Origin: Tabrizicola sp.
GTDB lineage: Bacteria; Pseudomonadota; Alphaproteobacteria; Rhodobacterales; Rhodobacteraceae
Direction of reading: 5' to 3'
Length of the DNA stretch: 64,000 nucleotides
Assembly (NCBI RefSeq): GCF_016792905.1
Contig: NZ_JAEULP010000016.1
Coordinates: 1-64,000 of the forward strand
The position numbers were made by a program, and so were the translations under genes. Shown piece by piece: positions 1-64,000 of the stretch (the stretch's first letter is position 1; each line of letters opens with the position of its first letter). The notes below the pieces were generated by a model. That model saw only the letters and a program-made list of their open reading frames with translations. It ran no database searches and was not told the DNA's origin.

Positions 1-354
1 GGCCTTTTCGCGACGGCGGCCGAAATCCTTCGTCTTGCCGAAGCTGCCCGCTCCGGCAAGGCCACGCGCGAGGAGCTGACGGGATCGACGATCACCGTCT
101 CTTCGCTGGGGCCGCTGGGAGGGATCGCGACGACGCCGATCCTGAATGCGCCGGAAGTGGTGATCATCGGGATCAACAAGGTCGCCGTGCGGCCGGTCTG
201 GGACGGAAGCGGCTTCGCGCCGCGCCGGATGATGAACCTATCGGCCAGCTTCGACCATCGCGTCATCGACGGCTGGGATGCGGCGACCTTTGTCCGGCGG
301 TTGAAGGCGCTGCTTGAACAGCCTGCGCTGATCTTCATGGGGTCGGAGGCATGA
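1..354 (+). CDS. Dihydrolipoamide acyltransferase (E2) C-terminal part, branched-chain 2-oxoacid dehydrogenase type; 5' end outside window
   Basis: The reading frame is open from base 1, so only the last 117 residues are visible. They form the end of the 2-oxoacid dehydrogenase acyltransferase catalytic domain, which moves the acyl group from lipoyl-lysine to CoA in the cytoplasmic E1-E2-E3 complex. The active-site signature DHRVIDG lies about 35 residues before the stop and supplies the catalytic His. The ATG of the next gene overlaps this stop (ATGA), so E3 is co-transcribed and translationally coupled. Placement beside a dedicated E3 and ilvE suggests the branched-chain complex (bkd) rather than pyruvate dehydrogenase. 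The family call is secure; the substrate is inferred from context. Confidence 0.85.
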   Translation, partial: GLFATAAEILRLAEAARSGKATREELTGSTITVSSLGPLGGIATTPILNAPEVVIIGINKVAVRPVWDGSGFAPRRMMNLSASFDHRVIDGWDAATFVRRLKALLEQPALIFMGSEA

Positions 355-1724
355 GGCAGGATCGCTGCAAGGTACTGGTGATCGGGGCCGGGCCGGGGGG
401 CTATGTCTGCGCGCTGCGCTCGGCGCAGGCGGGGCTGGATACCATGGTGGTCGAGGCGGCAGCGCCGGGCGGCACCTGCCTGAACGTGGGCTGCATCCCG
501 TCGAAAGCGCTGATCCATGCCGCGGATGCGTTTCATGCCGCCGTGCAGATGGCCGCCGACAACCCGCTTGGCATCCGCGCGTCGGTGCCCAGCATCGACC
601 TGGCCCGCACGATGGCCTGGAAGGACGGCATCGTCGCCCGGCTGACCGGCGGGGTGACGGGGCTGATGGCGAAGGCCGGGGTGCGGCTGGTGCAGGGACA
701 GGCCTGCATTCTTGACGGCAAGAGCGTGGAGGTCCTGACTGCCGAGGGGCCGGTCCGGATCGTGACCGAGCATCTGGTCATCGCCACCGGCTCGCGTCCG
801 GTGGACCTGCCGGACCTGCCCTTTGGCGGTGATGTGCTGTCCTCGACCGGGGCGCTGGCGCTGGCGGAGGTGCCGAAGCGGCTGGCGGTGGTTGGCGGCG
901 GCTACATCGGGCTGGAGATCGGCACGGCGCTGGCCAAGATGGGCGCGCAGGTGACGGTGGTGGAGGCCGGACCGCGCATCCTGCCGCAGTATGATGCCGA
1001 GCTGACGCGCCCGGTTGCAGCAAGGCTGAAGGCGCTGGGGGTGGAGGTGTTGACCGGCGCGCGCGCCATTGGCCATGCAGCGGGGGTGCTGACGGTGGAT
1101 ACCGCCGATGGCAGGCGCGAGGTGGGGGCCGACAAGGTGCTGGTCACGGTCGGGCGCGCGCCGGTGACGCAGGGCTTCGGGTTGGAGACGCTGGGCCTGA
1201 CGATGGCGGGGGCGTTCGTTGCCATCGACGCGCGCTGCCGTACCTCGATGCGCGAGGTCTATGCGATCGGCGACGTGACCGGCGAGCCGATGCTGGCACA
1301 TCGCGCGATGGCGCAGGGGGCGATGGTGGCGGCGGTCATCGCGGGCGGGCGCGAGGACTGGGACAAGCGCGCGATCCCGGCGGTCTGCTACACCGACCCC
1401 GAGATCGTCACCGTCGGCCTTTTGCCCGGAGCTGCCAAGGGCGCTGCGGTGGCGACGTTTCCCTTTGCCGGAAACGGTCGCGCGCTGAGCCTTGGGCGTG
1501 ACGATGGCTTTGTGCGCATCGTGCATGACCGTGACAGCGGTCTGGTCCTGGGCGTGCAGGCGGTGGGTGCCGGGGTGTCGGAACTGGCGGGGGAATTCGC
1601 GCTGGCGCTGGAAATGGCGGCGACGCTGACCGACCTGGCCGAGACGGTCCACGCCCACCCGACCCTGGGCGAGACGGTGCAGGAAGCGGCGCTGAAGGGG
1701 TTGGGCCGGGCGCTGCACCTGTGA
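351..1724 (+). CDS. lpdA: Dihydrolipoyl dehydrogenase (E3)
   Basis: A flavoprotein of 457 residues, normal for E3, which reoxidises dihydrolipoyl groups with NAD+. The FAD-binding GAGPGG motif is near residue 12. The redox disulfide is in GGTCLNVGCIPSK (Cys43 and Cys48). A second Rossmann motif for NAD (VVGGGYIGLEIG) lies near residue 180, and the C-terminal dimer domain carries the catalytic HPTLGE His-Glu pair. The start overlaps the E2 stop by four bases, giving an E2-E3 operon. It is probably the E3 dedicated to the branched-chain complex (lpdV type), because that operon arrangement is common in proteobacteria; sequence alone does not prove this. Confidence 0.93.
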   Translation: MRQDRCKVLVIGAGPGGYVCALRSAQAGLDTMVVEAAAPGGTCLNVGCIPSKALIHAADAFHAAVQMAADNPLGIRASVPSIDLARTMAWKDGIVARLTGGVTGLMAKAGVRLVQGQACILDGKSVEVLTAEGPVRIVTEHLVIATGSRPVDLPDLPFGGDVLSSTGALALAEVPKRLAVVGGGYIGLEIGTALAKMGAQVTVVEAGPRILPQYDAELTRPVAARLKALGVEVLTGARAIGHAAGVLTVDTADGRREVGADKVLVTVGRAPVTQGFGLETLGLTMAGAFVAIDARCRTSMREVYAIGDVTGEPMLAHRAMAQGAMVAAVIAGGREDWDKRAIPAVCYTDPEIVTVGLLPGAAKGAAVATFPFAGNGRALSLGRDDGFVRIVHDRDSGLVLGVQAVGAGVSELAGEFALALEMAATLTDLAETVHAHPTLGETVQEAALKGLGRALHL

Positions 1725-1739
1725 GGGAGCGCCCGGCCC
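1703..1739. terminator. Strong hairpin between convergent lpdA and ilvE
   Basis: GGGCCGGGCGCT (1703-1714) pairs perfectly with AGCGCCCGGCCC (1728-1739) across a 13-base loop that contains the lpdA stop codon. Its place between two converging genes suggests a bidirectional terminator, although neither side has a clear T-run. Confidence 0.55.
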
Positions 1740-1746
1740 GGGGTCA

Positions 1747-2823
1747 TCAGCCGATGGTGCGGACCCAGCCGTAGGGGTCGTTCGACTGGCCGCGTTGCAG
1801 GCTGACCAGCGCCTCGCGCAGACGGCGGGTGACGGGGCCGGTCTGGCCGTCGCCGATCAGGAACTCGCCCCCGTCATGGCGGACCTTGCCGATCCCCGCG
1901 ACCACGGCGGCGGTGCCGCAGGCGAAGGCCTCGACGAGGTGGCCGCTGGCGGCGTCGGCCTGCCACTGGTCGAAGGCATAGGGCCGTTCCTCGATGGCGG
2001 TCCCCGCATCGGACGCAAGCTGCATCAGCGACTTGCGGGTGATGCCGGGCAGGATGGTACCGGTCAGCGGCGGGGTGATCACGCTGCCGTCCTTGAACAC
2101 GAAGAACACGTTCATGCCCCCCAGCTCCTCGACCCAGCGGCGTTCGGCGGCGTCGAGGAACACCACCTGATCGCAGCCATGCGCCGAAGCCTCGGCCTGG
2201 GCGATCAGGCTGGCGGCATAGTTGCCGCCGCATTTCGCCGCCCCGGTGCCGCCGGTCGCGGCGCGGGTATAGGCCTGCGAGGCCCAGATGGTGACAGCCT
2301 TCTCGCCGCCCTTGAAATAGGGACCGACGGGCGAGGCGATGACGCAGAAGATGTATTCCCGCGCCGGGCGGACACCCAGGAACGCCTCGGAGGCGAACAT
2401 GAAGGGCCGCAGGTAGAGGCTGCCCTCGCCCTCGGGCACCCAGACGGCATCCTGCGCGACCAGCTTCTGCACGGCGTCAAGGAACACCTCCTCGGGCAGT
2501 TCCGGCATCGCCATCCGGCGGGCCGAGGCGTTGAAGCGCCCGGCATTTTCGTCGGGGCGGAACAGCACGATGCGGTTGCCCGGCTGGCGATAGGCCTTCA
2601 TGCCCTCGAAGATTTCCTGCGCGTAATGCAGCACGCTGGTCGCCGGGTCGAGCGGGAAGGGTGCGCGGGCGGTGATCTGGGCTGAATGCCAGCCCCGCCC
2701 CTCGGTCCAGCGGATGACCACCATGTGGTCGGTGAAAAGCGTGCCGAAGCCCAGAGCCTTGAAGGCCTCGACGCGATCGGCCTCGGGCAGGGGTGCCGGA
2801 TTCGGATGGATATCGAAGTGCAT
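1747..2823 (-). CDS. ilvE: Branched-chain amino acid aminotransferase
   Basis: A class IV PLP aminotransferase of 358 residues that interconverts Leu/Ile/Val and their 2-oxoacids with glutamate and 2-oxoglutarate. The PLP lysine is in the conserved GTGAAKCGGNYAAS stretch. The class signature EELGGMNVFFVFKDG followed by TGTILPGITRKS is intact. I chose the ATG at 2823 (MHFDIHPN) because the 24 codons upstream run back into soxG and do not look like BCAT sequence. It converges with the bkd-type operon, which would oxidise its 2-oxoacid products. Only 22 bases separate it from soxG on the same strand, so read-through from the sox operon is possible. Confidence 0.93.
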   Translation of the reverse strand: MHFDIHPNPAPLPEADRVEAFKALGFGTLFTDHMVVIRWTEGRGWHSAQITARAPFPLDPATSVLHYAQEIFEGMKAYRQPGNRIVLFRPDENAGRFNASARRMAMPELPEEVFLDAVQKLVAQDAVWVPEGEGSLYLRPFMFASEAFLGVRPAREYIFCVIASPVGPYFKGGEKAVTIWASQAYTRAATGGTGAAKCGGNYAASLIAQAEASAHGCDQVVFLDAAERRWVEELGGMNVFFVFKDGSVITPPLTGTILPGITRKSLMQLASDAGTAIEERPYAFDQWQADAASGHLVEAFACGTAAVVAGIGKVRHDGGEFLIGDGQTGPVTRRLREALVSLQRGQSNDPYGWVRTIG

Positions 2824-2845
2824 TCTGTTCCCGTGAGTTGTTCTG

Positions 2846-3367
2846 TTACTCCGAATACGCCGCAAGTCCGGTCGCGGCAATCCAGTCCAGCACAAAGGCC
2901 GTCAATCCGCGGTCAATGTGCAGCCGAAGGCCCTGCGGGTCGCGGCAGAGCGCGGCGATCTGCCCGGCGAAGAGCAGCGCGGCAGAGGGGCCGGGCGCGC
3001 GCGGGTCGATGGCGGTTGCGCGGACGAAGAGCTCCATCGCGTTCGCGCCGCCGATGTGAAGCACAGCAAGCGCCCCGGTCATCGGGGTGATGGCGATGCC
3101 GTCCCGCCAGCCGGCCGCCGCGTGATCCGCCGTCAGCCCGACGGCGAGCATCCGGTTGCGCGCCAGCCGCAGCGCATACCGGGTGTCGTCGACCTGCCCC
3201 AGCAGCCCCACGGGGGCGGACAGGGTCTGCGCCGCGCAAAACGCATCGAGATCGCCGCTGACCATCAACTGCGGCACGGCGGGCAGCACCCGCACGATCA
3301 GGCCATCGCCGCGCAGCGCGGCACCGGGGGCGGGGGCAGGGGGCCAGAAGGCGGCGCGGTCACGCAT
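2846..3367 (-). CDS. soxG: Sarcosine oxidase gamma subunit
   Basis: A protein of 173 residues with the length and position of the gamma subunit of heterotetrameric sarcosine oxidase. This cytoplasmic enzyme converts sarcosine, O2 and tetrahydrofolate to glycine, H2O2 and 5,10-methylene-THF. Gamma resembles the folate-binding GcvT fold but has no catalytic residues of its own. The C-terminal half (ITPMTGALAVLHIGGANAME onward) is typical. It overlaps the soxA 3' end by eight bases, which implies translational coupling. The call depends partly on the operon order B-D-A-G. Confidence 0.85.
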   Translation of the reverse strand: MRDRAAFWPPAPAPGAALRGDGLIVRVLPAVPQLMVSGDLDAFCAAQTLSAPVGLLGQVDDTRYALRLARNRMLAVGLTADHAAAGWRDGIAITPMTGALAVLHIGGANAMELFVRATAIDPRAPGPSAALLFAGQIAALCRDPQGLRLHIDRGLTAFVLDWIAATGLAAYSE

Positions 3368-6167
3368 GAAGCCGCTCTCCTTTCGGGTCGAGGAAGCAGG
3401 GCGGGCAGAGCGTCGCGCGCCGCCGCTGGCCCAGGTGGTGCAGCGTGATCTCCTGCCCGTGGCGTTCGGCGCCGCGTTCGATCAGGCCAAGGGCGACGGG
3501 ATGGTCGAGCGCCGCGCCGGGATGGCTGGAGGTGATATAGCCGATGGAGCGTGGTGTTGTGCCGGACAGGTCGATGCCATGCGCGCCGACCGGCAGCGGG
3601 CCGAACCCGTCGGCGGGCAGAAGGCCGACGAGCTGGTTGCGGTCGGCCCGCTGCGCCTCGTCGGTGAAGAGCGAGCGGCGGCCAAGGAAATCCACCTTCT
3701 TCGCCTTCATCGGCCCGCTGACCCCAAGGTCCATCGGTCGGGTCATGCCGTCGGTGTCCTTGCCGATGACGATGAAACCCTTCTCGGCCCGCAGGATCAT
3801 CAGCGCCTCGATCCCGATCGGCCCGCCGCCCTCGGCCCGGGCGGCAGCGGCCAGCCGGTCCCACAGCGGCGGGGCAAGGTCCTGCCGAACCGACACTTCA
3901 TAGGATCGGTCGCCGGTGAAGCTGACCCGGGTCAGGCGCAGTGCAGCCTCGCCGCTGCCATGCCAGCGCGTCGTCATGTGCGGGAAGGCCGTGTCGGACA
4001 GGTCGGCGTCGATGCCGGCGGCGGCCAGTGTCGCGCGCGCCTTCGGGCCACTGACCGTGAGGGTCGCGGTTTCGGCGGTGGCATCGTGAATGGCGATCCG
4101 CGCGGCGGGAAAGCGATCCTGCCGCCATTCTTCCAGCAGCCCATGCACGCCCGCGACATGCGCGGAGGAGCAGGACACGACGAAGCGGTGGTCGTCCAGC
4201 CGCACCAGCACGCCATCGTCATAGACCACGCCGCTTTCCGCCAGAATGAAGCCATAGCGGCACTGGCCCGGCTTCAGGGTGGAGACGGTGTTGTAGTGGA
4301 TGAAATCGAGGAAGGCGGCGGCGTCGGGGCCGATCACCTCGATCTTGCCGAGGGGCGAGGCGTCGAACAGGCCGACGGCGGCGCGGGCCAGTTTCGCCTC
4401 GGCCAGGATGGCGCTGTCATCGCTGCCGTAATGCGCCGGGCGCAGCCAGCCGCCATAGTCGCCGAGGCTTGCGCCGATCTCGCGGTGGCGGGCCTCGCAG
4501 GCCAGCCGCCGGACCGGGTTCATCCGCGACCCGCCGCGCGGCCCGGCGAGGCTGGTATAGGGCACCGGCGCAAACGGCGGGCGGTAGGTGGTGGTCCCCA
4601 CCTCGGGGATACTGCGCCCGGTCAGCGCCCCCATCAGCGCCATCCCGGCGAGGTTCGAGGTCTTGCCCTGGTCGGTCGCCATGCCAAGCGTGGTGTAGCG
4701 CTTCAGGTGCTCGACCGAGACCATGTTTTCGCGCGCGGCAAGCTCCACATCCTTGGCGGTCACATCGTGTTGCAGGTCGATCCAGACCCGCCCCGGCTGA
4801 CCGGGCCTGGGCCAGAGGGGCGTGATGTCATAGGGCGCGGAGTCGGCCACCGGCACATCGGGCAGGCCAAGCGTTTCGGGCAGGGCGGCAAGCGCCTCGG
4901 CCAGCGCGAAATGACCGGCGGCGGCGCCGACCGTGACCAGGCCAGCCACAGGCGCTTCGGGAACGAAGCTGAGCCGCGCGTCGTCCCAGCGCAGGCGTCC
5001 TTTCGCCTGGGCATGGAGGTGGACGGTTGCGGTGAACCCGCCCGAGACCAGAACGCAGTCGCAAGGGATGCGGGTGCCGTCTTCCAGCACGACCCCCGTC
5101 ACCATGCGACGCCCCAGCGCGCGGGCGACGCGACGGCCTTGGCGGGCATCGACCACCGTCACCTCGGCCCCGGCGGCGGTCATGGCGGCAGCCACCTCGT
5201 CGGTCGAGCTGTTGTTGGTGGCGACGACGATCCGCAGCCCCGGCAGCACGGCCTGCCGCCGCAGGTAGCCAAGCGCCGCCTCTGCCGACATCACCCCGGG
5301 CAGGTCGTTGGCGGCAAAGGGCAGCGGGCGTTCGACGGCGCCCGCCGCCAGCACGATGCGCCGGGGCCGCACGCGCCACAGCCGGTCGGGGCCGTCGTCC
5401 CGCCGCTGGTTCAACGCGATCAGGCCGTGGTCATAGATGCCGAAGGCGGTGGTGCGGGTCAGCACGGTCACGCCAAGCTGGCGCAGGTCGGCCTCTGCCG
5501 CAGCCAGCCAGTTGGCGCCGGGCATCCCGTCAATCCGGGCCGAGCGGAACAGAAGGCTGCCGCCGATCCGGCTGCCGTCATCGACCAGGACCACGCTTTC
5601 GCCGCTTCGCGACAGCCCCAGCGCGGCGGCGATGCCGACCGGCCCGGCCCCGACGACGACCGTATCGCAATGGTGGTTCCGCTGGTCGCCGTCCGGGAGC
5701 GGAGCGGAAGACGGCTTGATCCGCCCAAGCCCGGCCATGCGGCGGATGGCCGGTTCGTAGACGTGCCAGTTCGGCCAGAAGAAGGTCTTGTAGTAGAAGG
5801 CCGAGGGCAGGAACCGCGCGAAAAGGTCCAGAAACCCCAGCCGGTCCGCCCGGGCGGAGGGCGAGCTGTTGGCCGACCGCAAGTCCAGCCCGTCCCGGGC
5901 CGGTTCCAGCGTGACCCGCAGGTTCGGGTGGAAGCGGGGGCCGTCGGTGGCATCGGCGTAGACGTTCGGCTCTTCGGTTCCCGCGCCCCAGATCCCGCGC
6001 GGACGGCGATACTTGAAGCTGCGGCCAAGCACGCGCTCGCCCGACGCGAGGAGCGCCGAGGCCAGCGTGTCGCCGTGGAACCCCTGCACCGGGCGACCAT
6101 CGAAAGTGAAGCTCAGCGGGCGGCTGCGGTCGACCTCGCCCCCCTCGGGCAGTCGGCGGGCGGTCAT
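3360..6167 (-). CDS. soxA: Sarcosine oxidase alpha subunit
   Basis: A protein of 935 residues from the ATG at 6167 (MTARRLPEGG). That ATG overlaps the soxD stop as ATGA and fits better than the upstream in-frame ATG at 6245 inside soxD. Order of domains: a small N-terminal domain with the GRPVQGFHGDTLASALLA stretch, an NAD-binding dinucleotide fold (VVVGAGPVGIAAALGLSRSG near residue 170), a linker, then a GcvT-like tetrahydrofolate domain over roughly the last 370 residues. In the complex it holds NAD+ and receives the folate that traps the methyl-derived formaldehyde. Length is slightly below the usual 960-1000 residues. It is third in soxB-D-A-G. Confidence 0.93.
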   Translation of the reverse strand: MTARRLPEGGEVDRSRPLSFTFDGRPVQGFHGDTLASALLASGERVLGRSFKYRRPRGIWGAGTEEPNVYADATDGPRFHPNLRVTLEPARDGLDLRSANSSPSARADRLGFLDLFARFLPSAFYYKTFFWPNWHVYEPAIRRMAGLGRIKPSSAPLPDGDQRNHHCDTVVVGAGPVGIAAALGLSRSGESVVLVDDGSRIGGSLLFRSARIDGMPGANWLAAAEADLRQLGVTVLTRTTAFGIYDHGLIALNQRRDDGPDRLWRVRPRRIVLAAGAVERPLPFAANDLPGVMSAEAALGYLRRQAVLPGLRIVVATNNSSTDEVAAAMTAAGAEVTVVDARQGRRVARALGRRMVTGVVLEDGTRIPCDCVLVSGGFTATVHLHAQAKGRLRWDDARLSFVPEAPVAGLVTVGAAAGHFALAEALAALPETLGLPDVPVADSAPYDITPLWPRPGQPGRVWIDLQHDVTAKDVELAARENMVSVEHLKRYTTLGMATDQGKTSNLAGMALMGALTGRSIPEVGTTTYRPPFAPVPYTSLAGPRGGSRMNPVRRLACEARHREIGASLGDYGGWLRPAHYGSDDSAILAEAKLARAAVGLFDASPLGKIEVIGPDAAAFLDFIHYNTVSTLKPGQCRYGFILAESGVVYDDGVLVRLDDHRFVVSCSSAHVAGVHGLLEEWRQDRFPAARIAIHDATAETATLTVSGPKARATLAAAGIDADLSDTAFPHMTTRWHGSGEAALRLTRVSFTGDRSYEVSVRQDLAPPLWDRLAAAARAEGGGPIGIEALMILRAEKGFIVIGKDTDGMTRPMDLGVSGPMKAKKVDFLGRRSLFTDEAQRADRNQLVGLLPADGFGPLPVGAHGIDLSGTTPRSIGYITSSHPGAALDHPVALGLIERGAERHGQEITLHHLGQRRRATLCPPCFLDPKGERLHA

Positions 6168-6421
6168 GGCTGATCCCCCAGGGCGCGGCCGGGCAATGCC
6201 GTCATCGTCACGGTGTCGCGGTGCATCTTGAACAACTCGCCACACGGGATGTGCAGCCAGATCTCCTCGGCCGCGCCGCGCGGATTGGTGCGGAAGTGCA
6301 GGTACTGCGCCCAGGCCTCGGGCGAGCAGTCGGGAGCGGGGCGGTGGTTGCCAAGCTCGCCGCCGAAGTGGAATTCGGGTTCGGGACGGGGGCCGCAGAA
6401 GGGGCAGGAAAAGATCTGCAT
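6164..6421 (-). CDS. soxD: Sarcosine oxidase delta subunit (zinc-binding)
   Basis: A protein of 85 residues, typical of the small delta subunit. It stabilises the heterotetramer and binds one structural zinc ion. Cys6 and Cys9 (CPFC) with His57 and Cys60 (LHIPCG) match the expected zinc ligands. Only 7 bases separate it from soxB upstream, and its stop overlaps the soxA start. The start at 6421 is the only sensible one because the zinc Cys pair follows within six residues. Confidence 0.92.
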   Translation of the reverse strand: MQIFSCPFCGPRPEPEFHFGGELGNHRPAPDCSPEAWAQYLHFRTNPRGAAEEIWLHIPCGELFKMHRDTVTMTALPGRALGDQP

Positions 6422-6428
6422 CAGGTCC

Positions 6429-7682
6429 TCAATGCGCGATGCCGGAACCCGCAGCCTCGTCGATCAGCCGGCCGGTGGTGAAACGGTCCAGATCGAAGGG
6501 GCGCGAGATGTCGTGGTGCTGGCCGGTGGCCATCAGATGCGCCAGCAGCACGCCTCCGGCCGGGATCGACTTGAACCCCCCGGTACCCCAGCCGCAGTTG
6601 AGGAAAAGCCCCGGTAGCGGGCTTTCGCCAAGGATGGGAGAGCTGTCGGGCACCACGTCGACGATGCCCGCCCATTGCCGCATCAGGTTCAGCTGGCGGA
6701 AAGCGGGGAACATTTCCACAAGGCCGGAGAGCACGGTTTCCAGCACCGGCAGGTTGCCGCGCTGGCCGTAGGACGGGATGCGGTCCAGCCCACCGCCCAC
6801 CACCATCTCGCCCTTGTCGGACTGGCTGGCATAGGTGCCTGCGCCGGGGGACAGGACCACGGTATCCAGGATCGGCTTCACCGGTTCCGACACGCAGGCC
6901 TGCAAGGCGTAAGAGGTGACCGGCAGGCGGAACCCCGCCTTCGCCGCCATCTGCGACGAATGCCCGGCAACGGCGAGGCCGACCTTGTCGGCGCGGATCG
7001 CCCCGCTCGCGGTGACGACGCCCCGGCAGCGACCGCCCTCGATCAGGAAATCCGTGACCTCGCATTGCTGAAGGATATGGACCCCCAGCCGCGCGGCGGC
7101 GCGGGCATAGCCCCAGGCGACGGCATCGTGGCGCGCGGTGCCCGACCGGCCCTGCCAGACCCCGCCAAGGGCCGGATAGCGCGCCTTCGGTCCGAAGTTG
7201 TAGATCGGCAGCACGCGCTTCACGTCCTCGGGGCCGAAAAGCTCGGCGTCGGTGCCGTTGATCTGCATGGCGTTCACCACGCGGGCCGCCATCTCCATCT
7301 CGGCGGGCGTATGGGCCAGGCTGATCATGCCGCGCTGCGACAGCATGATGTTGTAGTTCAGCTCGCGGCTGAGGCCTTCGTAGAGCTTCAGCGCCATGTC
7401 GTAGAGCCGCACGCTTTCCGGGAAGAAGTAGTTCGACCGCACGACCGTGGTGTTGCGCCCGGTGTTGCCGCCGCCCAGCCAGCCCTTTTCCACCACCGCC
7501 ACATCGGTGATGCCGTGCTGTTTCGCCAGGTAATAGGCGGTCGCCAGCCCGTGCCCGCCGCCGCCCACGATCACCATGTCGTAGCGCGGCTTCGGCTCCG
7601 GGCTTTCCCAGGCCTTTGCCCAGCCCTTCTGGCCCGCCAGACCTTCTTTCAGCAGCGAAAGCGCGGAATAATGCCGTGTCAT
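6429..7682 (-). CDS. soxB: Sarcosine oxidase beta subunit
   Basis: A flavoprotein of 417 residues that carries noncovalent FAD and covalent FMN and oxidises the sarcosine C-N bond. The FAD motif VIVGGGGHGLATAYYLA spans about residues 38-53. His185 in GTARHDAVAWGYAR corresponds to the histidine that binds FMN covalently in characterised SoxB. The C-terminal LFLNCGWGTGGFKSIPAGG segment is the family's substrate/FAD-binding end. It starts five bases after the DMGDH-like gene, so all four sox genes are probably read from the promoter at about 10100-10150. Confidence 0.94.
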   Translation of the reverse strand: MTRHYSALSLLKEGLAGQKGWAKAWESPEPKPRYDMVIVGGGGHGLATAYYLAKQHGITDVAVVEKGWLGGGNTGRNTTVVRSNYFFPESVRLYDMALKLYEGLSRELNYNIMLSQRGMISLAHTPAEMEMAARVVNAMQINGTDAELFGPEDVKRVLPIYNFGPKARYPALGGVWQGRSGTARHDAVAWGYARAAARLGVHILQQCEVTDFLIEGGRCRGVVTASGAIRADKVGLAVAGHSSQMAAKAGFRLPVTSYALQACVSEPVKPILDTVVLSPGAGTYASQSDKGEMVVGGGLDRIPSYGQRGNLPVLETVLSGLVEMFPAFRQLNLMRQWAGIVDVVPDSSPILGESPLPGLFLNCGWGTGGFKSIPAGGVLLAHLMATGQHHDISRPFDLDRFTTGRLIDEAAGSGIAH

Positions 7683-7687
7683 CGGGA

Positions 7688-10099
7688 TCAGCCGCGCATC
7701 GCCACGCCACTTGGGTCATGCGGCGAGGCGGCGATCACCTCGGCGGCGACCTCTTGCCCGACGATGTGCAGGCTGAGAGCCGTTCCCGGAGAGGAAACCG
7801 CGCGATCGACCATCGCCATCGCAAGGCTTTGCCCGACCGTATGGCCATAGCCGCCGGAGGTGACGAAGCCCACCAGCCTGCCGTCCTGCCAGACCGGTTC
7901 ATAGCCGGAGGCATCGGCATCTGTCGCGGCGACCTTGAGCGTCACCAGAACGCGGGCCGACGGATTGTCGCGTTCGGCCAGAGCGGCGGCGCGACCGGTG
8001 AAATCGCCCTTGTCCCAGTCGATGAAGCGATCCATCCCCGTCTCGCCCGGTGTATAGCCTTGCGTGAACTCGCGCGACCAGATGCCGAAGCTCTTCTCCA
8101 GCCGCAGCGACAGGACGGCGTTGAAGCCGATTTCGCGGAGGCCGAACTCCTGCCCTGCCGCCAGCAGCAGACGGCGCAGGGTCGCGTGTTCCAGTGCGCC
8201 GACGTTGATCTCGTAGCCCAGCTCGCCGGTGACCGACATGCGCGCGACCTTCGTGCGCAGCAGGCCGATGTCGAGCCGGGCCAGCCCCATGAACGGCAGG
8301 GCGGCGGCGGACACATCCTGATGCGTCAGCTTGCGCAGCACATCGCGCGACTTGGGGCCGACCAGGGCAAAGCCGCCCACGCTGTCGGAAATGTCGCGGA
8401 CCACGGCATCCGGCGCGGCGTGATCCTGAAACCAGCGCATGTGCCATTCGCGCAGGTAGTAGGAGCCCATGATCCACCAGGTCCCGTCGCCCCAGTTCAG
8501 GATCGACAGGTCGCCCTTGAGCTTGCCGTTCTGGCCCAGCATCGGCGCAAGGGCGGCGCGGCCGGGTTTCGGCAGCTTGCAGGCGAAGGTGCGGTCGAGC
8601 CAGGCCTTTGCGCCGGGGCCGGTGACTTCATAGCGCGAGAAGGCGGTGATATCGAGAAGGCCCACGCCGTCGCGGGCGGCCTTGGCCTCGGCGGCGATCA
8701 GGTCGAAGGCGTTCGACCGTTTCAGGGTTGGCACCTCCTCGAAGCCCTCGGGCGCGAAGTAGAGCGGTTGCTCCAGCCCCCAGCCCGCCCCCCAGCGGCA
8801 GCCTGCGGCGGTCATGCCGTCATAGGCGCCGGGGGTCTTCAGCACCCGACCGGCGGGCAGCTGTTCGTTCGGGTAGGACATCACGAAGCGGCGCGAGTAG
8901 AACTGGCCAGTGGTCTGGCGGATGAATTCGCGGCTGGCGGCGAAATCGCCGTAGCGGGCGATGTCCATGCCGTAGATGTCGGCCTCCGGCTCGCCGTGGA
9001 TCATCCATTCGGCCAGCGACTTGCCGACGCCGCCGCCTTGCAGGAACCCGGCCATCACCCCGCAGGCGACCCAGTAGTTGCGCAGCCCGCGCACCGGGCC
9101 GACCAGCGGGTTGCCGTCGGGCGAAAAGGTGAAGGCGCCGTTCACCCAGCGCTTGACCCCGGCGGTGTTCAGGCAGGGAAAGCGCTGGAAGCCAAGACCC
9201 ATCTCATGCTCGATGCGGCCAAGGTCCTCCTGGATCAGCTCGATGCCGAAGTCCCAGGGCGCGCCATCCATGTTCCAGTGCTTGAAATCGCGTTCATAGA
9301 TGCCAAGCAGCAGGCCCTTCTGTTCTTGCCTTGTGTAGGTGAAGCCTTCAAGATCGACGATCAGCGGGATTTCCCGGTCCATCGCGGCGAGTTCCGGGAT
9401 GGTTTCGGTGACGAGGTAGTGGTGTTCCATCGGCGTCACCGGCAGGTCTATGCCTGCCATCCGCCCCACCTGCTTGGCCCAGAGCCCGCCCGCGTTCACC
9501 ACATGCTCGGCGGTGATCAGGCCCTTGTCGGTGATGACTTCCCACATCCCGTCGGCGCGCTGGCGCAGGCTTTCGACCCGGGTGTGTTCCAGGATGTCGG
9601 CCCCGCGCATCTTGGCGGCGCGCGCATAGGCATGAACCACGGCGGAAGGGTCGATATGGCCTTCGCGGTCGCTCCACATGCCGCCGATGATGCCTTCGGT
9701 GGAGATGATCGGGCAGCGGGCCTTGATCTCGTCGGGCCCGATCAGTTCCACATCGTCGATGCCAAGCGACTGGAAGGTGCGGTAGGCCGATTGCAGCCAT
9801 TCCCAGCGGGCGGGCGCGCAGGCGACGGAGATGCCGCCCGTCATGTGCATTCCGATGTTGATACCGGATTCGGCGCCGACCTCGGTCAGAAGGTCGATGG
9901 TGTAGGCCTGCAACGACGCGATGTTCGGATCGGCGTTCAGAGCGTGGAAACCGCCTGCGGCGTGCCAGCTTGATCCGGCGGTCAGCACGTCGCGTTCCAG
10001 GATCGCGACATCGGTCCAGCCGAATTTCGCCAGGTGATAGGCGATCGAAGCCCCGACCACGCCACCGCCGATGATGGCAACCCGATACTGATTCTTCAT
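7688..10099 (-). CDS. Dimethylglycine/sarcosine dehydrogenase-like FAD oxidoreductase with GcvT domain
   Basis: A protein of 803 residues. The N-terminal half is a DAO-type FAD domain (VAIIGGGVVGASIAYHLA) and the C-terminal half a folate-binding GcvT/aminomethyltransferase domain. His46 in GSSWHAAGG matches the covalent FAD histidine of dimethylglycine and sarcosine dehydrogenases. The expected reaction is oxidative N-demethylation of an N-methyl amino acid with transfer of the one-carbon unit to tetrahydrofolate. I chose the ATG at 10099 (MKNQYR) because GAGGGAC lies just upstream; an earlier in-frame start would run through the operator at 10136. As the first gene before soxBDAG it would feed sarcosine to SoxBDAG if the substrate is dimethylglycine. 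The exact substrate is not settled. Confidence 0.85.
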   Translation of the reverse strand: MKNQYRVAIIGGGVVGASIAYHLAKFGWTDVAILERDVLTAGSSWHAAGGFHALNADPNIASLQAYTIDLLTEVGAESGINIGMHMTGGISVACAPARWEWLQSAYRTFQSLGIDDVELIGPDEIKARCPIISTEGIIGGMWSDREGHIDPSAVVHAYARAAKMRGADILEHTRVESLRQRADGMWEVITDKGLITAEHVVNAGGLWAKQVGRMAGIDLPVTPMEHHYLVTETIPELAAMDREIPLIVDLEGFTYTRQEQKGLLLGIYERDFKHWNMDGAPWDFGIELIQEDLGRIEHEMGLGFQRFPCLNTAGVKRWVNGAFTFSPDGNPLVGPVRGLRNYWVACGVMAGFLQGGGVGKSLAEWMIHGEPEADIYGMDIARYGDFAASREFIRQTTGQFYSRRFVMSYPNEQLPAGRVLKTPGAYDGMTAAGCRWGAGWGLEQPLYFAPEGFEEVPTLKRSNAFDLIAAEAKAARDGVGLLDITAFSRYEVTGPGAKAWLDRTFACKLPKPGRAALAPMLGQNGKLKGDLSILNWGDGTWWIMGSYYLREWHMRWFQDHAAPDAVVRDISDSVGGFALVGPKSRDVLRKLTHQDVSAAALPFMGLARLDIGLLRTKVARMSVTGELGYEINVGALEHATLRRLLLAAGQEFGLREIGFNAVLSLRLEKSFGIWSREFTQGYTPGETGMDRFIDWDKGDFTGRAAALAERDNPSARVLVTLKVAATDADASGYEPVWQDGRLVGFVTSGGYGHTVGQSLAMAMVDRAVSSPGTALSLHIVGQEVAAEVIAASPHDPSGVAMRG

Positions 10100-10135
10100 C
10101 GCGTCCCTCCGCTTTGCCGGAACGGTGTCACATAG

Positions 10136-10149
10136 GTACACTTATGTCC
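10136..10149. promoter_or_regulatory. Putative TetR operator upstream of the DMGDH-sox operon (site B)
   Basis: On the minus strand this reads GGACATAAGTGTAC, an imperfect palindrome 37 bases upstream of the flavoprotein start. The same element recurs at 11026, 16061 and 16283, each 37-56 bases before another gene of this cluster. Binding by the neighbouring TetR protein is inferred, not shown. Confidence 0.65.
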
Positions 10150-10179
10150 ATTGCTTTCTCGATTCGACGGCACAACATG

Positions 10180-10205
10180 AAAACGCCGCCCCGGGGGCGG
10201 CGTTT
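10180..10205. terminator. Rho-independent terminator after the TetR gene
   Basis: AAACGCCGCCCC and GGGGCGGCGTTT form 12-base arms around a single G at the centre. On the minus strand the right-hand side ends in TTTT. It lies 22 bases past the TetR stop and separates tetR transcription from the DMGDH-sox promoter. T-runs occur on both sides, so it could work in both directions. Confidence 0.8.
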
Positions 10206-10226
10206 CAGATGGCATTCGGCAGGGGG

Positions 10227-10970
10227 TCAGTCGCGGGCGCGGCGCAGCGGGCCAAGCACCTTGTCCTCGACCAGCTGCGTCAGTTCGCGGCATTGCGCTG
10301 CATCGGGCATGAGACCGGCGAAGATGTGCAGATAGGCCGGCCCATGCGAAAAGCGGACCGCCGGTTCCTCGAACTCTTCCAGCGTGTACTGGCCGATCTG
10401 GGTGAAATACAGGACGCGGGCGCGGATCAGCGCCTCTTCCTCGCCCAGGCCGTAGCGCAGGAACATCCGCCGCAAAGCATCCATCCGGATCTCGTCGGCC
10501 TGCAAGACCACCGATTTCACCGTGGCCGAGCGCCGTGCCCAGAGCCGCACCGCCATGTCGAGCGTCGGGTCGAACTGGCTGGAATCAACCCAGCATTCGA
10601 ACACGTTGGTTATCGCGCGGATCACGTCCGGCGCGGGTCGCATCGCCCGTTCGATGATCGGGCTGGTGTTCTTGCGCAGCCATTCGTCCAGCATCGCCTT
10701 GTGCAGCGCCTCGCGGCTTTCGAAATGCCAGTAGAAGCTGGATCGCGCCACGTCCAGTTGCCGGGCCATGATCTGCACCTTGACCCGGTCGATGCCGTCT
10801 TCGACCAGAGTGCGCAAGGCGAGGTCGAGCCAGTCCTGCCGCGTCAGCGGTTGGGCGCGGTCTTCGGGGGCCGCCTCGGGGCGGGAGTGGTCGGTTCCGT
10901 CCTGCACAGTGGCCCTGGCCTTTCGCCGCCGATGGTGCCCGAGATTAGGAAGTTCAGCGTCCTTGGGCAA
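10227..10970 (-). CDS. TetR family transcriptional regulator of the N-methylamine module
   Basis: Up to 247 residues. The helix-turn-helix (ALRTLVEDGIDRVKVQIMARQLDVARSS, ending in FYWHF) begins near residue 50 and is typical of TetR; the C-terminal two thirds is an alpha-helical ligand domain with no recognised specificity. The longest frame starts with TTG at 10970. A GTG at 10907 preceded by AGGG is an alternative that keeps the whole HTH. It lies between the importer operon and the oxidase operon, with its own terminator, and a copy of the repeated palindrome sits 56 bases upstream. That suggests autoregulation and control of both operons. The inducer may be an N-methylated amino acid. Confidence 0.9.
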   Translation of the reverse strand: MPKDAELPNLGHHRRRKARATVQDGTDHSRPEAAPEDRAQPLTRQDWLDLALRTLVEDGIDRVKVQIMARQLDVARSSFYWHFESREALHKAMLDEWLRKNTSPIIERAMRPAPDVIRAITNVFECWVDSSQFDPTLDMAVRLWARRSATVKSVVLQADEIRMDALRRMFLRYGLGEEEALIRARVLYFTQIGQYTLEEFEEPAVRFSHGPAYLHIFAGLMPDAAQCRELTQLVEDKVLGPLRRARD

Positions 10971-10992
10971 TGGCTGCCAAGCCTTTCATGTC

Positions 10993-11019
10993 GCGGCACC
11001 CGCAAGGACAGGGTGCCGC
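10993..11019. terminator. Hairpin between importer ATPase gene and tetR
   Basis: GCGGCACCC (10993-11001) pairs perfectly with GGGTGCCGC (11011-11019) across a 9-base loop. It lies just after the ATPase stop on the minus strand. No T-run follows, so termination may be weak or factor-assisted; it could also be a structured 5' leader of tetR. Confidence 0.5.
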
Positions 11020-11025
11020 ATTAAG

Positions 11026-11039
11026 GTTCACTTATGTAC
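11026..11039. promoter_or_regulatory. Putative TetR operator upstream of tetR (site C)
   Basis: On the minus strand this reads GTACATAAGTGAAC. It overlaps the last codons and stop of the ABC ATPase gene and lies 56 bases before the TTG start of the TetR gene. It differs from the consensus of the other sites at one base. Confidence 0.6.
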
Positions 11040-12638
11040 GGTCTTTTCGGCCATCACAGCCTCCAGCCAGCCGGGTTTCATCTGCGGAACCGAGACGAGC
11101 AGATTGCGGGTATAGGGGTGCATCGGTTCGGCAAAGACCTCGGCGGTCGGGCCGACGGCAACGGTCTGGCCCTGAAGCAGGACCAGCGTGCGGTGCGCGA
11201 TGCGGCGGACGATGCCGAGATCGTGGGTGATGAACAGGTAGGACAGGCCGAGTTCATCCTGCAACCGGACCAGAAGCCGCAGGATGTCGTCGGCGATCAG
11301 CTGGTCGAGCGCCGAGGTGGGTTCGTCGCAGATCAGGATGTCCGGCTCTGCGGCCAGGGCGCGGGCGATCGCCACGCGCTGCTTCTGGCCACCCGACAGC
11401 TGCGGCGGCTGGCGGTCGGCAAAGGCGGCGGGCAGGCCGACCAGCGCCAGCAGCTCCTCGACGCGGCTGCGCAGTCCGGCCCCCTTCAGCCCAAGACGCA
11501 GCGCCGCCGGTCGCCCGACGATCTTGCCGATGCTTTGCCGCGGGTTCAGCGACATGTCCGGCAACTGGTGGATCAACTGGATTCGCCGCAGTTCCTCGGC
11601 ACTGCGGGACCGATATCCTTCGGGCAGCGGCCGACCGTCCAGCGCGACCCGCCCGGCCACCGGCGGCAGGAGCCCGGTCAGCACCTTCGCCAGCGTCGAC
11701 TTGCCCGAACCGGATTCCCCCACCACGGCAAAGGTCTCGCCCCGGTGCAGGTCCAGCGTGACGCCCTGCAACACGCGGGTGCGGCCATAGGCGGCCTCTA
11801 CCTTCTGCACCCGCAGGACCGGGGGGCCGGGATCGGCAGGCAGGGGCCGCATCATCGGCTGGCTGTGGTCGCGCTCGGCGACCAGCGCGGCGGTATAGCA
11901 TTCGCGGGGGGCGGTGAGGATCTGGGCGCATGTGCCCAGTTCGACCATCTTGCCGCCGCGCAGCACCATGATCCGGTCGGCCAGTTGCGAGACCACGGCA
12001 AGATCGTGGCTGATGTAGAGCGCGGCGCTATGCTCCTCGGCGATGATCTTCTTGATCAGCGCCAGCACCTCAAGCTGGGTCGTCACGTCCAGCGCCGTCG
12101 TCGGTTCGTCGAAGACGAGGATGTCGGGGCGACCGATCACCGCCATCGCCGCCATCGCGCGCTGCAACTGGCCGCCTGACACTTCGTGCGGGTACTTGCG
12201 CGCCAGGGCCTGCGGATCGGGCAGGCCAAGCCGGCCTAGCAGCGCCACCGCGCGGGCCTGCGCCTCGGCCTTGGTCATCTGGCGGTGCCGCAGCGGGCTT
12301 TCGCAGATCTGGTCGACCAGCCGCATGGCCGGGTTGAACGAGGCGGCGGCGCTTTGCGCGACATAGGCGATCCGGACGCCGCGGTAGCCCTGCCGCCCCG
12401 TCACGCCGATGCGGCGCAGATCGGTGGCGTCGATGCGGATCTCGCCGCCGGTGATCCGGCACCCCGCCCGGGCATAGCCCATCGCGGCCAGCGCGATGGT
12501 GGACTTGCCCGCGCCGCTTTCGCCGATGAGGCCCAACACTTCGCCCCGCCGCAGGGTGAGCGACACATCGTCGACCAGCACATGCTCCTGCGCCTCGATG
12601 CGCAGGTTGCGGATTTCCAGGATCGGGTCTTGGGCCAT
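11028..12638 (-). CDS. Peptide/opine-type ABC transporter, fused double ATP-binding protein
   Basis: A protein of 536 residues carrying two complete ABC ATPase domains, equivalent to OppD and OppF joined. The Walker A motifs are GESGAGKST in the first half and GESGSGKST in the second. Signature motifs are SGGQLQRAMAA and SGGQKQRVAIA, and Walker B motifs include ILVFDEPTTALD and ILICDEPTSALD. It powers import through the two permeases encoded just upstream. I chose the ATG at 12638 with GGAG upstream rather than the GTG two codons earlier. The final codons overlap the operator at 11026. Confidence 0.93.
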   Translation of the reverse strand: MAQDPILEIRNLRIEAQEHVLVDDVSLTLRRGEVLGLIGESGAGKSTIALAAMGYARAGCRITGGEIRIDATDLRRIGVTGRQGYRGVRIAYVAQSAAASFNPAMRLVDQICESPLRHRQMTKAEAQARAVALLGRLGLPDPQALARKYPHEVSGGQLQRAMAAMAVIGRPDILVFDEPTTALDVTTQLEVLALIKKIIAEEHSAALYISHDLAVVSQLADRIMVLRGGKMVELGTCAQILTAPRECYTAALVAERDHSQPMMRPLPADPGPPVLRVQKVEAAYGRTRVLQGVTLDLHRGETFAVVGESGSGKSTLAKVLTGLLPPVAGRVALDGRPLPEGYRSRSAEELRRIQLIHQLPDMSLNPRQSIGKIVGRPAALRLGLKGAGLRSRVEELLALVGLPAAFADRQPPQLSGGQKQRVAIARALAAEPDILICDEPTSALDQLIADDILRLLVRLQDELGLSYLFITHDLGIVRRIAHRTLVLLQGQTVAVGPTAEVFAEPMHPYTRNLLVSVPQMKPGWLEAVMAEKTVHK

Positions 12639-12640
12639 GA

Positions 12641-13468
12641 TCACAACTCCGCCGAGGCGCCCGAAGGACGGACGTTGCGGCTGAGCAGCCAGTCGACGAT
12701 CAGGTTCACCGCCACAGTGACGATGGCGATGGCCAGCGCCGGCCAGATCGGGGCGAGGATGCCGAAGCTGATCGCCTGACCGTTCTCGCGCACCATGCCG
12801 CCCCAGTCGGCCTGCGGCGGCTGCACGCCAAGGCCCAGGAACGACAGGCTGGCGACGTAGAGAAAGTTGAAGCAGAACCGCAGCCCGAATTCCGAGATCA
12901 GCGGCGGCAGGGCGTTTGGCAGGATTTCGTGCGCCATGATCCAGGGCAGCGATTCCCCGCGCAGACGCGCGACGTCGACGAAATCGCGGGTGGCGACGTC
13001 CACCGCCACGGCCCGGGCCACCAGGTAGACACGCGTGGAATCGAGAAGCGCGATGGTCAGGATCAGCGTCGGGATCGACGACCCCAGAGCGGTCAGCACG
13101 ATCAGCGCCATGATCAGCACCGGCACCGACAGGAACATGTCGATGACGCGCGAGAGAAAGGCGTCGACCCTTGGCCCGGCGACGGCAGCGAAGATGCCCA
13201 GCGAGACGCCAATGGCGAAGGAGAGAAGCGTCGTTACGAGCGCCAGCCCGATGGTGGTGCGCGCGCCCGAGATCACGCGGGATAGGATGTCGCGGCCGAT
13301 GTTGTCGGTGCCCAGCCAGAATTCGGCGGACGGGCCGGACCAGGTGCGACCGACGGTGGTTTCCGGGTCATAGGGCACGATCCACGGCCCGATGAGCGCA
13401 AAGCCGATGAAAAGCGCCAGCACGATGATGCCGAAGATCGCGGTCGGCGGAATCCGGAGCCGGGTCAT
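12641..13468 (-). CDS. ABC transporter permease, DppC/OppC type
   Basis: An integral membrane protein of 275 residues with an N-terminal transmembrane helix (FGIIVLALFIGFALIGPWIV), several further helices and the family loop GTDNIGRDILSRVISGAR. The coupling-helix region that contacts the ATPase is near VDVARLRGESLPWIMAHEILPNAL. It forms the translocation channel with the DppB-type partner, from which it is separated by one base. Its stop overlaps the ATPase start region. Confidence 0.93.
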   Translation of the reverse strand: MTRLRIPPTAIFGIIVLALFIGFALIGPWIVPYDPETTVGRTWSGPSAEFWLGTDNIGRDILSRVISGARTTIGLALVTTLLSFAIGVSLGIFAAVAGPRVDAFLSRVIDMFLSVPVLIMALIVLTALGSSIPTLILTIALLDSTRVYLVARAVAVDVATRDFVDVARLRGESLPWIMAHEILPNALPPLISEFGLRFCFNFLYVASLSFLGLGVQPPQADWGGMVRENGQAISFGILAPIWPALAIAIVTVAVNLIVDWLLSRNVRPSGASAEL

Positions 13469-13469
13469 C

Positions 13470-14426
13470 TCATCTCCCCCTGTTCGGACTGCGCAGGCGC
13501 GGGTTCACCAGGACGGCCAGGATGTCGGAGACAAGGTTCAGCCCGATGAAGGCGATGCCGAAGATCAGCCCGCAGGCCTGAACGACCGGAATGTCGCGCT
13601 TGGCCACCGCGTCGACCATGTACTGCCCAAGGCCCGGATAGACGAAGACCACCTCGATCACCACGATGCCGACAACCAGATAGGCCAGGTTCATCGCCAC
13701 CACGGCGATGATCGGGGCCGCCGCGTTGGGCAGGGCGTGGCGGGTGATGACCGCACCGCGCGGGACGCCCTTGAGGAAGGCCATCTCGATATAGGGCTGC
13801 GACATGACCGACAGGATCGAGGTCCGCGTCATCCGCATCATGTGCGCGGTGACAAGGCAGGCCAGCGCCACGATGGGCAGCACCATTGCGTGCAGCGATT
13901 CCCAGAACCCCATTTCGGGGAAGATGGTGGACAGGTTCGGGAACCACCCGAGCTTGACCGAGAACACCAGGATCAGGAGGTAGGCCGTGAAGAACTCGGG
14001 GAAGGAGATCGCGGCCAGCGCGCCGATGGCAAGGACACGGTCCAGGGCCGTGCCTTCGTGCGCGGCGGAAAGGATGCCAAGCCCGATCGCCAGCGGCACC
14101 GAGACCAGCGCCGTCAGCCCCGCCAGGCGCAGCGTGCTGACCAGGCGGGGCCAGATCGTCTCGGCGATGGGGGTCTGGGTGGTCAGCGACTGGCCAAGAT
14201 CGCCGTGCAACAGATCCCACAGCCATTTGCCGTAGCGCAGAACCAGCGGGTCATCGAGCCCCAGCTGCTCGCGGAACCGGGCCAGGGTTTCCGGCGTGGC
14301 GCCGCGACCGAGGATTTCGGTCGCGGCGTCACCGGGCAGAAGGTTGGTGGCCACGAAGACCAGCACCGTCACGCTGATGAGCGTCACCAGGCCAAGCGCC
14401 AGGCGAATTGCGATGTAACGGCCCAT
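13470..14426 (-). CDS. ABC transporter permease, DppB/OppB type
   Basis: A protein of 318 residues from MGRYIAIRLALGLV, the usual N-terminus of DppB-type permeases, so I preferred this ATG to the upstream in-frame start at 14471. It has about six transmembrane helices, the characteristic large periplasmic loop after helix 1 (LGRGATPETLARFREQLGLD), and the binding-protein-dependent transport loop near the C-terminus. It follows the solute-binding gene by 19 bases and pairs with the downstream DppC-type permease. Confidence 0.93.
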   Translation of the reverse strand: MGRYIAIRLALGLVTLISVTVLVFVATNLLPGDAATEILGRGATPETLARFREQLGLDDPLVLRYGKWLWDLLHGDLGQSLTTQTPIAETIWPRLVSTLRLAGLTALVSVPLAIGLGILSAAHEGTALDRVLAIGALAAISFPEFFTAYLLILVFSVKLGWFPNLSTIFPEMGFWESLHAMVLPIVALACLVTAHMMRMTRTSILSVMSQPYIEMAFLKGVPRGAVITRHALPNAAAPIIAVVAMNLAYLVVGIVVIEVVFVYPGLGQYMVDAVAKRDIPVVQACGLIFGIAFIGLNLVSDILAVLVNPRLRSPNRGR

Positions 14427-14445
14427 CTGTCGCGGCCCCTTTTCG

Positions 14446-16017
14446 TCAGGCGAACCAGGCCTTTTCCGCAACCCGAAGGTCGCACATGCCGAAGCGCGGG
14501 TGCTTGTCGACGCCCATCACCGTGGTGGCATAGCCATCCAGCGTGTCGTTGATGGCAAAGACGATGTGCCCGGCCTCGTCCGACACCAGTTGCTGACAGG
14601 TGGCATACATTTCCTTGCGTTTCGCCTGGTCAAGTTCGACCCGCGCCTCGGCCAGAAGCTTGTCGAAGGTTTCGTTCTTCCAGTTGCTGTCGTTCATCGG
14701 CGAGGCGGTCGAATAGCTGACGGTCAGGCTTTCGTCCGCTGTCATCCGCGCGCCCCAGATCACCGCGCAGAACGGATCGACGCGCCAGACGTTCGACCAG
14801 TAGCCGTCGGCGGGCACCTTGTTCAGCTCCAGCTTGATCCCGGCGGGTTCCAGCGACTGCTGGAAGATCTGCGCGCAGTCGGGCGATGTCACCCAGGCAC
14901 CCTCCGAGACGGTCAGGCGGAATTCGCTGCCGGTCAGCCCGGCCTCTTTCAGGTGGAAGGCGGCCTTGTCGGGGTCATAGGCGCGCTGCGGCAGGTCGGC
15001 GTTGAAGAACGGGTTCGACGGGGCGACGGTGTGGTCGTTGCCGATCGTCGCATAGCCGTTCAGCACGTTGTCGATGATCTTCTGCCGGTCGATGCCGTAT
15101 TTCAGCGCCAGAACGGCGTTCTTGTTGGTGTAGGGGTCGTCCGAAACGCGGGCGCAGAACACATAGCGCAGGCCCGTGCCCTCGCCGCGCACGATGTGCA
15201 GGTTCGGCGCCTGCATCAGGAAGTCGACCGTGCGCGGGTCCAGCCGGTTGGCGCCGTCGATCTGGCCCGATTGCAGCGCCGAGGTCCGCGCCACGGCATC
15301 GGCGATGTAGCGGATTTCCACGGTGTCAAAGTTGCCGCGCCCGGGTTTCCAATAGTCGCCCCGGTTCTTGAACACGGCACGGACGCCCGGCTCGAAGCTT
15401 TCCACGACATAGGCGCCGGTCCCGATCGGGTTCGCCCAGTCGGTATGGCCGTCCGGCACGACGAGAAGGTGATAGTCGCCCAGCAGCGCCACGAAGTCGG
15501 CATTGCCCTGCGACAGCGTGATCTCGATCTGGGTGTCGGTGATCTTCTTGATGTCGGTGATCGGTTCCAGGTTGCCCTTCAGCTGAGAGACGGTTTCGCC
15601 CCGGTGCAGGTTGATCGAATAGATCACGTCCTGCGCGTCCAGCGTCTTGCCGTTCGAGAAGGTGACACCCTGGCGGATGTTGAAGGTCCAGACCTTCGCT
15701 CCCGGCGCGACCTCCCAGCTTTCGATCAGCTCAGGCTGCGGCTGGCCGGCGCCGTCGAATTCGATCAGGCCGTTCATCACCGCGTAGCAGAGGCTGATCG
15801 GCACTTCGTCCGAGAGCGTCATCGGGTTGAAGCTGTCGGTCGAGGTGCCGCCCTCCATGCCTAGGCGCAGCGTGCCGCCCTTCTTCGCCTCTTGCGCGTG
15901 CGCCGCGCGGGGCAACCAAAGGCCACCCGCCGTTACCAGCGCGCCAGCCGCCGCTGTTCCAAGGAACCCGCGGCGGGAAAGCAGTCCTGCCGACGTCCAC
16001 CCGTTTCCGTCACGCAT
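14446..16017 (-). CDS. ABC transporter solute-binding protein, family 5 (peptide/nickel/opine type), Tat-exported
   Basis: A protein of 523 residues. A twin-arginine signal (LSRRGFLGTAAAGALV) ends near AHAQE, so it is folded before export to the periplasm. The mature protein shows the SBP_bac_5 pattern: GGTLRLG at the start, IESWEVAPGAKVWTFNIRQGVTFSNGKTLDAQDVIYS, and a C-terminal substrate lobe. It is the first gene of the importer operon and starts 44 bases downstream of a copy of the shared palindrome. By context the cargo may be an N-methylated amino acid or small peptide-like amine; the sequence does not identify it. Confidence 0.92.
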   Translation of the reverse strand: MRDGNGWTSAGLLSRRGFLGTAAAGALVTAGGLWLPRAAHAQEAKKGGTLRLGMEGGTSTDSFNPMTLSDEVPISLCYAVMNGLIEFDGAGQPQPELIESWEVAPGAKVWTFNIRQGVTFSNGKTLDAQDVIYSINLHRGETVSQLKGNLEPITDIKKITDTQIEITLSQGNADFVALLGDYHLLVVPDGHTDWANPIGTGAYVVESFEPGVRAVFKNRGDYWKPGRGNFDTVEIRYIADAVARTSALQSGQIDGANRLDPRTVDFLMQAPNLHIVRGEGTGLRYVFCARVSDDPYTNKNAVLALKYGIDRQKIIDNVLNGYATIGNDHTVAPSNPFFNADLPQRAYDPDKAAFHLKEAGLTGSEFRLTVSEGAWVTSPDCAQIFQQSLEPAGIKLELNKVPADGYWSNVWRVDPFCAVIWGARMTADESLTVSYSTASPMNDSNWKNETFDKLLAEARVELDQAKRKEMYATCQQLVSDEAGHIVFAINDTLDGYATTVMGVDKHPRFGMCDLRVAEKAWFA

Positions 16018-16060
16018 CCGTCATCTCCCTCTGTCGCCGTTGCGCCTGTCGAAGTTTTCA

Positions 16061-16074
16061 GTACATAACTGTAC
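16061..16074. promoter_or_regulatory. Putative TetR operator upstream of the importer operon (site A)
   Basis: GTACATAACTGTAC has perfect five-base arms (GTACA/TGTAC) and is the most symmetrical copy of the shared element. It ends 44 bases before the solute-binding protein start, which also has an AGGGAG ribosome-binding site. Confidence 0.68.
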
Positions 16075-16282
16075 TTTTCACGATCTGCCAAGGCCCTTCT
16101 GAGCCTCATGCTGTCGAAGGGGCGGCCAGCGTCCACAGTTCTCTTGTAGATCATTGAAGTATCGTTATGATTTTCCAGATTCCGATTCTTCTTCGGGGGC
16201 TGCGGCCCGATGCCCTGACGCCAATCATCGCCTTTTGGATTTGGCAATCATCGCCCATGCTCCACTATTGCGAATCATGGAA

Positions 16283-16296
16283 GTACACTTGTGCGC
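16283..16296. promoter_or_regulatory. Putative TetR operator upstream of the LysR gene (site D)
   Basis: On the minus strand this reads GCGCACAAGTGTAC, the weakest copy: one arm is degenerate. It lies 47 bases before the LysR start chosen here, a spacing close to those of the other copies. Confidence 0.45.
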
Positions 16297-16342
16297 CATC
16301 CTTGGCTTGACGAGGTGCAGTCCTCAGCCATATCCGAAAGTC

Positions 16343-17251
16343 ATGCCATCGCTGCGCTCCGACATCGGCTACCTTGCCTGGCTGTTCGCCTTTGAGGCAG
16401 CGGGGCGGCACCTTGGCTTCACTCGTGCGGCCGAGGAACTGGGGGTCACGCAGGCTGCGGTCAGCAAGCAGATCGTTGCGCTTGAGGCCCATCTCGGCCG
16501 GAAGCTGTTCCATCGCAGGGCACGCGGGGTCGAGCTTACGGTTGCGGGGCGAGAGCTTCTGGACACGACAAGCTACGCGCTCGGCGCAATCGCCCGGACC
16601 ATGCGGGACCTGCGGGATGCGCGGGACGGCCCGCTGACCGTTGCCCTGTCCATTCCACTGTCGCAATACTGGCTAATGCCACGACTGTCCGACTTCACCG
16701 CGCGGCATTCAGGAATCGCGATCCGGATCATCGCGCAGGACGAACCCGAGAAAGCCCCCGACGCCGACCTACAGGTTGTCTTCGCGCAAGCGGGCAATGC
16801 GCTGGTGACGGGCGCGCAGCGCCTGTTCGGCGCATCCGTGGTTGCCATGGCGTCGCAGGAATTTCTGGAGGCGCACCCGCTGCACACGGTTTCGGACGTA
16901 CTTCGCGCGCCCCTCATCCGCCATGACGCCCCCGATTCCAGCTGGCTTTCTTGGCGGGACTGGGCACACCACGCCGGTGCAGACACGCAGTCGCTGCGCC
17001 CCACCCTGTCGGTCAGTCGCTACGAGGACGCGGTGATCGCGGCGCAGCGGCATCAGGGCGTGGCGCTGGTCTGGTGCATCGAGGGCCAGCCACTTCCCTC
17101 GGAAGGCGGTCTGCGCCCGGTGCCGGGACCGGCGATGGCAGCCCCTGGCGCCATCTACCTTGTCGTCCGTGACCGCACTCGCCCGGGGGTCGAGGACTTG
17201 ATCGCGTGGCTTGCCGAACAGGCGGGCGAGCGGGCGCCCGGCATCCGATAG
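16343..17251 (+). CDS. LysR family transcriptional regulator (GcvA-like)
   Basis: A protein of 302 residues from the ATG at 16343 (MPSLRSDIGYLAWLFAFEAAGRH), which gives the standard LysR N-terminus. The helix-turn-helix is FTRAAEELGVTQAAVSKQIVALEAHLGRKLF, followed by a periplasmic-binding-like effector domain. The best likeness by eye is the GcvA subgroup, which controls amino-acid genes. It is divergent from the importer operon and converges with the MttB-family gene 11 bases further on. It may regulate the importer promoter in the shared intergenic region. The targets are inferred. Confidence 0.9.
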   Translation: MPSLRSDIGYLAWLFAFEAAGRHLGFTRAAEELGVTQAAVSKQIVALEAHLGRKLFHRRARGVELTVAGRELLDTTSYALGAIARTMRDLRDARDGPLTVALSIPLSQYWLMPRLSDFTARHSGIAIRIIAQDEPEKAPDADLQVVFAQAGNALVTGAQRLFGASVVAMASQEFLEAHPLHTVSDVLRAPLIRHDAPDSSWLSWRDWAHHAGADTQSLRPTLSVSRYEDAVIAAQRHQGVALVWCIEGQPLPSEGGLRPVPGPAMAAPGAIYLVVRDRTRPGVEDLIAWLAEQAGERAPGIR

Positions 17252-17262
17252 CCAGCTCCAGC

Positions 17263-18840
17263 TCAATCCATCGCTGGTGCACCACCCGCTGCCTTGCCTG
17301 CTTCGACGACGGGGCGCAGCCGTTCCAGCCGTTCGGCGGCACCCTCTGGCGCGCGGGCCTCGCGCAATACCTGCTTCCAGACATCCGTCGCCCGTTCAGC
17401 CGAGGTCCTGGACCCGTTTTCGGTCCAGGTGCCGAAATTGTTCAGATCGGCCACGATCGGGGCGTAGAAGGCGGTCTGGTAGCGGTCCATCGTGTGCTGT
17501 GTCTGGAAGAAATGCCCGCCGGGGGCCACTTCGGCGATGGCGTCAAAGCCGATCTCGGCGGCGGAACCCGAAGGCCGGGTGCAAAGCTCGGCGAACATCT
17601 GCAGGCTTTCGACATCGTTGACGAACTTCTCGTAGCCAAAGGTGAGCCCGCCCTCCAGCCAGCCCGCCGTGTGCACGATCAGCGTGCCATGCGCCATCGA
17701 CGCGCCCCAGAGGCCCATCGTCGTTTCAAGCGCCGCCTGCATGTCGGCTGTGTTTGACGCTGCACCCGATGCCGTGCGCCAGGGCAGGCCGATATGCCTG
17801 GCCAGTTGCCCGCCGCCGATCTGCATCTTGATGTGTTCGGGGGTGCCATAGGCGGGGGCACCGCTTTTCATGTAGACGTTCGACGAAAAGCCGCCATAGC
17901 TGACCGGGCAGCCGCTGTTGACCAGCTGGGTCAGCGTGATCGCGGCGAGCGCCTCGGCATGTTGCAACGCCAATGCGCCTGCGGGCGTGATTGGCGCCAT
18001 CGCCCCGGCGAGGCAGAAGGGCGTGACGATGCACATCTGTCGCGCGCGGGCAAAGTCGATCAGTCCCTTGGCCATCGGGTTGTCCAGGAGCCGCGGCGAG
18101 TTGGTGTTGATCACCGTGCTGACCCAGACGTCGGCCGCAAACTCATCATCCGTCAGGTTCAGCGCGGACTGTATCATCTCGAACCCCTGCGCCACCTGCG
18201 CCGGGCCGCGCGAGAACAGGAACAGCGGCTTGTCGGAATGGGCAAGCTGCGCCTCGATGGTGGCGTAGTGGCGCAGGTGCACCGGCACGTCCTGCGGCTC
18301 GACCATCGGGCCAAGCATGTGGATGACGTCATAGGCCTGGCAGAGCTGAAGGGATTCCACAAAGTCCGCCAGCGATCCGGGCCGGCGTCCGCGGTCGCGG
18401 TCGGTCGCGTTCGGGCAACCGACGCCCGCCATGAAGATCATACGCCCCTGAGCATAGGTCTGGTCGCGCTGCGGATTGGGCGCGCGCAACCGCCACGTCC
18501 GTGGTGCGCCCGCAAGCGCCGACGAGACGATGTCGCGGCCGATGAAGACCATGTCTTCGACAACCCTGGCGCCGGCCGCCGCATAGATGTCCCGCGCCTC
18601 TGGCAGCAGGACCCGCATGCCAAGGTCTTCCAGAACCCGCAGCGCTGTATCGTGAATGGCCGCGATCTCGTCGTCCGAGAACATCTTCTGCGCGGGGAAG
18701 GGGTGATCCAGATGGCGATAGTCCGGGGCGCGGACCGTCTTGGTCGTCGTCTCCCGACCGCGACGCCGCTGGCGTGAAACGAGGCTTTGCGATGCAGACA
18801 GGTCTTCAACATCCATGGATACGGCCTTTGGCTGAGACAC
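17263..18840 (-). CDS. MttB-family (COG5598) methyltransferase lacking pyrrolysine
   Basis: A protein of 525 residues across a single uninterrupted frame, so it belongs to the non-pyrrolysine branch of the trimethylamine methyltransferase family. One characterised member of this branch, MtgB, demethylates glycine betaine to dimethylglycine with a corrinoid partner. The family TIM-barrel stretches are present: NSGCPVSYGGFSSN, YMKSGAPAYGTPEHIKMQ and FGYEKFVNDVESLQMFAELC. The first start is GTG at 18840; ATG at 18816 is an alternative. No corrinoid protein or reactivase gene is in the window. The dimethylglycine-oxidising genes upstream make a quaternary amine substrate attractive, but this remains inference. 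Confidence 0.83.
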   Translation of the reverse strand: MSQPKAVSMDVEDLSASQSLVSRQRRRGRETTTKTVRAPDYRHLDHPFPAQKMFSDDEIAAIHDTALRVLEDLGMRVLLPEARDIYAAAGARVVEDMVFIGRDIVSSALAGAPRTWRLRAPNPQRDQTYAQGRMIFMAGVGCPNATDRDRGRRPGSLADFVESLQLCQAYDVIHMLGPMVEPQDVPVHLRHYATIEAQLAHSDKPLFLFSRGPAQVAQGFEMIQSALNLTDDEFAADVWVSTVINTNSPRLLDNPMAKGLIDFARARQMCIVTPFCLAGAMAPITPAGALALQHAEALAAITLTQLVNSGCPVSYGGFSSNVYMKSGAPAYGTPEHIKMQIGGGQLARHIGLPWRTASGAASNTADMQAALETTMGLWGASMAHGTLIVHTAGWLEGGLTFGYEKFVNDVESLQMFAELCTRPSGSAAEIGFDAIAEVAPGGHFFQTQHTMDRYQTAFYAPIVADLNNFGTWTENGSRTSAERATDVWKQVLREARAPEGAAERLERLRPVVEAGKAAGGAPAMD

Positions 18841-19020
18841 GTCAGCGCGTCATTCGCCTACAGCCTATGGCTGGTTCGCCCTTTCACAACGCCACTAATT
18901 TTCCACCGATCCATAACCAGTGGGAATACATGGCATCTCTGTCCCGCCGGGGTCGGTTGACATGGAACGCCGTTGCCCCAGGCTGATCGCGTTCCTGGAA
19001 CCACCGTATCAGTTCGTCCT

Positions 19021-20100
19021 TCACTCGATCCGCTGTTCGGACACCGGATCGAAGAGATGGACATGATCCGGATCAAGCACCAGCCGGACCTGCTGGCCCA
19101 GCGACGGAACCTTGGCCGATCGTGCCTCGCGCAGGATTAGGGGGCCAAGATCGGTTGCCAGCGTCAGGATCATCTCATGGCCAAGGTTCTCGATATGCTC
19201 AACCGATCCCGCCAGACCGGACTCTGACCCTGTCGCGGCCAGGCGCAAATGTTCGGGGCGTTGGCCCAGGACCACCTTTCCCAGATGCGCAGCAGCTGGT
19301 GGCAGGGCAAGGGTCTGGCTGCCGAAGCGAACCGTGCCTCCGTCAACCGGCAGCGTCATGACGTTCATCCGGGGCGTCCCGATGAAGCGGGCGACGAACA
19401 GGTTGGCGGGGCGGTTGTAGACCTCGTCCGGGGTGCCGTATTGCATCAGGTTCGCCTTGTGCCCGGCGGCCAGCGGCGCCAGCACGGCGATTTTGTCGCC
19501 CATGGTCATCGCCTCGGTCTGGTCATGGGTGACATAGACCATCGAGGCGCCCTGATTGCGGTGGAAACGCACGATCTCTGCCCGCATCGCGGTGCGGAAC
19601 TCGGCGTCGAGGTTCGACAGCGGCTCGTCGAACAGGAACACCCCCGGCCGCCGCAGGATGGCGCGGGCCAGCGCCACCCTCTGCCGCTGACCGCCGGAGA
19701 GCGCGCCGGGTCGCTTGTGCAGATGGTCGGAAAGGCCGACGACCGCCGCCACCTCGGCCACCTTGCGGGCGATCCCGGCCCGCGCCTCGCCGCGGATCTT
19801 CAGGCCGAAGCCAAGGTTCTGCGCGACGGTCATGTTGGGGAACAGCGCGTAGCTCTGGAACACCATGGCGATGTCCCGGGCGGCGGGATCGGCGTCGTTC
19901 ATCCGCTCGCCGCCGATCCGCATGTCACCTTCGTTGATCGCGGCAAGCCCGGCGATGGACCGCAGGATGGTGGATTTGCCGCAGCCCGAGGGGCCGACCA
20001 GCACGACAAACTCGCCATCCTCAACGATCAGCGACAGGTCCCGCACCACGGGAACCTCGCCAAAGCGGATGCCCACATTCTGAAACTCGACGGCTGCCAT
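19021..20100 (-). CDS. Sugar-type ABC transporter ATP-binding protein (MalK/UgpC-like)
   Basis: A protein of 359 residues. Walker A is GPSGCGKST, the signature LSGGQRQRVALARA, and Walker B VFLFDEPLSNLDA with the MalK-type follow-on RTAMRAEIVRFH. A C-terminal regulatory TOBE domain (about residues 235-359) contains GQRPEHL. It energises the importer formed by the two permeases and the solute-binding protein upstream, and is the last gene of that minus-strand operon. The substrate class (sugar, polyol or derivative) is known from the family; the actual sugar is unknown. Confidence 0.94.
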   Translation of the reverse strand: MAAVEFQNVGIRFGEVPVVRDLSLIVEDGEFVVLVGPSGCGKSTILRSIAGLAAINEGDMRIGGERMNDADPAARDIAMVFQSYALFPNMTVAQNLGFGLKIRGEARAGIARKVAEVAAVVGLSDHLHKRPGALSGGQRQRVALARAILRRPGVFLFDEPLSNLDAEFRTAMRAEIVRFHRNQGASMVYVTHDQTEAMTMGDKIAVLAPLAAGHKANLMQYGTPDEVYNRPANLFVARFIGTPRMNVMTLPVDGGTVRFGSQTLALPPAAAHLGKVVLGQRPEHLRLAATGSESGLAGSVEHIENLGHEMILTLATDLGPLILREARSAKVPSLGQQVRLVLDPDHVHLFDPVSEQRIE

Positions 20101-20124
20101 GTCAGGCCCTCCGGAATGAATTGT

Positions 20125-20946
20125 TCATTTGACGGCACCAAGGCTGAGGCCGCCGACAATCTGACGCTGCGCCAGCACGGCAAAGATCAGCATCGGCAGG
20201 ATCGAAGTGATGGCCGCCGCGGACAGTGCCCCCCAGTCGATCGCCGCATAGCCGCGGTAGGCGGCGACGGCCAAGGTCACGGTCTGCGCCTTGTCGAAGG
20301 TCAGCCCCAGTGCAATGGCCAGTTCGTTCCAGATGCGGATCGTGTTCAGGATCGCGGTGGCGGCGATGCCGGGGGCGGCCATCGGCAGATAGACGCGCAA
20401 GAGGATCTGCCAGCTTTTGGCGCCTTCCAGCCGCGCCGCCTCGTACAGCGCGAAGGGCACGTCGGCGAAAAAGGCGCGCATCATCCAGATGGTGAAGGGC
20501 AGCGTGAAGGTCTGGTAGACCAGCGCAAGGCCGAAGACGGTGTCGTAAAGCCCGCTTGCCTGGAACAACCCGTAGATCGGGATGACGAACAGGAACTCCG
20601 GCAGCATGTAGGAGAGGAGGAGCCAGGCAAGGATCGTCGCCCGCCCCGGCACCCGCTTCTGGTTCAGCGCGAAGGCCGCCGGAATGCCGATGGCAAAGGC
20701 CATCAGGTTGCCCAGAAGCGCCGCGAAGAGGCTGTTGAGGAACCCCTTGATGAAAGTCGCATCGGCCCAGACCTTGGCGTAATGGTCCCAGATCGGCACG
20801 AAGACCAGTTTCGGCGGCATCGCGAAGGCATCGGCCTGGGTCTTGAGCGAGATGCCGATGATCCAGAGGATCGGGAAGATGCTGGCGAACCCGGCAATGA
20901 TCAGGATCGCATAGGACAAAAGCGTGGCACGCCTTGCGCGGGTCAT
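20125..20946 (-). CDS. ABC transporter permease, MalG/UgpE type
   Basis: A membrane protein of 273 residues with six predicted helices. The conserved EAA loop (FALYEAARLEGAKSWQILLRVYLPMAAPGIA) docks on the ATPase. Its ATG overlaps the stop of the partner permease (ATGA), so the two subunits are made in step. It ends 24 bases before the ATPase gene. Confidence 0.93.
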   Translation of the reverse strand: MTRARRATLLSYAILIIAGFASIFPILWIIGISLKTQADAFAMPPKLVFVPIWDHYAKVWADATFIKGFLNSLFAALLGNLMAFAIGIPAAFALNQKRVPGRATILAWLLLSYMLPEFLFVIPIYGLFQASGLYDTVFGLALVYQTFTLPFTIWMMRAFFADVPFALYEAARLEGAKSWQILLRVYLPMAAPGIAATAILNTIRIWNELAIALGLTFDKAQTVTLAVAAYRGYAAIDWGALSAAAITSILPMLIFAVLAQRQIVGGLSLGAVK

Positions 20947-21821
20947 TTGGCACCTCCGGTCCGGCGGTCAAGCGCGCCATAGGCGACGCAGATGGCAAAG
21001 ATCAGCGCCGAGAAGATCACGACCGTCGCCGCCGCCTCGCCGAACTTCGAGAACTTGAAGGCGGTCTGGTAGGTCAGGGTCTGCACCGCCTCGGTGCGCC
21101 GCAGGGGGCCGCCGCCGGTCAGGCCGAAGACAAGGTCGAACACCTTCAGCGTGTCGATCAGCCGGAACACCACCACGGTCACGATGACCGGGCGCAGCAT
21201 CGGCAGGGTCAGGTAGCGGAACATCTGCCAGCCATTCGCGCCCTCCAGCCTTGCGGCCTCGAACGGCTCTTCCGGCAGGCTTTTCAGCGCGGCGGCAAGG
21301 ATGATGAAGACGAAGCCGGTCTGCCACCAGGTCTCGACCATCACCAGGCTGGGCATGGCGGCGGTGGTGGACCCCAGCCAGTTCGGCTCCGGCAGGCCGA
21401 CCGCGCCAAGGGCGGCGTTGATCACGCCGAAGGTCGGGTCAAGAAGCACCTTCCAGACCAGCGAGACAGCAATGCCGGAGACCATCAGCGGCAGGATCAT
21501 CAGCACCCGGAACAGGCCCGCGCCCCGCGTCACCCGGTTCGCCGCAAGGGCCAGGATCATCCCCAGCACCAGTTCGACCAGAACCGCCGAGACGGCGAAG
21601 GTGAAGGTGTTCACCAATGCAATGACGAAGGACCCCTTCAGCCACAGGAGCCGGTAGTTCTTCACCCCGGAAAAGATCGAATCCCCACCCCAGGTCCAGT
21701 CATGCAGCGACATCCAGAGGACGGTGGCGATGGGGTAGAGCGTGCAGGCCCCCAGCACCAGGACCGTGGGCAGGATATAGGGCCAGAGGTTCGGCTGGGA
21801 CGGTGCGATGTCCTGTGCCAT
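20943..21821 (-). CDS. ABC transporter permease, MalF/UgpA type
   Basis: A protein of 292 residues with six transmembrane helices, beginning with an N-terminal helix at LWPYILPTVLVLGACTLY. The EAA loop PFEAARLEGANGWQMFRYLTLPMLRP is intact. It forms a heterodimeric channel with the downstream MalG-type subunit, with which it overlaps by four bases. It lies 63 bases after the solute-binding protein gene. Confidence 0.93.
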   Translation of the reverse strand: MAQDIAPSQPNLWPYILPTVLVLGACTLYPIATVLWMSLHDWTWGGDSIFSGVKNYRLLWLKGSFVIALVNTFTFAVSAVLVELVLGMILALAANRVTRGAGLFRVLMILPLMVSGIAVSLVWKVLLDPTFGVINAALGAVGLPEPNWLGSTTAAMPSLVMVETWWQTGFVFIILAAALKSLPEEPFEAARLEGANGWQMFRYLTLPMLRPVIVTVVVFRLIDTLKVFDLVFGLTGGGPLRRTEAVQTLTYQTAFKFSKFGEAAATVVIFSALIFAICVAYGALDRRTGGAK

Positions 21822-21884
21822 CGGCGGACCTTTCGGAAGGGTGGGACAGGCCCCGCCGCATCGGTTTGCGGCGGGGCGGAACGG

Positions 21885-23216
21885 TTACTGCATCACTGCG
21901 GGGGCAACTTCCTGAAGGGTCGCCACGGCCGAGGCCGGGTCTTCCCCGCCATAGATCGCGTGGATCGCATCGACGATCACCAGCACGACCTCGCCCCAGC
22001 CTTCGCGGAAGACCATGGTCGGGCGGGTATGCTCCAGCTGCTTGCTGACCGCCTCGACATAGCCGGGCGCGAAGGCGGCAACGTAATCGGGATTGGCCCA
22101 GGTCGAGCTGCGGGTGGCGCCGCCGGTCTTCAGGCCGAAGGTGGCGTCATTGGCCTGCGATGTCGCCCATTGCATGAACAGCCATGCGGCAGTCTTCTTC
22201 TGCGAGTTCTCGGCCATCGACAGCCCCCAGGCCCAGTGACCGCTGACGCTGACGCTGACGCCATCGACGGCAGGCAGCACGGCATAGCCGACCTTGCCAG
22301 CGACGGCGGAATTCGCGGCATCCTCGAAGCCCGGCCCGAAGACGCTGGCATCGACGAAGAAGGCGGCCTTGCCTTGGGCGAAGTAACGGCTGGCATCTTC
22401 CCAGCCGAAGGACAGCGCATTCTCCGGGCCCGCTTTCAGAAGGCCCGCATAATGCGCCAGTCCCGCCGCGATGCGCGGGTCGTCAAAGCGTGGCTTGTCC
22501 CAGGCGCCATCGAACCAGATGTTATAGGGCAATGGCGCCTCGGCCTCGCCCCAGGCGTTCAGCACAATGCCGGTCATCGTGTCGACCAGGCTGCCCGACC
22601 GCTGGCCGCGCATGACCGAACCGAACACCTCACCCGCGCCTTCGTCCGTCACCTTCTGGGCGCCTGCCAGCAGGTCGTCCCAGGTTGCGGGAAGTGTGCC
22701 GCCAAGGTGGGCGTCGACCAGATCCTTGTTGTAGAACAGGATATAGGCCTCCATCGAGATCGGGATCGCATATTGCTGGGCCGCCGCATCGCCGGGCGGG
22801 AAGCTTGCTCCTTGCAAGAGCGCGGGCGAGAAATCGGCATAGTCCCAGGCCGCGTCGGTCAGGGCCGCGTCATTGATGTAGGGGGTCAGCGGCGCCACGC
22901 CGTTCACCTTCCACTGCTCATAGATCGCCGCATCCATCAGGGTCATGAACACGTCCGCGACCGGCTCTTCCGACCGGATCGCCAGGTTGGCGCGGTCAAG
23001 ATACAGGTCTTCGGCAAAGGCGGTGACGTTGACCTTGATGCCGGTCAGCGCCTCGAACTCGGCCAGGTGCTCGCGCACTCCGGCGGTCCAGGGATGTTCG
23101 CTGGCCAGAAGGGTAATCTCGGTGCCCTCGGCCTGCCGCCAGTCAAAGGCGAAGGCGGGGTTGGTGATGGCCGCAGCCGAAAGCATCAGCGTGGCGGCGA
23201 GCAGTCTTGTCGTCAT
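21885..23216 (-). CDS. ABC transporter solute-binding protein, family 1 (sugar type)
   Basis: A protein of 443 residues from the ATG at 23216, which has GGAGG nine bases upstream; the in-frame start at 23231 is less likely. A Sec signal peptide (MTTRLLAATLMLSAAAITNPAFA) leads to the periplasmic mature protein. The N-terminal pattern EHPWTAGVREHLAEFEALTGIKVNV matches family 1 sugar-binding proteins. It is the first gene of the importer operon and is divergent from the GntR gene, whose operator region it shares. The ligand cannot be read from sequence. Confidence 0.92.
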   Translation of the reverse strand: MTTRLLAATLMLSAAAITNPAFAFDWRQAEGTEITLLASEHPWTAGVREHLAEFEALTGIKVNVTAFAEDLYLDRANLAIRSEEPVADVFMTLMDAAIYEQWKVNGVAPLTPYINDAALTDAAWDYADFSPALLQGASFPPGDAAAQQYAIPISMEAYILFYNKDLVDAHLGGTLPATWDDLLAGAQKVTDEGAGEVFGSVMRGQRSGSLVDTMTGIVLNAWGEAEAPLPYNIWFDGAWDKPRFDDPRIAAGLAHYAGLLKAGPENALSFGWEDASRYFAQGKAAFFVDASVFGPGFEDAANSAVAGKVGYAVLPAVDGVSVSVSGHWAWGLSMAENSQKKTAAWLFMQWATSQANDATFGLKTGGATRSSTWANPDYVAAFAPGYVEAVSKQLEHTRPTMVFREGWGEVVLVIVDAIHAIYGGEDPASAVATLQEVAPAVMQ

Positions 23217-23269
23217 GGGATGTTCCTCCATTGCGGCATGCCCTTTTTCAGATCAGGCTAGTCATCAGG

Positions 23270-23311
23270 TTGACAGGTTGTTATGACATGCTAATGTGTG
23301 GATAGCATAAC
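23270..23311. promoter_or_regulatory. GntR promoter with overlapping inverted repeat
   Basis: TTGACA (23270-23275) and TAATGT (23292-23297) with a 16-base spacer form a plausible rightward sigma-70 promoter for the GntR operon. GTTATG (23280-23285) and CATAAC (23306-23311) flank the -10 as an inverted repeat, a good candidate operator for autoregulation and for control of the divergent importer operon. Confidence 0.5.
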
Positions 23312-23378
23312 GACGACACTGGCGCAATCTGGATTCTCGGCGTCAAATACCCGGACCCAAGAGCGCGAGGAGCGAGAG

Positions 23379-24143
23379 ATGACGACCGACATCAAGGAAA
23401 GACAGGCCATCCGGCGCAGCAGCAATGTGCCTGCTTACAGCCAGTTGGCCGATATTCTGGAACAGCAGATCGCCGCGCTGACCGATGAGGAGCGCGCCCG
23501 CGCCCTGCCGTCCGAGGGCGACCTGTCGCGGCAATACGGGCTGTCGCGAATCACCGTCCGCCAAGCGCTGAAGAGCCTCGAGTCCAAGGGGCTGGTCTAT
23601 TCGGCACAGGGCCGGGGGTCGTTCCCCACCCTTCAGCGCGTCACGGGGATTTCGGGCTTTCACAGCTTCACCGCCGAAGTGCGCCGCAACGGGCAGGAAC
23701 CGGGCACGGTGATCCTGGCAACGTCCGAGGTCGACCGGCTGCCCGCCTCCATCGCCGAAAAGCTGCCGGTCGCCGAGGGCGAAGGCGGTCCCCAGGTGCA
23801 TCTGCGGCGCCTGCGGCTGATCGACGGCCTGCCCATTGCGGTCGAGGATGCCTGGCTGCCGAAGGCGCTGTTCCCCGACCTTCGCCCGGCGGACTTCACC
23901 GATGGTTCACTCTATTCCCTTCTGGCGGATCGCTGGGGGCTGGAACCGGCCTGGACCGACGCGCTGATCGAACCGGACCGTGCCGCGCCCGAGGTCGCGC
24001 AACTACTGGCGATCGACCCCGGCGATCCGGTGCTGGTCGCCTGGCGCGTCACCGTCACCGCCGAGGACAAGGTGTTCGAGCGCGTCCGTTCGATCTACCG
24101 CCCCGGCTTTTCCCTGCGCGTCGCGCGCTATCGGCTGGGATGA
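23379..24143 (+). CDS. GntR family regulator with UTRA ligand domain
   Basis: A protein of 254 residues from the ATG at 23379 (MTTDIKERQAIRR), which has GAGG upstream. The winged helix (residues about 18-85) includes LPSEGDLSRQYGLSRITVRQALKSLESKGLVYSAQGRGSF. The UTRA domain (about 100-250) binds small sugar-like or amino-acid-like effectors. The stop overlaps the kinase start (ATGA), so the regulator and catabolic genes form one operon. It probably represses both its own operon and the divergent importer until a sugar-phosphate or substrate binds. Confidence 0.93.
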   Translation: MTTDIKERQAIRRSSNVPAYSQLADILEQQIAALTDEERARALPSEGDLSRQYGLSRITVRQALKSLESKGLVYSAQGRGSFPTLQRVTGISGFHSFTAEVRRNGQEPGTVILATSEVDRLPASIAEKLPVAEGEGGPQVHLRRLRLIDGLPIAVEDAWLPKALFPDLRPADFTDGSLYSLLADRWGLEPAWTDALIEPDRAAPEVAQLLAIDPGDPVLVAWRVTVTAEDKVFERVRSIYRPGFSLRVARYRLG

Positions 24144-25060
24144 GCATGATGCAGGGCGCGGCAATCGGGCTGGATATCGGCGGCGGCAGCACCAAGGTGG
24201 GGCTGATTTCCTCTACGGGCGACCTTCTGGCCTCGCGCCGGGTCGTGCTGGCCGAAGGTGCGGATTTCCCGGCGATCCTGGCGCAATATCGCGCCGCGAT
24301 TGCCGACCTTGGGGCCGACGGGCTGCCGGTCGGCATCGCCTACCCCGGCCATGTCGACCGCGTGCGGGGCCTTGGGCTGAACTCGAACGTGCCCGCGCTG
24401 GACGACCATCCGCTTGCTGCCGCGCTCGGTCGCGGGGTTCTCCTCAACGACGCCGATGCCGCCGCCGTGGCGGAGGCGCGGCATCACCCCGAAACCCGGA
24501 TGCTCATGGTCACGCTGGGCACCGGGGTCGGCGTGTCGATGATCATCGACGGGCGGCCGCTGGAAACCGCAGGCGGAACGCTGGGCGACAGCGGGCACCT
24601 GAACCTTGACCCCTCGGGCCGGCACCGCTGCCGCCAGGGCTGCACCGGCTGCCTCGAATCCGTGGCCTCGGGTGAGGCGCTGGCCCGCGATGCCACCGCC
24701 ATGGCGGGGACCGGCGAAAGCCCGGCACTGGTCGTCGAGTTGCAGGCATCGGGCACCGTTTCTGCCGCCGCCGCCTGCCGCGCGGCCCTTGCCGGTGATC
24801 CGGGCGCCCTCAGCCTTGTCGCGCAGATGGCCGACTGGCTCGGCATGGCCGTCGCCAGCTGGCGGGCCAGTTTCCATCCCGACCTGATTGTCTTCGGTGG
24901 CGGCCTCTCGGCCCTCGGCCAGCCCTTCATCGACCAGATCCGCGGCCGCGCCGATGCCCGCTCGCTTCCCTTCCTCGCGGCGCATTGCCGCCTGACCCTC
25001 GCCCGCCTCGGCAACGACGCGGGCATGATCGGCGCGGGTCTGGCCGCGCTCGCCCCCTGA
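24140..25060 (+). CDS. ROK family sugar kinase
   Basis: A protein of 306 residues. The phosphate-binding loop is GLDIGGGSTKVGL near residue 10. The catalytic Asp is in LLNDADAAAVAEA, and the second ATP motif is GTGVGVSMIIDG. The ROK zinc site comprises the His of GHLNLD followed by CRQGCTGCLES. ROK kinases phosphorylate hexoses and amino sugars such as glucose, N-acetylglucosamine and N-acetylmannosamine. It sits between the GntR regulator and a SIS-domain protein, so it probably makes the phosphorylated sugar that the SIS protein acts on. The substrate is not determined. Confidence 0.9.
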   Translation: MSMMQGAAIGLDIGGGSTKVGLISSTGDLLASRRVVLAEGADFPAILAQYRAAIADLGADGLPVGIAYPGHVDRVRGLGLNSNVPALDDHPLAAALGRGVLLNDADAAAVAEARHHPETRMLMVTLGTGVGVSMIIDGRPLETAGGTLGDSGHLNLDPSGRHRCRQGCTGCLESVASGEALARDATAMAGTGESPALVVELQASGTVSAAAACRAALAGDPGALSLVAQMADWLGMAVASWRASFHPDLIVFGGGLSALGQPFIDQIRGRADARSLPFLAAHCRLTLARLGNDAGMIGAGLAALAP

Positions 25061-25076
25061 CCCAAAGGAACCACCC

Positions 25077-26126
25077 ATGTCTGACGCCTATCTTGCGGAA
25101 ATCGCCGAACAACCCGGAATCCTTGACCGCCTGGGCGAGGTCTTCGATGCGACCTGGGGCGCCGCCCTGGGACAGGTTCGCGCTGACATTCAGGCGGGCC
25201 GCTTCGACCGGGTTGTCCTGACCGGCATGGGCGGATCTCTGCACGGGGCGCATCCGGCGCATCTGGCGCTGACGCGGGCGCTTCCCGTTCCGGTCCTCCT
25301 GTGGGAATCGGGCGAGCTGACGCAGCAGGCTCCAGGGGCTGTAACCGCCCGCACCCTTTTGATCGCCATTTCGCAATCCGGCGAAAGCGGCGAGGTCCGC
25401 CGCCTGACCGAGGCCGCGGCCCGCCCGGCCTGCGTGATCTCGATCACCAACACCGCCGACAACGCTCTCGCCCGTTGGGCCGACATCGCGGTTGCCACCC
25501 AGGCCGGGCCGGAACGCACCGCGTCGACCAAGACCTACACGGCGGGGCTGGCGGCGACACATCTCGTCGTCGCCCATCTCACCGGCACGGCGGCCGGTTC
25601 GGCGGGCGAGGTGCGCGCGCTGTCGCACACCGTCGCCGACCTGATCGCCCGCCTGCCCACCCAGGCCGATGCCGCCGCCCGCCACCTTGGCCACACCGCC
25701 CCCCTGACCGTGATCGGGCGCGGTGACAGCTATGCCTCGGCTGCCATGGCCGCGCTCCTGACCGAAGAGGCCGCGAAACTGCCCTGCGAGGCGCTGACCG
25801 GCGGGCAGTTCCGCCATGGCCCGCTGGAGCTGGTCCGCGACGGCTTCCGCGCGGTCGTCTACCTGGGCCAAGGCCCCGCCCGCCCGCTGACCGAGGCCCT
25901 GGTGGAGCGCATCGTGGCCCTTGGCGGGCGCGTGGTGACGATCGGCACCACTCCCGGCCCGGCTTCGGACGCGGTTCTGCCGATTGCCCTGCCCGAGATC
26001 GCGCCGGGCCTCTTGCCGGTGCTGGAAATCCTGCCTGTGCAGTTCCTCGTCATCCCGCTGGCCATCGCGCGGGGTTTTGAGCCCGCCGCCTTCCTGAACG
26101 CCCAAAAGATCACCACGGGGGAATGA
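25077..26126 (+). CDS. Double-SIS sugar-phosphate isomerase/deaminase (GlmS-isomerase-like, NagB-II/FrlB type)
   Basis: A protein of 349 residues with two SIS domains and no glutaminase domain. This is the architecture of GlmS-like deaminases (NagB-II), AgaS and the fructoselysine-6-phosphate deglycase FrlB. First SIS: TGMGGSLHGAHPA and AISQSGESGEVRRL. A TASTKTYTAGL segment matches the GlmS-type ASTKAYTAQ stretch. Second SIS: VIGRGDSYASA and then TGGQFRHGPLEL, equivalent to the E-x-K-HGP loop. These enzymes remove an amine from phosphorylated amino sugars or Amadori compounds. It follows the kinase by 16 bases. The substrate is open. Confidence 0.85.
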   Translation: MSDAYLAEIAEQPGILDRLGEVFDATWGAALGQVRADIQAGRFDRVVLTGMGGSLHGAHPAHLALTRALPVPVLLWESGELTQQAPGAVTARTLLIAISQSGESGEVRRLTEAAARPACVISITNTADNALARWADIAVATQAGPERTASTKTYTAGLAATHLVVAHLTGTAAGSAGEVRALSHTVADLIARLPTQADAAARHLGHTAPLTVIGRGDSYASAAMAALLTEEAAKLPCEALTGGQFRHGPLELVRDGFRAVVYLGQGPARPLTEALVERIVALGGRVVTIGTTPGPASDAVLPIALPEIAPGLLPVLEILPVQFLVIPLAIARGFEPAAFLNAQKITTGE

Positions 26127-26129
26127 TCG

Positions 26130-27776
26130 ATGCCGATCCAGGGAAGCCTGCCCAAGGGCGAATACGACTACCTGATCATCGGCGCCGGATCGGCGGGCTG
26201 CGTGCTGGCCGCGCGGCTGACCGAAGACCCGCAGACCCGAGTCTGCCTGATCGAGGCCGGCCCGCGCGACCGCAGTCTCTTCATCCACATGCCCGCCGCG
26301 CTGACCATGCCGATCGAAAGCAAGACCTGGAACTGGCGCTACGTCACCGGGCCAGAGCCGCATCTGAACAACCGCACTCTCGGGCAGGCGCGCGGGCGGG
26401 GGCTGGGGGGCAGTTCGTCGATCAACGGCATGGTCTGGGTGCGTGGCCACCAGTCCGACTATGACCAGTGGGAGGCCGAGGGCCTGACCGGCTGGTCCTT
26501 TGCGGATTGCCTGCCCTATTTCAAGAAGATGGAAAGCTTCGAGGGCGGGCGCGATCCCAACCGGGGCGGTGACGGCCCCTTGAAGATCACCCGCAGCAAG
26601 GCGGACCATCCGTTCTACGAAGCCTTCCTGCGCGCGGGTGAGGCCTATGGCCTGCCCACGGCCCGCGACTACAACAGCGCCGAGATCGAGGGCCTGCATG
26701 TCACCCAGGCCACCATCGCGGGCGGGCGGCGGCAAAGCACGGCGGTCGCCTACCTGCATCCGGTCGCCCATCGGCCCAACCTGACGGTGCTGACCGGCTG
26801 GCGCGTCGACCGTGTGGTCCTTGACGGCGACCGCGCCACCGGCGTTGCCCTGCGGCGGGGGCGCGAGACGGCGGAACTGCGGGCCGGGCGCGAGGTGATC
26901 CTCTCCGCAGGCACAATCGGCTCGGCCCATCTGATGCTCCTGTCCGGCATCGGTCCGGCGGATCATCTGCGCCAAAGCGGCATCACCGCCCGCCACGATC
27001 TTCCCGGTGTTGGCGAGAACCTCCAGGACCACTTCGTCGCCTCGCTGATGTTCCGCGCCTCGGGCACCCGCAGCATCGCCTCGGACCTGTCGATCTGGAA
27101 CCGCCCGCGGATCGGGCTTGAGTGGCTTTTGACGCGCGGGGGCCTCGGCGCCACCAGCTTTTTCGAGGTCGGCGCCTTCTTCCGCAGCGGTCCGGGGGCG
27201 GCCTACGCCAACATGCAGCACGAATTCCTGCCCTTCCTGGCCGATTTCCAGGACGGTCGGGTCAGGATCGACCACGGCTACCAGTATTTCCTCAGCCAGA
27301 TGCGCCCGAAAAGCCGGGGCTGGCTGCGGCTGCGCAATGCCGATCCCGACATGCACCCCGAGATCGTCTTCAACTACCTCGATGAACCCGCCGATGCCGA
27401 GGAAATGCTCGATGGCCTCGCCCAGACCCGCGACATGGCCCGGCAAGCCCCCTGGGCCGAGATGGGCGGCACCGAGATCGCGCCGGGGCCGGATGTCCGC
27501 TCGCGGGCCGAGGCGCTGGCCTGGATGCGCCGCATCGGCAACACCGAGCATCACCCGGTTGGCACCTGTCGCATGGGGCACGACGACAGGGCGGTGACGG
27601 ACGGAGAAGGCCGGGTGCGCGGGCTTTCCGGCCTGCGCATCGTCGACGGCTCGATCCTGCCCTATATCCCGACCGCCAACGTCAACGCGCCGATCATCAT
27701 GGTCGCCGAAAAGATCGCCGACCGGATCCGGGGCCGGACGCCCCTGCCCCGGCAGACGCTTCAGCATCAGGCGTGA
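26130..27776 (+). CDS. GMC family FAD oxidoreductase (choline dehydrogenase-like)
   Basis: A protein of 548 residues. The FAD motif is IIGAGSAGCVLAARLTED near residue 13, followed by the GMC signature RGRGLGGSSSINGMVWVRG. The active-site pair is the His of NTEHHPVGTCRMG and the Asn of TANVNAPIIM, the His/Asn arrangement of choline dehydrogenase-type enzymes. GMC enzymes oxidise alcohols or sugar hydroxyls. It begins three bases after the SIS gene and is the last gene of the GntR-led operon, so it probably oxidises a sugar or amino alcohol belonging to this pathway rather than choline. Confidence 0.9.
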   Translation: MPIQGSLPKGEYDYLIIGAGSAGCVLAARLTEDPQTRVCLIEAGPRDRSLFIHMPAALTMPIESKTWNWRYVTGPEPHLNNRTLGQARGRGLGGSSSINGMVWVRGHQSDYDQWEAEGLTGWSFADCLPYFKKMESFEGGRDPNRGGDGPLKITRSKADHPFYEAFLRAGEAYGLPTARDYNSAEIEGLHVTQATIAGGRRQSTAVAYLHPVAHRPNLTVLTGWRVDRVVLDGDRATGVALRRGRETAELRAGREVILSAGTIGSAHLMLLSGIGPADHLRQSGITARHDLPGVGENLQDHFVASLMFRASGTRSIASDLSIWNRPRIGLEWLLTRGGLGATSFFEVGAFFRSGPGAAYANMQHEFLPFLADFQDGRVRIDHGYQYFLSQMRPKSRGWLRLRNADPDMHPEIVFNYLDEPADAEEMLDGLAQTRDMARQAPWAEMGGTEIAPGPDVRSRAEALAWMRRIGNTEHHPVGTCRMGHDDRAVTDGEGRVRGLSGLRIVDGSILPYIPTANVNAPIIMVAEKIADRIRGRTPLPRQTLQHQA

Positions 27777-27779
27777 GAA

Positions 27780-27847
27780 GAGCCGGGGGCCATCTTTCCC
27801 GACCCGGTACGATCGTCGCGTCCGGAGCCAGGGACCGGCTCGGGAAA
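27780..27847 (+). other. Alternative-pairing hairpins after the GMC gene
   Basis: GAGCCGG (27780-27786) can pair with CCGGCTC (27835-27841), while TTTCCCGA (27795-27802) can pair with TCGGGAAA (27840-27847). The two right-hand arms overlap by two bases, so the pairings compete. This may be a terminator or attenuator region; no function is established. The rest of the 230-base gap up to the aldo/keto reductase shows no gene. Confidence 0.3.
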
Positions 27848-28006
27848 CGGCGCCGCACGGCGGGTGGCCGCGACCTTTCCCCCTTTCGCCGGTGGGTATG
27901 GGCGCATGGTCCGGCCTGATCCCGCCTCAGGGCGCGGTCCCTGCCCCGGGCCCCTTGCGCCCGTCCGCTGCAGGGGCTTTCCTGTCCATCGGAAGAGGAG
28001 CCCGCC

Positions 28007-28834
28007 ATGACCGCACCCCGCCTTGCCCTGAACGACGGCCGCTCGATCCCGCAGCTGGGCTTCGGCCTCTGGCAGGTTCCCGTCGGCACGACCGCCGAAA
28101 CCACCGCCACCGCGCTGCGGCTTGGCTACCGGCTGGTCGACGGCGCGGCAATCTATGGCAACGAGGCAGGCCAAGGTGAAGGCATCCGGCGGTCGGGCCT
28201 GCCGCGCGACGACGTCTTCGTCACGACGAAGGTCTGGAACAGCGAGCAGGGCTTCGACAAGACTCTGCGCGCGGCGGAGGCGAGCCTGAAGCGGCTGGGC
28301 CTCGACCATGTCGACCTCCTCCTCATCCACTGGCCCTGCCCGAGGAAGGACCTTTACCTCGACACCTGGCGCGCGCTGGTCCGGCTGCGGGACGAAGGCC
28401 GGGCGCTGTCCATCGGCGTTTCGAACTTTCAGGACCCCCAACTGACCCGGATCATCGCCGAGACCGGCGTCACCCCCGCAGTGAACCAGGTGGAGATCAA
28501 CCCGAGGCTCCAGCAACCCAGCTTGCGTGCCTTCCACGCCCGGCACGGGATCGTCACCCAAAGCTGGACCCCGCTCGGCCAGGGTCGCAGCTTCGCTACT
28601 GCCCCGGTGCAGGCCGCCGCCAAGCGTACCGGCAGAAGCCCGGCGCAGGTCATCCTGCGCTGGCACATCCAGATCGGGGCCTCGGTGATCCCCCGCTCGA
28701 CCCGCGAAGCAGGCTTGCGGGAAAACCTGGATCTCTTCGACTTCGCGCTGAGCGAAGCGGAAATGACCGCCATCGCCACGCTGGACGAAGGGCTGCGTTG
28801 CGGCCCCGATCCGGCGCGCTTTGAAATGGACTGA
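28007..28834 (+). CDS. Aldo/keto reductase (2,5-diketo-D-gluconate reductase-like)
   Basis: A protein of 275 residues, normal for an NADPH-dependent TIM-barrel reductase. The catalytic tetrad is Asp45, Tyr50, Lys75 and His108 (VDGAAIYGNE, TTKVW, LLIHWP). The cofactor loop near the C-terminus is VIPRSTREAGLRENL. It reduces sugar or other carbonyls to alcohols. GGAG lies nine bases before the ATG. A 230-base gap separates it from the GMC gene, so membership of the same regulon is plausible but unproven. Confidence 0.92.
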   Translation: MTAPRLALNDGRSIPQLGFGLWQVPVGTTAETTATALRLGYRLVDGAAIYGNEAGQGEGIRRSGLPRDDVFVTTKVWNSEQGFDKTLRAAEASLKRLGLDHVDLLLIHWPCPRKDLYLDTWRALVRLRDEGRALSIGVSNFQDPQLTRIIAETGVTPAVNQVEINPRLQQPSLRAFHARHGIVTQSWTPLGQGRSFATAPVQAAAKRTGRSPAQVILRWHIQIGASVIPRSTREAGLRENLDLFDFALSEAEMTAIATLDEGLRCGPDPARFEMD

Positions 28835-28946
28835 TCCCGTTCGACGCAAGGAGGCCCGCAATCCTTGGGACGGGTTTCCCGCCCTTGCCGCCTGCGCTGC
28901 CCCCGGCCTACCCTTCGCGCGACACCCAACCGAAAGGCCAAAGCCG

Positions 28947-30572
28947 ATGCGCGCCCTGATTGCCGCCCTTCTCGCCTCCACCGCCCTGCCGGCCTGCGCA
29001 GATACCATCGCGGCGACCAGCAAGATCACCGCCGTTACCGTCTACCCCGACGGCGCGAAGCTGACGCGCGAGGTCCGCTTCACCGCGCCCGACGCGGGGG
29101 GCCACGAGCTTCTCGTCACCGACCTGCCCTATGACAGCGACCCGGGGCTGATCCGCCTTGCGCCCTCCGAGGGCCTGACCGTCGGTGCCTTCGCCTTGCG
29201 CGCCGACCGTCTGCCCCCGCGCGAGGACCCGCTGACCGAGGACCAGAAGACTGCCAAGGCCGCTGTCGAAGCCGCCCAGTCTGCCGCCGACCAGGCCGCG
29301 CTGGCGCTGGAGGCGGTCACGGCGAAGATAGAGGCCGCCGAGGCGCAGGTGCGGTTCCTGTCCTCGTTCACCGGCGCCCTGCCGGATGGGGCGACCCCCG
29401 ACACGATCAAGTCGATGGCCACGATGATCGGGACCGAGACACTGACGGCCCGTCAGGCCGCCCTTGCCGCCAAGGCGGAATTGCCGCCCGTCCGGATCGC
29501 CCTGACCGAGGCGCAGGACGCGTTGGTCAAGGCGCAGGCTGCCTATGACGCGCTGCCCACCGCCGACATGGACTATACCGCGCTGTCGGTTGCAGTGACC
29601 GCCGCTGCGGCCGGAGAGCAGACCGTCACCGTCACGCAATACGTCGGCAATGCCAGCTGGCAGCCAGTCTATGACCTGAACCTGACGCGGACGGATGGCG
29701 ATGCGCTGACGCTGAACCGGGCCGTCCTTGTCACCCAGTACACCGGCGAGGATTGGGATGGGGTGGCGCTGACCCTGTCGTCCTCGCGACCATCCGAACA
29801 GGCAGCTCCGTCGCAGCTCTGGCCGGAATTGCGGTCGGTGGGGCCAGAGGAACCGGACCTCGATCTCGCCCGCAAATCCGAGGCCGTCGGTGGGGCCCTG
29901 TATGAGGAAGCCCCCGCCGCCGCCCCCGCCGTCACCGTCGCCGGCATGGCCTATGAGGGCGACACTGTCGTCTACAACTACCCCGAACCCGTCACCGTCG
30001 CCACCGGCGCCGAGAACCTGCGCCTCGCGCTCGACAGCCTGTCGTTCTCGCCTGTGGTCAAGGCCGTCGCCGTCCCCCGCCTCGACAAGACCGCCTTCGT
30101 CATGGCGAGCTTCACCAACGCCAGCGCCGAACCGCTGCTGCCCGGTCAGGCGATGCTGTTCCGCGAGGGCGTGCTGGTCGGCTCCACCTGGCTGGACGTG
30201 ATCGCGCCGGGGGTGGAAACGGATGTGGGCTTCGGCGCCATCGAGACGCTGACCGTCAAGCGCGAGATGCCGAAGCGCGCGGGGGGCGAGACGGGGGTGT
30301 TCACCAGCGCCAACCAGCAAAGCGAAAGCGCGGTGATCACGGTGGAGAATACCGGCGACCAGTCCTGGCCGGTCCGCGTCCTGGACCAGGTACCCTACAG
30401 CGAGCAGGACGACCTTGAGATCGAGGTTTCGGCCAGCCCCGAGCCGACGGAAACCGACGTCGAAGGCCAGCGCGGCATCCTCTCCTGGGAGTTCGACCTT
30501 GCGGCGGGCGGCAAGGAGACGATCGCGCTGGAACAGACCCTGACCTGGCCCGAAGGCTTGGTCCTGCGCTGA
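28947..30572 (+). CDS. Secreted DUF4140/DUF4139 (MuiA-like) protein
   Basis: A protein of 541 residues from the ATG at 28947, which starts a clear signal peptide (MRALIAALLASTALPACA). An N-terminal DUF4140-like segment is followed by an alanine/glutamate-rich coiled coil (about residues 90-140 and 165-210). A beta-rich DUF4139 domain fills the rest (VTQYVGNASWQPVYDLNL onward, ending in EQTLTWPEGLVLR). The family is named after a mucoidy inhibitor; its biochemical role is unknown. It is monocistronic, ends in a strong terminator, and has no obvious tie to the flanking catabolic operons. Confidence 0.85.
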   Translation: MRALIAALLASTALPACADTIAATSKITAVTVYPDGAKLTREVRFTAPDAGGHELLVTDLPYDSDPGLIRLAPSEGLTVGAFALRADRLPPREDPLTEDQKTAKAAVEAAQSAADQAALALEAVTAKIEAAEAQVRFLSSFTGALPDGATPDTIKSMATMIGTETLTARQAALAAKAELPPVRIALTEAQDALVKAQAAYDALPTADMDYTALSVAVTAAAAGEQTVTVTQYVGNASWQPVYDLNLTRTDGDALTLNRAVLVTQYTGEDWDGVALTLSSSRPSEQAAPSQLWPELRSVGPEEPDLDLARKSEAVGGALYEEAPAAAPAVTVAGMAYEGDTVVYNYPEPVTVATGAENLRLALDSLSFSPVVKAVAVPRLDKTAFVMASFTNASAEPLLPGQAMLFREGVLVGSTWLDVIAPGVETDVGFGAIETLTVKREMPKRAGGETGVFTSANQQSESAVITVENTGDQSWPVRVLDQVPYSEQDDLEIEVSASPEPTETDVEGQRGILSWEFDLAAGGKETIALEQTLTWPEGLVLR

Positions 30573-30595
30573 TCCGGGCGCAACTTTACCCTGAC

Positions 30596-30623
30596 GGGCC
30601 GGGCCGCAACGCCCGGCCCTTTC
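30596..30623 (+). terminator. Rho-independent terminator after the DUF4139 gene
   Basis: GGGCCGGGC (30596-30604) and GCCCGGCCC (30611-30619) form a nine-pair stem with a six-base loop, followed by TTTCC. It lies 24 bases past the stop codon. Confidence 0.8.
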
Positions 30624-30664
30624 CGTTGCGGCACCCGCGAAAGTTGCCGCTGGACGGATGACTT

Positions 30665-30711
30665 CACGTCAGACCGAAATCTGACGTGACGTCACAGTGA
30701 CGTTAACGTCA
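30665..30711. promoter_or_regulatory. Cluster of TGACGT palindromes upstream of the MerR gene
   Basis: Three nested inverted repeats lie together. CACGTCAGA/TCTGACGTG has a six-base spacer (30665-30688), GTGACGTCAC is a perfect 10-mer (30686-30695), and TGACGTTAACGTCA is a perfect 14-mer (30698-30711). The last resembles the ACGT-N-ACGT palindromes described for LiuR-type MerR regulators of acyl-CoA and branched-chain catabolism. Likely operators for the MerR protein and its operon. Confidence 0.6.
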
Positions 30712-30783
30712 ACCACTCTGGTATTCGTGGGAACGGGTTCGCATCTGCCCCGGCAGAGACGCTTCCCAATGACGAGTGAGCCC

Positions 30784-31185
30784 ATGAAAACCGACATACC
30801 GACCGACGTGATGACCATCCGCGAGATGTGCGAGGCCTTCGATGTGACCCCGCGCACGCTGCGGTTCTACGAGGCCAAGGAACTGCTGACCCCGATCCGG
30901 GTCGGGACGCGGCGGCTGTTCACCCGGCGCGACCGGGCGCGGCTGGCGCTGATCCTGCGCGGCAAGCGCTTCGGTTTCAGCCTGGAGGATATCCGGCAGA
31001 CGCTGGACCTCTACGACCGCGACGGCGCGAACACCGCGCAGCGCCAGCGCGCCTATGAGCTGGCCATGGCGCGGCTGGCCGAGATGGAGGCCCAGCGCGC
31101 CGAGCTGGACCTGGCCATCGCCGAGCTGAAGGCCGAGCTGGCCGATGCCGAAGCCAAGGGCCTGGTGCCCCGCCGCGCGGCCTGA
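30784..31185 (+). CDS. MerR family regulator of the acyl-CoA operon
   Basis: A protein of 133 residues from the ATG at 30784 (MKTDIPTDV); ATG at 30769 is an alternative. The N-terminal winged helix reads MTIREMCEAFDVTPRTLRFYEAKELLTPIRVGTRRLFTRRDRARL. A long dimerisation coiled coil follows (RAYELAMARLAEMEAQRAELDLAIAELKAEL). No effector cysteines are seen, so it is not a metal sensor; it fits regulators that sense acyl-CoA or related metabolites. It is followed after 54 bases by the acyl-CoA dehydrogenase gene and preceded by the palindrome cluster at 30665-30711, suggesting control of the whole beta-oxidation operon and itself. Confidence 0.9.
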   Translation: MKTDIPTDVMTIREMCEAFDVTPRTLRFYEAKELLTPIRVGTRRLFTRRDRARLALILRGKRFGFSLEDIRQTLDLYDRDGANTAQRQRAYELAMARLAEMEAQRAELDLAIAELKAELADAEAKGLVPRRAA

Positions 31186-31239
31186 CGACAAGACCCGCGC
31201 CCCCGTGGCGCGGCACCAACCAGGGAAGAGGACCGACAG

Positions 31240-33012
31240 ATGCCCAGCTACACCGCCCCCGTGAAGGACATGCAGTTCCTGCTGCACGACGTTCTGAAGA
31301 TCAGCGAGACCGACATTCCCGGCTATGCCGATCTGGACAGAAGCTTCACCGGGGCCGTGCTGGACGAGGCGGCAAAGGTCGCGCAAGACATCCTCACCCC
31401 CCTGAACGCGGTGGGCGACACTGAAGGCTGCAAGCTGGAGAACGGCGTCGTCCGCACGCCCAAGGGCTTCAAGGAGGCCTTCCGTACCCTCTCCGAAGGC
31501 GGCTGGATGTCGCTGGACGCCGCCCCCGACTATGGCGGGCAGGGCCTGCCCTACCTGATGCACACGGCGGTGAACGAAACCTTCGTTTCCGCCAATATGG
31601 CCTTCAACATGTACCAGGGCCTGACCCACGGCGCCTATTCGGCGATCCTGGTGCACGGGACCGACGCGCAGAAGACGAAGTGGCTGCCGAAGCTCGTCAC
31701 CTGCGAGTGGACCGGCACGATGAACCTGACGGAACCGCATTGCGGCACCGATCTGGGCCTGTTGCGCACCAAGGCCGAACCGCAGGCAGATGGCAGCTAC
31801 AGGATCACCGGGCAGAAGATCTTCATCTCGGCCGGCGACCATGACATGGCCGAGAACATCGTCCATCTGGTGCTGGCCAAGGCCCCCGGCGGCGGCGAGG
31901 GGACCAAGGGCATCAGCCTCTTCATCGTGCCGAAGGTCATGGTGAACGACGACGGCTCGCTTGGCGCCCGCAATGCCGTCTCGGTCGGCAAGGTCGAGGA
32001 GAAGATGGGCATCCACGGCAATGCCACCTGCGTCATGAACTATGACGGGGCGACCGGCTGGCTGCTCGGGGACCTGCACAAGGGCATGAAGGCCATGTTC
32101 ACGATGATGAACGAGGCCCGGCTTGGCGTGGCGTTGCAGGGCTATGCCGTGGCCGAACCCGCCTACCAGAACGCCGTGGCCTATGCCAAGGACCGGCTGC
32201 AGGGTCGTGCGGTGACCGGGGCCGAAAACCCCAAGGGCCCGGCGGACCCGCTGATCGTGCATCCCGACATCCGCCGCAACCTGATGGAACAGAAGAGCTT
32301 TGTCGAAGGCGCCCGCGCGCTGACCTACTGGGGTGCCACCCTGATCGACCGCGCGCATCACGGCGACGCGGCGGCGGACGGGCTGATCGGCCTCTTGACC
32401 CCGGTGCTGAAAGGCTTCCAGACCGACAAGGGCCTGGAGATGACGGTGCAGGCCCAGCAGGTCTTCGGCGGGCACGGCTATATCGAGGAAACCGGCATGT
32501 CGCAGTTCGTCCGCGATGCCCGGATCGCCCAGATCTACGAAGGCGCGAACGGCGTGCAGGCGCTGGACCTTGTTGGCCGCAAGCTCGCCACCGACGGCGG
32601 CAAGCATGTGATGGCCTTCTTCGAGATGGTGAAGGCCGAATGCAAGGCGCATGACAGTGACGAGCGGATGGCGGGCTTCGTCGAACCCCTGAAAGCCGCG
32701 TCGAAGCAGATGCAGGCGGCGGCCATGTTCTTCATGCAGAACGGCATGAAGAACCCCAACGCCGCGCTGGCGGGCTCCTACGACTTCATGCACCTGATGG
32801 GTCATGTCTGCCTGGGCCTGATGTGGACCCGGATGGCCAAGGCCGCCCACGCCGCGCTGGACTCGGGCGCCGAGGACCGCGCTTTCTACGAGACGAAGAT
32901 CGCCACGGGTCGCTTCTACATGGCCCGCCAGCTTCCCGCCTGCGCCGCTCACCTGGCCCGCATCGAATCCGGTGCCGAGCCTGTGATGGCACTCGCCGCC
33001 GAGGCGTTCTAG
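31240..33012 (+). CDS. Acyl-CoA dehydrogenase (long DmdC/FadE-like type)
   Basis: A protein of 590 residues, longer than the classic 380-residue enzymes because of an extra C-terminal helical domain. This long form is shared with DmdC-type and some FadE-type dehydrogenases. It introduces the 2,3 double bond into acyl-CoA using FAD and passes electrons to ETF. FAD-contact motifs include [13 protein letters not shown] and [13 protein letters not shown]. The catalytic base is Glu434 in [13 protein letters not shown]. It is the first enzyme gene after the MerR regulator. The chain length or substrate cannot be told from sequence. Confidence 0.92.
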
Positions 33013-33028
33013 GCTTCAACCCGACGGC

Positions 33029-33056
33029 GGGCCTTGGGGACGCGTCCCGAAGGCCC
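33029..33056 (+). other. Two-tier hairpin between acyl-CoA dehydrogenase and GST genes
   Basis: GGGCCTT (33029-33035) and AAGGCCC (33050-33056) enclose the perfect palindrome GGGACGCGTCCC (33037-33048). With no T-run it is more likely an mRNA stability or processing element than a terminator, since the operon continues. Confidence 0.4.
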
Positions 33057-33088
33057 GTCCGACTGCAACAGCTTTCGGGGAGGAAGGC

Positions 33089-33718
33089 ATGAAGCTCTAC
33101 TGTTTCGGCGAAAGCGGCAACGCCTACAAATGCGCGCTGGCGCTGACCCTGGCCGATCAGGACTGGGAGCCGGTCTTCGTCGACTTCTTCAAGGGCGAGG
33201 CCCGCAGCCCCGAATTCCGCAAGATCAACGAGATGGGCGAAGTGCCGGTGCTGGTCGACGGCGACCAGACCCTGACCCAGTCCGGCGTGATCCTCGACTA
33301 CATCTCCTCCAAGACCGGCAAGCTTGGCGGGCGCTCGGCTGCCGAACGCCGCGAGGTGCTGCGCTGGCTGTTCTGGGACAACCACAAGCTTTCGACCCAG
33401 ATCGGCACCACCCGGTTCCTGATGAACTTCCTGCCGCCGGAGAAACGCCCCGAAGCCGTGATCCCCTTCCAGCAGGGCCGCCTGAAAGCCGCCTACACCG
33501 TGCTGAACGACCATCTTGCGGGCCGCGACTGGATCGTGGGCGAAGCCCCGACCATCGCCGATCTGTCGTGCTGCGGCTATCTCTACTACCCCGAGCCCTT
33601 TGGCTTCACCCGCGCCGACTGGCCCCATATCGACGCCTGGCTTGACCGCATCTCTGCGCTGCCCGGCTGGAAACACCCCTACGACCTGATGCAGCGGGCC
33701 TTCCCCGCCACCGCTTGA
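33089..33718 (+). CDS. Glutathione S-transferase family protein
   Basis: A protein of 209 residues. The thioredoxin-like N-terminal domain (residues 1-80) begins MKLYCFGESGNAYKCALAL, with the cis-proline loop GEVPVLVDGDQTLTQSGVILDYI. An all-helical C-terminal domain includes GEAPTIADLSCCGYLYY. The SD sequence GGGAGGAAGG is strong. GST genes are commonly embedded in Rhodobacterales beta-oxidation operons; their role there is unclear and may involve detoxifying reactive enoyl-CoA or thiol chemistry. Confidence 0.92.
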   Translation: MKLYCFGESGNAYKCALALTLADQDWEPVFVDFFKGEARSPEFRKINEMGEVPVLVDGDQTLTQSGVILDYISSKTGKLGGRSAAERREVLRWLFWDNHKLSTQIGTTRFLMNFLPPEKRPEAVIPFQQGRLKAAYTVLNDHLAGRDWIVGEAPTIADLSCCGYLYYPEPFGFTRADWPHIDAWLDRISALPGWKHPYDLMQRAFPATA

Positions 33719-33728
33719 GGAGACGACA

Positions 33729-34940
33729 ATGTCCGAAGCCTTCATCTATGACGCCGTCCGTTCCCCGCGCGGCAAGGGCCGCCCCGATGGCAGCTTGCAC
33801 GAACTGACCTCGGTCGCGCTGTCGGCCAAGGTGCTGAACGCGGTGAAAGAGCGGAACGGGCTGACCGGCCATGCCGTCGAGGATGTGATCTGGGGCAACG
33901 TCACCCAGGTCGGCGAACAGGGCGGCTGCCTGGCGCGGTCCGCCGTGCTTGCCTCGGACCTTGACGAAAGCATCCCCGGCCTTGCGATCAACCGCTTCTG
34001 CGCCAGCGGGATGGAGGCGGTGAACCTCGCCGCAAACCAGGTGAAGGGCGGCGGCGGCCATGCCTATATCGCCGGCGGGGTCGAGATGATGGGCCGCGTC
34101 GCGATGGGCTCGGACGGGGCGGCGATTGCGGTGGACCCGACCCTTGCGATGAAGACCTACTTCGTCCCGCAAGGCATTTCGGCGGACATCATCGCCACCG
34201 AATACGGCTTCACCCGCGATCAGGCCGATGCACTGGCGATGGAATCCCAGCGCCGCGCTGCCGTCGCCTGGGCGGAGGGGCGGTTCGCGAAATCCGTCCT
34301 GACGATCACCGACCAGAACGGCCTGCCGATCCTGTCGACCGACGAATACATGCGCCCCGGCACCGACATGCAGGCGCTTGGCGCGCTGAAACCGGCCTTC
34401 AAGGAGATGGGCGAAATGATGCCCGGCTTCGACAAGGTCGCGATGATGAAATACCCGCATCTGGAGCGGATCAACCACATCCACCACGCCGGGAACTCCA
34501 GCGGGATCGTGGACGGCGCAGCGGCGGTCCTGATCGGGGACGCGGCCTTCGGCAAGGCTCATGGCCTGAAACCCCGCGCCCGCATCCGCGCCACCGCAAA
34601 GATCGGCACGGATCCCACGATCATGCTGACCGGCCCGGTCCCGGCGACGCAGAAGATCCTGCACGACAGCGGATTGCAGATCGGCGACATTGACCTTTTC
34701 GAGGTGAACGAGGCCTTCGCCAGCGTGGTCCTGCGCTTCCAGCAGGCCTTCGACGTCGATCCTTCGCTGGTCAACGTCAACGGCGGCTCCATCGCCATGG
34801 GCCACCCCCTGGGCGCGACCGGGGCGATCATCATCGGCACGCTGCTGGACGAGTTGGAACGGCAGGACAAGGCGATGGGACTGGCGACACTGTGCATCGC
34901 CTCCGGCATGGGTGCCGCCACCATCATCGAGCGGGTGTGA
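33729..34940 (+). CDS. Acetyl-CoA C-acyltransferase (thiolase, FadA-like)
   Basis: A protein of 403 residues. The nucleophile is Cys91 (INRFCASGMEAVN). The second active-site region is NVNGGSIAMGHPLGATGA, with the catalytic His, and the C-terminal Cys is in TLCIASGMGAATI. It cleaves 3-oxoacyl-CoA to acetyl-CoA and a shortened acyl-CoA, the last step of beta-oxidation. It lies 10 bases after the GST gene and upstream of the cupin genes and the bifunctional FadJ, which would supply its substrate. Confidence 0.94.
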   Translation: MSEAFIYDAVRSPRGKGRPDGSLHELTSVALSAKVLNAVKERNGLTGHAVEDVIWGNVTQVGEQGGCLARSAVLASDLDESIPGLAINRFCASGMEAVNLAANQVKGGGGHAYIAGGVEMMGRVAMGSDGAAIAVDPTLAMKTYFVPQGISADIIATEYGFTRDQADALAMESQRRAAVAWAEGRFAKSVLTITDQNGLPILSTDEYMRPGTDMQALGALKPAFKEMGEMMPGFDKVAMMKYPHLERINHIHHAGNSSGIVDGAAAVLIGDAAFGKAHGLKPRARIRATAKIGTDPTIMLTGPVPATQKILHDSGLQIGDIDLFEVNEAFASVVLRFQQAFDVDPSLVNVNGGSIAMGHPLGATGAIIIGTLLDELERQDKAMGLATLCIASGMGAATIIERV

Positions 34941-35001
34941 CCGCGTTTGCCGCGCCAGCCTCGGCCCGGCGCGGCAAGGATTGCAACCAGGGGAGCTGCC
35001 A

Positions 35002-35472
35002 ATGCCAGTGATCGACCCGACCAAGGTTCCGGTGAAGACCGGCTCGATCTATCCCGAACCCTACGCCAGCATGATGAAGGGACGATCCTCCCTCCGGCTG
35101 GGCGACGCCGGGGGCCTGACCCAGTTCGGCGCGAACCTCGTCATGCTGGAACCCGGCGCGCTGTCTTCCCTGCGACACTGGCACCAGAACGAAGACGAAT
35201 TCGTGATGGTGACGGAAGGCGAATGCACGCTGGTGCAGGACGCAGGCGAGACGGTGATGCGCCCGGGTGACTGCGCGGCCTTCCCGGCGGGCAGCACCGA
35301 CGGGCACCATTTCATCAACCGCACCGACAAGGTGGCGAAGTTCCTAGTCGTCGGCAGCAAGGCCCCGCGCGAGGTCGCAACCTATTCCGACGTCGACTTC
35401 CGGCTGGAAATGGAAGGCGGCAAGGCCCGCTTCACCTACAAGGACGGCACAGACTGGACGGGGCCACGATGA
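35002..35472 (+). CDS. Single-domain cupin protein
   Basis: A protein of 156 residues from the ATG at 35002 with GGGGAG upstream. The cupin metal motif 1 is LRHWHQNEDEF (His59, His61 and Glu64 or Glu66). Motif 2 is PGDCAAFPAGSTDGHHFINR, with His102/103 as the fourth ligand. It closely resembles both domains of the double cupin encoded 455 bases downstream. The stop overlaps the next start as ATGA. No enzymatic role can be named. Its placement between thiolase and fadJ implies a substrate-specific step or metabolite sensing linked to that pathway. Confidence 0.85.
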   Translation: MPVIDPTKVPVKTGSIYPEPYASMMKGRSSLRLGDAGGLTQFGANLVMLEPGALSSLRHWHQNEDEFVMVTEGECTLVQDAGETVMRPGDCAAFPAGSTDGHHFINRTDKVAKFLVVGSKAPREVATYSDVDFRLEMEGGKARFTYKDGTDWTGPR

Positions 35473-35930
35473 ACCCGCTGACGATCTACCAGAACGCCTT
35501 GAACATCGTCTCCGAAGCGGTGCTGGCGGGCGATTTCTTCCGCTATGCCGCGATGATCGACTTTCCCTATCTGGTGCACACGGCCGACGCCGATCTTCTT
35601 GTAACGACAACCGCCGACCTGTTGCCCGCGTTCGAGGCGGTTCACCGGGGCCTGACGTCGCGCGGCGTCACCCACTACGAACGCGTCGCCCGATCGGCCG
35701 ATTATGTCGACCGCAACCGGATCGAGGGCAGGCACCACACCCATATGCTGGCCGATGGCCGGCCGGTCAACTGCGCCCATGCCTCCGGCCAAACCATCGT
35801 GCGCCGGGGGGAGCTCTGGCTCTTCTCCGAAGCGCATTATGATGCCGTGAAGGGCGACCGCTGGCCGCTGACCTTCAGCAATCTCTTCGACGCCGCCGAC
35901 GCGCTCGGGTTGCCAGAGGCCGCGAAATGA
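35469..35930 (+). CDS. Conserved hypothetical protein, possibly NTF2/SnoaL-like
   Basis: A protein of 153 residues with no family I recognise firmly. The composition (an N-terminal helix MNPLTIYQNALNIVSEAVLAGDF, alternating short strands, and many His and aromatic residues such as HYERVARSADYVDRNRIEGRHHTHML) fits a cone-shaped NTF2-like fold. There is no signal peptide. It overlaps both flanking cupin genes by ATGA junctions, so the three proteins are made together and probably work together. Function unknown. Confidence 0.7.
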   Translation: MNPLTIYQNALNIVSEAVLAGDFFRYAAMIDFPYLVHTADADLLVTTTADLLPAFEAVHRGLTSRGVTHYERVARSADYVDRNRIEGRHHTHMLADGRPVNCAHASGQTIVRRGELWLFSEAHYDAVKGDRWPLTFSNLFDAADALGLPEAAK

Positions 35931-36907
35931 TCGTCGATCCCGCCACCGCGCCCACCAGCGGCGAGAAGGGGCTGCACAGCCTGCACCTGTCGGTCGCGGG
36001 CGGGATCACCCAGTTCGGCGCCTATCTCGACACGCTCGACCCCGGCGCCTGGTCCAGCCAGCGGCACTGGCATTCGGCCGAGGATGAATTCATCTATCTC
36101 CTCTCCGGAACCGCCACCCTGCGCGATGATACCGGCATGACCGACCTCTTCCCCGGCGATGCCGTCTCATGGCCGCACGGGGAGCCGAATGGCCACCACC
36201 TGACCAACCGCGGCGACGTGCCTGCGCGCTGGCTGATCGTGGGCTCGCGGGCCCGGGGCGACATCTGCACCTATCCCGATGATGGACGGCGGCAGATCAA
36301 CAGCGACACCAGCTGGAAGATCGTCGATTCCGGGGGCAACATCCTCAAGGGCGGCGACCTGCCGGAAGAGCTTCTGAACCTCCGCGACCGCTGGGGCACC
36401 GCGTTCGACGGCACACCCCGCCCGAACGTGATCCGCGCCGGGTCGGTCCCGGCCATCTATTGCGCCAACAATTACCCGGCCCGGTTCGCTGACCTTGGCG
36501 ATGCGGAAGACATCGCGCTGTCCGATGCAGGAGGCCTGACCCAGTTCGGCGCCTTCCTGGAAATCCTGCACCCCGGCGGGCAGACCAGCCTGCGCCACTG
36601 GCACGAGGAGGAGGACGAGTTCCTCTATGTCCTCGACGGCACGGTCACGCTTCTGGAAAACGACGGCCCCCACGTCATCGGCCCCGGCACCGCCGTCTGC
36701 TGGCCCGCCGGTGCGCCAAACGCCCATTGCCTGCGAAATGACGACAGGGAACCCGCAACCCTCTTCATCACAGGCTCCCGCTTTGCCGAGGACGCCTGCC
36801 ACTATCCCGACATCGACCTTCACTACTCGCGCCGGAACGGGCTGCGGACCTTCGCCATGAAGGACGGCACCCCCTACCCCGGCTGGCCCAAGGAGACCCA
36901 GAAATGA
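35927..36907 (+). CDS. Double-cupin (bicupin) protein
   Basis: A protein of 326 residues with two cupin domains. The N-terminal domain carries QRHWHSAEDEF (His47, His49) and PGDAVSWPHGEPNGHHL. The C-terminal domain carries LRHWHEEEDEF (His224, His226) and GPGTAVCWPAGAPNAHCL. Both have full metal-ligand sets and share the GGLTQFGA/GGITQFGA entry with the single cupin upstream, indicating duplication of one ancestor. Double cupins include dioxygenases such as gentisate-type and oxalate enzymes, but the motif spacing does not identify one. Coupled by ATGA to fadJ downstream. Confidence 0.85.
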   Translation: MIVDPATAPTSGEKGLHSLHLSVAGGITQFGAYLDTLDPGAWSSQRHWHSAEDEFIYLLSGTATLRDDTGMTDLFPGDAVSWPHGEPNGHHLTNRGDVPARWLIVGSRARGDICTYPDDGRRQINSDTSWKIVDSGGNILKGGDLPEELLNLRDRWGTAFDGTPRPNVIRAGSVPAIYCANNYPARFADLGDAEDIALSDAGGLTQFGAFLEILHPGGQTSLRHWHEEEDEFLYVLDGTVTLLENDGPHVIGPGTAVCWPAGAPNAHCLRNDDREPATLFITGSRFAEDACHYPDIDLHYSRRNGLRTFAMKDGTPYPGWPKETQK

Positions 36908-39093
36908 CCGACTTCACCATGACCAAGGATGCCGACGGCGTCGCGACGATCACCTGGGACGTCAAGTCCAAGTCGATGAACGTCATGTCGACCGAGGCCT
37001 TCGCAGCCCTGTCCGGGCTGGTCGACGAGGCGCTGGCCGATGCCTCGGTCAAGGGCATCATCATCACCAGCGGCAAGAAGGACTTCGCCGGGGGGATGGA
37101 CCTGAACGTCATCGCGAAGATGCGGGCCGGTGGCGCGCAAGCGATCTTCGATGGCGTGATGCAGATGCACCATGTCCTGCGCAAGATCGAACGCGCCGGG
37201 ATGGACCCGAAGACGCTGAAGGGGGCCAAGCCCATCGTCGCGGCCCTTCCCGGTACCGCGCTGGGGATCGGCCTTGAACTGCCGCTTGCCTGCCACCGGA
37301 TCATCGCCGCCGACAACCCCAAGGCCAAGATCGGCCTGCCCGAGATCATGGTCGGCATCTTCCCCGGCGCGGGCGGCACCACGCGGCTGTCGCGCAAGCT
37401 GGGCGCGATGATGGCGGCGCCCTTCCTGCTGGAGGGCAAGCTGTCCGATCCCAAATCCGCCAAGGGCGCGGGACTGATTGACGAAGTCGTTGCCGCCGAA
37501 GACCTGCTGAAACGGGCGAAGGAATGGGTCCTGTCGGCGACCGAGGCCGACCTGGTGAAACCCTGGGATGCCAAGGGCTACAAGTTGCCCGGCGGCGCAC
37601 CCTATTCGGCCCCCGGCTTCCCCACCTTCGTCGGCGCTTCGGCCATGGTCCACGGCAAGACCATGGGCGTCTATCCGGCGGCCAGGGCGCTGCTGGCGGC
37701 TGTCTATGAAGGCGCGCTGGTGCCCTTCGACACCGCCCTGAGGATCGAGGCCCGGCATTTCACATCCGTCCTGATGAACCCCTCGTCCTCGGCGATGATC
37801 CGCAGCCTCTTCATCAACAAGGAGGCGCTGGAGAAGGGCGCGAACCGGCCCAAGGTTGCCGATCAGGCGGTGAAGAAACTTGGCGTCATCGGTGCAGGCA
37901 TGATGGGGGCCGGGATCGCCTATGTCTCCGCCAATGCGGGGATCGAGGTGGTGCTGATCGACTCTACGCAAGAGGCGGCGGATCGCGGCAAGGCGCATTC
38001 GTCGGACCTTCTCGACAAGGGAATGAAGCGCGGCAAGGTGACGGCAGAGAAGAAGGCCGAAGTGCTGGGCCGGATCACCGCAACCACCGACTACGCCGCG
38101 CTGGCGGGCGTCGATCTGGTCGTGGAAGCCGTGTTCGAGGACCCGAAGGTCAAGGCCGATGTGACCCACAAGGTCGAGGCCGCCACGGGCGCCGACTGCA
38201 TCTATGCCACCAACACCTCTACCCTGCCGATCACCGGGCTGGCGGCAGCCTCCAAGCGTCCTGACGAATTCATCGGCATCCACTTCTTCTCGCCCGTCGA
38301 CAAGATGAAGCTGGTCGAGATCATCAGGGGCAAGAAGACCGGCGATGTTGCTGTGGCAAAGGCCTTGGACTTCGTCCGCCAGATCCGCAAGACCCCGATC
38401 GTGGTCAACGACGCCCGCTTCTTCTACGCCAACCGCTGCATCATCCCCTATATCAACGAGGGCATCCGCATGGTTGCCGAAGGGGTGGAACCAGCGCTGG
38501 TCGAGAATGCGGCAAAGCTGGTCGGAATGCCGCTCGGCCCGCTGCAGCTGGTCGACGAGACCTCCATCGACCTCGGGGTGAAGATCGCCAAGGCGACCAA
38601 GGCCGCGATGGGCGACGACTACCCGGACGAGGCGGTGGACCATGTCCTCTTCTGGATGGCCGATCAGGGCCGTCTGGGCAAGAAGGCCAATGCGGGCTTC
38701 TACGCCTATTCCGACAAAGGCGAGCGGCTTGGCCTGTGGGAGGAGCTGGAGCACAAGTATCCGCAGGACAAGATGCAGCCCTCGCTGGCCGACGTCCAGC
38801 ACCGCCTCCTCTTCGCGCAGGTGCTGGAAGCCGTGCGCGCGCTGGAGGAAGGCGTCCTCACCGACATCCGCGAAGGCGACGTGGGGGCGATCCTCGGCTG
38901 GGGTTTCGCGCCCTGGTCGGGCGGGCCGTTCAGCTGGCTCGACATCATCGGCGCAGGCCGCGCGGTGGAGATCTGCCGCGGCCTCTCCGCCCAGTTCGGC
39001 CCGCGCTTCCACGCCCCGGCGCTGCTGCGGGAAATGGCCGAGAAGGGCGAGACCTTCTATGGCCGGTTCGGGGGAGAGAAGGCGGCGGCCTGA
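36904..39093 (+). CDS. fadJ: Bifunctional enoyl-CoA hydratase / 3-hydroxyacyl-CoA dehydrogenase
   Basis: A protein of 729 residues. The N-terminal crotonase domain (about 1-290) has oxyanion-hole regions SGKKDFAGGMDLN and ALPGTALGIGLELPLACH, and the catalytic Glu near GLPEIMVGIFPGAGGTTRL. The NAD domain starts near residue 325 with GVIGAGMMGAGIAY. The 3HCDH C-terminal domains follow (catalytic His in GIHFFSPVDKMKLVEII). It hydrates enoyl-CoA and oxidises the 3-hydroxy product, supplying the thiolase. It is the last gene of the MerR-led operon and overlaps the double cupin stop by four bases. Confidence 0.95.
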   Translation: MTDFTMTKDADGVATITWDVKSKSMNVMSTEAFAALSGLVDEALADASVKGIIITSGKKDFAGGMDLNVIAKMRAGGAQAIFDGVMQMHHVLRKIERAGMDPKTLKGAKPIVAALPGTALGIGLELPLACHRIIAADNPKAKIGLPEIMVGIFPGAGGTTRLSRKLGAMMAAPFLLEGKLSDPKSAKGAGLIDEVVAAEDLLKRAKEWVLSATEADLVKPWDAKGYKLPGGAPYSAPGFPTFVGASAMVHGKTMGVYPAARALLAAVYEGALVPFDTALRIEARHFTSVLMNPSSSAMIRSLFINKEALEKGANRPKVADQAVKKLGVIGAGMMGAGIAYVSANAGIEVVLIDSTQEAADRGKAHSSDLLDKGMKRGKVTAEKKAEVLGRITATTDYAALAGVDLVVEAVFEDPKVKADVTHKVEAATGADCIYATNTSTLPITGLAAASKRPDEFIGIHFFSPVDKMKLVEIIRGKKTGDVAVAKALDFVRQIRKTPIVVNDARFFYANRCIIPYINEGIRMVAEGVEPALVENAAKLVGMPLGPLQLVDETSIDLGVKIAKATKAAMGDDYPDEAVDHVLFWMADQGRLGKKANAGFYAYSDKGERLGLWEELEHKYPQDKMQPSLADVQHRLLFAQVLEAVRALEEGVLTDIREGDVGAILGWGFAPWSGGPFSWLDIIGAGRAVEICRGLSAQFGPRFHAPALLREMAEKGETFYGRFGGEKAAA

Positions 39094-39205
39094 GACACTC
39101 CGGCGCCAACGGTCCCGACCCCGCTTCCCTCCTCCTCGTGGGGAGGGAGAGGGTGGGGGGCTTCCAACGGGGGTCCATGCCTCCGATCCGATCAATCCTT
39201 AACAG

Positions 39206-39237
39206 CCTTCCGTCTCTACGCGCGTAGAGACGGAAGG
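39206..39237. terminator. 32-base perfect palindrome between convergent fadJ and hydroxyacid dehydrogenase genes
   Basis: Bases 39206-39237 are fully self-complementary (left arm starts CCTTCCGTCTCTACG). Its position between converging genes fits a bidirectional terminator, but neither flank has a T-run. A near-repeat follows: GACGGAAGGAAGAC at 39229-39242 and GACGGAAGAAAGAC at 39253-39266. Confidence 0.55.
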
Positions 39238-39286
39238 AAGACAGATTGAAGACGGAAGAAAGACGCGAAACCCGCCGTTGGTCCGG

Positions 39287-40243
39287 TCAGGGATTAACCA
39301 GGTTCGGCGGGGATTTTCCCTCGGCCCAGGCCACCAGGTTCGCCACCGCCATCATCCCCATGTTCTCGCGCACCTCCAGGCAGGCGGTGCCCAGATGCGG
39401 GATCAGCGTCACGTTCTCCATCGCGATCAGCGCGGCCGGAACCTTTGGCTCGAACTCATAGACGTCCAGCCCCGCCCCCGCGATCCGGCCCTGTTGCAAG
39501 GCGTCGATCAATGCGTGTTCGTCCACCACGTCGCCCCGGCTGATGTTCACGAAGATGCCGGTTTTCTTCATCATTCCCAAGGTCTTGGCGTCGATCAGGT
39601 GATGCGTCGCAGGGCTGCCCGGCACCGCCACGACCACGAAATCCGAAGCCATCGCCTCGGCCATCTCCACCTGTCGGGCAGGAAGGCCGGGGTCATCCAC
39701 ACGGGAGCGGTTGTGGAACACCACCTCCATGTCGAAGCCGTAATGGCAGCGCCTGGCAATTGCCTTGCCGATCCGTCCGAAGCCGATGATTCCAAGGCGC
39801 TTTCCGGTGACATGGGTGCCCAGCATCTGCACCGGCCCCCAGCCTTCCCAGCCCCCGGACCGGAGGATGCGCTCCCCCTCCCCCAACCGCCGCGCGGTCA
39901 TGAGGATCAGGGAAACCGCAATGTCGGCGGTGGCATCCGTCACCGCGCCGGGGGTGTTCGTCACGGCGAGCCCCGCGGCCTTGGCGGCCCCGGCGTCGAT
40001 GTGGTTGTAGCCCACCCCGAAATTCGCAAGAATCTTCGCCCGGGGATCGGAAACATCGGCGAAAACATCGGCTTGAAATCGGTCGCCGAGCGTCGGCAGC
40101 ACCGCATCGTAGTCACGCAGCGCAGCCCGGAGTTCCTCGGGCGACAGCACCTCGGTCCGGTCGCGCAGGGTCACGTCGAACCGCGCGCGGGCGGCGTCCA
40201 GCACGCGGTCGGGCAGGCGGCGGGTGATCAGAAGTCTTTGCAT
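39287..40243 (-). CDS. D-2-hydroxyacid dehydrogenase (glyoxylate/hydroxypyruvate reductase-like)
   Basis: A protein of 318 residues. The NAD(P) motif is LGIIGFGRIGKAIARR. The catalytic Arg is in FVNISRGDVVDE, the Glu in the YEFEP region and the His in TLIPHLGTA, the standard triad of the family. It reduces 2-oxoacids such as glyoxylate or hydroxypyruvate to D-2-hydroxyacids. It overlaps the csaA stop by ATGA and is the last gene of proC-csaA-this operon. Substrate preference is inferred from likeness to GyaR-type proteins. Confidence 0.92.
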   Translation of the reverse strand: MQRLLITRRLPDRVLDAARARFDVTLRDRTEVLSPEELRAALRDYDAVLPTLGDRFQADVFADVSDPRAKILANFGVGYNHIDAGAAKAAGLAVTNTPGAVTDATADIAVSLILMTARRLGEGERILRSGGWEGWGPVQMLGTHVTGKRLGIIGFGRIGKAIARRCHYGFDMEVVFHNRSRVDDPGLPARQVEMAEAMASDFVVVAVPGSPATHHLIDAKTLGMMKKTGIFVNISRGDVVDEHALIDALQQGRIAGAGLDVYEFEPKVPAALIAMENVTLIPHLGTACLEVRENMGMMAVANLVAWAEGKSPPNLVNP

Positions 40244-40578
40244 CAGAACAGTTTTCCTCCCAGCGGAACCTCATGCCCCGGCCCGATCAGCACGACCGCG
40301 CCCTCCTCGTCCGGCAGGCCCAGGACCAGGACTTCGGAAGGGACCGGCCCGATCTGGCGCGTCGGGAAATTGACCACGCCCAGCACCTGCCGCCCGATCA
40401 ACTGGTCGATGGTGTAGTGTTTGGTGACCTGCGCCGAGGAGCGTTTTTCCCCGATCTCTGGCCCGAAATCGACCCAGAGCTTGTAGGCCGGTTTCCGCGC
40501 CTCGGGGAACGGCTCGGCGCGGATGATGCGGCCGACACGGATGTCCACCTTCTCGAAATCGGCATAGGAGATGGTCAT
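40243..40578 (-). CDS. csaA: CsaA-like tRNA-binding-domain protein
   Basis: A protein of 111 residues, consisting of a single EMAP-II/tRNA-binding OB fold ([32 protein letters not shown]), as in CsaA, a dimeric chaperone-like protein linked to protein export in Bacillus. The end [28 protein letters not shown] is typical. Both junctions are ATGA overlaps (with proC before and the dehydrogenase after). The role in this organism is unknown; the family call is firm. Confidence 0.9.
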
Positions 40579-41387
40579 TTGCCAAGCTCCCGTCCCCGGT
40601 CCGCCGCGGCCTTCACCGCGCGCTTCAACAGCGCCGGGAAGCCGGTATCCGGCTCCATCAACACACCCAGCGCGGCGGCAGTCGTGCCGCCCGGCGAGGT
40701 GACGTTGATCCGCAATTGTGCAGCGCTTTCAGGGTTTTGAAAGGCCAGCTCCCCCGCCCCGCAGACCGTGGCGCGGGCCAGCTGCATCGCCACATCGGCA
40801 GGCAGCCCCTCGGCCTCGCCCGCTGCGGCCATCGTCTCGATCAGGTGGAAGACGTAAGCGGGGCCGGAGCCGGAGACGGCGGTCACCGCGTCAATCTGAT
40901 CTTCACTTGTCAGCTCTACCACCTGCCCCACGGCAGCCATCAGCTCGCGGGCAAGGGCGAAATCGGCATCGGAAACATGCGTGTTGCGGCAGATTGCAGT
41001 GATCCCCCGGCCCACCATCGCGGGGGTGTTGGGCATCGTGCGGACGATGGGGGTATCGGCACCAAGGGCGGCCTCGAAGGTGGCAATCATCGTCCCCGCG
41101 GCGATGGAGACGAAGAGGGTCGAGCCATTCCCCAGTGCTTGCAGCGAAGGCAGCGCCGCCCCCATCATCTGCGGCTTCACGGCCAGCAGGGCCACGGCCG
41201 GCGAAGGCGGAACCCCTTGATTCAGATGAACTCCGCTGCCCTTCAGCCAGTCGGTCGGGTTCGGCTCGATCACCCAGACCGATCCCGGAGGCACCCCCGC
41301 CGCCAGCCAGCCGGTCAGCAAGGCCGTCCCCATCTTGCCGCAGCCAAGCAGCACCAGCCCATCCCGGGCCACACGTTCCAAGCTCAT
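40575..41387 (-). CDS. proC: Pyrroline-5-carboxylate reductase
   Basis: A protein of 270 residues from the ATG at 41387 with GAAGGGGG upstream; a TTG five codons earlier is unlikely. The NAD(P) motif is [21 protein letters not shown]. The substrate-binding and dimer domain contains [25 protein letters not shown] and [11 protein letters not shown]. It catalyses the last step of proline synthesis. It is the first gene of a three-gene overlapping operon and lies 27 bases after the YbjN gene. Confidence 0.94.
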
Positions 41388-41414
41388 GGATACCCCCTTC
41401 AAGCCGGGGGAAGG

Positions 41415-41918
41415 TTAGGCGCGCCCGTAAGCCTCGGCAATGGCGACTTTCATCGCTTGCGCCGGGCTCTGGTCGCCCCAGATCGCCAACTGGAACGCCG
41501 GGTAGAAGCGTTCGGAGGCCATCACCGCCGCCGCGATCAGCCGGTCGATCTGCTCCGGCCCCGCGACCTGTCCGCCCGACAGGACCAGCCCATAGCGCCA
41601 GACCATCAGCTTCTGCTCCGCCCACCAGGTGAAGGCCCCGGTCCAGACCATGTCGTTGCAGCGGTTCAGCATGTCGTGCAGCGCGGGCAGCTTGTCGTCG
41701 GGCGGCTCCATCTCGAAGGTGCAGATCAGGCGCAGCGTCTCGTCCTGCTCGGACCAGGCCAGGGTCAGCGAATAGGTCCGCCACTGTCCCTCGACCGCCA
41801 TGGCGATCTGGTCGTCGGTCACGCGGTCGAATTCCCAGGCATGATGCTCGGCCAGGGTCTCGACGATGTCGATGGGATGGAGGTCTTCCATCGCAGCGTA
41901 GTCTTCGGAAAGCGACAT
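41415..41918 (-). CDS. YbjN domain-containing protein
   Basis: A protein of 167 residues from the ATG at 41918 (MSLSEDYAAMEDLHPIDIVE) with GAGG upstream; ATG at 41930 is possible. The fold is that of YbjN/type III secretion chaperone-like proteins: an alpha-beta sandwich with long C-terminal helices (QIDRLIAAAVMASERFYPAFQLAIWG). In E. coli, YbjN affects motility and stress phenotypes; biochemical function is unknown. A YbjN gene just before proC is a frequent alphaproteobacterial arrangement to my knowledge. The longer in-frame extension to 42086 is not supported by composition. Confidence 0.85.
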   Translation of the reverse strand: MSLSEDYAAMEDLHPIDIVETLAEHHAWEFDRVTDDQIAMAVEGQWRTYSLTLAWSEQDETLRLICTFEMEPPDDKLPALHDMLNRCNDMVWTGAFTWWAEQKLMVWRYGLVLSGGQVAGPEQIDRLIAAAVMASERFYPAFQLAIWGDQSPAQAMKVAIAEAYGRA

Positions 41919-42298
41919 GCCCGGCCTCATTTTGATGCCATCGGGGCGGTTCGACCCCAAGGGCTGGGTGTCTGGCAAGGTGCAGCGTTGCCTGACGCTG
42001 CCCTTACTAAATCTTGGGGCCACGTCGTGGTAGCTGTAAAGTGATTTCTTCGCAAAATAGCTGTGGAAAAGGCGATTTCTGGTCAAAGAGAGTCTGTGGA
42101 GTCAAAGGCTTGCCATTTCGCGCGCGTCGGCAGGGCCAATCCACACGCGGAAGCAGAAAAAAGCCCCCGTGCGGAATGGCACGGGGGCGTGTCGGGAGGT
42201 CAGGCCTTCAGGGGCAGCGGGCCGGACCGGGCGATGGGGACAGATCGCATCTCCGAACACGCTGACCCTACGGCCTGGGTGTATCGGGACCGTGACAG
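41919..42298. other. 380-base intergenic region between YbjN gene and trpS
   Basis: No convincing gene. It contains the YbjN promoter region, which is locally AT-richer around 42000-42110, and the trpS terminator at 42157-42188. I found no tRNA-like or riboswitch-like fold by eye. A small RNA cannot be excluded. Confidence 0.5.
42157..42188 (-). terminator. Rho-independent terminator of trpS
   Basis: GCCCCCGTGC (42163-42172) pairs perfectly with GCACGGGGGC (42179-42188) over a six-base loop. On the minus strand the stem is followed by six T (A-run at 42157-42162). It lies about 110 bases past the trpS stop. Confidence 0.85.
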
Positions 42299-43354
42299 TC
42301 AGCCCCGCCGTGAGCGGATCATGCCGGTGATGTCGTAGACCTGCTCCAGGATCGGCCGGGCGATGGCATCGGCGCGGTCGGCCCCGTCGCCAAGGATGCG
42401 GTCGATCTCGGCGGGGTCGGCCATCAGGCGATTCATCTCGCTGGTGATCGGCGAGAGTTTCGCCACCGCGAGGTCGGCCAGCGCGGGCTTGAAGGTGCCG
42501 AACTGGGCGCCCGCGAAATCGCGGATCACCTGCTCCACCGTGTGCCCGGCAAGGGCCGCGTAGATGTTCACCAGATTGCGCGCCTCGGGGCGGTCCTTCA
42601 GCCCCTCGACCGTCTCCGGCAACGGTTCTGGGTCCGTCTTGGCCTTGCGGATCTTGGCGGCGATCATGTCGGCATCGTCGGTCAGGTTGATCCGCGACTG
42701 GTCGGACGGGTCGGACTTCGACATCTTCTTGGTGCCGTCGCGCAAGGACATGACGCGGGTAGCCGCGCCTTCGATCAATGGTTCAACCACCGGGAAGAAA
42801 TCGACCTTGTAGTCGTTGTTGAACTTGATCGCGATGTCGCGGCACAGTTCCAGATGCTGTTTCTGGTCGTCACCGACCGGCACCATCGTCGCGTGATAGA
42901 CGAGTATGTCGGCAGCCATCAGGCTGGGATAGGCGAAAAGGCCCAGCGAAGCGTTCTCGGCGTTCTTGCCGGCGGTCTTGTCCTTCCATTGCGTCATCCG
43001 GCTCATCCAGCCCATGCGGGCGACGCAGTTGAAGATCCAGCCAAGCTCGGCATGGGCCGAGACCTGCGACTGGTTGAAGAGGATGGAACGCTTCGGGTCG
43101 ATGCCCGCGGCGATGAAGGCGGCGGCGCCTTCGCGGGTCTGGTGGCGCAGTTTCGCGGGTTCCTGCCAGGTGGTGATCGCGTGCATGTCGACCATGCAGT
43201 AGATCGTCTCGATCCCCTCGTCCTGCTTTTCGACGAAGCGCTTCAGCGCGCCGAGGTAGTTGCCAAGCGTCAACCCGCCCGAGGGCTGGATGCCCGAGAA
43301 GATGCGGGGCTTGAAGGTTTTCGGCGTTTGGACCGCCGAAGCCGGGGAGGACAT
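42299..43354 (-). CDS. trpS: Tryptophanyl-tRNA synthetase
   Basis: A protein of 351 residues from the ATG at 43354 ([12 protein letters not shown]) with GGAG upstream. A class I synthetase: the HIGH-like motif is in [21 protein letters not shown] and the KMSKS loop is [14 protein letters not shown]. It charges tRNA-Trp. No attenuator or T-box is apparent upstream. It is monocistronic with a strong terminator and divergent from the rhomboid-like gene. Confidence 0.96.
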
Positions 43355-43432
43355 GGGGACTGGCTCCGTCTGGAAAAAGCTTGCGAACCCGCGTAATCGA
43401 AGGGGCAACAGGCGTCAATCAGGCAGGCAGGC

Positions 43433-44122
43433 ATGGACACCGATCACAACGCACCCCCGTTGAACCCTCTTCCCTGGATCGTCTGGGTCCTGGCGCTGCC
43501 CCTGATCGCGATGGAGATCGTGCTGTCGCTGGCCGGGGCGGGTGTCGTCGGGGGCGCGCAGGGGGTCGGCTGGCGCATCCAGGCGGTGGAGCGGTTCGGC
43601 CTGTTCCCCGAGCTTCTGAAGCACCAGTGGGAAACCGGCGGCTATCCGCTGGAGGAGTTGCCCCGCCTGGTCAGCTATGTGGCCGTGCATGGCAATTTCA
43701 CCCATGCCCTGTTCGCCATCGTCATGCTGCTGGCCCTTGGAAAGATGGTCGGCGAGGTCTTCCGATGGTGGGGGGTGCTGGTGGTATTTCTTGGATCGGC
43801 GGCGGTGGGGGGCGCGGCCTACGGGCTGCTGATCCCCGGGCTGCGGACGCAGCTGATCGGGGCCTATCCCGGGGTCTACGGCTTGATCGGGGCCTTCACC
43901 TTCCTGATCTGGACGAAGCTGGCGCTGGTGGGCGCAAACCGGCTGCGGGCTTTCACCCTCATCGGGATGCTTCTGGTCATTCAACTGGTCTTCGGGCTGC
44001 TGTTCGGCGGCAACTGGGACTGGGTGGCGGAAGTCACCGGATTTGCGACCGGGTTCCTGCTGTCCTTCGTCGTCAGTCCCGGCGGGTTCCAGCGGGCGGT
44101 GGCGCTGATCCGTCACCGCTGA
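43433..44122 (+). CDS. Rhomboid-family membrane protein, probably proteolytically inactive
   Basis: A protein of 229 residues with about six transmembrane helices in the rhomboid pattern, including the helix-2 HGNFTHALFAIVMLLALGKMVGE segment. The helix-4 GxSG motif reads GVYG, with Tyr149 in place of the nucleophile Ser. The helix-6 A-H-x-x-G motif reads AEVTG, with Glu200 in place of the catalytic His. The helix-2 Asn is also missing. It therefore looks like a pseudo-protease that may bind membrane proteins without cutting them. Its stop overlaps the murJ stop by 10 bases on the opposite strand. The family call is good; inactivity is inferred from motifs. Confidence 0.8.
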   Translation: MDTDHNAPPLNPLPWIVWVLALPLIAMEIVLSLAGAGVVGGAQGVGWRIQAVERFGLFPELLKHQWETGGYPLEELPRLVSYVAVHGNFTHALFAIVMLLALGKMVGEVFRWWGVLVVFLGSAAVGGAAYGLLIPGLRTQLIGAYPGVYGLIGAFTFLIWTKLALVGANRLRAFTLIGMLLVIQLVFGLLFGGNWDWVAEVTGFATGFLLSFVVSPGGFQRAVALIRHR

Positions 44123-45657
44123 CGGCGAAGTGCCTTCAGGTCTGACAGGCGGACGGCCTTCAGGGCGACGGCGGCGAGCGCGTAGCTCGCCATGCCAATT
44201 GCGATAAGGAGGCACAGGGCCAGGATGCGGTAAGCCTTGGCATCCAGCATCGGCTGCAACAGGTTCCATCCACCCCAGAGCGCAGCGCCCATGAAGGCCG
44301 AGGCGAACACGATCCGCCAGAAGCGAGACAGGAAACGGGCGTCGAAGCGGGCCTCCTCGCCCAGGCTGCGGGCACCCCACCAGAGCTGGCCGACCATCAC
44401 CCATGCCGAAAGCGTGGTCGCCCAGGCGGCGGCAGAGAACCCGATCCACGGCATCAAGCCGAAGGCGAGCGCGGCGTTCAGGACCATCGACCAGACGGCA
44501 TATCGGAACGGGCTGCGGGTGTCTTCGCGGGCGTAGAACAGCGGTTGCAGCGCCTTTTGCAGGACGAAAGCGGGCAGGCCAAGGCCGTAGATCGCCAGGG
44601 CAAGGGCAGTTGCGGCGGTGTCTTCTGCATCGAACTTGCCGCGTTGATACAGGACTTCGGTGATGGGGAAGGCGATGACCACCAGCGCCACAGCCGCAGG
44701 GAGGGTCAGGAGGAGGGCGAATTCGGTGCCGCGGTTGAAGGCCTCGCGCCCGCCCGCGTGGTCCCCGGCCTGCAAGCGGCGGGAAAGCTCGGGAAGAAGG
44801 ACGGTGCCGACGGCGATGGCGACGACGCCCAGCGGCAGCTGGTACAGCCGGTCGGCATAAACCAGCCAGGAAATCGCCCCCTCGGTGCCCGAGGCGACCT
44901 GCCGCGAGACGAGGAGGTTGATCTGGACCACACCTCCGACCAGCAGCGCAGGGCCCATGTTGACCATCAGGCGACGGAAATCGGGGCTCATTCGTGGCCA
45001 GCGCAGGCGCGGGATGAACCCGATGCGGCGCGCGGCGTACATGGTCCAGAGGAGTTGCGCGATGCCGGTGACGGGCGTGGTCCAGGCCAAGGTCAGGCCC
45101 ATGTCCCAGCCCATCCGGCTGGCGAGAAACATGGCGGCGATGAAGACGAGGTTCATCAGGACCGGCACCGCCCCGGCTTCCGCGAAATGGCCATGCGCGT
45201 TCAGGATGCCGGAGAGGAGCGCGAAGAGCGAGATGAAGCCGATGTAGCAGAAGGTGATGCGGCCAAAATCGACCGCCATGTCGAAGCGCCCGTCGCCGAC
45301 AAAGCCCGCCGCCATGGCCCAGACCAGAAGCGGCATGGCCAATGTGCCGATCAGCGAGAAGACGACCAGGAAAGCAGTCATGCCGGAGAAGGCGTTCTGG
45401 GCGAAGTCCTCGGCGTCTTCGCCGCCTTCAAGCTTCTTGGCGTAAAGCGGCACAAAGGCCTGGTTGAAGGCCCCCTCGGCGAAGAAGCGGCGGAACATGT
45501 TCGGCAGGCTGAAGGCCACGTTGAAGGCATCCGCGACCGGACCCGCACCCAGATAGGCCGCCATCATCAGCTCGCGCACCAGTCCTGCCCCGCGCGAAAC
45601 CAGGGTCCAGCCGCCAAGGGTCACGATACTGCGGATCATCCCGCGCGAGCTGCTCAT
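44113..45657 (-). CDS. murJ: Lipid II flippase MurJ
   Basis: A protein of 514 residues with about 14 transmembrane helices (MOP exporter family). It moves lipid-linked peptidoglycan precursor across the inner membrane. The N-terminal signature SRGAGLVRELMMAAYLGAGPVADAFNVAFSLPNMFRRFFAEGAFNQAFVPLY is characteristic, with the essential Arg and Asp residues visible. Its ATG overlaps the glnD stop, so it is read from the lpoA-like/glnD/murJ transcript. Confidence 0.95.
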   Translation of the reverse strand: MSSSRGMIRSIVTLGGWTLVSRGAGLVRELMMAAYLGAGPVADAFNVAFSLPNMFRRFFAEGAFNQAFVPLYAKKLEGGEDAEDFAQNAFSGMTAFLVVFSLIGTLAMPLLVWAMAAGFVGDGRFDMAVDFGRITFCYIGFISLFALLSGILNAHGHFAEAGAVPVLMNLVFIAAMFLASRMGWDMGLTLAWTTPVTGIAQLLWTMYAARRIGFIPRLRWPRMSPDFRRLMVNMGPALLVGGVVQINLLVSRQVASGTEGAISWLVYADRLYQLPLGVVAIAVGTVLLPELSRRLQAGDHAGGREAFNRGTEFALLLTLPAAVALVVIAFPITEVLYQRGKFDAEDTAATALALAIYGLGLPAFVLQKALQPLFYAREDTRSPFRYAVWSMVLNAALAFGLMPWIGFSAAAWATTLSAWVMVGQLWWGARSLGEEARFDARFLSRFWRIVFASAFMGAALWGGWNLLQPMLDAKAYRILALCLLIAIGMASYALAAVALKAVRLSDLKALRRQR

Positions 45658-48422
45658 GCGATGGCCCTTTCGGCCCCTTCCGCGATGGCCTGGCGCAGCT
45701 TCTTCTCCAGCGCTTCCTGCCGGTGCTTCTGGTGCAGCTTCAGGCCGAACATGTCCTTGACGTAAAAGGTGTCCACCACCTGCGCGCCATAGGTCGCGAT
45801 CACGGCGCTGGCGATGTAGATGTTGTTCACCGCCAGCGTCCGGGTCAGGTCATACAGCAGCCCCGGCCGGTCGCGGGTGTCGACCTCGATGATCGTGTAG
45901 ATTTCGGACCCTTCGTTGTCGAAGGTGATATGGGTCGGGAAGCGGAACTCGCGTTCGCGCTTCTTGATCTTGTCGCGGTCCTTCAGGGCCTCGCGGGCCA
46001 CAACCTCGCCCTTCAGGGTCTTGTCGATCATCCCCCGCAGGCGCGGCAGGCGGGCGACTTCATAGGGGTGGCCCTCGATGTCCTGCACCCAGAAGACGGC
46101 GGTGGCATAGCCGTCCTTGGACGTGTAGGTCCGCGCGTCCACCACGTTCGCCCCGACCAGCGCAAGCGCCCCGGCAAGGCGGCTGAAGATGCCCGGGTGG
46201 TCATGCAGGGCAAAGCAGGCGCGGGTGGCGTCGCGGTCAGGGTCGGGGTGCAGGTCGATGCGGATCTCATCATCGCCAAGGCCCTGCAGAAGCCGGGCGA
46301 AGACCTCATGCGTGTCGGTCGACAGGCCCTGCCAATAGGGCGAGTAATGTCGGGTCGTCTCGTGGTCAAGCGCCGCGGTTTCCCAACCCTTCAGACGCTC
46401 GCGCAGGGCCTGGGTCGCTTCCTCCTGCCGGTTCTCGCGGTTGAGCGTCTCGAGACCCCCTTCCAGCGCCTCGGCCGTCTGCTTGTAAAGCTGCCGCAGC
46501 AGCATGGCCTTCCAGTTGTTCCAGGTCCCCGGTCCCACGCCGCGGATGTCGCAGACCGTCAGCACGGTCAGCAGGTCCAGCCGTTTCCGCGTCTTCACCG
46601 CCTTGGCGAAGTCGCGCACTGTCCGCGGGTCGCCGATGTCGCGCTTCTGCGCCATGTCGGACATGAGAAGGTGGTAGCGCACCAGCCATTCCACCGTCTC
46701 GCTTTCCTCGGCGTCCAGCCCCAGCCTTGGGCAGACCCGTCGGGCGATTTGCGCGCCAAGGATCGAATGGTCCTCTGGGCGTCCCTTGCCGATGTCATGC
46801 AGAAGCAGCGCGACATAAAGGACCTTGCGATTCACCCCACCCTTCAGGATCGAGGAAGACAGTGGCAGGTCCTCGACCAGCTCGCCACGTTCGATCTGGG
46901 CCAGGCAGCTGATCGTCTGGATGATGTGCTCGTCGACCGTGTAGTGGTGGTAGACGTTGAACTGCATCATCGCGACGATGGGTTCGAACTCGGGGATGAA
47001 GGCGGCCAGGACCCCCAGCTCGTTCATCCGGCGAAGGCTGCGTTCGGGGTTGCCGTGCTTCAGCAGCAGGTCCAGGAAGATGCGCTGCGCCTCCGGGTCC
47101 TCGCGCATCTCGTCGTCGATCAGGTCGAGATGCGAGGTCACGATCCGCATGACGTTGGGGTGCAGCAGGTACTTGGTCCGCAAGCCCTCCTCGAACACGC
47201 GCAAGAGGTTCAGCTTGTCCTTCAGGAACTCCTGCGGGTCCTTCACGTCGATCCGGCCCTGCACCATCTTGTAGCCGGCCTTCACCCGCTTGGTCAGCTT
47301 GAACATGCCGAAGAGGCTTGCCTCGCGCTTGGCGTGGCGGGCTTCCAGTTCGGTCAGGAAGATACGGGTCAACTCACCGACGCGCGTGGCCAGGCGAAAG
47401 TAATCCTGCATGAAATGCTCGACCGCACGGCGCCCGCCCGTGTCGCGATAGCCCATGCGCGCCGCCACCTCGACCTGCAGGTCGAAGGTCAGCGTGTCGG
47501 TCGGTCGTCCGGTGATGTAGTGCAGATGGCAGCGCACGGCCCAGAGGAAGTCCTCGGCCTGGGCGAAGCTGTCGAATTCCTCGCGCGACAGAAGCCCTGC
47601 GCCCACCAGCCCCTCGGACGACGGCACCCGGTGCAGGTACTTTCCGATCCAGTACAGCGTCTGGAGATCGCGCAGGCCGCCCTTGCCCTCCTTGACGTTC
47701 GGCTCCAGCACATAGCGCTGGCCACCCTGCCGCTTGTGCCGCGCGGCCCGTTCCGCCAGCTTCGCCTCGATGAATTCCGGGCCAGAGTTCCGGAACAGCT
47801 CACCCCAAAGCCTGGTGTCCAGTTCCTCGGCCAAGGGGGCATGGCCGCAGATGAAGCGGTGCTCCAGAAGCGCCGTGCGGATGGTGATGTCCTCGCGCCC
47901 GAGACGGATGCAATCCTTCACCGTGCGGCTGGAATGGCCGACCTTCAGCTTCAGGTCCCAGAGCATGTAAAGCATCGTCTCGATGACGCTTTCCGCCCAG
48001 GGGGTGATCTTCCAGGGGGTCAGGAACAGCAGGTCGACGTCGGATTGCGGCGCCATCTCGGCCCGGCCGTAACCACCGACGCCCAGCACGGCGATGCGCT
48101 CGGCATCGGTGGGGTTGGCCAAGGGGTGCAGGCGCATGGCGGCGGCCAATGTCACCTGCACCAGCACGTCGGTCAGCCCCGCCTGCGCCGAGATCAGTGC
48201 GCGGGCCCGGCGGGGGTCCGCACGAAAGGCGGCCTCGAAACCGGCGGTGGCCTCGGACTTGGCGGACTGCAGATCCTGAACCACCAGCGCGCGGGCCGCC
48301 TTCGGATCGTCTGCGGCCTGCAGGCGGTCCAGCACCCGGAGGGACAGCTCGCCCGCATCCGGCAAGCAATAGCCGGGGCCGACCACCTGGGGCATCGTCG
48401 CAGCCTCGACCGAGTCTTCCAC
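45654..48422 (-). CDS. glnD: [Protein-PII] uridylyltransferase/uridylyl-removing enzyme
   Basis: A protein of 922 residues, the normal length. Domains in order: a nucleotidyltransferase with GVGGYGRAEMAPQSDVDLLFL (about 110-135), an NTase-associated helical domain, an HD phosphohydrolase with VLYVALLLHDIGKG (about 515), and two C-terminal ACT domains that sense glutamine (about 740-910). It modifies PII proteins according to nitrogen status. It overlaps murJ downstream and lies 17 bases after the lipoprotein gene. Confidence 0.96.
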   Translation of the reverse strand: MEDSVEAATMPQVVGPGYCLPDAGELSLRVLDRLQAADDPKAARALVVQDLQSAKSEATAGFEAAFRADPRRARALISAQAGLTDVLVQVTLAAAMRLHPLANPTDAERIAVLGVGGYGRAEMAPQSDVDLLFLTPWKITPWAESVIETMLYMLWDLKLKVGHSSRTVKDCIRLGREDITIRTALLEHRFICGHAPLAEELDTRLWGELFRNSGPEFIEAKLAERAARHKRQGGQRYVLEPNVKEGKGGLRDLQTLYWIGKYLHRVPSSEGLVGAGLLSREEFDSFAQAEDFLWAVRCHLHYITGRPTDTLTFDLQVEVAARMGYRDTGGRRAVEHFMQDYFRLATRVGELTRIFLTELEARHAKREASLFGMFKLTKRVKAGYKMVQGRIDVKDPQEFLKDKLNLLRVFEEGLRTKYLLHPNVMRIVTSHLDLIDDEMREDPEAQRIFLDLLLKHGNPERSLRRMNELGVLAAFIPEFEPIVAMMQFNVYHHYTVDEHIIQTISCLAQIERGELVEDLPLSSSILKGGVNRKVLYVALLLHDIGKGRPEDHSILGAQIARRVCPRLGLDAEESETVEWLVRYHLLMSDMAQKRDIGDPRTVRDFAKAVKTRKRLDLLTVLTVCDIRGVGPGTWNNWKAMLLRQLYKQTAEALEGGLETLNRENRQEEATQALRERLKGWETAALDHETTRHYSPYWQGLSTDTHEVFARLLQGLGDDEIRIDLHPDPDRDATRACFALHDHPGIFSRLAGALALVGANVVDARTYTSKDGYATAVFWVQDIEGHPYEVARLPRLRGMIDKTLKGEVVAREALKDRDKIKKREREFRFPTHITFDNEGSEIYTIIEVDTRDRPGLLYDLTRTLAVNNIYIASAVIATYGAQVVDTFYVKDMFGLKLHQKHRQEALEKKLRQAIAEGAERAIA

Positions 48423-48439
48423 GATCCCCGGACCCGGTC

Positions 48440-49612
48440 TCAGAACCCGGCGCCGCCAAAGCTGCGGGGCGCTGCGTCGATCACCACGACCTGGTTGGAG
48501 CGGATCGTCGCCACCGCCAGGCCACGCTCGTTGGTGCCGTTCGGCAGCAGGCGGAAGATGCCCGAGACGCCCGCGAAGCCGGCCGACTGCGTCAGGTCGC
48601 CCTTCGACAGCGGCGCTCCGCCCTTGGCCCGGTTCGCCAGTGCGCCGATGGCAGCGATCCCGTCATAGGCAAGACCCGCGACCGGCACCGGCTGGCTGCC
48701 ATAGGCGCCTTCATAGCGAGCGCGGAACTGGGCGTGCAGGCCCGGATCAGGCATCGCGAACCAGCCGCCCTGCACTCCCGGCAGCGCCAGCGTGGCGGGC
48801 GGGATGTCCCAGCGGGTCAGGCCGATGAACTGGGTGGTCGCCTTGTCGATGCCGTTGTCGACCAGAAGCTGGCTCAGCAGCGGCAGCGCCCCCGCCGTGT
48901 CGGCGGTCAGGAACAGCACCGTCGCTCCCGAGGACTTCGCCGTGCTGACGATTCCGCTCGCCGCCTGCACGATGCCGTTCTGCGAGAATTCGTAGGAGGT
49001 CACGCCCACGACCGAGCCACCGGCCGAAGCAACGCCGCGCTCGATGGCGGCCTTGCCGACCTCGCCCGCAACGTTGCGGTCATGCACGATCAGCACCTTG
49101 GACTTGCCGTTGCGTACCGCGTAATTCGCCAGCCGCCGGGCGGTGTTGTCGAAGGTCTGGCCCAGGACAAAGACGTTGCCGCCCGCGATGGCCGCGTTGT
49201 TCGAGAAGGCCAGCACGTTCACCCCGGAATTCGCCACCGCGACCCCTGCGGCATTGGCTTCCTCGGAATAGAACGGCCCGAGGATCACCTGCGCGCCCTC
49301 GTCCACCGCCTGCTTGGCCAGCGCCGAAGCCTGAGCGGGGCTGCCGCCGGTCTTGTAGACCCGGAGGTCGATGTTGACCCCGGAGAGATCGTTCATCGCC
49401 AGCCGCGCGGCGTTTTCCAGGTTCGCGCCGAACAACTCATCCTGCGACTGCCCCGAGCCCGAGGGGATCAGGAGCGCCACCTGCACCGACCCGCCATTGC
49501 CGGGCGGGGCCGTTCCGGGCCCGGTGGCGACACAGGCCGAAAGGACCACGGCACCAAGAACAGAAAGCATCTGGCCCAGCGACTTGCGGGCCCGGTGAAT
49601 AACGGACAACAT
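48440..49612 (-). CDS. Penicillin-binding protein activator (LpoA C-domain-like lipoprotein)
   Basis: A protein of 390 residues. A lipoprotein signal ends in the lipobox LSAC (Cys27), so it is probably anchored in the outer membrane. The mature part is a periplasmic-binding-protein fold of the Leu/Ile/Val receptor type (VQVALLIPSGSGQSQDELFGANLENAARLAMNDL), as in the C-terminal half of LpoA, which stimulates PBP1A. GAGG precedes the ATG. It is divergent from rsmI, as lpoA and rsmI are in many proteobacteria, and heads the transcript leading to glnD and murJ. Confidence 0.87.
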   Translation of the reverse strand: MLSVIHRARKSLGQMLSVLGAVVLSACVATGPGTAPPGNGGSVQVALLIPSGSGQSQDELFGANLENAARLAMNDLSGVNIDLRVYKTGGSPAQASALAKQAVDEGAQVILGPFYSEEANAAGVAVANSGVNVLAFSNNAAIAGGNVFVLGQTFDNTARRLANYAVRNGKSKVLIVHDRNVAGEVGKAAIERGVASAGGSVVGVTSYEFSQNGIVQAASGIVSTAKSSGATVLFLTADTAGALPLLSQLLVDNGIDKATTQFIGLTRWDIPPATLALPGVQGGWFAMPDPGLHAQFRARYEGAYGSQPVPVAGLAYDGIAAIGALANRAKGGAPLSKGDLTQSAGFAGVSGIFRLLPNGTNERGLAVATIRSNQVVVIDAAPRSFGGAGF

Positions 49613-49685
49613 GGTGGTTCCTCACTGTTGCAGGGGCACTGCGATTGCGGGCCAAGGTAGTTGGTTCGGAAAGGGAAGTAAACTT

Positions 49686-50576
49686 GTGAGGCAGGACTCG
49701 GATACCCCTGATTCCCCGATGAAACCCGCCCTGCGCGCCATTCCGCCGGGGCTGCACTTCGTCTCGACCCCGATCGGTGCGGCGCGCGACATCACGCTTC
49801 GCGCGCTCGACGTTCTGGCCGGGGCCGATGTGCTGGTGGCCGAGGACACCCGCACCCTGCGCCACCTGATGGAGATTCACGGCATCCCGCTGAACGGGCG
49901 CCCGCTGATCGCCTACCACGACCATTCGGGCGAGGGGCAGATGCAGCGGCTGGTTGGTCTTCTGGCCGAGGGGAGGAGCCTCGCCTACGCCTCCGAGGCC
50001 GGGACGCCGCTGATCTCGGACCCGGGGTTCGAACTGGCCCGCGCTGTGGCAGCAGCAGGCCTGCCGATGTCGGCGGCACCGGGCCCCTGCGCCGCAATCT
50101 GCGCCCTGACCTTGTCGGGCCTGCCCTCCGACCGCTTCTTCTTCGCGGGCTTCCCGCCTGCCGCCCAGGGCGCACGGCGCAGTTTCCTGACCGAGCTTGC
50201 GGGCGTGCAGGCGACACTGATCTGCTACGAAAGCCCGAAACGCCTTGCCGCGCTCCTGGCAGACATGGCGGTGGCGATGGGTGGCAGTCGGCAGGCCGTG
50301 GTTTGCCGGGAATTGACCAAGCGGTTCGAGGAAGTCCTGCGCGGCAGTCTTGACCAGCTGGCGGCCGAGATCGGGGCGCGCGACATCAAGGGCGAGATCG
50401 TGGTTCTGGTCGACCGCGCCCCGCCAGCCGAGGCGAGCGAGGCACGCATCGGCGAGGCGTTGGATGCGGCGCTGAAGACCATGTCCGTTAAGGATGCCGC
50501 AACTTTCGTGTCGCAAACTCTGGGTGTATCACGCAAGATCGTCTACCGGATCGCACTTGATCGCAGCCAGGGATAG
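49686..50576 (+). CDS. rsmI: 16S rRNA (cytidine-1402-2'-O)-methyltransferase
   Basis: About 296 residues. A tetrapyrrole-methylase fold that methylates the ribose of C1402 in the ribosomal P site. Motifs: LHFVSTPIGAARDITLRALDVL, AEDTRTLRHLM, ASEAGTPLISDPGFELAR and APGPCAAICALTLSGLPSDRFFFAGFPP. I chose GTG at 49686 because GGGAAG lies 10 bases upstream; ATG at 49719 also gives a complete domain. The next gene begins four bases after its stop. Confidence 0.93.
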   Translation: MRQDSDTPDSPMKPALRAIPPGLHFVSTPIGAARDITLRALDVLAGADVLVAEDTRTLRHLMEIHGIPLNGRPLIAYHDHSGEGQMQRLVGLLAEGRSLAYASEAGTPLISDPGFELARAVAAAGLPMSAAPGPCAAICALTLSGLPSDRFFFAGFPPAAQGARRSFLTELAGVQATLICYESPKRLAALLADMAVAMGGSRQAVVCRELTKRFEEVLRGSLDQLAAEIGARDIKGEIVVLVDRAPPAEASEARIGEALDAALKTMSVKDAATFVSQTLGVSRKIVYRIALDRSQG

Positions 50577-50580
50577 GCCG

Positions 50581-50979
50581 ATGCCCTTTGATTTCGCACC
50601 GTCACCGGTTCAGCGCAACCGTAGCTTGCGTGGTTTGGCAAACTATCATGCCGGTCATGCTGCCGAAGCTTCGGTTGCCCGCCATTACGAAGACCGTGGC
50701 ATCGCGATCTGCGCCCGGAACTGGCGGGGCATCACCGGCGAGATTGACCTGATCGGTCGCTGCGGTGACGAAGTGATCTTCGTCGAAGTCAAGCAAAGCC
50801 GCAGCCACGACCTGGCTGCCTCGCATCTTTCGCAGGCACAGATTCGCCGGATCTTCGCGACGGTCGACGAATATGTGGCGAATGAGCCCAAGGGTCTTCT
50901 GACCGATGTTCGCATCGATCTGGCGCTGGTCGATGGCCAGGGCCGGATCGAAGTGCTGGAAAACGCCTTCGCGGGCTGA
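50581..50979 (+). CDS. yraN: YraN/UPF0102 family protein (nuclease-like fold)
   Basis: A protein of 132 residues from the ATG at 50581 (MPFDFAPSPVQRN), since the longer frame lies inside rsmI. The core GEIDLIGRCGDEVIFVEVKQS holds the Glu-Asp-Glu-x-Lys set of the PD-(D/E)xK nuclease fold (Holliday-junction resolvase-like). Its role is unresolved; it is typically encoded beside rsmI, as here. Confidence 0.92.
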   Translation: MPFDFAPSPVQRNRSLRGLANYHAGHAAEASVARHYEDRGIAICARNWRGITGEIDLIGRCGDEVIFVEVKQSRSHDLAASHLSQAQIRRIFATVDEYVANEPKGLLTDVRIDLALVDGQGRIEVLENAFAG

Positions 50980-51033
50980 ATTGCATCTTCCGGCAGCTTC
51001 GGCCATCACTCGTTCCAGGTGAAGGAGAGTACC

Positions 51034-51978
51034 ATGCCGCTGAAGGTAGCCCTGCAGATGGACCCCATTGGGTCGGTCAATATCAACGCCGATTCGACCT
51101 TCCGCATCGCGCTCGAGGCGCAGGCGCGCGGGCATCATCTGTTCTTCTACACGCCGGACCGGCTGGCCTTCGTGGAAGGCCGGGTTCTGGCGCGCGGCTG
51201 GCCGATCGAGGTCCGGCGCGAGATCGGCAATCACGTCACCTATGGCGAGGAAACCGAAGTCGATCTGGGCGATTTCGATGTCGTCTGGCTGCGCCAGGAT
51301 CCGCCCTTCGACATGGGGTACATCACCACGACGCATCTCCTGGAAATGCTCCACCCGAAAACCCTCGTGGTGAACGATCCGTTCTGGGTACGGAACAGCC
51401 CGGAAAAGCTCCTCGTCCTGCGCTTCCCGACGCTGACCCCCCCCACCGCCATCGCCCGCGACCTGGCGACGATCCGCGCCTTCAAGGCCCGGCACGGCGA
51501 CATCATCCTGAAGCCGCTCTACGGCAACGGCGGTGCGGGCGTCTTCCGGCTGGACCCGAATGACCGCAACCTGTCATCCCTGCACGAGCTGTTCATGGGC
51601 ATCAATCGCGAGCCACTGATCGTGCAGAAGTTCCTGCCTGCGGTCGCGAAGGGCGACAAGCGGGTGATCCTGGTCGACGGCGAGGCGGTCGGCGCGATCA
51701 ACCGGGTGCCGCAGGCGGGCGAGACCCGGTCGAACATGCATGTCGGCGGGCGGCCCGAGAAGATCGGCCTCAGCGAGCGCGACCTGGAGATCTGCCGCAC
51801 CATCGGCCCCACCTTGCGCGAAAAAGGCCAGATCTTCGTCGGCATCGACGTCATCGGCGACTGGCTGACCGAAATCAACGTGACATCGCCCACCGGCATT
51901 CAGGAGCTTGAGCGTTTCGACGGCACCAATGCCGCAAGGCGCATCTGGGAAGTGATCGAGGCGAAGCGGCGCGCCTAG
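51034..51978 (+). CDS. gshB: Glutathione synthetase
   Basis: A protein of 314 residues from the ATG at 51034 with AAGGAG upstream. The N-terminal domain begins [21 protein letters not shown]. The ATP-grasp motifs are [44 protein letters not shown] and [18 protein letters not shown] (metal-binding Asn-Ser/Thr). It joins gamma-glutamylcysteine and glycine. It follows yraN by 54 bases, as in many alphaproteobacteria. Confidence 0.95.
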
Positions 51979-52077
51979 GTCTGCCCCGCCCCGGCAGGAG
52001 ACGTGGCGCAGGCTCTGGCTTCCGCGCGCGCGCCCGACGTTCGACAAGAACGGGAGTCCGCCCATGCCGGAATGGCT

Positions 52078-52974
52078 CTAGCCAAGCTTGCTGTCGGGGT
52101 AGGCCCGCACCACATCCCAGACCAGCGCTTTCATCCACTCCTGCTGCTCGGCCGACGGCCAGCCAGGGTCTCCCCTGAGCGGAGGGATGATGCGTGGGTC
52201 GCGACCGTAGATCACTGCAAAATGTGCAAGGGAAATCAGGAACGCGCCCTTGGGGTTGACATGGATGTCGTCCTCGAAAATGTCGGTGATCGCCTTCAGC
52301 CCGGGTGCGGTCCCTGCGGCGATCTCGTCGTAGACCCTGGCCATGATCTTTGGCCCCGGGATCATCTGAACGAAGGGGCAGCCGGCCGGTCGGTTGGCGT
52401 TCACATGGTCGGCGATCTCCTGCCAGTGGACCATCTCGACGTCCAGCCTCTCGCGGAAGGGAAGCAGGCCTTCGGGCGTATCGTTGCCCTCGATCTGTCG
52501 GTCAGGACCGCTGTCCAGCGTGATCCAGGAAGCATAGAGTACCGTCTGGGCGCCCTTGCCGTGATTGCCGTTCTCCCATGCATGCGTCACCCAGGTCAGC
52601 GCCATGCCGAGCGAGTCATGCCACTGGATCGTCAACAGAACGGTGACGCGCTCGGTCAGAACCAGCAGATCGTAGTTCGCAATGTCGCGACGGGCATCGA
52701 TTTCAAGGTTCATGGAGTTGTTCCAGCGAATCTCCATCGGACTGCCTGGAATAGTGGACCGGTCGATCGCCATCCCACCCGATGCGGCCCCCCCCGCAGC
52801 CTGAACCATTGCGGTCAGCGGCCCCGGAATCGGGTCGGTCAGGCTGTGGCCGGACATCACCACACGCAGGTCGAACGGGCGTTCGCGCCCTGCGTCGGCA
52901 AAGCTTGCGCTACCCAGTGCAGGAAGGGCCGCGATTCCGGCAAGGACACTGCGGCGATCAGGAAAACGGGACAT
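52078..52974 (-). CDS. Exported SGNH-hydrolase-like protein with Tat signal
   Basis: A protein of 298 residues from the ATG at 52974. The N-terminus (FPDRRSVLAGIAALPALGSASFA) is a twin-arginine signal peptide. The mature protein begins LRVVMSGHSLTDPIPGPL, where the Ser of SGHSLTD is in the position of the SGNH nucleophile, and near the C-terminus EDDIHVNPKGAFL supplies a DxxH block V. A carbohydrate or ester hydrolase is therefore plausible, but I cannot place it in a named family. It is monocistronic, convergent with gshB and divergent from the Sel1-like gene. Confidence 0.7.
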   Translation of the reverse strand: MSRFPDRRSVLAGIAALPALGSASFADAGRERPFDLRVVMSGHSLTDPIPGPLTAMVQAAGGAASGGMAIDRSTIPGSPMEIRWNNSMNLEIDARRDIANYDLLVLTERVTVLLTIQWHDSLGMALTWVTHAWENGNHGKGAQTVLYASWITLDSGPDRQIEGNDTPEGLLPFRERLDVEMVHWQEIADHVNANRPAGCPFVQMIPGPKIMARVYDEIAAGTAPGLKAITDIFEDDIHVNPKGAFLISLAHFAVIYGRDPRIIPPLRGDPGWPSAEQQEWMKALVWDVVRAYPDSKLG

Positions 52975-53074
52975 GGAATGGCCTTTCGAGACGATGCAAT
53001 GTGGCGGGAAGCTTAGCCGCAGCATAGCGGCGGGGGAAGTCGGCTCCTCGGACTGAAGGCACCCACATGGGAAA

Positions 53075-53092
53075 ATGGTCGTGTACGACCAT
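53075..53092. promoter_or_regulatory. Inverted repeat upstream of Sel1-like gene
   Basis: ATGGTCGTGTACGACCAT is a perfect 18-base palindrome (eight-base arms, two-base spacer) between the divergent SGNH-like and Sel1-like genes. Its half-site ACGACCAT recurs in the promoters of the cytochrome c and PQQ dehydrogenase genes, so a shared regulator is possible. Confidence 0.45.
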
Positions 53093-53153
53093 GGCGGATT
53101 TGGTCGCGGCCACCACCTCACCTACACTCCATCCAAAGCAAAGCGAGAGCCCG

Positions 53154-53693
53154 ATGCGAGCGATCCTTTTTCTGTCATTGTCCGTCCTGCCAGCCCTCGC
53201 CGAACCGGTGGAAGAGGTGGGAACCCTCAACCCCGAAGAGATGACCATCGCCCGCATCCTGGACGATGTCGGCCGGGGTGAAACCAGCATGATGAATTGT
53301 GCGGCCGGCTACGGGATGACCAAGAAAGGCGACCACGACCGCGCGCGCGTTGTCTTCGAAGCCTGCGCCGCCGATGGCTGGGTCGGGGCGATGACCTGGA
53401 TGGCCCAGCTGGATGACAACGGCCTTGGCACCCCGGACGAGAATCCGGAACGCGCCGCCGGTTGGGACCGGACTGCGGCAGAAGCGGGCGATCCGGTGGG
53501 AATGTTCAACTACGGGCTCGACTTGATGCGGGGTCGTGGCGTGAAAGCGGACGAAACCGCGGGCCGCGCCCTTGTGGACCGGGCCGCTGCCGCGGGTCTT
53601 CCGGTGGCCCGGCGCCTGCAGGCGGCGAGCTATGATCTCGACGAGGTCACGCCCGATGCCGACAACTGGAAATACGAGAAGCGGCTCTACTGA
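53154..53693 (+). CDS. Secreted Sel1-like repeat protein
   Basis: A protein of 179 residues. A short signal peptide (MRAILFLSLSVLPALA) is followed by two or three Sel1-type helical repeats (GDHDRARVVFEACAADGWVGAMTWMAQLDDNGLGTPDENPERA and GDPVGMFNYGLDLMRGRGVKADETAGRALVDRAAAAG). Such repeats mediate protein contacts. It lies 76 bases upstream of pqqA on the same strand and shares the ACGACCAT-type element with the PQQ genes, suggesting a link to the quinoprotein system. No function is known. Confidence 0.75.
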   Translation: MRAILFLSLSVLPALAEPVEEVGTLNPEEMTIARILDDVGRGETSMMNCAAGYGMTKKGDHDRARVVFEACAADGWVGAMTWMAQLDDNGLGTPDENPERAAGWDRTAAEAGDPVGMFNYGLDLMRGRGVKADETAGRALVDRAAAAGLPVARRLQAASYDLDEVTPDADNWKYEKRLY

Positions 53694-53769
53694 CCCCCCT
53701 CCGAAGGTCGCATAGGCCGGGGGAAGGATTCGTGGCTTACTGATGGCATCTGATGGAGGAGGAACCCCG

Positions 53770-53865
53770 ATGCGCTGGACGAAACCGAAGGCCGTGGAAG
53801 TGCGCTGCGGCATGGAAATCAACATGTACGGCCCCGCCGAGGATGACGGGCGCACGGTCATCTGA
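53770..53865 (+). CDS. pqqA: PQQ precursor peptide PqqA
   Basis: A 31-residue peptide: MRWTKPKAVEVRCGME, then INMYGPAEDDGRTVI. GGAGGAGG ends five bases before the ATG. Glu16 and Tyr20 have the conserved E-x3-Y spacing; these two residues are cross-linked by PqqE and become the PQQ skeleton. The N-terminal WTKP is also conserved. It lies nine bases before pqqB, in the expected order pqqABCDE. Unusual points are Cys13 and a longer tail after the Tyr than in the classic 23-24 residue peptides. Confidence 0.92.
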   Translation: MRWTKPKAVEVRCGMEINMYGPAEDDGRTVI

Positions 53866-53874
53866 CCTGACGCC

Positions 53875-54765
53875 ATGATCCTGACGGTACTTGGCGCCGC
53901 TGCGGGCGGCGGGGTGCCGCAATGGAACTGCGCCTGCCGGAATTGCTCCCTGGCCCGGGCTGGCCTACTGCCACGGATGACGCAATCGTCCGTGGCCGTT
54001 TCATTGGATGGCACCGAATGGGTGGTGCTGAACGCCTCGCCCGACATCCGCGCCCAGCTTGCGGCCAGTCCGCGGTTTGCGCCATCGGTATTGCGCGGCA
54101 GCCCGGTCAAGGCGGTGGTGGTGACGAATGCCGATGTCGATCATATCGCCGGGCTGTTGTCGCTGCGCGAGGGAACGAACTTCGACCTCTGGGCGAGTGT
54201 CGAAACCCATGCCGTCCTTTCCGCCGATGCGGTGTTCGGAGTGATGGCCGAGGGCACGGTCATCCGGCGGGAAGTGGCTCTGGACATCGGATTCGGGCCA
54301 TTGCCAGGGCTGGTGGTCACGCCTTTTGCCGTGCCGGGAAAGGTGGCGTTGTTTCTGGAGGAGACAATGGGTACGGGGCACCGGATGGGTGGACAGACAG
54401 TCGGGCTGGAGATCAGCGGCAACGGCAGGCGGGCCTTCTACATCCCGGGTAGCGCAGACGTGCCGGACTGGCTGTTGACCCGCGTCGAGGGGGCAGACCT
54501 GCTGTTTTTCGATGGCACGGTGTTTGACGATGACGAAATGGTACGCGAAGGCGTGGGAACCAAGACCGGCAGCCGCATGGGTCATGTCGCAATCGGCGGG
54601 CCGGGGGGCACGCTGGAACGATTTTCGGGCAGCCGGATCGGCCGCAAGATTCTGATCCACATCAACAATACCAATCCGATCCTTCGCCCCGACAGCCCCG
54701 AACGGGAAGCCGTCCTGGCGGCGGGCTGGGACGTGGCACAGGACGGGATGGAGGTAAGCCTATGA
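53875..54765 (+). CDS. pqqB: PQQ biosynthesis protein PqqB
   Basis: A protein of 296 residues of the metallo-beta-lactamase fold. The start ILTVLGAAAGGGVPQWNCACRNC is diagnostic; the Cys residues form the structural zinc site. The metal region is TNADVDHIAGLLSLREG. PqqB is thought to act as an iron-dependent hydroxylase on the tyrosine-derived intermediate. The stop overlaps the pqqC start (ATGA). Confidence 0.96.
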   Translation: MILTVLGAAAGGGVPQWNCACRNCSLARAGLLPRMTQSSVAVSLDGTEWVVLNASPDIRAQLAASPRFAPSVLRGSPVKAVVVTNADVDHIAGLLSLREGTNFDLWASVETHAVLSADAVFGVMAEGTVIRREVALDIGFGPLPGLVVTPFAVPGKVALFLEETMGTGHRMGGQTVGLEISGNGRRAFYIPGSADVPDWLLTRVEGADLLFFDGTVFDDDEMVREGVGTKTGSRMGHVAIGGPGGTLERFSGSRIGRKILIHINNTNPILRPDSPEREAVLAAGWDVAQDGMEVSL

Positions 54766-55505
54766 CCAAGATGACGAAACCGATGGGCGCCTTCGAGGCG
54801 CGGCTGCGCCAGATCGGCGACGACCGCTATCACGACAAGCACCCGTTCCACCGGTTGCTGCATGGGGGCGGCGCGACAGTGGACCAGGTCCGCGCCTGGG
54901 TGGTGAACCGCTGGTACTACCAGTCCCGAATCCCGATGAAGGACGCGGCTTTCATGAGCCGGGTCGAGGACCCCGACCTCCGCCGCGCCTGGCGGTCCAG
55001 GATCGAGGACCATGACGGGGCCGAGGGCCGCGACGGTGGCATCCGGCGCTGGCTGAAGCTGGCGGACGCGGTGGGGCTGGACCCGGACTACGTCGCCTCG
55101 GGAGTTGGGGTGATGCCCGCGACGCGCTTCGCGGTGGACGCCTATGTGACCTACGTCCGCGAGCGGACGCTGTTGCAGGCGGTGGCCTCGTCCCTGACCG
55201 AGCTGTTCGCCCCGAAGATCCATGCCGAGCGGATTGCGGGGCTTCTGGAACACTACGATTTCGCCACACCCGAAACGATGGCCTATTTCCGCCACCGGCT
55301 GACCGAGGCGCCGAAGGACGTGGCATTCGGGCTGCAATGGGTGATCGACCATGCCGCAACGCCCGCCGATCAGGATGCGGCGGCGGCGGCTTTGACCTTC
55401 AAGACCGAGGTTCTCTGGGCGCAGCTTGACGCGCTTTGGCATGGTTATGTCCAGCCGGGGAACATCCCGCCGGGGGCCTGGCGGCCGGGCGAGGGGTTGA
55501 AGTGA
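54762..55505 (+). CDS. pqqC: Pyrroloquinoline-quinone synthase PqqC
   Basis: A protein of 247 residues, an all-helical oxidase that closes the ring and performs the final eight-electron oxidation to PQQ. Family motifs include YHDKHPFHRLLHGG, VNRWYYQSRIPMKDAAFMSR and HYDFATPETMAYFRHRL. It overlaps pqqB at its start and the GTG start of pqqD at its stop. Confidence 0.96.
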   Translation: MTKMTKPMGAFEARLRQIGDDRYHDKHPFHRLLHGGGATVDQVRAWVVNRWYYQSRIPMKDAAFMSRVEDPDLRRAWRSRIEDHDGAEGRDGGIRRWLKLADAVGLDPDYVASGVGVMPATRFAVDAYVTYVRERTLLQAVASSLTELFAPKIHAERIAGLLEHYDFATPETMAYFRHRLTEAPKDVAFGLQWVIDHAATPADQDAAAAALTFKTEVLWAQLDALWHGYVQPGNIPPGAWRPGEGLK

Positions 55506-55765
55506 CCCCCGCGCTTCCCCCCGGCGTGCGCCTGCACTGGGATGCGGTGCGGGCGTGCCATGTGCTGCTCGCCCCCGAGCGGGCACTGATGCTGGACGAG
55601 ATCGGCCATGCGATCCTCGCCCGTGTCGACGGGGTGATCGGGGTCGACACGCTGGTCGCGGGTCTTGCTGTCGATTTCGACGCTCCCGTTGCCGAGATCG
55701 GATCGGACGTGACCGAGTTCCTTGAGGGTCTCGCCCGGGAAAGGCTGGTGGACCTCCATGCCTGA
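55502..55765 (+). CDS. pqqD: PQQ peptide chaperone PqqD
   Basis: A protein of 87 residues. I chose GTG at 55502, which overlaps the pqqC stop as GTGA and gives the normal length, over the longer frame from 55436 inside pqqC. Typical motifs: LPPGVRLHWDAVRACHVLLAPERALMLDEIGHAIL and the C-terminal FLEGLARERLVDL. PqqD binds PqqA and presents it to the radical SAM enzyme PqqE. It overlaps pqqE by eight bases. Confidence 0.93.
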   Translation: MTPALPPGVRLHWDAVRACHVLLAPERALMLDEIGHAILARVDGVIGVDTLVAGLAVDFDAPVAEIGSDVTEFLEGLARERLVDLHA

Positions 55766-56861
55766 CGGCACCCGCATCATTCCGCCGCCGATCGCGATGC
55801 TGGCCGAGCTGACGCATCGCTGTCCGCTGTCCTGCCCCTATTGTTCCAATCCCCTCGACCTGGCGCAGCGCGAGTCAGAGCTGTCGGCGGAGGAGTGGTC
55901 CGAGATTTTCCGGCAGGCGGCGGCGTTGGGGGTGTTGCAGGTGCATCTGTCCGGGGGCGAACCGGCGTCGCGGCGGGACCTGGAGGTGATCGTGGCGGCT
56001 GCGCGGGGAGCCGGGCTTTACGCGAACCTGATCACCTCGGGCATCGGGCTGACGGCGGATCGGATTGCGGCGCTGGTGACGGCGGGGGTGGATCATGTCC
56101 AGTTGTCGGTGCAGGGGACAACGCCCGCTACGGCGGACCGGGTGGGGGGGTACAGGGGCGGCTTCGCCCGGAAGATGGCGGCGGCCGAGGCCCTCGCGGC
56201 GGCGGGGGTCGCACTGACCCTGAACGCGGTGATGCACCGGCACAATCTGGGGGAGTTGCCGGAGGTGTTCGATCTGGCCGAGAGGCTGGGAGCGCGGCGG
56301 GTGGAGGTGGCCTGCGTCCAGTTCCAGGGCTGGGCGCTGGAGAACCGGGCGGTGTTGCAGCCGACGCGGGAGCAGGTCGAGGAGGCGAAGCGGCTGGTGG
56401 CCGAAGCCCGCGCGCAGCGGCGGGGGCGGCTGGTGATCGACTTCGTCCCGCCAGACTACTACGCGGACCTGCCCAAGGCCTGCATGGGGGGCTGGGGGTC
56501 GACCGGCCTCAACATCGCGCCGGACGGGTCGGTGCTGCCCTGCCACGCGGCGCAGACGATTCCGGGGATGAGGTTTGCCAACGTGAAGGACACCCCGCTG
56601 GAGGAGATCTGGTATCGCGGGCCAGCCTTCGCGGCGTTCCGGGGGACGGACTGGATGCCGGAGCCCTGCCGGTCCTGCGATCGGCGGGAGGTGGATTTCG
56701 GCGGCTGCCGCTGCCAGGCGCTGGCCGTCCTTGGCGACGCCTCGGCCCCCGATCCGGTCTGCCGACGGACGCCGGGGCGGGCGCGACTCGACCTGCTTCT
56801 CGCGGCCGAGGGGAATGGCCCGGGACTGGAAGCGGCGCGGTGGCGGCGGATCGGGGGGTGA
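55758..56861 (+). CDS. pqqE: PqqA peptide cyclase (radical SAM) PqqE
   Basis: A protein of 367 residues from the ATG at 55758. The radical SAM cluster Cys22, Cys26 and Cys29 is in THRCPLSCPYCSNPLDL. The C-terminal SPASM region carries several Cys (CMGGWGS, LPCHAAQ, CRSCDRREVDFGGCRCQA) for auxiliary Fe-S clusters. It forms the Glu-Tyr carbon-carbon bond in PqqA. It is the last gene of pqqABCDE and is followed by a hairpin. Confidence 0.96.
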   Translation: MPDGTRIIPPPIAMLAELTHRCPLSCPYCSNPLDLAQRESELSAEEWSEIFRQAAALGVLQVHLSGGEPASRRDLEVIVAAARGAGLYANLITSGIGLTADRIAALVTAGVDHVQLSVQGTTPATADRVGGYRGGFARKMAAAEALAAAGVALTLNAVMHRHNLGELPEVFDLAERLGARRVEVACVQFQGWALENRAVLQPTREQVEEAKRLVAEARAQRRGRLVIDFVPPDYYADLPKACMGGWGSTGLNIAPDGSVLPCHAAQTIPGMRFANVKDTPLEEIWYRGPAFAAFRGTDWMPEPCRSCDRREVDFGGCRCQALAVLGDASAPDPVCRRTPGRARLDLLLAAEGNGPGLEAARWRRIGG

Positions 56862-56863
56862 TG

Positions 56864-56884
56864 TGTCCACAGTGGACAGATTTT
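56864..56884 (+). terminator. Likely terminator of the pqq operon
   Basis: TGTCCAC and GTGGACA (56864-56870, 56872-56878) form a short perfect stem two bases past the pqqE stop, followed by GATTTTG. The stem is short, so confidence is moderate. Confidence 0.5.
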
Positions 56885-56973
56885 GAAAACCGAATAAAAA
56901 CAATCAGTTGAGTTTTTTCATTCAGGGATTCTTAACCTCTGCGACTGGGTCGACCTGATGCGGGCAGTGCCCA

Positions 56974-57756
56974 TCAGGCCGGGGCATTCCGCACCTTGCG
57001 CAAGAGGAAAAGCGCGTAGAACAAGTTCGGCATGACGATGGTCAGCGGCACGAGATAGGCTTCCAGCGGCAGGGGGCCTTCGGGCAAGGGCTGCTGCGCT
57101 GCCTCGTAAGTCACGAGCAGAAGGCCGAAGTTCCAGAACATGTGGAACACGATCGGGGGCCAGAGCGAGCCGGTGCGCAGGAGAAGCGCGCCGAGAAGGA
57201 GGCCGGTCATCGTCGCGGCAACCGCCTGACCGGTGGCTTGCCCCAGATCGCCCATGGCGAAGACGTTCAGCACATGCACGGCGCCGAACAGAAATGCAGT
57301 GAGCAGGATCGCGGGCCACAGTCGCAGGTGGGCAGACAGCGCCCGGAAGACGATGCCCCGGAACATCCATTCCTCGGACAAGGCGACGAGGGCCGTGTTG
57401 ATCGCCAGATACCCGATGGCTCGGTCGGGCGGCAGGCCGATGGCGCAGGCCAGCGCGAAGATCGGCAGGAGCGTCAGGATCGGGAACCACATCAGCCGCA
57501 AGGCCACCCTGCCGTCCGGCCGATTGAAGCCAAGGTCGGTCCAGCGGAAGAACCGCGTGAGACACGCGAGCACCGCCAGACCCAGAACCACGTTCCAGGC
57601 GATGCCGGTCGACAGCCCGGCGATCAGTTCAGCCATGGAGGACGGGCGTTCGCGGCGCAGCGCGGCACCGACCAGGATACCTGCCACGAGCCAGATCACG
57701 AGGGACAGGCCGCCCTGGCGCAGGCGCTTGTGCGAAGGGGTGACGGAGGTATCCAT
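56974..57756 (-). CDS. CPBP family intramembrane metalloprotease
   Basis: A protein of 260 residues from the ATG at 57756 (MDTSVTPSHKRLRQ); the longer frame to 57912 has no family character. There are about seven to eight transmembrane helices. The CAAX-protease/bacteriocin-processing motifs are intact: SEEWMFRGIVFRAL (EExxxR), FLFGAVHVLN (His) and IVFHMFWNFGL (HxxxN). Substrates are unknown. It lies on the opposite strand between pqqE and the cytochrome gene, so any link to PQQ is only positional. Confidence 0.9.
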   Translation of the reverse strand: MDTSVTPSHKRLRQGGLSLVIWLVAGILVGAALRRERPSSMAELIAGLSTGIAWNVVLGLAVLACLTRFFRWTDLGFNRPDGRVALRLMWFPILTLLPIFALACAIGLPPDRAIGYLAINTALVALSEEWMFRGIVFRALSAHLRLWPAILLTAFLFGAVHVLNVFAMGDLGQATGQAVAATMTGLLLGALLLRTGSLWPPIVFHMFWNFGLLLVTYEAAQQPLPEGPLPLEAYLVPLTIVMPNLFYALFLLRKVRNAPA

Positions 57757-57851
57757 GCTGTCGCGGTCTGCCCGATGTTCTTCCGAATTGTCGCCCGGAT
57801 GGCCCCGGTCCTTCCCGCGCCAAGTCCCGCTTGCCCCGGCCACGCACTGGA

Positions 57852-57885
57852 CTACGACCATATGACCCGGTTTTCTACGACCATA
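57852..57885 (+). promoter_or_regulatory. Direct repeats CTACGACCATA upstream of cytochrome c gene
   Basis: The 11-mer CTACGACCATA occurs at 57852-57862 and 57875-57885, a 23-base period (about two helical turns), about 90-120 bases before the cytochrome c start. Such spacing suits a dimeric activator, perhaps the LuxR-type response regulator encoded at 60418. Confidence 0.5.
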
Positions 57886-57973
57886 AGGCCCCGTTCGCTT
57901 GACGCATGTCAAACCTCTTCCGGGCCAGCGAGGCGCAATTTGGCGGCGTTTTCAATCGCCAAGGAGAACCCTC

Positions 57974-58381
57974 ATGCATCGCATCGCCAACCGCTCTGTC
58001 ATTCTGGCCCTGTCGCTTCTGACCCTGACCGCACTGCAGACACTTGCCGACGACGCCGGCTCCTTCGACCAGATCAAGGTCGGGGCCGGCAAGGCGCTGT
58101 TCGAGGCGGAGTGCCGCCGCTGTCACGCCACCGATGCCAGTGACCCGAGTTACGGGCCGCTGCTGGAGGGTGTGGTCGGCCGCGAGGCTGGCACGTTCGC
58201 GGGCTATCCCTATTCCGAGGCGCTCAAGGCAGCCGGGTTCGTCTGGACCGAAGGTGCGCTCAAGGCCTGGATGGAGGACAATGACGGCTTCGTTCCCGGC
58301 ACCAAGATGCGCCATGTCGGGATCGAGGATGCGACCGTGCAGGACTTCATCCTGGCCTACCTCCAGTCGATCTCGGGGTGA
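57974..58381 (+). CDS. Periplasmic class I cytochrome c
   Basis: A protein of 135 residues from the ATG at 57974 with AAGGAG upstream. A signal peptide (MHRIANRSVILALSLLTLTALQTLA) directs it to the periplasm. The heme site is CRRCH (Cys47, Cys50, His51) and the distal ligand Met112 in PGTKMRH. It is the likely electron acceptor of the PQQ dehydrogenase encoded 125 bases downstream, and both promoters carry the ACGACCAT element. Confidence 0.92.
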   Translation: MHRIANRSVILALSLLTLTALQTLADDAGSFDQIKVGAGKALFEAECRRCHATDASDPSYGPLLEGVVGREAGTFAGYPYSEALKAAGFVWTEGALKAWMEDNDGFVPGTKMRHVGIEDATVQDFILAYLQSISG

Positions 58382-58390
58382 GGCGGGGCT

Positions 58391-58400
58391 TACGACCATT
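58391..58400 (+). promoter_or_regulatory. ACGACCAT element upstream of the PQQ dehydrogenase gene
   Basis: TACGACCATT lies about 107 bases before the PQQ dehydrogenase ATG, at a distance similar to that of the repeats before the cytochrome gene. A single half-site is weak evidence alone. Confidence 0.35.
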
Positions 58401-58506
58401 GGCCAATACCCGCCCGGCCGGATCGGTCGCAAAGTGACTATGGACAGGTGCCCGGGGGAGGGACCGGCGCGCCGTCCTGTCGCGAAAACCCGAGGGAGGG
58501 ATCCTG

Positions 58507-60270
58507 ATGAACCGTTTTGTCGCTGCCGTTTCGGCGGCCCTGATGCTTGCTGCCCCGGCTTACGCGGGGATCACCGAAGAAGACCTGGCGGGGGACAGCG
58601 CCTCGACCGGGGACGTCCTGACCAACGGGATGGGGCGCGACCTGCAACGGTTCAGCCCGCTGACGCTGATCAACAAGGACAACGTCGGAAAGATGGTTCC
58701 GGTCTGGGCCTTTTCGCTGGGCGGTGAGAAGCAGCGCGGGCAGGAAACGCAGCCCCTGGTGCATGACGGGATCATGTACATCACCGGGTCGTACAGCCGG
58801 TTGTACGCCATCGACGTCCATACCGGGAAGGAGGTCTGGCAGTTCGACGCCCGCCTGCCCGAGGGGATCCTTCCCTGCTGCGACGTGATCAACCGGGGCG
58901 CGGCGATCTATGGCGACAACATCTATTTCGGCACGCTGGATGCCCGGATCGTCGCGCTGAACCTGAAGACCGGCGACGTTGTCTGGAACAAGAAGATCGC
59001 GGAGTACAAGGAAGGCTACAGCTATACCGCGGCGCCGCTGATCGTGAACGGCCTTGTCATCACCGGCAATTCGGGTGGCGAGTTCGGCATCGTCGGCGAA
59101 GTGCAGGCGCGGAACGCCGAGACGGGCGAGCTGGTCTGGACCCGGCCGACCATCGAAGGCCACATGGGCACCTTGAACGGCAAGGAATCGACGATGACCG
59201 GGACGCTGAATGCGTCCTGGCCCGGCGATCTGTGGAAAACCGGCGGCGGGGCGACCTGGCTGGGCGGGTCCTATGACATCGAGACCAACACGATCGTCTT
59301 CGGCGCGGGCAACCCGGCGCCCTGGAACAGCTGGCTGCGCAACGCGGGCGACAAGAACGACGGGACCGGTGACAACCTCTATGCCGCCTCGCGCCTGGGG
59401 CTGGACCCGGCGACCGGCGAGATCAAGTGGCACTACCAGACGACCCCCCGCGAAGGCTGGGACTATGACGGGGTGAACGAGGTCGTCGCCTTCACCGACA
59501 AGGACGGGAACAAGAAGTTCGGCACCGCCGACCGCAACGGGTTCTTCTACGTCCTGAACCGCGAGGACGGGAAGTTCCTGAACGCCTGGCCCTTCGTGAA
59601 GGACATCACCTGGGCCAAGGGCATCGATGAGAACGGTCGCCCGATCTACAACGAGGAGAACCGTCCGGGGAACCCCGCCGGTGCGGCGGATGGCGCGAAG
59701 GGCGAGGTGGTCTTTGCCTCGCCGTCCTTCCTGGGCGGCAAGAACTGGATGCCGATGGCCTACAGCCAGCACACCGGACTTTTCTATGTGCCCTCGAACG
59801 AATGGGGCATGGACATCTGGAACGAGCCGATCACCTACAAGAAGGGCGCGGCCTATCTGGGCGCGGGCTTCACCATCAAGCCGAACTACGAGGACCATAT
59901 CGGCAGCCTCAAGGCGATCGACCCGGCAACGGGCGAGTGGAAGTGGGAATACAAGAACGAGGCCCCGCTTTGGGGGGGCGTGATGACCACGGCGGGGGGA
60001 CTGGTGTTCTTTGGCACGCCCGAGGGCGAGTTCAAGGCGCTGGATGACGAGACGGGGAAGGAGCTGTTCAGCTTCCAGACCGGGTCGGGGATCGTGGGCC
60101 AGCCCGTCACCTGGGACGAGAACGGCGAGCAGTATGTCGCGGTGGTGTCGGGCTGGGGCGGGGCAGTCCCGCTCTGGGGTGGCGAGGTTGCGAACAAGGT
60201 CAACTACCTGAATCAGGGCGGCATGGTCTGGGTGTTCAAGCTGCCGAAGGAACTGGCGATGGCGAACTGA
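58507..60270 (+). CDS. PQQ-dependent alcohol dehydrogenase, lanthanide-type (ExaF/PedH-like)
   Basis: A protein of 587 residues with a signal peptide ([20 protein letters not shown]) and an eight-bladed propeller with repeated tryptophan-docking motifs. The vicinal disulfide pair Cys124-Cys125 (LPCCDVI) of quinoprotein alcohol dehydrogenases is present. The catalytic Asp319 is followed by Tyr320 and Asp321 ([11 protein letters not shown]); in this superfamily an Asp two residues after the catalytic Asp coordinates a lanthanide instead of calcium. The active-site context resembles ethanol-type enzymes more than MxaF or XoxF. It oxidises primary alcohols in the periplasm and passes electrons to cytochrome c. 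GGAGGG precedes the ATG. Confidence 0.9.
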
Positions 60271-60301
60271 CCCCCTCTGGTCAGGCCATCCGTCAAGGCC
60301 G

Positions 60302-60336
60302 CGCGCGTCCGGGGAAACCCGGGCGCGCGTGTGCTT
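60302..60336 (+). terminator. Terminator after the PQQ dehydrogenase gene
   Basis: CGCGCGTCCGGG and CCCGGGCGCGCG form a 12-base stem with one G-T wobble and a GAAA loop, followed by TGTGCTTTT. It separates the dehydrogenase from the regulator genes. Confidence 0.75.
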
Positions 60337-60417
60337 TTGCCCATAGGACTTTTGGCCTGTATCGGGCGGGGGCGGCGCGCGATACTCTTGGCCAAGACCC
60401 AACCCGGAAGGCGCATG

Positions 60418-61113
60418 ATGATGATGGTTCCCGCAAGCGACCCCCGGCCCCTGCATTCGGCGCTGATCGTCGATGACCATCCGCTGTTCTGCGACGCCCT
60501 GTCGATGACGCTGAAGTCGGTCGCCGGGATCGAGGAGATCGAGACGGCGGATAGGCTGGAGACGGCGATTCACCGGGTCGACCTGAACCCGGCGCCGGAT
60601 GCGATCGTGCTGGACCTGAACCTGCCGGACGTGAACGGCATCGACGGGCTGATCCGGTTGCGGCAGGCGGCGGGGGAGGTGCCGGTGCTGGTGGTGTCCT
60701 CGCTGGCCGACAACCGGGTGATCGGGGCCTGCATGGCGGCGGGGGCGGCGGGCTTCGTGCCAAAGCATTCCCGGCGCGAGGTGTTCCGGGCGGCCTTCGA
60801 CGCGCTGCGGGAGGGCAAGCGCTATCTGCCCGAGGGCTATGAGCCCCTGCCCGAGGGCAAGATGAAGGGAACCGCGCGAGAAGAGGCGATCGGTCGGCTG
60901 GGGCTTCTGACCCGGCAGCAGGCGAAGATATTGCAGCTGATCTGCGAGGGCCTGTTGAACAAGCAGATCGCCTATGAGCTGTCGATTGCCGAGACCACGG
61001 TGAAGGCGCATGTCACGGCAATCATGCGCAAGCTTGGGGTGCAAAGCCGGACCCAGGCGGTGCTGATCGCGCGCGAGACGAACTTCACCTCGCTGATGCC
61101 AGAGGATGGCTGA
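60418..61113 (+). CDS. LuxR/NarL family response regulator
   Basis: About 231 residues from the ATG at 60418. GGAAGG precedes a run of four in-frame ATGs (60415-60426), so the exact start is uncertain. The receiver domain has the acidic pair in LIVDDHPLF, phosphoacceptor Asp66 in IVLDLNLPD and Lys in FVPKHSRRE. The C-terminal LuxR helix-turn-helix is LTRQQAKILQLICEGLLNKQIAYELSIAETTVKAH. This type (AgmR/ErbR/PedR-like) often activates quinoprotein dehydrogenase genes. It precedes a FIST protein and a histidine kinase that could be its partner. Confidence 0.93.
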   Translation: MMMVPASDPRPLHSALIVDDHPLFCDALSMTLKSVAGIEEIETADRLETAIHRVDLNPAPDAIVLDLNLPDVNGIDGLIRLRQAAGEVPVLVVSSLADNRVIGACMAAGAAGFVPKHSRREVFRAAFDALREGKRYLPEGYEPLPEGKMKGTAREEAIGRLGLLTRQQAKILQLICEGLLNKQIAYELSIAETTVKAHVTAIMRKLGVQSRTQAVLIARETNFTSLMPEDG

Positions 61114-61173
61114 GAGCCGAAAGGCTTGCCCGGACTGGGAAAGCCGCCGTAGCATCGGGGCCGGGAGAAGGAC

Positions 61174-62349
61174 ATGATCGCCGCAGATGACACGGCCCCT
61201 GCCGCGGCGGGGGCATTGCCCGATGGCCTGTCCGTCATGCCGCGCGCCCATGCCGAGGCACGCGATCCCGAGGCTTTTGCAAAGCTGGTGAGGGGCCTTG
61301 GACCGGGGCCCTTTGTGGCAGTGATCCTGTTCATCTCGCCTCAGGCCGACCGCGCTGTGCTGGCGTCAGGGCTGTCGGCCGCGTTTCCCGGCGTCCCGGT
61401 GATCGGCTGCACCACGGCAGGGGAAATCTCGCCGGAGGGCTATTCGGAGGGAGAGATCGTCGCGGTCGCCCTGCCCCGCGCCAGTTTCGCGGTGGACTGC
61501 CTGGGCGTCGACCTTGGCGCACTGGACCAGCAAGAGCTGATCGGGCGGCTGATCCGGGCGCGGGCCGGGCTGGCGCGACGGCATCCCGACTGGGAGGACG
61601 AATTCGCCTTCGTCCTGGTCGACGGGCTGTCGATCCGCGAGGACGAGCTGACCGCTGCGCTGGGGCCGGGGCTGGGTCCGGTGCCGCTGTTCGGCGGCTC
61701 GGCCGGGGACGGCACGCGGTTTGCCGAGACCTTCGTCTTGCAGGACGGGCAGTTCCGCCAGGGCTGGGCAGTGCTGATGCTGGTGCGCACCGCCTGCAAG
61801 GTGAAGGTGTTCAGCCTGAACCACCTGACGCCCACCAACCGCCGCATGGTCGTCACCGGGGCCGACCCCGCCCGCAGGGTGGTGCACCAGATCAATGCGG
61901 AACCGGCGGCGCAGGAATACGCCCGCCTTCTGGGCAAGGATCCGGCGCAGCTGACCACCTTCACCTTTGCGGCGCATCCGGTTGTCGTCCGCATCGGCGG
62001 CAGCCACCATGTCCGGGCGATCCAGCAGATGGCGCCAAACGGGGACTTGGTGTTCTTCTCGGCCATTGACGAGGGGCTGGTGCTGACACTGGCGGAGCCG
62101 CAGGATATGGCGGTGCATCTGGATTCGGCGCTGAACGCGCTGTCGGAAGCGGGAAAGCCAGCGGCGATCCTGGCCTGCGACTGCATCCTGCGGCGGATCG
62201 AGGCGATGGAGAACCAGCGGTTCGGGGCGGTGTCCAGCCTGTTGAAAAGCCACGGCGTCGTGGGCTTTTCCACATACGGCGAACAGCTCAACTCCATGCA
62301 TGTGAACCAGACGATGACCGGGGTGGCAATCTACCCCCCGAAAGCCTGA
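61174..62349 (+). CDS. FIST domain sensory protein (FIST_N and FIST_C)
   Basis: A protein of 391 residues. The N-terminal FIST domain (about 40-230) includes VIGCTTAGEISPEGYSEGEIVAVAL and LFGGSAGDGTRFAETFVLQDG. The FIST_C domain (about 240-375) ends VGFSTYGEQLNSMHVNQTMTGVAIYP, the standard C-terminus. FIST proteins are predicted small-ligand sensors linked to signal transduction. Only one base separates its stop from the histidine kinase start, so it probably feeds that kinase. No signal peptide is seen; it acts in the cytoplasm. The ligand is unknown. Confidence 0.93.
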   Translation: MIAADDTAPAAAGALPDGLSVMPRAHAEARDPEAFAKLVRGLGPGPFVAVILFISPQADRAVLASGLSAAFPGVPVIGCTTAGEISPEGYSEGEIVAVALPRASFAVDCLGVDLGALDQQELIGRLIRARAGLARRHPDWEDEFAFVLVDGLSIREDELTAALGPGLGPVPLFGGSAGDGTRFAETFVLQDGQFRQGWAVLMLVRTACKVKVFSLNHLTPTNRRMVVTGADPARRVVHQINAEPAAQEYARLLGKDPAQLTTFTFAAHPVVVRIGGSHHVRAIQQMAPNGDLVFFSAIDEGLVLTLAEPQDMAVHLDSALNALSEAGKPAAILACDCILRRIEAMENQRFGAVSSLLKSHGVVGFSTYGEQLNSMHVNQTMTGVAIYPPKA

Positions 62350-62350
62350 C

Positions 62351-64000
62351 ATGATCGAGACGCTGATCAACCCGGCGGACAGCGCCGAGCGGCGGGCCGA
62401 GAAGCTTCTGACCATCGCCGAGGCGCTGATGCGGCGCGTGGAGCAGGCGACGGACGACAGCGGCGCCGCCTATGCGCAGTTCCAGCGCGCGGCGCTGCTG
62501 GAGGATCAGGTCCGCGAGCGGACGCATGATCTGGGCCGGGCGCTGGACCTGCTCAATGAGTCGAACGCGCGACTGGCCGAGGCAACGCGCGAGGCCGAGA
62601 CCGCGCGGCAGAACCTGTCGAACGCCATCGAGACGGTGCAGGAAGGCTTTGCCCTGTTCGACCGCGAGGACCGGCTGGTGATGTGCAACTCGCGTTTCGC
62701 CATGCACATGCCGGATGTCCATGCCCAGTTGCAGCCCGGCCTGTCGTTCCCGGATTATGTGGCCAAGGTCAGCCGCTCACCCCATCTGGCCTTGCCCGAC
62801 GGCGAAGGTGGGCCGGACTGGGCGCAGGGGCGGTTGCGGCGGCACAAGGACCGGCACGTCATCTTCAACGTGCGGATCACGGGCGACAGCTGGGTGCAGG
62901 TCAGCGAGCACCGCACAGCGGATGGCGGCACGGTGATCCTGCAGACCGATGTCACCGACATCATTCGCGCCGAACGGCACGAACGCGGCAAGCTTCTGGA
63001 CGATCAGGCACGGGTGATCCGGGCGACGCTGGACCACATCAACCAGGGGATCAGCATCTTTGACGCCGAGGCGCGGCTGGTCGGCTGGAACCAGCGGCTG
63101 GGCACGCTTCTGTCCTTGCCGATGGGGCGGCTGCGGATCGGAGCCTCGTTCGAATACCTGTTCAGCCGGTTCCAGACCGAGATGCAGTTCGACACCGGGA
63201 TGAGCTTTGGCGCGCTGATGGCCTGGGTTGCGGGCGCGGGCAGCAAGGCACCGCTGGAGTTCGAGGTGCGGCGCGGCGAGGACATGATCCTGGATGTCTT
63301 CGCGCAAGGGATGCCGGACGGTGGCTTCGTGTTCAGTTTCACCGATGTCACGGCGGAACGCGCGGCGCTGGAGGCGCTGAGCCGGGCAAACGAGACACTG
63401 GAAGCCCGGGTGATGGAACGGACGCTGGAGCTGGAGGACGCGCTCGCCCATGCGGAACGGGCCAACGCCAGCCGGTCGCGCTTTGTGGCGGCGGCGAGCC
63501 ATGACCTGTTGCAGCCCCTGTCGGCGGCGAAGCTTTTCATCAGCTCCATCGGTGGCGAGGGGCTGGACAGCGGCGCGCAGGTGGCGCTGGACAAGGCGCA
63601 GAACGCGCTGATCTCGGTCGAGGGGATCCTCGACGCGCTTCTGGACATCTCGAAGCTGGAATCGGGCAAGGCGGCAGTCAGCGTGGGGGCCGTCAACCTG
63701 GACCGGCTCTTGCGGACGCTGGCCGAGGAGTTCGCGCCGATGGCTGCGGCGAAGGGGCTGGCGCTGAAGGTGGTGCCCTGCGGGGTGGTGGTCGAAAGCG
63801 ACCCGGCCTATCTTCGGCGCATCCTGCAGAACCTGATCGGCAATGCGATCCGCTATACGGCCAGCGGCCGGGTCCTTGTGGGCGCGCGGCGTCGGGGCGG
63901 CCTGGTGCGGCTGGAGGTCTGGGACACGGGGCCCGGCATCCCCGAGGAAGCGCAGAACGACATCTTCAAGGAATTCCACCGCCTGAACGCCCGTGCCTCG
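62351..64000 (+). CDS. PAS-domain sensor histidine kinase, 3' end outside window
   Basis: The frame is open for 550 codons to the window edge. Order: an N-terminal coiled coil (about 1-95, ending LAEATREAETARQNLSNAIE), a PAS domain (VQEGFALFDREDRLVMCNSRFA), a second PAS domain (NQGISIFDAEARLVGWNQRL), a coiled linker, HisKA with His384 in AASHDLLQPLSAAKLF, and HATPase with NLIGNAIRYT and DTGPGIP. No transmembrane segments, so it is cytoplasmic. This type is often a hybrid kinase with C-terminal receiver domains; that part is not visible. Likely partners are the FIST protein and the response regulator at 60418. Confidence 0.92.
   Translation, partial: MIETLINPADSAERRAEKLLTIAEALMRRVEQATDDSGAAYAQFQRAALLEDQVRERTHDLGRALDLLNESNARLAEATREAETARQNLSNAIETVQEGFALFDREDRLVMCNSRFAMHMPDVHAQLQPGLSFPDYVAKVSRSPHLALPDGEGGPDWAQGRLRRHKDRHVIFNVRITGDSWVQVSEHRTADGGTVILQTDVTDIIRAERHERGKLLDDQARVIRATLDHINQGISIFDAEARLVGWNQRLGTLLSLPMGRLRIGASFEYLFSRFQTEMQFDTGMSFGALMAWVAGAGSKAPLEFEVRRGEDMILDVFAQGMPDGGFVFSFTDVTAERAALEALSRANETLEARVMERTLELEDALAHAERANASRSRFVAAASHDLLQPLSAAKLFISSIGGEGLDSGAQVALDKAQNALISVEGILDALLDISKLESGKAAVSVGAVNLDRLLRTLAEEFAPMAAAKGLALKVVPCGVVVESDPAYLRRILQNLIGNAIRYTASGRVLVGARRRGGLVRLEVWDTGPGIPEEAQNDIFKEFHRLNARAS

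Follow-up and report, generated by a model that had tools for sequence, protein, structure and literature searches.

Three palindromic sites in the 64-kb stretch of Tabrizicola sp. DNA analyzed here (hereafter the window) are very probably switches for genes that import and demethylate methylated nitrogen compounds. In the regulatory model that we favor, and hold to be likely, an autoregulated TetR-family repressor controls three units via these operators: an Opp-type importer operon, its own gene tetR, and the operon DMGDH-soxBDAG, encoding a dimethylglycine dehydrogenase-like protein and sarcosine oxidase; we infer the binding, the repression and the nature of the inducer. An earlier note on this DNA had added a fourth site and the LysR-family gene behind it to the same regulon, an extension that the comparative data presented below do not bear out.

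Gene content of the locus

The three units are located on the minus strand. The TetR-family regulator (10227..10970; Pfam TetR_N, 35.6 bits against a cut-off of 24) has an uncertain start, assumed here to be a TTG codon. The DMGDH gene (7688..10099) encodes the Pfam domains DAO and GCV_T, and the best solved match of its product is the dimethylglycine dehydrogenase 4pab (E 9e-155). It is followed by the genes for the sarcosine oxidase subunits: beta, soxB (6429..7682; TIGR01373, 690 bits, cut-off 529); delta, soxD (6164..6421; Pfam SoxD, 84.3 bits, cut-off 27); and an alpha-like subunit, soxA (3360..6245), which scores 1085 bits with TIGR01372, just under the cut-off of 1164, matches Pfam SO_alpha_A3 and GCV_T above cut-off, and probably has its true start inside the ORF. 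The ORF at the place of soxG (2846..3367) is named by position only and matched no family in NCBIfam and Pfam. The importer operon encodes an Opp/Dpp-type substrate-binding protein (14446..16017; Pfam SBP_bac_5, 250 bits), two permeases (13470..14471, with Pfam BPD_transp_1, and 12641..13468, with Opp2C/Opp1C as the best NCBIfam matches, below their cut-offs), and a double ATPase with two ABC_tran stretches (11028..12644).

Beyond the importer operon, two genes face each other: the LysR-family regulator (16343..17251, plus strand; Pfam HTH_1 and LysR_substrate) and an MttB-family methyltransferase gene, mttB (17263..18840, minus strand; Pfam MTTB, 573.8 bits). The mttB product scores 248 bits with TIGR02369, below the cut-off of 525, and thus has the MTTB domain without the pyrrolysine equivalog call, a criterion for MtgB-type glycine betaine methyltransferases. 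This methyltransferase, which adjoins the regulon here and is a predicted regulon member in relatives, had gone without mention in the earlier note.

Sequence and positions of the palindrome

The four sequences that the earlier note had put forward as copies of one palindrome are all found in the 64-kb window, at 10136, 11026, 16061 and 16283. Its consensus, GTACATAAGTGTAC, has no exact copy: sites 1 to 4 differ from it by 1, 1, 1 and 3 mismatches. At up to 3 mismatches the quoted 14-mer has 4 matches against 0.27 expected from shuffled sequences, a comparison in which the consensus was itself derived from the sites being counted. The dyad GTACA-N4-TGTAC is a better description. Site 1 (10136..10149, GTACACTTATGTCC on the plus strand) has one mismatch to this dyad and lies 36 bases before the start of DMGDH. 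Site 2 (11026..11039, GTTCACTTATGTAC on the plus strand), also with one mismatch, lies 55 bases before the assumed start of tetR and overlaps the ATPase gene upstream of it (11028-12644) in its last codons and stop. Site 3 (16061..16074, GTACATAACTGTAC), which precedes the importer's gene for the substrate-binding protein by 43 bases, is the sole perfect copy of the dyad in the organism's own genome. Site 4 (16283..16296, GTACACTTGTGCGC) has two mismatches and lies 46 bases before the assumed start of the LysR gene. The earlier distances of 37, 56, 44 and 47 bases exceed each of these by one, a matter of counting convention. In the whole genome (3.79 Mb), the dyad occurs at 0-1 mismatch in 8 places, sites 1-3 among them, and its reversed control pattern occurs in 27 places at the same stringency.

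The positions of the sites also bear on the sign of regulation. TetR might bind them and activate, or only modulate, transcription instead of repressing it; the sign is a deduction, and the promoters may be located upstream or downstream of the sites. We consider this reading unlikely, given that the sites stand 36-55 bases before start codons, where a bound repressor is expected, and that most characterized TetR-family regulators are repressors. A scan for a sigma-70-like promoter found none, which counts against the favored model.

Matrix-based evaluation of the sites

A 22-column palindromic matrix, seeded with the GTACA core, was trained on the DMGDH promoters of other loci with the window excluded, and converged on tCTGgACA-N4-TGTcCAGa. 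One near-identical promoter was dropped from the training set (36 to 35), and locus L010, which lacks DMGDH and had a score of -12.8 in the first matrix run, was omitted from later training. The best three matrix matches in the 64-kb window were site 1 (19.4 bits), site 3 (13.1 bits) and site 2 (10.6 bits), and site 4 took rank 65 with -6.6 bits. When the matrix was trained on the near clade of TetR alone, sites 1, 2, 3 and 4 ranked 1, 2, 3 and 13; with the far clade alone they ranked 1, 7, 2 and 162.

Since the seed was the GTACA core, an unseeded count was also made, covering all exact 4-mer dyads with spacings of 0-14 (3840 dyads) in the 35 promoters. GACA-N4-TGTC came first of the 3840, being present in 20 of the 35 promoters against 0.3 in shuffles. 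All 35 training promoters scored at least 8 bits and 34 of them at least 15 bits, compared with 5 of 339 control promoters (those of other ORFs of the same loci) at 8 bits or more; the motif is thus not equally common in unrelated promoters, as expected for the shared operator that had been proposed. Judged from these sequence comparisons, three sites are supported as putative operators, site 2 least among them, and site 4 is not.

Conservation of the operator in related genomes

A TetR search in named genomes yielded 14 loci, including those of Tabrizicola, Rhizobium, Mesorhizobium and Gemmobacter. Eleven of these loci contain sites at 0-1 mismatch, 20 in all, and each site adjoins tetR, mttB, importer, DMGDH, soxB or electron transfer flavoprotein (ETF)-like genes; the ETF-like gene behind the site in L017 matches the respective models below their cut-offs, and a site is found at the corresponding position in L018. 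The remaining loci, L011, L013 and L022, had no site at this stringency; L022 ends at a contig edge, and L013 has a two-mismatch site before DMGDH. In L012, a formyltetrahydrofolate deformylase gene adjoins tetR, and a GbdR-like gene stands nearby behind a two-mismatch dyad. Overall, the operator of the relatives stands before tetR, mttB, Opp-type importer, DMGDH and ETF-like genes.

At E 1e-30, TetR has a match in 175 of a sample of 394 genomes of the family (the own genome included), from which 60 places, one of them the own paralogue, and locus L154 were examined. A DMGDH-like gene lies directly beside an mttB-like gene in 20 of the first 40 places (again counting the own paralogue). Locus L009 carries the nearest TetR by the tree and has mttB after DMGDH on the same strand, an arrangement relative to which the mttB of the window is displaced; L154 agrees with L009 in its genes and its operator. 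A DNA search of relatives with window positions 15800-16600 returned short matches only.

For a held-out test, 20 further loci absent from training were used, 9 of them with a full DMGDH gene. All 9 DMGDH promoters had a site (21.6 to 29.4 bits), in each case the top site of its locus. Among the 11 held-out loci without a full DMGDH gene, strong sites were found before mttB in L162 (28.7 bits) and L170 (27.2 bits), and sites of 12 to 17 bits in L157, L156, L163 and L168. In the other five (L155, L161, L166, L172 and L173), no site reached 12 bits; L155 is counted as a miss because tetR-soxB is present there. Six named plasmid loci, likewise outside training, gave these results: the Shinella HZN7 plasmid has a site of 30.0 bits between tetR and soxB; Mesorhizobium B1-1-8 has one of 22.1 bits between a gene for an FAD-dependent oxidoreductase and tetR; Leisingera NJS204 has one of 20.6 bits before an FAD-dependent oxidoreductase gene that precedes a methyltransferase gene; in Tistrella, a site of 17.1 bits adjoins a tetR that has no DMGDH with it; Paracoccus ferrooxidans has one of 10.9 bits; and no site above 6 bits was found in the Ruegeria TM1040 locus. 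No site stands beside tetR in L083, L097, L100, L103 and L145, where tetR lacks an adjoining DMGDH, nor in L011, L022 and L076, the last being an mttB-tetR pair on a 5-kb contig. The motif is therefore conserved near related tetR genes where tetR lies beside DMGDH, and the proposal of one operator shared around tetR is strongly supported for the importer, tetR and DMGDH-sox promoters and lacks support for that of LysR.

These data leave hardly any room for chance matches in a large window. The element has just 10 specified positions and its fourth copy is at chance level, as such an explanation would have it; yet 3 of the 8 places in the whole genome fall inside 6 kb, the operator is conserved in other genera, and the result for the 9 held-out promoters contradicts it.

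Site 4, LysR and mttB

If all four sites were operators, the LysR gene would belong to the TetR regulon and a TetR-LysR cascade would result. The location of site 4 shortly before the LysR start, its one intact half-site, and its 13th place in the window even after near-clade training speak for such a cascade. Against it stand the ranks of 65 with the full matrix and 162 with far-clade training, and the lack of the site before the LysR orthologue described below; we judge the cascade improbable, and site 4, rejected as an operator, is probably a chance occurrence.

At E 1e-70, the LysR protein matches 2 of 394 genomes, its own and G222, so that the comparison of its promoter rests on a single orthologue and makes a thin test. 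In G222, the LysR orthologue is found near importer genes, a gene of the AraC type and an mttB gene 80% identical to that of the window. The 20-kb stretch of G222 gave no match to tetR, DMGDH or sox; no match to the dyad better than 4 mismatches was found around its lysR start, and no site above 5.0 bits in the whole 20 kb. LysR-mttB is thus probably a module of its own, bordering on the TetR regulon in the window.

In the window itself, no operator was detected within 250 bases upstream of mttB, the best dyad match having 4 mismatches, and mttB was accordingly rejected as a regulon member here and retained as a member in relatives only. The search for further members in the own genome with the pattern GKACA-N4-TGTMC at one mismatch found 161 places, fewer than the 280 of the control pattern, and was thus uninformative. 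One place with this pattern, on contig C39, scores 7.1 bits; of the five places that the strict pattern has besides sites 1-3, one, before a LysR gene on contig C40, scores 5.6 bits, and its neighbors have no informative Pfam matches.

The linked TetR as the putative binding protein

The conserved palindrome stands in the promoter of tetR itself. The class of the half-site was compared with a tree of 58 TetR proteins, 49 rows of which were labelled (fragments of 150 aa or less, from L020, L021 and L022, were omitted). It requires 10 changes on this tree, against a mean of 19.7 and a least value of 14 in 300 label shuffles; L102 (6.0 bits) was unlabelled in this test, and once it is labelled the count is 11. 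The half-site class fits the TetR tree, which is agreement and not proof of binding, because an operator is passed on along with the gene it belongs to. Beside the organism's second TetR of this kind, the paralogue on contig C46, stands AACTCGACACATGTGTCAAGTT, which on its letters is another version of the same operator plan.

We also considered that a regulator other than the linked TetR, either LysR itself or a global one, binds the palindrome. LysR does lie inside the cluster of the window, and the linkage of the palindrome to TetR is drawn from sequence. The operator, however, is also found beside related tetR genes that have no detected LysR relative as a neighbor, its half-site class follows the TetR tree, and the paralogue on C46 is accompanied by a different version of the dyad, all of which makes a foreign binder very unlikely and points to TetR.

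Discussion

The favored model would operate as follows. Without the inducer, a TetR dimer would occupy the two half-sites near the start codons and block the Opp-type importer, tetR and DMGDH-soxBDAG; a methylated amine taken up by the importer, or a compound formed from it, would free the DNA of the repressor. LysR and site 4 would lie outside this regulon, and the mttB of the window may answer to LysR, its counterparts in relatives being inside the predicted TetR regulon.

Among known systems, BetI, a TetR-family autoregulated repressor of choline and betaine genes, is a functional neighbor: it shares with the window regulator the TetR_N domain and the presence of palindromes, putative operators in the window, before the regulator gene and the genes beside it. 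The two differ in that the 8 NCBIfam families which were listed for the window TetR include no BetI model, and the best of them, MtrR, reaches 35 bits where its cut-off is 280; comparison with PDB sequences gave weak matches only (best E 2.9e-5). In Pseudomonas, GbdR and SouR exert AraC-type control over betaine, dimethylglycine and sarcosine genes, so that the same kind of metabolic step is under substrate control, by an AraC-type activator there and, in the favored model, by a TetR in the window. In the literature searched, outside which most subscription papers lay, we found no description of this TetR regulator with these genes, pathways or operator letters.

The module looks like a system of stepwise N-demethylation, in which a methyl group would first be transferred to a corrinoid protein and DMGDH and sarcosine oxidase would act subsequently, because mttB is in the regulon of relatives, DMGDH resembles 4pab, and SoxB and SoxD match their families. 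The membership of MttB in relatives and its adjacency here suggest that a quaternary or tertiary amine is demethylated before the dimethylglycine and sarcosine steps. A cobalamin-dependent route of betaine demethylation in aerobic alphaproteobacteria was reported in 2025, in which MtgBCD(E) of Ruegeria pomeroyi demethylates glycine betaine; according to the main text of that report, other quaternary amines, too, have enzymes in the superfamily, and its authors suggest that multiple pfam06253 genes serve diverse substrates (PMC12478193). The likeness to that system, as its main text presents it, lies in a pfam06253 methyltransferase that acts ahead of the dimethylglycine and sarcosine steps, and in one shared corrinoid protein; the importer differs, being Opp-type in the window and BCCT-type in R. 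pomeroyi (PMC12478193). The own genome contains 8 MTTB genes and one B12-binding_2 protein, which fits the shared-corrinoid model as given there (PMC12478193). This protein matches the MtgC models below their cut-offs, and near its gene lies an MtgE-like gene that scores above the cut-off of the betaine-homocysteine methyltransferase model. In the parts of that report that were covered, no regulator of the betaine demethylation route was found described; no TetR regulator appears in its main text, where the word "operator" occurs 0 times (PMC12478193).

Glycine betaine is a possible substrate of the module in the window. As a tentative generalization, which we regard as conceivable but not as probable, a branch of TetR with the operator plan ACA-N4-TGT and variable outer bases could be the local switch dedicated to aerobic cobalamin-linked N-demethylation modules (MttB, DMGDH, sox and importer) of Alphaproteobacteria; after duplication, branches would have changed the outer bases of their half-sites, each paralogue within a cell then recognizing an operator of its own, and the module of the window would handle a methylated amine other than glycine betaine, via its Opp-type importer.

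The regulator itself is of a known kind; its operator is well supported, apparently undescribed, and recurs across many genera. It names a candidate regulator, a candidate binding site and a gene set, and it could show which of the many MttB paralogues share their regulation with which importer, helping to identify their substrates.

Dyad variants and gene context of related regulators

Operator specificity seems to have diverged in a paralogous TetR branch, because TTGACA/TCGACA versions of the palindromic TetR dyad directly adjoin tetR in its loci L092, L101, L105, L106 and L110; the first of these holds the Tabrizicola genome's own tetR paralogue (contig C46 of G000), with the dyad version at about 10100. 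In another TetR sub-branch (L083, L097, L100, L103 and L145), tetR adjoins importer genes, the dimethylglycine dehydrogenase-like gene is absent, and no operator was detectable beside tetR; the L145 neighbourhood additionally contains CoA-transferase and indolepyruvate oxidoreductase genes. The TetR operator is likewise absent from the module of LysR, mttB, AraC-type regulator and Opp-type importer genes in genome G222 (L151, contig C49, 6539-15868).

In tetR locus L012, a dyad with two mismatches (11890) lies immediately upstream of a gene near tetR for a GbdR-like AraC-type regulator (11954-13108), a position that raises the possibility of a regulatory link. The importer operon of this locus includes a gene for a Peptidase_M24-family enzyme (5205-6470), whose top NCBIfam match is the DMSP lyase DddP, scoring under the model cut-off; 413-aa ORFs occupy the equivalent position in L019 and L021.

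Corrinoid protein and MTTB genes

An MtgC-like corrinoid gene lies on contig C21 of the Tabrizicola genome (L122, 7535-11460). Its neighbours are a gene of the betaine-homocysteine methyltransferase type and an ORF of 210 aa that matched no NCBIfam model. This genome encodes eight MTTB genes but a single MtgC-like corrinoid gene; possibly, one corrinoid hub serves many methyltransferases.
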